Positions 1 through 20,170 of a stretch of DNA of 20,170 nucleotides are shown in pieces. The position numbers were made by a program, and so were the translations under genes. Source of the DNA: a virus; IMG/VR virus record IMGVR_UViG_3300036652_000384, positions 1 to 20,170 of that record; one strand, written 5' to 3'. The notes below the pieces were generated by a model, which was given only the letters and a program-made list of their open reading frames with translations, did no database searches and was not told the DNA's origin. Every line of letters begins with the position of its first letter. The stretch's first letter is position 1.

Positions 1-625
1 CAATTCCAATCAGTTCACCATCGGAGTTAATAACGCCACCGCCGCTGTTTCCTGCTCTTATATTGGCATTGAGTGGTATTTTAGTTCCTGCACTTGCAAG
101 ATGGATTTCAGACACTGTTCCAACAGTTAAATCATATCCTTGGTCAGGATGTCCGATAGTAAAGATGCTTTCACCCACAGTTATATTGGTTGATAATGTT
201 AACGGGTTTCCTATCAAGTCAGGTGCACTGTTTTCTATGACCAACAACGCTAAGTCCTTGTCTTTATCGTACTTTTCTATCGTTAAATAGTGCGATTGAT
301 GGTCTATCGTATTGTAGTAGGCTCCCAAGTCTGTAGCATTGTTAGGGTTATAAACAATGTCTGTGACTACGTGAAAGGCTGTTAGAATGTGACGTTTGTC
401 GATAATAACCCCTGCGCCTATTTCGCCTTGTTTTTTGCTAACGCCGTTCGTTGTGATGGTTTCGTACTGAAATACAATGACAGTGTGATTCTTTAGGTTG
501 TTAATATCCGTTGTCTTTCCTTGATGAATCAATGTGCCTATGGTTAGGGAACCACTGAATGTTGAGGCTTGAACTGAACTGCAAAAAGCAACCCATAGCA
601 ATGCTAATATTAATATAATTTTCAT
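1..625 (-). CDS. Secreted trypsin-like (DegP/HtrA-type) serine protease, C-terminus outside window
   Basis: The reading frame is open to the left edge; 208 residues are visible and there is no stop, so the gene is truncated by the window. Residues 1-20 form a Sec signal peptide: a Lys near the start, a hydrophobic core (IILILALLWVAF) and a likely signal peptidase I site after SVQA. The chymotrypsin-fold triad is complete and in order: His85 in LTAFHVV, Asp124 in KDKDLALL and Ser194 in AGNSGGGV. An intact oxyanion-hole glycine precedes the Ser. No PDZ domain is seen in the visible part. The start has a GGAGA site that overlaps the stop of the preceding fibre gene, so the two are co-transcribed. 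A host-type exported protease at the end of a phage tail-fibre cassette is unusual. It may act on surface proteins during entry or be a lysogenic-conversion gene; the role is inference, the fold assignment is firm. Confidence 0.87.
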   Translation of the reverse strand, partial: MKIILILALLWVAFCSSVQASTFSGSLTIGTLIHQGKTTDINNLKNHTVIVFQYETITTNGVSKKQGEIGAGVIIDKRHILTAFHVVTDIVYNPNNATDLGAYYNTIDHQSHYLTIEKYDKDKDLALLVIENSAPDLIGNPLTLSTNITVGESIFTIGHPDQGYDLTVGTVSEIHLASAGTKIPLNANIRAGNSGGGVINSDGELIGI

Positions 626-633
626 GGTTTCTC

Positions 634-1686
634 CTATCCGCTTACTTTAGCTGATGCTCCGGTAGCTGAACTGTACCAGTTGAATGAACCGTCATTCTTG
701 ATTCTGCCCATTTCAAACTTGGTTACGAAAGTTATGCCTGTATTACCACTTGTATTCGTTCCTGCAATATCTGTCATGCTGGTTGCTCCGCTGATTGTAA
801 TGTCTTTACAAGAAGTGTGACGCATAAAGTACCGTCCAGCAGGAAGTGAGACGGTTGCCGCTGATCCACCTGTTACCGCTTGGAGTGTACTAGGGTTTGC
901 TAAAGTCCCATTTGAAGCAAACGTTGTTGCCGCTTGGGTTGTTCCTGATACTAGTTTTAACGTCTTTCCCGCATTGATAATGATGTTTCCTATGGTATTT
1001 GAATCCCTGATAGTAAGATTAGTACTGTTCGAAGTCACGGTTCCGTAAGTCAGTCCACCGCCGTAAAAATCTGTCCCTGATAGGACGATGGAAGAGGATG
1101 CCCCACTAAATGTAAACCCTGTGACAGTATCACAGAGCCAATTTGCACAGGTAAAGATAGATGCTCCTAGAGTCAACGATCTAGTAGCGGCGTTATTACT
1201 TGTAAATGAAGAACAATTGATCGGGAAATTTCCACTTGTGATGGCGCCGTTCGTTAGCGTAATTCCTTGCGATGTGGCATTAAGCGCATCCTGAAGTGTC
1301 CATCCCCCGCCGACTCCTGCAAATAAAATGCCCGCTGCCCAAGAACCACCTGCACAAGCTATAGTTTTTCCTGTTGATGTAGCGACAAATTTAAAAGTGC
1401 CATTAAATGTCCATGTCATAGCTGCAATTCTTGTTAAATTCCCAAAAACAGACAGCGTTCCATTTCCCGCAAATGTAGGTGTTATTGCCCCTGTAAAATT
1501 TAAACTTAAGCAGCTGATTGTTCCGCTTGTTGTAATGACAGTAGAAGTTCCGCTGAGTCCATCTATAAATACATCATCAGTGCTCGTTGGAACGCTTGCC
1601 CCCCCTGCGCCGCCGCTTGATGAAGCCCAATTCGTTGTCAGTGAAGCGTTCCACGTTCCTGTCCCTACGAAATACCTACTCGCCAT
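634..1686 (-). CDS. Beta-rich tail fibre or spike protein
   Basis: A 350-residue protein very rich in Thr, Ser, Gly, Ala and Asn, with regularly spaced hydrophobic residues typical of a beta-solenoid. The N-terminus (RYFVGTGTWNASLTTNWAS, followed by a Gly/Ala-rich stretch and PTSTDDVFID) resembles a motif common at the start of repetitive phage fibre and surface-adhesin proteins. No enzymatic motif is visible. The C-terminal part (FVTKFEMGRIKNDGSFNWYS) looks like a small globular tip. The start codon follows a weak AGGATGGTG site that begins at the stop codon of the upstream tail fibre, so the two are probably translated as a pair. Likely a receptor-binding or decoration protein on the tail; the exact role is inferred from position and composition. 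Confidence 0.7.
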   Translation of the reverse strand: MASRYFVGTGTWNASLTTNWASSSGGAGGASVPTSTDDVFIDGLSGTSTVITTSGTISCLSLNFTGAITPTFAGNGTLSVFGNLTRIAAMTWTFNGTFKFVATSTGKTIACAGGSWAAGILFAGVGGGWTLQDALNATSQGITLTNGAITSGNFPINCSSFTSNNAATRSLTLGASIFTCANWLCDTVTGFTFSGASSSIVLSGTDFYGGGLTYGTVTSNSTNLTIRDSNTIGNIIINAGKTLKLVSGTTQAATTFASNGTLANPSTLQAVTGGSAATVSLPAGRYFMRHTSCKDITISGATSMTDIAGTNTSGNTGITFVTKFEMGRIKNDGSFNWYSSATGASAKVSG

Positions 1687-1697
1687 ATGTCACCATC

Positions 1698-3032
1698 CTA
1701 TATCTCATATATGACCATTTCTCCTGTTGTTGCATCTTGTTCGATGGAGTATTTACCCCAAAAACTAAGTATTTGCCCTACTGGAATTGCATAGGTTCCA
1801 AGTCCTGTGGGTGATAAAGCTCTGAAAGCAATTAGGTCTGCTGCGCTAATAAATCCTGATTGTGAAGTTGTAGCATCTGGATGCTGACTAGATCCACCAG
1901 CGCCGACATGGGTCAAAGGAGCGGTGTTATTGATTTGCGTCTGAACGTTTGATGTGAGCGTATTGAGATAGCTTAATATCGTATTCGTGACATCTGCATT
2001 CCCGATTGAGGTTGCTGGAATGCCTGTTGGGATATAAGCGACATTGACTATACCGCCGTTTAAATCTGAGGCCGATCTTGTCGTCAAATCTGCTATGCTG
2101 CTCATCGTTTTATCAATTTGAGCAAAGGTATAATCGTTTGTTGCAGCTACTACATTGCCTAACCTGCCGAATACGGAAGGAACAGCATCTGTGTTGTCAA
2201 TTTTCTGCCATATTGTACCGTTAGATACAATCCAATCCCCGACATCGAAACTAATTGTAAACTGCGTTCCTGCTACGCTGACAACATAATAATTCCCTTT
2301 TAAAGTCGTTGGAGTTGCCGTAAGTGTTGGCGTATTCGTTGACGCATTCCAAGCGCCTTGATATTCTAATGCACCTACAACAGCATCAGGCAATTGAGCA
2401 ATAGGTACTTTTGCGCCGCTATCTAGTGAAGCGTATCCGTTAGCTTGAGCTTTTTCTGAGGAAAGCTGTCTAGCCGTAATTTGTGTTTGAGCATTGGATG
2501 AAAGTGAACTAATGTAACTTAATTTTGTATTATCCACATCTGCATTGCCGATAGACGTTGCAGGGATGGCAGTCGGAAACCTAGCTACATTCAATGTTCC
2601 GCTTGACAAGTCGCTTGCTGAGCGAGTGGCTAAGTCTAATAAGCTTGATGCGGTTTTGCTGATCTTTGTCCATGCGATAGCGGCTGAAGCGTTGATGTCT
2701 ATATCTACAATTGAACCATCCAGTATTTTTGCTGAATTTACTGCTCCATCAGCTAACTGTATTGCTGTAATGGTTGCATTGGCTATCTGCGCCGCTGTGA
2801 CTGCCAATAAGTCTAGTTTAGCGGTGGTTACAGCTAAGTCCGCTATATTCGCCGTTGCTATGCCGCCATTCGCTACAAACGCATTGTAGGCTGTTACAAA
2901 GGTATCAAAGTAGGCATAGATTTCATCGAAGCAAGCTTTACGCAAGGCAGGATCTGCGACTTGATCTGTTGCAAGATTTGGGTCAAGCGCGATTAAATTT
3001 GTTTTATTAATCGATGTGACAGGTGTTGTCAT
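1698..3032 (-). CDS. Tail fibre protein with internal duplication
   Basis: A 444-residue fibre-like protein. Residues about 55-120 form a low-complexity Ala/Ile/Thr/Asp-rich stretch with repeated short units, as in fibre shafts. Two hallmark fibre motifs are present: GYASLDSGAKVPIAQLPD and SVFGRLGNVVAATNDYTFAQ. A 60-residue block occurs twice (about residues 126-185 and 308-367), both copies centred on IPATSIGNADV. The N-terminal 50 residues lack repeats and may attach to the tail. The start has an excellent AAAGGAGG site. The gene is preceded by the nozzle-like gene and followed at once by a second fibre gene. It probably forms a trimeric adsorption fibre; family assignment is by motif and context. 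Confidence 0.82.
   Translation of the reverse strand: MTTPVTSINKTNLIALDPNLATDQVADPALRKACFDEIYAYFDTFVTAYNAFVANGGIATANIADLAVTTAKLDLLAVTAAQIANATITAIQLADGAVNSAKILDGSIVDIDINASAAIAWTKISKTASSLLDLATRSASDLSSGTLNVARFPTAIPATSIGNADVDNTKLSYISSLSSNAQTQITARQLSSEKAQANGYASLDSGAKVPIAQLPDAVVGALEYQGAWNASTNTPTLTATPTTLKGNYYVVSVAGTQFTISFDVGDWIVSNGTIWQKIDNTDAVPSVFGRLGNVVAATNDYTFAQIDKTMSSIADLTTRSASDLNGGIVNVAYIPTGIPATSIGNADVTNTILSYLNTLTSNVQTQINNTAPLTHVGAGGSSQHPDATTSQSGFISAADLIAFRALSPTGLGTYAIPVGQILSFWGKYSIEQDATTGEMVIYEI
1932..2111 (-). repeat. Tail fibre 60-codon repeat, copy B
   Basis: Encodes the second copy (KTMSSIADLTTRSASDL to NVQTQI) of a 60-residue block in the tail fibre. By hand alignment 42 of 60 residues match copy A with no gaps. 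IPATSIGNADV is identical in both. Confidence 0.85.
2478..2657 (-). repeat. Tail fibre 60-codon repeat, copy A
   Basis: Encodes the first copy (KTASSLLDLATRSASDL to NAQTQI) of the tail-fibre block repeated at 1932-2111. The copies are much less alike in DNA than in protein, so the duplication is old and kept by selection on the protein. Confidence 0.85.
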
Positions 3033-3050
3033 AAATAACCTCCTTTATTA

Positions 3051-3079
3051 ATTATACCGCAAATCCCTTTATTTTCCTA
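3051..3079 (-). promoter_or_regulatory. Possible promoter upstream of the tail fibre gene
   Basis: In the 49-bp gap before the tail fibre gene, the minus strand has a perfect TATAAT (3051-3056) preceded by GCGG. A weak -35 (TAGGAA, 3074-3079) lies 17 bp upstream. The -35 matches only three of six consensus bases, so this is tentative. It would give the fibre genes and protease their own transcript. Confidence 0.3.
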
Positions 3080-3081
3080 TA

Positions 3082-4662
3082 TTATTTTCCTGAACTTCTT
3101 CCTTTGAACTTGTCCTTGAAAATCTTTACAGGTTCATCACGGTTATTCTCCCAAAGAACCTGTGTGTATTTGGAGAGTCTTGAATAATCGAACAAGATTT
3201 CATTTGGATTATTTACAGTGTCAGTAAAATTGATGTTGGCATACCTAGCAAATCCCCAACGCGAGACACCTTCAACAAAGATTTCATTGATGATGATGTT
3301 CGCCATGACATCGGTATTGGATGTGAATATAAAGGTAATATCCAATGTTGCAGGAACGAGCCATTGTTTGGATTCCACTAAGTATGCGTCCCAAAACGTT
3401 TCAAATCCACTAAATTCAGCCGATAATGCGTTAGAATACCGCTTGAAGAAAACAAAAGTACCTGTAGACTTTGTGGATTCGTTCCAATCACTAAACAGAG
3501 TGGTGTCAAACTTCTGCAAATGTTTGGCGCTTCCTGCAAAGTACAATGTCCCATTTAAAGAGACATAAGACTTGGCGTTGAACGTCAACCAATCCGTATA
3601 CCATTCTTTATTACGGGTATCATAGGCATAGGTGTAATCCACTCCCGACTTTTGGAACGATAGCAGATAGAGAAACTTCTCCGAATGGAACACGCCCACG
3701 GCTGCGCCTTTCTCTGCGTCTGTGAGTCCCAAGCCAACAAAGTCAATCTTTCCTTGCATCAGTGACCTTGTGGCGTACTGCCTGCTTCCCCCAGATGAAG
3801 TCACGATATATACCTCATGCGCTCCATTGTCCGATAGGAAGATAATGGTTTGCGTGCCGTCTGGATAGGTGACTGTGGCAATGGATCGGCAAGCAATCAC
3901 CCCATGTTCCGTGTTTAAGAAGGTGCTTGCTGCGTAATTGGTCGCATCCGTTCCCGTTAAAATTGCCCAACCTCTGCGCATGGGGATTAAACAAACGGAA
4001 TCATACTCTACGCCATCGCCGTTTACAAAGTCATTGTCTCTTTCGAGTTGAAAAAAGAAAGTAATCGGAAAGTAATTGAAAATGTACGACTTGGAATAAA
4101 AGATCGTATCGCTCCCTGGGCTAACAAACACATGCCCTGTGAAGTTCCAAATGAACTTGTTACCCAACAGGTTAATCGCTGCCAATCCATTTGCAGGAGC
4201 AGGACCTGCATCGTCTGCGGCAGGCGCTACCAAAGTTACGGCTGTGCCATCATACTGCTTTAAAGCGCCTGTGTCGGCGATTAAAAGCCTTGAAACCACG
4301 GCTGAGTTGGTAAACCCAATCGAGTGGATGTCGGACGTTGCCAAGGCGGCTGTCATGGTCTGTGCGACAAAGGCAGTCGTACCGTTGAATTGATAGAGTG
4401 TTGTTCCGCTTGTGGCGTATATCTTATCGCCTGCGCTGGTGGACGGCGATATTTTATAGGCAGTCAGATAGGCAATGACCGCCGCTAAAGCAGAAGTCGT
4501 TAAAGGAACGGTTCCTGGACGCTTTGACAAGTCCCCATCTTCGTCTTGATAGCAATTTTTCATCCGTGGTGACTGCCCTTTAGGTATCAACGAAAATTGT
4601 ACGGCAGTATTACACCCGAGATAGGAAGTTGTCTCTAATTCGAACTTGTTTTCGTAAGCCAT
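3082..4662 (-). CDS. Tail nozzle / stabilisation protein (P22 gp10-like role)
   Basis: A 526-residue virion protein. The N-terminal region has the pattern usual for phage stabilisation and tail-tube B proteins: a short strand, then SPRMKNCYQDEDGDLSKRPGT, then a run of beta-propeller-like blades (for example GDKIYATSGTTLYQFNG, RLLIADTGALKQYDG and GTQTIIFLSDNGAHEVYIV). There are no catalytic motifs. It lies after the adaptor-like genes and before the tail fibres, as gp10 does in P22-type genomes. Two ATG codons are in tandem; the GGAGG site is only 2 nt from the first and 5 nt from the second, so the second (4662) is preferred. The Shine-Dalgarno overlaps the stop of the preceding gene. The role is inferred from the motif and gene order. 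Confidence 0.72.
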   Translation of the reverse strand: MAYENKFELETTSYLGCNTAVQFSLIPKGQSPRMKNCYQDEDGDLSKRPGTVPLTTSALAAVIAYLTAYKISPSTSAGDKIYATSGTTLYQFNGTTAFVAQTMTAALATSDIHSIGFTNSAVVSRLLIADTGALKQYDGTAVTLVAPAADDAGPAPANGLAAINLLGNKFIWNFTGHVFVSPGSDTIFYSKSYIFNYFPITFFFQLERDNDFVNGDGVEYDSVCLIPMRRGWAILTGTDATNYAASTFLNTEHGVIACRSIATVTYPDGTQTIIFLSDNGAHEVYIVTSSGGSRQYATRSLMQGKIDFVGLGLTDAEKGAAVGVFHSEKFLYLLSFQKSGVDYTYAYDTRNKEWYTDWLTFNAKSYVSLNGTLYFAGSAKHLQKFDTTLFSDWNESTKSTGTFVFFKRYSNALSAEFSGFETFWDAYLVESKQWLVPATLDITFIFTSNTDVMANIIINEIFVEGVSRWGFARYANINFTDTVNNPNEILFDYSRLSKYTQVLWENNRDEPVKIFKDKFKGRSSGK

Positions 4663-4671
4663 CATACCCTC

Positions 4672-5313
4672 CTATCGGTAATTTGCTGCCATGTTCTGAG
4701 AAGGCACAATGCCGCCAGTTGTTGCGCTACTCGAATCCATGTTCGCTTGAATCACAATCGGAACCTCCGCAACAGCTATACTGCGCATGGTTGTGGCATT
4801 CGCGGTATCGTTCAAACTGTGGAATATCTGTGCAAGTGCTTCGTATTGAATTAATCGAACGGCTTGCATCGGGATATCCAATGTCTGTGATTCGCTTGTT
4901 ATCTTCGCGTGTAAAGCGCGGTAGTGGAGTACATAACTTCCTGCCCCTTTAATGTGAATCGGGTCATTAGCCGACTCTTTAAACCATCCTGACGGTGCAT
5001 CAAATGAGGTGCGGTGCAAAAACGTGCTTCCTGAGACTTCGGGTGCAACGAGAATCTTGATGGGACTGTACATATCTGCAATATTCACGCCACTGATTTG
5101 AAACGTGACATAGCCATTTGCCGCTAATGTGAGAGGATCGGAAATCTTTTTACGAAAGATAATTCCTGCGTACTTCCATAGGGCTTGGGTCATGTAGTAA
5201 TAAATATAGGTGTTCTGATCGGTTGCAGAGTTGCCCAGCTGAGCAATGTTCATCTTTCCTTGCTTCTTGATTTGGCTGTTTAGGTCGCCTACGGTAAAAT
5301 CGTAATCGCTCAT
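4672..5313 (-). CDS. Virion structural protein, probably tail/neck
   Basis: A 213-residue protein that starts 4 nt inside the end of the preceding adaptor-like gene (ATGA-type overlap), which suggests translational coupling. The N-terminal 45 residues are helical and polar (DLNSQIKKQGKMNIAQLGNS). The middle is beta-rich (GYVTFQISGVNIADMYSPIK) and the C-terminal third is helical (AVRLIQYEALAQIFHSL). No enzyme motif or membrane segment is seen. Its place between the adaptor-like and nozzle-like genes points to a neck or tail component. I do not recognise a named family. Confidence 0.62.
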   Translation of the reverse strand: MSDYDFTVGDLNSQIKKQGKMNIAQLGNSATDQNTYIYYYMTQALWKYAGIIFRKKISDPLTLAANGYVTFQISGVNIADMYSPIKILVAPEVSGSTFLHRTSFDAPSGWFKESANDPIHIKGAGSYVLHYRALHAKITSESQTLDIPMQAVRLIQYEALAQIFHSLNDTANATTMRSIAVAEVPIVIQANMDSSSATTGGIVPSQNMAANYR

Positions 5314-5918
5314 TTATTTCCCCATCCCGACTCTTTTGGCTTCTGTACCCCGATATTCAAGTTATAGGAGCTGGCGACTTGCTTCTTCATCATGTTGTAG
5401 GTTGCGGTGTACTGCTGGCTGGCAATCAACCAAGGCACATACCGCGCTGTACGTCCTGGCATGGCATTAATGGCTTCGGGTGTAAGAAAGTATTGCGACT
5501 CGATATAAGACGTGTATAATGGCTTAAAGCGGTCGTCTAAATCAATTACATCCGTCATGGCTGTGAATGTGGTCATGTAGCGGTAATAGTCAATTAAGAG
5601 TGTATCTACCTTTGCGAACGGATAAGGCACTTCAAAGTTACCGTTGTAGATGGTATACACTGGGGTTACAGGTAGATTCAAGTTATTGTCCAAGTCGCTT
5701 TGATACCGCAATCGGCGAATCTCTTTTAGATTAGCAGGAAGTGCATAGGATAAGGTTGTCGTGTCTATGGCTAAAGTTGTACTAGCTGGAATGAAGATAC
5801 GGAGCATGAAGTCAGCCTGTGCCTGTGTACACCACTTGATGACTTTGATATCGTCTAATGCCCCTTGTGGTAAGATTTGTTCGCTTTCAAATCGGATATC
5901 TGACAGAGTTGTTGCCAT
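5310..5918 (-). CDS. Head-to-tail adaptor-like protein
   Basis: A 202-residue protein with the architecture of podovirus tail adaptor proteins (the P22 gp4 / T7 gp11 type of role). It has an N-terminal helical segment with an acidic patch (DDIKVIKWCTQAQADFMLR), a central beta-rich domain (TTTLSYALPANLKEIRRLRY) and a helical C-terminus containing DLDDRFKPLYTSYIESQYF, similar to the helix found in adaptor families. The start codon follows the upstream stop directly (TAA-ATG) with an AGGGG site in front. Gene order (capsid, small proteins, this gene, nozzle-like gene) supports the role. The assignment is by pattern, not by a diagnostic motif. Confidence 0.62.
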   Translation of the reverse strand: MATTLSDIRFESEQILPQGALDDIKVIKWCTQAQADFMLRIFIPASTTLAIDTTTLSYALPANLKEIRRLRYQSDLDNNLNLPVTPVYTIYNGNFEVPYPFAKVDTLLIDYYRYMTTFTAMTDVIDLDDRFKPLYTSYIESQYFLTPEAINAMPGRTARYVPWLIASQQYTATYNMMKKQVASSYNLNIGVQKPKESGWGNK

Positions 5919-6227
5919 TTAATTCCCCTCGATTGCGATCAAATTCTTTCCTGAACTTGCACAAACCACTGTCAAAGCGCCTGTATAAATGTTTCCGTGA
6001 CCTGCCGCCATTTCATAGCTCCCACCATTTGCGTTTAAGCGAATGCCTGTGTTTAAAGCTGCGGTAGCACCAATGCCTAGGTACATTGTCGTATCTGAAT
6101 CGTTGATGAATAAGGCATAACGTCTTGCAACGTTCGCTGAGAGGACGGGAAAAGTCTGTGTCGAACTTAAGGTAGTGATGGTTGCGGGTGTAGCGACTGC
6201 GTAAGCACTGGCTAATGATCCTGACAT
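5919..6227 (-). CDS. Small beta-rich virion-associated protein
   Basis: A 102-residue protein made largely of predicted beta strands. The core (RRYALFINDSDTTMYLGIG, then GSYEM, GNIYTGALTVVC and NLIAIEG) looks like a single beta-sandwich domain of the sort seen in small phage head or tail decoration proteins. The AGGAGG site lies inside the last codons of the preceding gene, 6 nt from its stop. It is probably a minor structural protein; I do not know its exact function. Confidence 0.62.
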   Translation of the reverse strand: MSGSLASAYAVATPATITTLSSTQTFPVLSANVARRYALFINDSDTTMYLGIGATAALNTGIRLNANGGSYEMAAGHGNIYTGALTVVCASSGKNLIAIEGN

Positions 6228-6229
6228 GA

Positions 6230-6496
6230 TTAAACCTCCTTCGTAAATTCAAGCATCTTTTCATTGCTCCACTTGATCCAACCTCTAGGCGGATTCTTCT
6301 TCTTCACTAATTCCATTAATTCCGAACGTTTTAAAACAGGTAACACTATTTTGACCGCTTCCGCTTCTTTTGGCTTCTCAACCAATTGTGTTAAGAGGCG
6401 GTTATTTTCCATGAGTTGGACTAAAATGTGATACAGCAATGACCGATCCGGCGTGGTAATGTTCTGCGTGACTTCTTCTAAACTCATTAAGGCCAT
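6230..6496 (-). CDS. Small protein with basic, SAP-like C-terminal half
   Basis: An 88-residue protein. Residues 1-45 are helical (SLLYHILVQLMENNRLLTQL). Residues 53-88 are rich in Lys with the pattern LKRSELMELVKKKNPPRGW followed by a short helix. This resembles helix-extended-loop-helix nucleic-acid-binding modules such as SAP, but I cannot assign it with certainty. A strong GGAGG site starts at the stop codon of the Rossmann-fold gene. Function unknown; it lies within the virion cassette. Confidence 0.6.
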   Translation of the reverse strand: MALMSLEEVTQNITTPDRSLLYHILVQLMENNRLLTQLVEKPKEAEAVKIVLPVLKRSELMELVKKKNPPRGWIKWSNEKMLEFTKEV

Positions 6497-6506
6497 AGTA
6501 ATCCTC

Positions 6507-7220
6507 CTACCATTGTTTCATGTAATATTCGGTATCTTCCAATGCGCCTAACAGAAAATACTTTTCCTTGACTAATTGATAATACCCTGCATTCGTTAAG
6601 GCTTTGACTTCTTCTTGCTCGATGTGAAGCAATCTTTTGTTCAATTCCTGCCAACGGTCACTGTATTTTTTTTGGGTTTCCGTCTGCTTCTGTTCTTCAA
6701 ATCCGTATAAATGTGGGGCTTTGAGTAAGTCCGACTCTTTCGGAATCTTCACAATAATACCCATGCCTCGGGCTAATCCAATGAAGTACTCGCACGAAGG
6801 GCGTTGATCCATGTACTCCGATCCTTGCGCCATATCCACGCCGTACAAATGAATCTCCTTGTACCCTTCATCTATTGCCATCGCCAACATCCAACTAATT
6901 GAGTTAGTGAAGTACGTACCGTATTTAGCGGTCATTATAGCTCTTGGATACGATTTTGAGTTCGGAATGTCCTTATGTTGCTCCTGCATGTAAACAGGGC
7001 ATGGTAAGGCTCGTAGACCGTCTAAATAAGTGCCTATTCCGTTTCGTACGGACATTGTTTCTAACTGTTCTCTCGGGTGAATATCGAACCAACGGGTGAT
7101 GTTATCGGCTTTTATTTGAGTGTGAAGGTCGTTCAACCCCCATATTTCAAATTCTTTATTGTTGAATGGTGCTAAATGTAAACTGGAAATGGCAAATCCG
7201 CAAATGGCTACTTTCTTCAT
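6507..7220 (-). CDS. Rossmann-fold protein of unknown function in the virion cassette
   Basis: A 237-residue protein. The start at 7220 is chosen over an upstream in-frame start at 7355 because it has a GAGGAGA site and because a structured intergenic region lies in between. The N-terminus (KKVAICGFAISSLHLAPF) is a Rossmann-type beta-alpha-beta start. It is followed by FEIWGLND and a WFDIH segment, then TNSISWMLAMAIDEGYKEIHLYGVDMA and QRPSCEYFIGLARGMG. This pattern is shared by a family of phage proteins that look like nucleotide- or sugar-nucleotide-binding enzymes related to DUF115/MptE-like and glycosyltransferase-like folds. A Gln/Lys/Glu-rich helical tail (residues 170-230) follows. No catalytic residue can be named with confidence. 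Enzymes are rare among head genes, so it may modify the virion or a nucleotide; that is inference. Confidence 0.66.
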   Translation of the reverse strand: MKKVAICGFAISSLHLAPFNNKEFEIWGLNDLHTQIKADNITRWFDIHPREQLETMSVRNGIGTYLDGLRALPCPVYMQEQHKDIPNSKSYPRAIMTAKYGTYFTNSISWMLAMAIDEGYKEIHLYGVDMAQGSEYMDQRPSCEYFIGLARGMGIIVKIPKESDLLKAPHLYGFEEQKQTETQKKYSDRWQELNKRLLHIEQEEVKALTNAGYYQLVKEKYFLLGALEDTEYYMKQW

Positions 7221-7246
7221 ACATTCTCCTCTGTATCTCCAATGAT

Positions 7247-7300
7247 CGAACGGGAAACAAGTGGAGTCGCTTGCTTGTCGAATGCCTTCTATCCCGTTCG
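7247..7300 (-). other. Intergenic inverted repeat (long stem-loop)
   Basis: The only sizeable gap in the capsid region (7221-7306) holds a perfect 9-bp inverted repeat: CGAACGGGA at 7247-7255 and TCCCGTTCG at 7292-7300. A nested 5-bp repeat (ACAAG/CTTGT, 7257-7261 and 7274-7278) lies inside it. The structure begins 6 nt after the upstream stop. No U-tract follows, so it is not a standard terminator. It may be a processing or stability element between high-expression capsid genes and lower-expression genes. Confidence 0.55.
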
Positions 7301-7306
7301 TTGTAA

Positions 7307-7738
7307 TTAAGAAGTCGTAAATACGACCGATCCAACATTGCCCTTGATGTACCAACGAGTCGTAGAAAGGCTAATCAGGTCTAAACTCGTTGGCCCTGTC
7401 GTTCCGGTGTTCATCGTGGCTATGTTGTTTGTTCCATCAAACGTAGCTCCGCTAGAGTTAATGACAATCGTCAAACTTGTGGTACCTGCCGTAGCAATGA
7501 TAGTCTTGCGGTATCCTGCGGCTGTAGTGTTCCTCGGTGTAGCTAAAGGCTGAGTCAATGTGTAGTAGGCAGCGGCTTGGGTAGAAGAAACCAAAGCCGT
7601 TCCTGCTGATCGCAATGCCGTGCCTGTTGCGCTTGCTGAGGTTCCTGCCACCGTCTGCGGAATGTCGATTGCTCCGTCAAACTGAATATATCCGTCATGG
7701 TCAGACGTAGTAAAATCACTTGGATTTTGTAAGCTCAT
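7307..7738 (-). CDS. Small beta-rich capsid-associated protein
   Basis: A 143-residue protein immediately downstream of the major capsid gene. The start at 7738 is preferred over an upstream in-frame start inside the capsid gene because it has a TAGGAG site at good spacing. The first 30 residues are polar (SLQNPSDFTTSDHDGYIQFDG). The rest is rich in Thr, Ala, Ser and Gly with alternating hydrophobics (KTIIATAGTTSLTIVINSSG, RWYIKGNVGSVVFTT), consistent with a beta-sandwich decoration or head-fibre protein. No enzyme motif is seen. The role is inferred from the position after the coat gene and from composition. Confidence 0.63.
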   Translation of the reverse strand: MSLQNPSDFTTSDHDGYIQFDGAIDIPQTVAGTSASATGTALRSAGTALVSSTQAAAYYTLTQPLATPRNTTAAGYRKTIIATAGTTSLTIVINSSGATFDGTNNIATMNTGTTGPTSLDLISLSTTRWYIKGNVGSVVFTTS

Positions 7739-7748
7739 TTCATCACTC

Positions 7749-8747
7749 CTAGGATAATGTAGTAGTCCCAATTCCTGGATCAAACTTGCCAATTGCCTGC
7801 CAACGATTAGGCTTGGCTACGTACCTCGAACGCCCTTTTATGATGTTGGCATCTGTCTTTTCGTCAATGTACGACTTGACGGTTAAAGGAACGCGATCCA
7901 ACATCACTAAACCTTCGTACATTTCATTCCATTTGCTGTCCATCAAATACCACGTATCTGCGGTGACGGAGGCGGTGTTGGTCAAATAAGGACTCATGAT
8001 AACATTCCAGCGCCCATACTGCATGTTGAAGGAATTGTTAGTGGTGTTTGGCGTGCCTTCATCGGCTCCAATGGCATCCAAGACCAGCTTCAAGATACGC
8101 GCCTTGGGAGGAATGATAATTGTATCTGGACTGATATCTAAGATATTTCCATCATCATCTGTCAAATAACGCATATGTTCCTCGCCTAAGCACAAGGCAT
8201 CGTAGGAGAAAGCATTAGCGAAGTAATTGGACTGTGTGCCTGTACCACCTGTAACGGAGGTGTGAACGCCTGAGAAGAGGGCTAACGCATCGGCACAAGT
8301 AATGTTAAAAGATTTACCGCCAAACGACATCGTTGTGGCAGAACCTGCATTCAAGATGCCCAAACCAAACTGTTCGCGTGTACGATAGTGGGCTTTGGTG
8401 AATCCGTAGGCTTTCTGCTTCACTTTGCCGAACATGGCATCTTCCACCATCGTTTGGGTGACGGAGAATTGCAGTTTCCATTCATCGGGCACAATAACAG
8501 AACCGTAACCCTCTTGGAATCCACCTTCGGGGTAAATACCCTGCTCTCCGACTGGTTGGAAATTTGGCAAAGATGTTTCATACGTGTACTTTTCTGCCCA
8601 CTTGGAAGTAGTGTCCATATTGAAGATATAAGGCAATACCGATTCCGCTTCAAAGGCTTCGGATTGATCGGTTAGCATCATCTTGATTGGATATTGGCTA
8701 TTGCCGAATATCGAGTTATTGAGTCCGGCTGCTTCTGAAAAGATCAT
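7749..8747 (-). CDS. Major capsid protein (HK97-fold)
   Basis: A 332-residue protein at the place and size expected for the coat protein, directly after scaffold and a decoration-like gene. N-terminal residues 1-40 are helical; an extended beta loop with Gly-rich turns (EGGFQEGYGSVIVPDEWKLQ) fits an E-loop. A long helix (SVTQTMVEDAMFGKVKQKAY) fits the spine helix. The central part (SPDTIIIPPKARILKLVLDA) and the C-terminal strand region (WYLMDSKWNEMYEGLVMLDR, then VPLTVKSYIDEKT) fit the A and P domains. It resembles the Mu gpT-like branch of HK97-fold coats more than P22 gp5 (430 residues). The start has an AAGGGGG site. No protease domain is present, so maturation cleavage, if any, would need another protein. 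Confidence 0.85.
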   Translation of the reverse strand: MIFSEAAGLNNSIFGNSQYPIKMMLTDQSEAFEAESVLPYIFNMDTTSKWAEKYTYETSLPNFQPVGEQGIYPEGGFQEGYGSVIVPDEWKLQFSVTQTMVEDAMFGKVKQKAYGFTKAHYRTREQFGLGILNAGSATTMSFGGKSFNITCADALALFSGVHTSVTGGTGTQSNYFANAFSYDALCLGEEHMRYLTDDDGNILDISPDTIIIPPKARILKLVLDAIGADEGTPNTTNNSFNMQYGRWNVIMSPYLTNTASVTADTWYLMDSKWNEMYEGLVMLDRVPLTVKSYIDEKTDANIIKGRSRYVAKPNRWQAIGKFDPGIGTTTLS

Positions 8748-8760
8748 CTGTCAATCCCCC

Positions 8761-9168
8761 TTATGGAAAGCGAACGGTCACGTTGGAAGTGGTCGTTGCT
8801 CCGTCTGTATTTCCAATCTCTGCTACACCGCTTGAAGTGGTCGCCGTAACCAATAAACCGTCTGTATGAAGGGTAACTTTCGTGCCCTTTAACGTAGTAG
8901 CTACGGTCGCCATAGACTGCGTAGTCCACTCGGTTAAATCGTCTACACGCCATACGGCAATAATCGCGCCTGGTGTGGCTATAGCTGCGGCTTGTGCGGC
9001 AACGAACTGCGGTCTTGTGGTAGCTGCGCATTTCGTTAACTTTCCAGATGTCTGGACAAGCGCTTCGCCTAAAACAGAAGCTTCGCCATCGGTCATTTGT
9101 AAAAATTCAAATGGTAATTCACCCATTCCAGGACGGGAACGGGGTCTGAATCCTGCTGCATTGGCCAT
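8761..9168 (-). CDS. Putative capsid decoration/stabilisation protein
   Basis: A 135-residue protein between scaffold and coat genes, a usual place for gpD-like head decoration proteins. A basic N-terminal arm (FRPRSRPGMGELPFEFLQM) precedes a compact Ala/Thr/Val-rich domain with short strands (EALVQTSGKLTKCAA, IIAVWRVDD, KVTLHTDGLLVTATTSSG), compatible with a trimeric beta-fold. The AGGAGG site is embedded in the last codons of the scaffold gene. The function is inferred from position and fold pattern. Confidence 0.62.
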   Translation of the reverse strand: MANAAGFRPRSRPGMGELPFEFLQMTDGEASVLGEALVQTSGKLTKCAATTRPQFVAAQAAAIATPGAIIAVWRVDDLTEWTTQSMATVATTLKGTKVTLHTDGLLVTATTSSGVAEIGNTDGATTTSNVTVRFP

Positions 9169-9171
9169 TGT

Positions 9172-10173
9172 TTAACCTCCTGCTAACTGTTTTTTGTAGA
9201 ATGTTCTGATTTGAGCATCCGTCTTTCCTTTGTTTAACGCTCTGAATTGAATCATCATGGCTTCGGGAATCTGCACATGATCCACTTCGCCGCCGCCTGT
9301 GGCATTGGCTTTGATATGGTCTTTGCTGCTCAGTTGATTGAGCGCTTCTTGCTTCGTGACTTCCTTAATGCCCTTTGTGGCGTTCGCTAGGATCGTTTCA
9401 AAGTGTGCGGAACGATAGGCGGCTAGTGGAGAAGCACCCCTCGCAATCTCTGCTTGCATTTCAGCGTTGAAGGTTGTCTGTGCCTCGCCTTTGTTGAACT
9501 TCATAATCTCTGCCTCGACATCGGGGTACTGCTTGTAAAGCGCTGCCCATTGGGAATCGGTATCCCTTTGGACTTCGGCAACGGTTTTCTTCTCGACTTC
9601 AGCTTGGAGTACATCGAACCCCTTGAGCTTCTTGACTTCTTCTTCCGTTAGCCCTGCGGTTTTAAAGCGTTCGTTGTCTTCGGCATCCTTTTCTTGCTGT
9701 AAACGCTGTTCGTACTGTTCTACCGTGTGAATGCCGTGCGACTTGCCGTACTGCTGTGAAATAAGCTCATCGGCTTTCTTGACTTTCGCCTCTACTGCGG
9801 CTTTTTCTTTCTCCGCTAGTTCGAGTTTCTGCCGCATCTCTTGGAATGCTTTGTTTGTTTCTGCATCCTGTTTCGGTTTGTCAGGGGTCACGACTTCCTG
9901 TTTTTCTGTTTTTTCCACCGGTTCAGGCTTATCTTCTTTGGGCTTTTCAACGATCTTTGCAGCTTCTTTGGCGACTTCCTGTGCTTTACGGGTCTCGGTG
10001 TACTTGGCTACCTTGTCTTCAAACTCGTTAAAGCCTTTTAAATCCTCTTTGAACTCTTTCGAGTCTTCCAAGGCAGGGATTTCGTTTTCTTCTGCAAAGA
10101 GTTGAAGGTTTAATTTGTAACGGAATTGTGGAAGGTCAGCGGCTTCTTCCCTGTTGCTGCTTAGTTGGTTCAT
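9172..10173 (-). CDS. Capsid scaffolding protein
   Basis: A 333-residue, very highly charged and mostly helical protein. Near the N-terminus (residues 20-28) it carries KLNLQLFAE, a signature of scaffold and scaffold-fused capsid proteins in phages of Gram-positive hosts. Residues 45-170 are Lys/Glu-rich coiled coil (for example QEMRQKLELAEKEKAAVEAK). Residues 225-275 are amphipathic helices. The C-terminus is basic (ALNKGKTDAQIRTFYKKQL), as needed for coat binding. It lies between portal and coat genes, as P22 gene 8 does. The start has an AAGGAG site at ideal spacing. It is expected to guide procapsid assembly and then leave the head. Confidence 0.85.
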   Translation of the reverse strand: MNQLSSNREEAADLPQFRYKLNLQLFAEENEIPALEDSKEFKEDLKGFNEFEDKVAKYTETRKAQEVAKEAAKIVEKPKEDKPEPVEKTEKQEVVTPDKPKQDAETNKAFQEMRQKLELAEKEKAAVEAKVKKADELISQQYGKSHGIHTVEQYEQRLQQEKDAEDNERFKTAGLTEEEVKKLKGFDVLQAEVEKKTVAEVQRDTDSQWAALYKQYPDVEAEIMKFNKGEAQTTFNAEMQAEIARGASPLAAYRSAHFETILANATKGIKEVTKQEALNQLSSKDHIKANATGGGEVDHVQIPEAMMIQFRALNKGKTDAQIRTFYKKQLAGG

Positions 10174-10218
10174 AATAATCTCCTTTTGGGTTTTAGCTGC
10201 GATCCCACGCGATTTGTG

Positions 10219-10356
10219 TTACTTGCTTCTTAAATCACCACCCGTTGTCTTCTTAGGGGCAGTTTGATTCTTGATAATCGCGTTCGGTGCGACAATCTTG
10301 CCTGTTCCCGACGAAGGAACTTTATAGCCACCGCCGCCATTTTTGGCATCACCCAT
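10219..10356 (-). CDS. Small basic glycine-rich protein (45 aa)
   Basis: A short gene: MGDAKNGGGGYKVPSSGTGK at the start, ending in KKTTGGDLRSK. An AAAGGTGGTG site precedes the ATG. The protein is basic, Gly/Thr/Lys-rich and probably disordered. It lies 45 bp before the scaffold gene in the same direction. A compact basic peptide near portal and scaffold could be an internal or assembly factor, but there is no family evidence. Confidence 0.55.
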   Translation of the reverse strand: MGDAKNGGGGYKVPSSGTGKIVAPNAIIKNQTAPKKTTGGDLRSK

Positions 10357-10389
10357 GTGTTTCACCACCTTTCAAATGGACTGAACATA

Positions 10390-10420
10390 GAAAAGGGAAC
10401 TAAGCGTTTCAGCCGTTCCC
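10390..10420 (-). terminator. Terminator-like hairpin between portal region and scaffold
   Basis: Two nucleotides after the stop of the 41-residue gene, the minus strand reads GGGAACGGC, a short loop, GCT, two bulged bases, GTTCCC and then TTTTC. The stem is 6 bp plus 3 inner pairs and the U-tract is short, so it is probably leaky. It would lower read-through from terminase/portal into the capsid genes unless an antitermination system or a new promoter acts. Confidence 0.5.
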
Positions 10421-10422
10421 AG

Positions 10423-10548
10423 TTACTTCTTCTTTTTAGGCATCTGTGTTTGCTTGCTGTCCTTTAGCATGGCTTGCTGTAACTTCTTGTCTAAGCTAGC
10501 CTTGACCGATCCCGCCCTCATTGCAGACGCGTTTGGTTTACCTTTCAT
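10423..10548 (-). CDS. Small lysine-rich protein (41 aa)
   Basis: Encodes MKGKPNASAMRAGSVKASLD followed by a short helix and a run of four lysines at the end (MPKKKK). It is strongly basic. The AAAGGCGGTGAG site begins at the stop codon of the 83-residue gene upstream. Probably a small assembly-associated or nucleic-acid-binding peptide; no known family is recognised. Confidence 0.55.
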   Translation of the reverse strand: MKGKPNASAMRAGSVKASLDKKLQQAMLKDSKQTQMPKKKK

Positions 10549-10562
10549 TTGCTCACCGCCTT

Positions 10563-10814
10563 TCATATCCACTCAATAATTCTATCCGCATTTGCTTCTA
10601 CGACAGACATCATAATATCCACTTCCAAGTGAGAGCAAAGTTCATTACGTTCACCCACATCGGCATTACACCATCCTGTGGCAATATTTCCGTCAGGTAG
10701 TTTTGAAGCAAACACGTAGTTAATAAACTCGCCATTCTTTGCCCGTTCCAAAAGTTGCTCCACACTTTCAATGAGGTTGTCCTGCTTTGATCTAAACCTG
10801 ACTATTTTTGCCAT
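10563..10814 (-). CDS. Conserved phage protein of unknown function (83 aa)
   Basis: An 83-residue protein: MAKIVRFRSKQDNLIESVEQ, an acidic helix, then a small beta core (NYVFASKLPDGNIATGWCNA, DVGERNELCSHLEVDIM) and a final helix. The pattern looks like a conserved small phage and bacterial protein, but I know no function. It starts 23 nt inside the 3' end of the portal gene with an AGGTGGTG site, so its translation is linked to portal expression. Confidence 0.62.
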   Translation of the reverse strand: MAKIVRFRSKQDNLIESVEQLLERAKNGEFINYVFASKLPDGNIATGWCNADVGERNELCSHLEVDIMMSVVEANADRIIEWI

Positions 10815-12945
10815 TTGTCTTCACCACCTGCTTCTGCTGCTGTTGGGCTACATCTAACTTACGATGCTCTAACGCCATCTTATCTTGGTGCATCTGCATT
10901 TGATTCTGTGCCGTTTGTTGCTGTTGGTCTGCTCCCTGTTGTTGCTGCTGGGCTTGCATCTGCTGTCCTTGGGTCGCTAGACCTTGGCTGTGTTCCTTCT
11001 CCTGCACTTGTTCTAACTGTTGCATGATTTGGTTGGTTGCTTGCACATCACCCGCTTGCGCGTCTTTCACGGCCTCGGTTAGGAGTTTCACCATCTCGTT
11101 TAAGACTTCCATTTCCTGAGCATCGGCTTGGATCTTCTGTTGATCCTGCTGTATTTGAGTCTCATATTGCTGTTGCTGTCCTTGGTCTTGCTGTTGTTGC
11201 TGCATCTTTTGCTCCCATTGCTTCTTAAACTTACTCGCTTGTGGGAACTGCAACGACTCTAACAGACTCCAAAACTGCACAACGTCCAACGCTTGGGCTT
11301 GTAAGAACGCCAAGGCTTGATTAAACAGAAACATGGGGTCTTTCGGCAAGCCTGCGGAACCATCGGAACCAAACACAAAGTCAGTGTTGTAGTACAATTG
11401 ACCTGTTTTATCCCGTTGCAATAACTGATACTTATCGAAATGGCCGTAGGTATCTTGCCCGTTGACATCCTGCGCCATATAAGGACGCGGTTCGTCATAA
11501 AACGCCAACTTGAACTGAAACATGATCTCAAATATCTCTTTGTAATGCACATACTTGTTGAATGCCTTGGATTGCATACGTCCTGAAGCTTGCTGCACTT
11601 GAATCTGCTTGGCTACCCCTGATATGGCGGTATCGTCTGGCTTGCCTTGGAAGGAGTTCGTCACGCCTAACATGCTCTGAGCAAACTTGTACATCTCTTG
11701 GACAAACGTGAGGTCTTTGCTGATGTCTGCGGTCAAGTCTAATGTTCCAATCGCCATTAATTCAGCTTGGGAGCCTTTCACGATCTGATAGATCTCATCG
11801 GTCACTTTGTCGAAAGAGGAATGATCTTCCAGTGCTTTGATAATTGAACCGCCTCTAACAATCTTTTCTTCCATCTTGTGAACGACTCTCTTAATCGAGT
11901 CCTGTTGATCGCGAATCACGTCCATATCCGATTGACCGCCGAAAGCAAAGTTTCGGGGAACGTTGATTCTGACCGATACAGGGTATCGAGTCGGCACAAA
12001 GTAAGGCACCTTTTCGCCAGCACTTGCAATCTTGATCGGTTGGCCGTTTTCATCTTGCCCCATTACATCATCCGTAAGCGTTTCTTCTTCGACAATCTTG
12101 CCATTGATTCGGCGGTAGAAGTAACGTGGTAGGTTTTCCAGTTCAATATCGTTGATCCAAACGAATTTGCCGTAGTCGCCGTTATCGTCCTTGTACCAGC
12201 ACACAATCTCTGTAAGTGGCTCTTGATCTTCTTCCCCTCCGGAACGTTGGGTAATGCCACTATTCGCAAGCGTGCCAGCATCGTACAGCCTTGTGTTTTC
12301 TGGGTATTGTTCTTGCTCACCATCTAAATTCTTGTTGTACCTTCGCCAAACGTAATCATGACTCACATCCGATAAAATGAAAAAAAAGTCCATCTTCTGC
12401 AAACTGTATACTTTCGGCTGCCCTACTAACTGTTTCGGGTGCCGTCCGTAAAGCTCTACTTCCCCTTTGTACAGGTGATGTTGATAGTCAGGGTTCCAGC
12501 ATACCTCCACTAATGAAAAGCCTTGTAGCGGCGTGATGCGCTCGTTTTGATCGTTGATGGTTTCAATGTTGCTTTCCTTTAGATCATTTGAAATGGCATC
12601 GCCTATCATCTGCGCCTGCTGCTCGAATCCTTCACGCTTTGACTTGACCTGCGGCATGGGGATCTGACTGCTTACTTGACTCTCGATGAACTCATAAACG
12701 ATGTTGTAAACGTTGTTAGACGACTTCTGCGGTGTTGTAGCACTGTTAATGTTTCTATCTACTCTTGGATCGCCCATATAGAGGTATTCGCGCTTGTCCA
12801 TTAAGGTCAAGTCTTGCCCTGCTTTGGCGACTTCTAGCTTCTTTTGCCAGTTGAGCAGTTCTTGGGAGCGTGCCGGTGCTTCAAAGGCTTTGATTGCTTT
12901 TTTCACTGACTTCACCGCTTTCTTAACGCCATCCATGAGACTCAT
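10792..12945 (-). CDS. Portal protein (P22 gp1-like)
   Basis: At 717 residues this has the size of P22-type portals (725 in P22) and lies downstream of the terminase and upstream of scaffold and coat. Recognisable parts are an N-terminal clip/stem region with conserved aromatic and Asn residues (NVYNIVYEFIESQVSSQIPM), the wing segment (VRINVPRNFAFGGQSDMDVI) and a long helical crown region. Residues from about 565 to the end are extremely Gln-rich, with coiled-coil character where P22 has its C-terminal barrel. The start overlaps the previous gene by 4 nt (ATGA). It forms the ring through which DNA enters and leaves the head. Assignment is strong from length, order and composition. Confidence 0.83.
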   Translation of the reverse strand: MSLMDGVKKAVKSVKKAIKAFEAPARSQELLNWQKKLEVAKAGQDLTLMDKREYLYMGDPRVDRNINSATTPQKSSNNVYNIVYEFIESQVSSQIPMPQVKSKREGFEQQAQMIGDAISNDLKESNIETINDQNERITPLQGFSLVEVCWNPDYQHHLYKGEVELYGRHPKQLVGQPKVYSLQKMDFFFILSDVSHDYVWRRYNKNLDGEQEQYPENTRLYDAGTLANSGITQRSGGEEDQEPLTEIVCWYKDDNGDYGKFVWINDIELENLPRYFYRRINGKIVEEETLTDDVMGQDENGQPIKIASAGEKVPYFVPTRYPVSVRINVPRNFAFGGQSDMDVIRDQQDSIKRVVHKMEEKIVRGGSIIKALEDHSSFDKVTDEIYQIVKGSQAELMAIGTLDLTADISKDLTFVQEMYKFAQSMLGVTNSFQGKPDDTAISGVAKQIQVQQASGRMQSKAFNKYVHYKEIFEIMFQFKLAFYDEPRPYMAQDVNGQDTYGHFDKYQLLQRDKTGQLYYNTDFVFGSDGSAGLPKDPMFLFNQALAFLQAQALDVVQFWSLLESLQFPQASKFKKQWEQKMQQQQQDQGQQQQYETQIQQDQQKIQADAQEMEVLNEMVKLLTEAVKDAQAGDVQATNQIMQQLEQVQEKEHSQGLATQGQQMQAQQQQQGADQQQQTAQNQMQMHQDKMALEHRKLDVAQQQQKQVVKTNGKNSQV

Positions 12946-13124
12946 AACAATGTAACCTTAGTAATCGTATGCCCATCTTTTAAGATTTGACTTAGGACAG
13001 ACGGCAATACTTCATCCGTGCATTGCAGTACGTTTAATCTTCTGCCACGTAGGAAACGAATCTCATAGGTCTTATCTACTTGCTGTACGGATACTTCTGC
13101 TTTCGTTTTGGACAAGTCAATCAT
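12942..13124 (-). CDS. Small hypothetical protein (60 aa)
   Basis: The start is taken at the ATG (13124), not at an in-frame GTG three codons upstream, because AAGGGG then sits 8 nt ahead. The protein (MIDLSKTKAEVSVQQVDKTY, then EIRFLRGRRLNVLQC and a short helix) looks like a small alpha/beta domain with a basic loop (RGRRL). It ends in an ATGA overlap with the portal gene. I do not recognise a family. Confidence 0.55.
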   Translation of the reverse strand: MIDLSKTKAEVSVQQVDKTYEIRFLRGRRLNVLQCTDEVLPSVLSQILKDGHTITKVTLL

Positions 13125-13136
13125 AATTAACACCCC

Positions 13137-13526
13137 TTATTCTAATCTCCAGCCTAACTCTTTTAGATTCTCTGCTTGCTGTATCGTGATGCACTCGCCC
13201 ACTCTTCCAAACTGAATCCGCGAACGAATGGAGTATACACCGCTAAACTCGCCATCTTCGTCTAGATGCTTTCGAATCTCAGGCAATAGGCGAATGTACT
13301 TAGCTGCCTCCACGTGCTTGGCTTCTTCTTCCCAAACTTGATCTTGATGGGTTTGTACTAAGCTTTCCACGCTGCAAGTTCTGTTGTTTCCATCGGGGTA
13401 ACCAAATGCAGAGTTATGGTCGGTTGATGTTCTAATAACCACTTCTTTATAACATCCAATTCCTGCTGCTGTTGTGTTGCTCATATAGTAATCTTTGAAA
13501 TGATCTTGCAGTTCTGCTATCTTCAT
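13137..13526 (-). CDS. Hypothetical protein (129 aa)
   Basis: A 129-residue alpha/beta protein with a strong GGAGG site. The middle has a polar segment (DHNSAFGYPDGNNRTCSVES) followed by an acidic helix (DQVWEEEAKHVEAAKYIRLL). The C-terminal part (SIRSRIQFGRVGECITIQQA) is beta then alpha. No signal peptide, membrane segment or catalytic motif is seen. It lies between the HNH nuclease and portal genes, so a packaging or head role is possible but unproven. Confidence 0.55.
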   Translation of the reverse strand: MKIAELQDHFKDYYMSNTTAAGIGCYKEVVIRTSTDHNSAFGYPDGNNRTCSVESLVQTHQDQVWEEEAKHVEAAKYIRLLPEIRKHLDEDGEFSGVYSIRSRIQFGRVGECITIQQAENLKELGWRLE

Positions 13527-13569
13527 AAATGCCTCCGTTTTGATACGTTTTGTATAAAACTTTAACTAA

Positions 13570-14004
13570 CTAACAATTGCTAAACTGAAATAGTTTCTTA
13601 ATCATAATATTGTAAACAGGTTCGCCTCTGTGGGCTTCGGCATGGCAGAGTTCGCACAAGGTTAGAAGGTTATCTTCCTCGTTAGTTCCGCCATTTTTAC
13701 GGTGAATGATGTGATGAACATGCAGTCCTTGCTTGCTTTTACATTTAGTACACTTAAACTTATCTCTCTTCAATGCCGCTAATCTCTCATCAAGCTTTAG
13801 CTTCTTGGTCGCTTTGTTCTTGCGGTCTTTCTTAATCTTTATGGATGGAAAATCAACTACTGTTATCTCATGGCTTAATCCTTCTTTTAGCTTATTCTTG
13901 ATTACATCAATCTTATCTTCTTCTAAGAATGCGCTCAAACCGCAACATTCTATCCTGTCTCTCGTTGTGAACGAACTATAACAAACTAAGCAGATTCTTA
14001 TCAT
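13570..14004 (-). CDS. HNH endonuclease with zinc-binding cysteines
   Basis: A 144-residue protein. The C-terminal half is a textbook HNH module: CxxC (Cys85, Cys88), VHH (His97-His98), the central Asn112 in DNLLTLC, a second CxxC (Cys117, Cys120) and a final His125 in HAEAH. The N-terminus has further Cys residues (CLVC at 5-8 and CC at 20-21) that may bind a second zinc. HNH proteins encoded next to terminase genes often act with terminase in DNA cutting for packaging; this one lies just after the large terminase gene. Flanking gaps of about 50 and 43 bp, larger than elsewhere in the cassette, also fit a free-standing homing endonuclease. A site AAGGGA precedes the ATG. Confidence 0.85.
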   Translation of the reverse strand: MIRICLVCYSSFTTRDRIECCGLSAFLEEDKIDVIKNKLKEGLSHEITVVDFPSIKIKKDRKNKATKKLKLDERLAALKRDKFKCTKCKSKQGLHVHHIIHRKNGGTNEEDNLLTLCELCHAEAHRGEPVYNIMIKKLFQFSNC

Positions 14005-14054
14005 AATTCAGTCCCTTTTATTTCTAAAGTGAAGAACTAACGATACATATTGTA

Positions 14055-15551
14055 CTAATTTGCCTTATTAAGTCCCCATAATTCGCGCATGACAATCCTT
14101 GTTGCTTCATCGGCCCTCTTGTAGTCCTGCTGCATATCTTCTGCAAGATGGCTGATGTTAAACTTGCCCTTGTTCTCCACGCTGTATGACTGCTGATCCC
14201 GAATGTGATGGGTAATCGCTAAGCCCATTAATAGATCATCGAGAGCGCCCTCCTGTGCTTCTGCCTTGCCTTGTTCGTTCTTCACAAAGGTAAGCATCTC
14301 CTCTAAGGTTTGAATGTCGTTAATGAGGTTGCAGGCATCTTTAACGAAGGTTACGAGCTCCGCAATGATTAACGGCCTTGTGTGCTTGCCTGTGACAAAG
14401 CCAAACTTCATCTGGAGTTTGTGAGTAATGCTGTCCTCTGTTTCCCGCATGTAAATCTTAGGATAGCGCCACTCTTCAAACTTCCTTATGGGGTAGGTAG
14501 AGAAGTTGATTTCGATCCCTACGAGAGCCTTGTTGTAGTGCTGGGCTAGGCAGTACATTTGCTTGGCATAGTCAATTTCATCAAACTGCTGGTGCAATAC
14601 GGCTGCTTGATTGCCGCTAATGTTGTTAACCACATGCCCGCTAAAGAAATCCGATCCTTCGCCGGCAGTATCGCCCCCAAGTACATAGGGATAGTTGGCT
14701 CTAGGTTCTTCGTAAATCTTAATTTGTCCGTCGGGATCGTTCACCCAAGCAATGTCCTTAAAGGTGTCGTACTCGTAATGAAAGAGAAAATAGCCCTGTT
14801 TAAGCGGCTTCTTGTCTCTCAAGTAGGCGATTCTTTCGCTCACGATCTGTTTAGGGAAGATTGTCTTGCCTAGTACGCCCCATTCAGAAAGTGCATAAAC
14901 GGTGTAGTAATATGGATCTGTATCTTTAAAAGCTAATAACTCTTTCTTCGTTCCTTCATCCAGAAAAGGATTGTCTTTATATGTGGTCTTGCTTGTGGTG
15001 ACATCGGGATCTGTCTTATCAAAAAATTCCACTTTTAACCAATGGTTAATGTTGATGGGATTGAAACTAATAATTTGTTGATTGTAATTCGCCTTACCAC
15101 GCATCCTTATATTAAGCTGCCGATAATCATCTACAGTTAGCTCGCTGGCTTCTTCGATCCATTGACCTGTTATACCTTCGATGGACTTTCTTTTCTCCAC
15201 CTTATCCAAGCCATAGAATAAGATCTCATTGCCGTTTAGCTTGCATCTGATGTATATCTCACTGCTTCGGCCATTCGGAATGTAGAATAAATCCTCATAG
15301 CCCCATTCAACAATAACCTTGATTAGATCGGCAAATACCGAATCTCTTAAGGTATCGCCAACCTTGCGAACCACCATGAAACGATGATTCTTTTCTGCAA
15401 GCATTCGATAGATGATCTTTTGAGCCGAGAACTTTGATTTACCCGAACCGCCACCGCCCATTAAGACTAAGTGACGCGATTGGTTAAAATAGAACGGGTA
15501 AAACACCTTATTGGTGACCTGCGGAAGGTTTTCAAAGTTTATCGTTATCAC
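14055..15551 (-). CDS. terL: Terminase large subunit (DNA-packaging ATPase/nuclease)
   Basis: A 498-residue motor protein. The ATPase domain has Walker A GGGGSGKS (32-39), a Walker B ending in WIEEAS (about 131-136) and a coupling motif ISFNP (161-165). The RNase-H-like nuclease domain shows the metal-ligand pattern Asp294 (GGDTAGEGSDF), Glu347 (VGIEINF) and Asp438/439 (GALDDLLMG). All key residues are intact. It binds the small subunit and portal, translocates DNA with ATP and cuts the concatemer. The start is GTG overlapping the small-subunit stop (GTGA), with a poor Shine-Dalgarno, so translation is probably coupled to the small subunit. Confidence 0.92.
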   Translation of the reverse strand: MITINFENLPQVTNKVFYPFYFNQSRHLVLMGGGGSGKSKFSAQKIIYRMLAEKNHRFMVVRKVGDTLRDSVFADLIKVIVEWGYEDLFYIPNGRSSEIYIRCKLNGNEILFYGLDKVEKRKSIEGITGQWIEEASELTVDDYRQLNIRMRGKANYNQQIISFNPININHWLKVEFFDKTDPDVTTSKTTYKDNPFLDEGTKKELLAFKDTDPYYYTVYALSEWGVLGKTIFPKQIVSERIAYLRDKKPLKQGYFLFHYEYDTFKDIAWVNDPDGQIKIYEEPRANYPYVLGGDTAGEGSDFFSGHVVNNISGNQAAVLHQQFDEIDYAKQMYCLAQHYNKALVGIEINFSTYPIRKFEEWRYPKIYMRETEDSITHKLQMKFGFVTGKHTRPLIIAELVTFVKDACNLINDIQTLEEMLTFVKNEQGKAEAQEGALDDLLMGLAITHHIRDQQSYSVENKGKFNISHLAEDMQQDYKRADEATRIVMRELWGLNKAN

Positions 15552-15979
15552 GGCATAGGCGGCGGCTTGATCGTGTATTCCACTGTGCCGCTATGCTCCA
15601 CTTCTTGTTTATCACGCCAATGATTTGGTTGCCTATTTTTCAACCAAGCCATTGCTGCACCTGTGTCCGGTGGATAATGTTCCGTGTAAGGCTCGCTTAT
15701 GATTACACCTTGGTTATTAAACATTTTAATAGCTGCATGACTGTATCCTCTCGCTCGTTGAAACAAAGAATGAGCTATCTCAGCGTCTGCTACTTCTTTC
15801 CCTCTTTTAATGGAGTCGCAAAACTCCTTATGATCATGCTTCCATCGGTGTATTGTTGCTTCGTCAACTTCAAAGAATTCGCCTAATCTAGCATCGGTAG
15901 CCCCCAACAAACAAAACTTATAGGCTTGTTCGGCATATTCTGCTTTGTATTTGGTTGGCCGTCCTCCTGCCATGGTCAT
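15548..15979 (-). CDS. terS: Terminase small subunit
   Basis: A 143-residue protein with an N-terminal helix-turn-helix (residues about 24-48, LLGATDARLGEFFEVDEATI followed by HRWK), as in small terminases that recognise the packaging site. A helical oligomerisation segment follows (KRGKEVADAEIAHSLFQRA). It also has MAWLKNRQPNHWRDKQ, a motif typical of this family, and a Pro-rich tail. The large-subunit gene overlaps its stop codon. Two ATGs are possible (15979 and 15973); both lie downstream of a GAGGTGA site. Confidence 0.9.
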   Translation of the reverse strand: MTMAGGRPTKYKAEYAEQAYKFCLLGATDARLGEFFEVDEATIHRWKHDHKEFCDSIKRGKEVADAEIAHSLFQRARGYSHAAIKMFNNQGVIISEPYTEHYPPDTGAAMAWLKNRQPNHWRDKQEVEHSGTVEYTIKPPPMP

Positions 15980-16013
15980 TCACCTCTATCTGTTTTTGTA
16001 GAATCCTTTTTCG

Positions 16014-16232
16014 TCATAACGGATTCGCTATAAAGTGTTGCTTTCTTGCTTCGTCCAGTTCTGCGGTCATTCTAAATCCTGTATCTGCGTTGGTGCTGTG
16101 TATAACGTACCATTCATACTTCTGTTGGTCTTCGTCTAGAAGCGCTTTTAATTGATCTCTTAGGGCTTCTAGGGCAATGTGGGGCGTGGGATGTAGTTTT
16201 AGTTGTTCTGCGGTCATGTTTACTTCGTACAT
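16014..16232 (-). CDS. Small hypothetical protein upstream of terminase (72 aa)
   Basis: The start is the ATG at 16232 with AAAGGAG 8 nt upstream, rather than an in-frame GTG at 16241. The protein (MYEVNMTAEQLKLHPTPHIA, then a Leu/Glu-rich helix, then WYVIHSTNADTGFRM) looks like a small helical protein with a short beta hairpin. It is the first gene after a strong terminator. No family recognised. Confidence 0.55.
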   Translation of the reverse strand: MYEVNMTAEQLKLHPTPHIALEALRDQLKALLDEDQQKYEWYVIHSTNADTGFRMTAELDEARKQHFIANPL

Positions 16233-16255
16233 GGATTTCACTCCTTTAGGATAAC

Positions 16256-16276
16256 AAAAAAAGCGCCTGAGCGCTT
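16256..16276 (-). terminator. Strong intrinsic terminator before the virion cassette
   Basis: On the minus strand AAGCGC, loop TCAG and GCGCTT are followed by a run of T. This is a compact GC-rich stem with a clear U-tract. It lies 18 bp after the stop of the 36-residue gene and just before the 72-residue gene, so it splits the leftward unit. Late genes must be transcribed by read-through, by antitermination or from a promoter I cannot see in the short gap. Confidence 0.8.
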
Positions 16277-16294
16277 CGAGGGGGTGATATATAG

Positions 16295-16405
16295 TTACAT
16301 GCGACCTTCGTAAAAGGTTTCCCTTAATGCTTCTTGGTATCTCTCAAATTCTTCTTCTGCCTTTGCGTATTCGACTTGTTCTTTTTCTTCGGCTGTAGGG
16401 TTCAT
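16295..16405 (-). CDS. Small acidic helical protein (36 aa)
   Basis: Encodes MNPTAEEKEQVEYAKAEEEF followed by ERYQEALRETFYEGRM, a single charged helix. An AGGAGG site 7 nt before the ATG is near-ideal, which supports expression despite the length. It sits between the 74-residue gene and the terminator at 16256-16276. Function unknown. Confidence 0.58.
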   Translation of the reverse strand: MNPTAEEKEQVEYAKAEEEFERYQEALRETFYEGRM

Positions 16406-16432
16406 TCTCTTTACCTCCTAATATAGTTGATT

Positions 16433-16657
16433 TTATCTGACTTCCGCATGAATGATTGTTGAGTAAGCTTTAGTAAATTCCTCTTGTTGTTCTTCATTCA
16501 TTTTGTGCGTATCGTGAAACTCTTGGCTTAAATATCTAACCCATGAGCTATCCTTCTGTATTTGATAAATCTGCTCGTTCATTTCCCTCATTTTGGCTTG
16601 CATCTTTTCGACCTTCTTAGCATCCTTCAAGAACTTAGCAATTTTAGCTTTCGTCAT
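16433..16657 (-). CDS. Small coiled-coil protein (74 aa)
   Basis: A Lys/Glu/Met-rich helical protein (MTKAKIAKFLKDAKKVEKMQ, then AKMREMNEQIYQIQKDSS). The heptad-like spacing suggests a coiled coil in residues 10-35. A strong AGGAGG site precedes it. It is the first gene of the leftward unit from the operator-bearing promoter at 16687-16715. Function unknown. Confidence 0.6.
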   Translation of the reverse strand: MTKAKIAKFLKDAKKVEKMQAKMREMNEQIYQIQKDSSWVRYLSQEFHDTHKMNEEQQEEFTKAYSTIIHAEVR

Positions 16658-16686
16658 ATCGTTTCCTCCTGCTATTTGATACCTTT

Positions 16687-16715
16687 AATATAACACTGTT
16701 TAAAACATTAGTCAA
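16687..16715 (-). promoter_or_regulatory. Leftward promoter with operator in the spacer
   Basis: On the minus strand TTGACT (16710-16715), 17 bp, TATATT (16687-16692). The spacer contains AATGTTTTAAACAGTG, close to the palindrome in the promoter at 16973. Transcription would start near 16680, about 22 nt before the 74-residue gene. A repressor bound here would block the leftward unit. Confidence 0.7.
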
Positions 16716-16728
16716 CAAGTATTTAAAG

Positions 16729-16757
16729 TTGATAACTGTTTTTAATTGTGCTATATT
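16729..16757 (+). promoter_or_regulatory. Rightward promoter of the ribbon-helix-helix gene, operator in the spacer
   Basis: TTGATA (16729-16734), 17 bp, TATATT (16752-16757). The spacer contains ACTGTTTTTAATTGTG; 14 of 18 aligned bases match the spacer of the promoter at 16973. It points away from the leftward promoter 13 bp to its left. The regulator gene starts 20 bp downstream, so autorepression is likely. Confidence 0.72.
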
Positions 16758-16776
16758 AGCAATAGGAGGTGATACT

Positions 16777-16944
16777 ATGGGGCGGCCTAAATTAGCCCAG
16801 GATGCTTTAAAAGTAAAGGAAACTATTTATCTACTGCCAGACGTGCATAAGTGGCTTGCAGACAAAGCTCCGAAGCGTGATGCTTCAATAAGCAGCTACT
16901 TAAACGTACTATGTAAGGAGAAGATGCTGAAAGAGTCTAAATAA
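16777..16944 (+). CDS. Ribbon-helix-helix transcriptional regulator (CopG/Arc-like)
   Basis: A 55-residue protein. The start at 16777 has an AGGAGGTGA site; an in-frame upstream start at 16729 would fall on the promoter and is rejected. The basic arm MGRPK is followed by a beta strand (VKETIYLL, 13-20), helix A (PDVHKWLADKAPK) and helix B (SISSYLNVLCKEKML), the ribbon-helix-helix arrangement of Arc/CopG dimers that bind short palindromes. It sits between promoters that share an operator, which suggests it is the repressor for all three. The stop codon lies in the loop of the terminator that follows. The DNA-binding call is by pattern; the target is inference. Confidence 0.75.
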   Translation: MGRPKLAQDALKVKETIYLLPDVHKWLADKAPKRDASISSYLNVLCKEKMLKESK

Positions 16945-16962
16945 GGCTCTTTTCTTTTTTTT
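16931..16962 (+). terminator. Intrinsic terminator after the ribbon-helix-helix gene
   Basis: AAGAGTC, loop, GGCTCTT (7 bp with one G-U pair) followed by TTCTTTTTTTT. The gene's stop codon is in the loop. It separates the regulator transcript from the next promoter at 16973. Confidence 0.8.
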
Positions 16963-16972
16963 AGTTACCCTA

Positions 16973-17002
16973 TTGACACACAGTTTTAAACTGTGCTATT
17001 CT
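16973..17002 (+). promoter_or_regulatory. Second rightward promoter of the island
   Basis: Consensus TTGACA (16973-16978), 18 bp, TATTCT (16997-17002). The spacer is filled by the palindrome described at 16979-16995. It drives the 63-residue gene, the hammerhead and the genes that follow. Confidence 0.72.
16979..16995. promoter_or_regulatory. Perfect operator palindrome
   Basis: CACAGTTT-T-AAACTGTG: two 8-bp arms around one base, exactly between -35 and -10. Related sequences occupy the same place in the promoters at 16687-16715 and 16729-16757, with the core GTTTTNAA conserved in all three. Likely the site of the ribbon-helix-helix protein (inference). Confidence 0.72.
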
Positions 17003-17056
17003 AGGTTCATAAGGTTGCAGGCAACAAAGGATGCCGAACTAGAAGGAGTAAAAATT

Positions 17057-17248
17057 ATGAACGAAACGCTAGAAAGCAAAATTGAAGCCTGCGAGAACAT
17101 TATTCGCCACTATAAAGAACTCTTGCAGTCTTGGAAACTTTATTTTTCTAAAGATTATAAGAATAAAGGTCCCTATGTACAGAAGGAAATCGAGTCATGG
17201 GAACGCGAATTAGCAAGATTAAATCAGCAGTTGCCCGTGAGACCATAA
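17057..17248 (+). CDS. Small helical protein (63 aa) upstream of the ribozyme
   Basis: The start at 17057 has an AAGGAG site 8 nt upstream; an earlier in-frame start would lie inside the promoter. The protein (MNETLESKIEACENIIRHYK, ELLQSWKLYFSKDYKN, then EIESWERELARLNQQLPVRP) is a helical hairpin with coiled-coil spacing and an aromatic-rich loop. No family recognised. Its stop codon (17246-17248) touches the first base of the hammerhead, so translating ribosomes would run into the ribozyme. Confidence 0.6.
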   Translation: MNETLESKIEACENIIRHYKELLQSWKLYFSKDYKNKGPYVQKEIESWERELARLNQQLPVRP

Positions 17249-17295
17249 GTCGAAACCATTCGGGGTCTGCTGATAGAGTCAGCACTGATGAGACT
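17248..17295 (+). ncRNA. Type II hammerhead self-cleaving ribozyme
   Basis: Reading 5' to 3': stem II 3' strand AGTC (17248-17251); GAA (17252-17254); stem III ACC/GGT (17255-17257 and 17264-17266) with loop ATTCGG; cleavage-site C17 at 17267; stem I TGCTGA/TCAGCA (17268-17273 and 17279-17284), a perfect 6-bp stem with loop TAGAG; core CTGATGA (17285-17291); stem II 5' strand GACT (17292-17295), which pairs with AGTC. Every conserved hammerhead position is present: C3-U4-G5-A6-N7-G8-A9, G10.1-C11.1, G12-A13-A14, A15.1-U16.1 and H17. Ends open on stem II make it type II, a form known from bacteria and phages. Predicted cleavage is between 17267 and 17268. Stem II may extend through CC/GG (17243-17244 with 17301-17302). 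It was found by eye; no covariance search was run. Confidence 0.88.
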
Positions 17296-17311
17296 AGAAA
17301 GGATGATGAAC

Positions 17312-17476
17312 ATGGAACAATGCCTTATCAACGCTTACTTAATGCTTGTAGAAGAAGTTCCTTCGCTATCCGGTGAAGAATGGCGTGAGAATCGGGACCG
17401 CCGTAAACGGATGAATAAACGCTCTCTGCAAGAATACGGCATTACGATCTCTTGTCTAATCTTGTCGAAACTTTAA
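17312..17476 (+). CDS. Small hypothetical protein (54 aa) downstream of the ribozyme
   Basis: The preferred start is the ATG at 17312, with AAAGG (17298-17302) 9 nt upstream. Other in-frame ATGs (17288, 17303, 17306) are inside the ribozyme core or too close to the site. The protein (MEQCLINAYLMLVEEVPSLS, then GEEWRENRDRRKRMNKRSLQ) has an N-terminal helix and a highly basic middle (RENRDRRKRMNKR), which suggests nucleic-acid contact. No family recognised. It would be translated from the 3' product of hammerhead cleavage. Confidence 0.55.
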   Translation: MEQCLINAYLMLVEEVPSLSGEEWRENRDRRKRMNKRSLQEYGITISCLILSKL

Positions 17477-17547
17477 GTCCTTTGACTCATGTCTTGTCTG
17501 TTTTTATCCCTTATAGTTAAAATAACATTGAATTGAAGGAGATTTCT

Positions 17548-17676
17548 ATGAAAACGTACTGTAAAACCTGCAATAGCATAAATTGTGATTCGTCTCATCC
17601 TCTGCAAACGGCCTTTACCTATGTACAAGGGATGAGAGTTAGAATCGGATACTGCAAAAGAGGGTCTACGGTGTAG
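17548..17676 (+). CDS. Small Cys-rich, probably zinc-binding protein (42 aa)
   Basis: Encodes MKTYCKTCNSINCDSSHPLQ followed by a short beta segment (TAFTYVQGMRVRIGYCKRG). Cys5, Cys8, Cys13, His16 and Cys38 could bind zinc as a tiny ribbon or knuckle. A strong GAAGGAG site precedes the ATG. The 71 bp before it may hold a weak promoter (TTGTCT at 17494, TAAAAT at 17518), which I do not call. The stop codon lies in the stem of the terminator that follows. Confidence 0.6.
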   Translation: MKTYCKTCNSINCDSSHPLQTAFTYVQGMRVRIGYCKRGSTV

Positions 17677-17688
17677 ACTCTTTTTTTT
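17656..17688 (+). terminator. Intrinsic terminator ending the rightward island
   Basis: AAAGA, two bulged G, GTCTAC, loop GGT, GTAGAC, TCTTT, then a run of T. It overlaps the end of the 42-residue gene and faces the leftward terminator at 17691-17723. Confidence 0.83.
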
Positions 17689-17690
17689 GT

Positions 17691-17723
17691 AAATAAAAAG
17701 ACATCCCTCTCTCTAAGGATGCC
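17691..17723 (-). terminator. Intrinsic terminator ending the right-hand leftward operon
   Basis: On the minus strand GGCATCC, a 10-nt loop, GGATGTC (7 bp with one G-U) followed by TTTTTATTT. It lies downstream of the Acb2-like gene and converges with the rightward terminator just to its left. Confidence 0.8.
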
Positions 17724-17735
17724 TAGGTATGTAAT

Positions 17736-17754
17736 GTGCAAGGAGTGGTTGCAC
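17736..17754 (-). other. Stem-loop just after the Acb2-like gene
   Basis: Perfect 6-bp inverted repeat GTGCAA/TTGCAC with a 7-nt loop, 11 bp past the stop of the Acb2-like gene. No U-tract follows; the real terminator is further on. It may protect the mRNA 3' end. Confidence 0.4.
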
Positions 17755-17765
17755 GGTACAACGAT

Positions 17766-17969
17766 TTAATTCCTTGCTACTGCTGCATTTGCCCACATAA
17801 CCGCTTCTTCAAGCTTTGTCATGGCAAGCGATTTCTCACGGCTGTTCGGAACATTTTCCTCGATAATATACGCCAATATCTTTGCAGCATTTCGTATATT
17901 TGCATACGTCTCAGGCTGTCCGTCTTTCGGTGAATGATACTTGAAATTGTTTTCAATGGTCGGATGCAT
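17766..17969 (-). CDS. acb2: Acb2/Tad1-family cyclic-nucleotide sponge (anti-CBASS / anti-Thoeris)
   Basis: A 67-residue protein that matches the Acb2/Tad1 hairpin pattern along its whole length: an N-terminal NNFKYHSPK segment with Tyr11, a first helix (TYANIRNAAKILAYIIEENV) and the hallmark C-terminal helix SREKSLAMTKLEEAVMWAN ending in AAVARN. Proteins of this family form small oligomers that bind the cyclic di- and trinucleotides made by CBASS, and Tad1-type members bind the gcADPR signal of Thoeris, so immune effectors are not activated. No catalytic site is expected. The gene starts 17 bp after the NlpC/P60 gene with an AGAGGA site and is the last gene of its operon. Family recognition is by remembered pattern; ligand preference cannot be told from sequence. 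Confidence 0.83.
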   Translation of the reverse strand: MHPTIENNFKYHSPKDGQPETYANIRNAAKILAYIIEENVPNSREKSLAMTKLEEAVMWANAAVARN

Positions 17970-17986
17970 CGTTTTAATCCTCTCTG

Positions 17987-18517
17987 TTATGCTATGACTC
18001 TTTTAGCCCCTACAAATGAGCTAAAACTGGGTGCTGCGTCGCTGATATGAAACGTTTGCGGTACGGCGTTGGTGTGCAGCATTTGTCCGTTGCCTATGCA
18101 GATCGCTACGTGTGTTGTTGCATTGACCGTTGCGTAATACTTAAAGAATAATAAATCTCCTGGCTGTACGTCGTTCCAACCTACTGGCGTTCCTACCGTG
18201 AATTGTTGATAGCTCGTTCTCGGTAAAACGATCCCGAAATGGCCGTATAGTGATTCTGTAAAGAAAGAACAATCTTCACCTAGAGAGCTACTACCACCAA
18301 ACAAATATGGAATCTTGGTAGCTGCCCAACTCTTGCCTGACGTTATGAGATCGTGTACCAATTGTTCTCTTGGCGTTAATATCTGATCCTGCGCGGTCTT
18401 TAATTCCTGCCGTAATTCAATGTCGGCCGCGTTCTGACTGTCTATGAGTTTTAAAGCTACATCCAACTTTGCTTGTAAATCGGTTATAAATGCTTCCACT
18501 GGGTCTAGTATTTGCAT
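17987..18517 (-). CDS. NlpC/P60-family peptidoglycan hydrolase (probable endolysin)
   Basis: A 176-residue protein. The start at 18517 has AAAGGAG 8 nt upstream; an in-frame GTG at 18526 is less likely. Residues 5-45 form a helical, coiled-coil-like N-terminus. The rest is an NlpC/P60 domain: IPYLFGGSSSLGEDCSFF with catalytic Cys83, VQPGDLLFF, then TTHVAICIG with His136 and MLHT with His148, a complete Cys-His-His set. The usual WGG is FGG here and the residue after Cys-Ser is Phe. Such enzymes cut gamma-D-Glu-diamino-acid bonds in peptide stems. There is no signal peptide or cell-wall-binding module and no holin gene in the window. Position in a tRNA/late operon suggests lysis; a virion-associated role is possible. 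Confidence 0.82.
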   Translation of the reverse strand: MQILDPVEAFITDLQAKLDVALKLIDSQNAADIELRQELKTAQDQILTPREQLVHDLITSGKSWAATKIPYLFGGSSSLGEDCSFFTESLYGHFGIVLPRTSYQQFTVGTPVGWNDVQPGDLLFFKYYATVNATTHVAICIGNGQMLHTNAVPQTFHISDAAPSFSSFVGAKRVIA

Positions 18518-18532
18518 GCTGTCCACTCCTTT

Positions 18533-18547
18533 AGCTTAGTATAAGCT
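18533..18547 (-). other. Hairpin before the NlpC/P60 gene
   Basis: AGCTTA-loop-TAAGCT (6 bp, 3-nt loop) lies directly upstream of the Shine-Dalgarno of the hydrolase gene and 30 bp after the tRNA-Trp. It may mark the new mRNA 5' end after tRNA processing. Confidence 0.4.
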
Positions 18548-18577
18548 TTAGAGAGGGATTGAGCATTGAGCAAATAT

Positions 18578-18651
18578 TGGCAAAGCCTGTAGGAATCGAA
18601 CCCACGCTAAGAGTTTTGGAGGCTCCTGTGCTACCATTACACCAAGTCCTT
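18578..18651 (-). tRNA. tRNA-Trp (CCA), slightly degenerate
   Basis: Cloverleaf by hand: D stem GTGT/GCAC, anticodon loop CTCCAAA with anticodon CCA, T arm GTGGG-TTCGATT-CCTAC, discriminator G and encoded CCA. Acceptor pair 5:68 (A-G) and anticodon-stem pair 31:39 (C-A) are mismatched. The T arm closely resembles that of Bacillus tRNA-Trp. Confidence 0.82.
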
Positions 18652-18652
18652 A

Positions 18653-18726
18653 TGGTAGAAAATGCAGGAATCGAACCTGCGCCTCATCCTTCCAAGGGAC
18701 GTAGTCTACCACTGACATAATTCTCT
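18653..18726 (-). tRNA. tRNA-Pro (UGG)
   Basis: Acceptor AGAGAAT/ATTTTCT (one G-U), anticodon stem CGTCC/GGATG with loop CTTGGAA (anticodon UGG), T arm GCAGG-TTCGATT-CCTGC, discriminator A and encoded CCA. Only one base separates its CCA from the tRNA-Trp. Confidence 0.87.
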
Positions 18727-18729
18727 AAG

Positions 18730-18802
18730 TTTGGATAGTTGGAATCGAACCAACGCATAGACGATTCACAGTCGTCCACGTTACCACTTCGTCATACCCA
18801 AC
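18730..18802 (-). tRNA. tRNA-His (GUG)
   Basis: Acceptor TTGGGTA/TATCCAA (one G-U) with an encoded extra G at -1 (18802), D arm ACG/CGT, anticodon stem GACGA/TCGTC with loop CTGTGAA (anticodon GUG), T arm GTTGG-TTCGATT-CCAAC. The discriminator is A, so the usual bacterial G-1:C73 identity pair is absent. CCA is not encoded. Confidence 0.85.
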
Positions 18803-18897
18803 GTATTCAACGGGTTTACGATCCCGCTGTGCGTTCACATGTGACAGGATTAGACTAACGAAAAGGCTGTACATTCACCCTGTTCGCTATGTCTTAA
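18803..18897 (-). other. Structured leader before the tRNA cluster
   Basis: About 95 bases between the promoter start and tRNA-His with no open reading frame. It holds a 7-bp hairpin (CAGCGGG/CCCGTTG, 18808-18814 with 18823-18829, one G-U, 8-nt loop) and the palindrome TCACATGTGA (18835-18844). The hairpin loop ATCGTAAA vaguely recalls a T loop, so it could be a decayed tRNA, but no cloverleaf can be drawn. Confidence 0.35.
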
Positions 18898-18903
18898 CCC
18901 TAT

Positions 18904-18933
18904 ATTAAAATAGTATCACTTGGAGAGTGTCAA
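18904..18933 (-). promoter_or_regulatory. Promoter of the tRNA / hydrolase / acb2 operon
   Basis: On the minus strand TTGACA (18928-18933), 18 bp, TTTAAT (18904-18909), a match of 6/6 and 5/6 to consensus. It lies in the last codons of the ArpU-like gene. A second TTGACA begins exactly 11 bp upstream (18939-18944), one helical turn away, and might be part of an activator site. Confidence 0.55.
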
Positions 18934-19374
18934 AAAAGTGTCAATATTTACTATGATCGGTACGGTTGTAAACCGAAAGGCCACTTCTAAACGATCCAGC
19001 GCGCCTCTGTGATGCCTTTTAACCGTTTCTATGCTGTAATACTTCCGTTCTGATATAACGCGTAAGGTGAGGCCGTGAACCCACTTTAACGTCACAACGG
19101 ACTTCTGTTCCTCGGTTAGCGCGTTTAAAGCTTGCTCTATTTCCCAAACCACTGTCTTATACTTCTCGTAGTCTTCGTTATCCTCTTTTTTGTAGTACCC
19201 CATGTCTGCTGGCTTGCCTGTCCTTGCAAAGAAAAACTCTGTAGCCCCTTGGCCGCTTGGCATTCCACCGTAATTCGCGATTGAAGCGCAAGGGTAAGGA
19301 TGGTGCGCGTTGTAACTAGAGATGGCTTGCTTGTAGGATTGGTACAAGCCTAATAGGTCTGTGGTTTTACTCAC
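18916..19374 (-). CDS. Sigma-region-4-like regulator (ArpU/RinA-type late activator)
   Basis: A 152-residue protein. A GTG start at 19374 with GAGGGG 5 nt upstream is preferred; an in-frame ATG at 19446 lies within the zinc-ribbon gene and has no site. The C-terminal half has a sigma-70 region-4 type helix-turn-helix (residues 86-132): LTEEQKSVVTLKWVHGLTLR, then ISERKYYSIETVKRHHRGAL. The N-terminal part (SYNAHHPYPCASIANYGGMP) has no known motif. Size and layout fit ArpU/RinA-like activators of late genes in Gram-positive phages. It directly precedes the tRNA and lysis operon and follows a zinc-ribbon gene by 1 bp. Confidence 0.7.
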   Translation of the reverse strand: MSKTTDLLGLYQSYKQAISSYNAHHPYPCASIANYGGMPSGQGATEFFFARTGKPADMGYYKKEDNEDYEKYKTVVWEIEQALNALTEEQKSVVTLKWVHGLTLRVISERKYYSIETVKRHHRGALDRLEVAFRFTTVPIIVNIDTFLTLSK

Positions 19375-19375
19375 G

Positions 19376-19486
19376 TTATCCCCTCTTCCCGCATTTAGGG
19401 CAGAATGGGAAGGCTCTCCCATCCTGACTCCGCAAGACTTTTTCATGCTTGCAAAAACGCTGTACGATCCAATTGGGTAGCTTCAT
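19376..19486 (-). CDS. Zinc-ribbon mini-protein (36 aa)
   Basis: Encodes MKLPNWIVQRFCKHEKVLRS then QDGRAFPFCPKCGKRG. Cys12-x-His14 and Cys29-x-x-Cys32 (CPKCG) form one zinc site. The ATG overlaps the stop of the 82-residue gene (ATGA) and has a GAGGG site. The stop is 1 bp from the GTG of the regulator, so the three are translationally coupled. Such phage mini-ribbons often have unknown roles; nucleic-acid binding is possible. Confidence 0.62.
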   Translation of the reverse strand: MKLPNWIVQRFCKHEKVLRSQDGRAFPFCPKCGKRG

Positions 19487-19731
19487 TTGTTTCCCTCAAT
19501 CCTTACAATGCTGCATTCATCTTCTCGGATGTAATAGGCTGCGTCCTTGTGATCTCCACGCTTTTCCCTAACCTTGGCTGCTTCTGATTCAATGAGCTTT
19601 AATCCTAATGGGTTTCGCTCAACTTCAAACCGTTTACCAACCAATTCGTGATACCAAGAATTAACCCATGCAGATTTTTTAATCCTCGCCCTCAGTCTTT
19701 GTTCAACGAATTTTAAGCTAGTTTGCCCCAT
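19483..19731 (-). CDS. Small basic hypothetical protein (82 aa)
   Basis: A basic N-terminal half (MGQTSLKFVEQRLRARIKKS) is followed by WVNSWYHELVGKRFEVE and a beta-like C-terminus (DAAYYIREDECSIVRIEG). The GKRFEVE and YYIREDECSIV parts suggest a small beta-barrel, but I cannot name a family. The ATG follows the upstream stop directly (TAA-ATG), with AAAGGG 10 nt ahead. Probably part of the same regulatory operon. Confidence 0.58.
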   Translation of the reverse strand: MGQTSLKFVEQRLRARIKKSAWVNSWYHELVGKRFEVERNPLGLKLIESEAAKVREKRGDHKDAAYYIREDECSIVRIEGNK

Positions 19732-20170
19732 TTAATTTTTTCCCTTTTCTAAAGCTTCCACCCTTGCCACTAAATCACTATGATTATGGCCTAATACAAA
19801 CAGGAGATGGTTCAATTCGGCGATATGGCCTACCACTTGCTCGATGGTTTGCGGTTCTGGCTGTACAGTTCCTTCCGCTTCTGTTCCCACCACTTCTGCC
19901 GTAGCTTTGTTTCCATCCAATCCAACGACTGTGGTTGGTACTTCTTCTTGGGGTGTATCGACTGCTGCTGGCTCTTCGGCAATCTGTGCTGGAACTTCTA
20001 CAATCGTGGGATTGAGGTCTGCTTTCTTCTGCGCATAATCCGTTTGCAATTGTACCGCCTGTTCTTCCGTTATTTCTTCGTAACGCTTGCTGTATAAGAG
20101 ATAATCTTCAAAAGGCAATCCTGTTAGTGCGTTGGTTGCGGTGAACATTTTTTCGTTAAACGCATCTTTC
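19732..20170 (-). CDS. C-terminal part of an unrecognised protein (cut by window edge)
   Basis: The frame stays open to the right edge; the first ATG inside the window (20148) has no Shine-Dalgarno, so the true start is probably outside. Visible residues: a short N-terminal segment (MFTATNALTGLPFEDYLLYS), a Pro/Glu/Val/Ala-rich linker (residues 47-100 from that ATG) and a C-terminal helix (HLLFVLGHNHSDLVARVEAL) with coiled-coil spacing. The linker looks disordered. It may be the tail of a larger replication or structural protein; function unknown. Confidence 0.55.
   Translation of the reverse strand, partial: KDAFNEKMFTATNALTGLPFEDYLLYSKRYEEITEEQAVQLQTDYAQKKADLNPTIVEVPAQIAEEPAAVDTPQEEVPTTVVGLDGNKATAEVVGTEAEGTVQPEPQTIEQVVGHIAELNHLLFVLGHNHSDLVARVEALEKGKN

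Follow-up and report, generated by a model that had tools for sequence, protein, structure and literature searches.

The window analysed here, by which we mean the whole stretch of 20,170 bases, is an entire IMG/VR record, and the 5' part of a protease gene runs off its left edge, next to a cassette of tail-fibre genes (Table 1). The encoded protein matches Trypsin_2 (PF13365; E 1.3e-19) with its residues 70-208 spanning all 144 positions of the profile, scores 71.8 bits against the curated cut-off of 27.6, and is also matched by the Pfam Trypsin family. The triad residues H85, D124 and S194 are read directly from the DNA and do not vary across two alignments (15 and 30 rows, almost all phage-encoded), which bears out the intact His-Asp-Ser triad claimed when the DNA had been read without database searches (the sequence-only reading). 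The solved structures closest by sequence are HtrA/Deg proteases. PHROG 9683 (E 2e-11), 11383 (E 7e-14) and 13651 (E 2e-7) are also matched, although these are broad profile matches and only the first carries the function label 'protease'. Judged from its sequence, the gene encodes an S1-fold trypsin-like enzyme with intact catalytic residues.

Table 1. Features at the left end of the window (positions are those of the window)
Feature	Position	Strand	Basis
Trypsin-like serine protease, predicted to be exported, 5' part, 208 aa	2..625	minus	ORF, ATG start, open at left edge
Predicted signal peptide, residues 1-20, predicted cleavage between VQA and ST	566..625	minus	sequence; shuffle-tested hydropathy; similar N-termini of the G001 and L081 copies
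Catalytic His85 codon	371..373	minus	invariant alignment column
Catalytic Asp124 codon	254..256	minus	invariant alignment column
Catalytic Ser194 codon (GNSGG)	44..46	minus	invariant alignment column
Ribosome-binding site AGGAG, overlapping fibre gene stop TAG (634-636)	631..635	minus	sequence
Upstream neighbour, 350 aa, last gene of fibre cassette, about 51% identical to G001 counterpart	634..1686	minus	
444-aa tail/fibre protein	1698..3032	minus	PHROG tail and tail-fibre matches

The N-terminus of the protease, MKIILILALLWVAFCSSVQA followed by STF, contains a single lysine and a hydrophobic core, followed by an AxA-like cleavage site, and sequence, hydropathy and shuffle test together give the n/h/c-region pattern of a signal peptide. 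A strong N-terminal hydrophobic segment is present in only one of the 23 window genes tested, namely the protease, whose 12-residue hydropathy of 3.20 compares with 1.61 in the next gene and was reached by 39 of 20,000 shuffles of the protein. The signal peptide noted earlier can thus be retained as a Sec-type, signal-peptide-like N-terminus, from which export is predicted.

The gap between the last fibre gene and the protease start is 8 nt, and the TAG stop of the fibre gene overlaps the AGGAG ribosome-binding site, so that the description of the two genes as translationally close was accurate. Given this geometry, the protease is probably translationally coupled with the fibre genes. A consensus scan around the protease found no excess of promoter-like or terminator-like sites over shuffled sequence. 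The G+C content of the protease gene (0.397) is the lowest of the window genes tested, the whole window standing at 0.440.

Since the window is a complete record, the 3' end of the gene cannot be read from it, and a scan with the protease peptide together with an exact pattern search for the left edge found no contig overlapping that edge; the identical contig IMGVR_UViG_3300037069_001022 ends near 6.3 kb of the window. An AlphaFold model of the fragment (pLDDT 77.8) aligns with HtrA-fold proteases at Z 19 up to about residue 215 of about 252 in DegS; the missing part therefore comprises the last strands and a helix, plus any PDZ domain. From the alignments with DegS and with the complete relative described below, about 35 residues are estimated to lie beyond the left edge.

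The closest phage with a complete copy, G001 (IMGVR_UViG_3300046373_000072, 49.7 kb), is 85% identical to the window in the major capsid protein (MCP), 72% in the portal and 77% in a tail protein. Its trypsin-like gene (L004:4020-4751) encodes 243 aa with the full triad and a predicted signal peptide, MKKIILILILFLTFSETAHA followed by IT, and its model (pLDDT 80.5) aligns with HtrA proteases, DegS among them, at Z about 26. The double beta-barrel is complete in this relative, whereas the window fragment ends before the last strands. The two proteins share 38% identity over 177 columns, and synonymous sites are saturated between the two copies in the dN/dS comparison. A maximum-likelihood tree built from 30 protease domains, most of them viral, groups the two together on a long branch (support 100/99). 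The gene positions are nevertheless different: in G001 the protease lies upstream of terS, in the same orientation and followed by one small ORF, while a 751-aa ORF takes its place downstream of the fibre gene. The supported pair and the differing positions therefore describe a distinct subfamily now found at two positions, as would follow either from movement within the lineage or from separate uptake from related donors.

The distribution of the gene was assessed with a capsid-profile scan that gave 80 loci of the phage group; these loci were then searched with an HMM, and 49 whole records with Pfam. One further protease was recovered (L081:5862-6536; 224 aa, signal-like N-terminus), lying 135 bp behind a gene whose 597-aa product has a virion-structural match. 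The protease is thus present in three of 51 capsid-group records (the window, G001 and L081), a lower bound as records may be fragments, and it is absent from records longer than 40 kb with 61-74% MCP identity, e.g., G403, G404, G406-G409 and G425. It is an accessory gene of the phage group. Neither a PDZ domain nor an anchor domain was found by Pfam in the complete copies of G001 and L081, and the window gene is cut before the point at which a PDZ domain would begin; with an end like that of its nearest relative, the window protease would likewise be without PDZ.

A profile scan of viral contigs yielded 37 protease loci, about a dozen of which encode proteases of 222-246 aa that begin with a hydrophobic or lipoprotein-like segment and are too short to accommodate a PDZ domain. 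These short proteases neighbour terL (L032, L047), terL-like genes (L051, L062) or portal genes (L044, L053), with tail genes beside others, and L044 carries a separate head-maturation-protease-like gene beside the predicted exported trypsin. In L043, L046 and L058 an SLH-type domain, weak and below cut-off in L058, stands in place of the signal. The L043 copy lies between tail genes and a holin and M23 endolysin, directly upstream of these two lysis genes, and possibly represents a wall-bound lysis protease. Genes of the late region make up a large share of any phage genome, and adjacency to late genes is taken here as suggestive only. Four pairs of related phage proteases, one of them PDZ-bearing, show dN/dS of 0.07-0.21, and comparable phage protease genes are therefore under purifying selection. 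The three SLH-trypsin genes (L043:4776-5579, L046:4767-5573 and L058:1210-1977) all lack a signal peptide. A separate set of HtrA-like proteases of 363-366 aa with a signal peptide (L033-L036, L039, L040 and L042, with PDZ shown for L033) is spread over at least seven viral contigs of different metagenomic origin.

Searches elsewhere gave only distant matches. The scan of bacterial genomes for direct homologues returned two HtrA-like loci only; the one examined in detail, L008, is a chromosomal HtrA with a long C-terminus. Among 398 Bacillota genomes one related prophage was detected (G073), and the protease matches of G073 lie only on another contig. Phage and plasmid collections gave matches at about 24-34% identity only, several of which are annotated HtrA/Deg genes in records labelled phage. 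The 'periplasmic serine protease' of Felix O1 was set aside as an unrelated head protease of the Peptidase_S49/ClpP class. An anti-phage defence protease was likewise rejected, as the PADLOC matches (RT-Protease_XI, PDC-M35A, LmuA, Avs1b) were partial and domain-level only, none being full length. The open-licence literature searched yielded no functional work on phage trypsins that are exported.

With HtrA/DegP/DegS (PF13365) the phage proteins share the fold (Z 26 for G001 and Z 19 for the window fragment), the order of the triad and, by prediction, export; in contrast, the G001 and L081 copies have no PDZ match and the phage genes lie in a late cluster. The NCBIfam cut-offs of all HtrA models are also far from reached, with 50.8 bits of the required 416 for the window protein, partly because it is a fragment, and at best 72.2 of 250 for the complete G001 protein. 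Protein p036 ('protease') of Rhizobium phage 16-3 and its relatives in Sinorhizobium phages resemble the window protein as phage-encoded trypsin-type domains behind a signal-like N-terminus; their translations show no evident PDZ. However, p036 is distant, being reached through the L062 homologue and not by the window protein; its neighbours are small, uncharacterised genes, some 3 kb past the tail fibres, and its serine motif is GQSG. Since p036 already joins a trypsin domain to a signal-like N-terminus, the window protease belongs to an already known type, and the interest of the gene lies in its probable coupling to the fibre genes and in the recurrence of such proteases in late clusters. 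The SLH-trypsins of L043, L046 and L058 resemble the window protein in having a trypsin domain, PDZ-less in their case, in a late cluster, but bear the SLH domain instead of a signal peptide and are not close relatives in the tree. LysBT1, the endolysin of a Brevibacillus prophage, offers a parallel for these analogues alone: this lysis enzyme carries an SLH domain and targets walls that bear an S-layer, but it is an amidase and not a protease (PMC12285257).

We propose that the gene encodes a short HtrA/DegS-type serine protease and shares a late transcript with the tail-fibre genes. The product would be exported via the host Sec pathway, and outside the membrane it would cleave envelope or surface proteins of the host, be it the S-layer, wall-associated proteins or the phage receptor. 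Lysis and release could thereby be helped, and progeny prevented from adhering to debris or infecting the dying cell a second time; the protease gene would be a dispensable fitness gene occupying differing late-region positions. We give about an even chance to this proposal of an enzyme that is produced together with the fibres, leaves by the Sec route and acts on envelope proteins late in infection, where timing, export, activity, substrate and benefit are what we infer. It is supported by the domain and triad, the signal-like N-termini of the window, G001 and L081 copies, the 8-nt spacing and the lack of a nearby promoter or terminator beyond chance expectation. Further support comes from the late neighbours in G001 and L081, the three-in-51 distribution, the similar PDZ-less proteases beside terL, portal and tail genes, the context of the L043 gene and the dN/dS values. 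Against it stand the incompleteness of the window gene and the SLH-protease of L043, which has no signal peptide and is an analogue only. The varying late positions in a few related phages suggest action at the host surface late in infection rather than virus building, and a host-surface role of the protease is plausible. As a candidate substrate the S-layer is attractive, because it can bar an endolysin from its peptidoglycan substrate (PMC12285257).

Capsid maturation was already disfavoured by the sequence-only reading, and this contrast holds. Maturation proteases are commonly encoded in the late region of phages and portal or capsid genes are close to some of the homologous copies, yet a head-maturation enzyme would be conserved with the capsid genes of the group and cytoplasmic, whereas this gene is optional, varies in position, carries a predicted signal peptide and is missing in most relatives with 61-74% identical capsid proteins. 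Its presence in three of 51 records is therefore incompatible with an essential role in capsid maturation, and since L044 has a distinct gene resembling head-maturation proteases, a function in the maturation of capsid or tail is highly improbable. A role in the virion, as a part of the tail that degrades surface proteins while the phage attaches, would suit a gene whose neighbours are the fibre genes in the window and, for L081, a virion structural gene; a protein with a cleavable signal peptide would, however, leave the cell before assembly, and the G001 copy is not near tail genes, which makes this clearly unlikely. Decay into a non-functional remnant, broken beyond the left edge, could be suspected from the slightly low G+C and from a record that ends before the 3' end of the gene. 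We regard it as quite improbable in view of 208 codons without a stop, a perfect triad, a ribosome-binding site and a predicted signal peptide.

Lysogenic conversion deserves more attention, although it too appears rather unlikely. In that case a protease made by the lysogen (a moron product) would alter its surface or digest external protein, to the benefit of the host or to the exclusion of other phages. The large serine recombinase of G001 indicates that the group is probably temperate, the gene is accessory, and its G+C is the lowest of those tested, all of which would suit a moron. Conversely, promoter-like and terminator-like sites nearby are at shuffle level in the consensus scan, the overlap of fibre stop and ribosome-binding site ties the protease to the late transcript, and the neighbours in G001 and L081 are late genes as well. 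The earlier interpretation therefore stands as to a predicted exported, trypsin-like enzyme with intact catalytic residues and little likelihood of a capsid-maturation role, but nothing specifically favours the expression in lysogens that it had also considered.

If the proposed late, exported activity is true, some phages would attack envelope protein enzymatically at the end of infection, outside the usual holin/endolysin picture, with relevance for S-layer-bearing hosts and for superinfection exclusion. Exported and maturation proteases of phages, two kinds that automatic annotation is prone to lump together, would also be set apart, and the complete G001 gene makes the idea testable. It can be speculated more widely, with considerable doubt, that phages have repeatedly recruited short exported or wall-binding trypsins into late clusters as a further class of lysis and release proteins, stripping envelope protein layers or receptors alongside holins and endolysins.

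Further genes of the window and G001 are worth recording. In G001, a 246-aa protein with a predicted signal peptide and a Cu_amine_oxidN1 domain (L005:3051-3791, minus strand) is encoded 42 bp from the large serine recombinase (L005:1581-3008) and is a candidate lysogenic-conversion gene in the integration module. The listed matches of the recombinase are mostly phages of Bacillales, and only from these matches and the Cu-amine-oxidase-N-type secreted protein may a Gram-positive host be presumed. The stretch upstream of terS holds the predicted exported protease in G001 and an NlpC/P60 peptidase in the window (17987-18526, minus strand; E 8e-20), which is without a signal peptide and lies between a sigma-like gene and terS. 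A protein of roughly 260-280 aa without a Pfam match is encoded between the capsid and adaptor genes of the window (6507-7355, minus strand), and no counterpart of that size is listed at the same place in G001. Genes judged by eye to be HNH-endonuclease-like are found between portal and terminase in the window (13570-14004, minus strand) and before a tail gene in G001 (L002:9225-9965), and given these different places they are likely mobile insertions.
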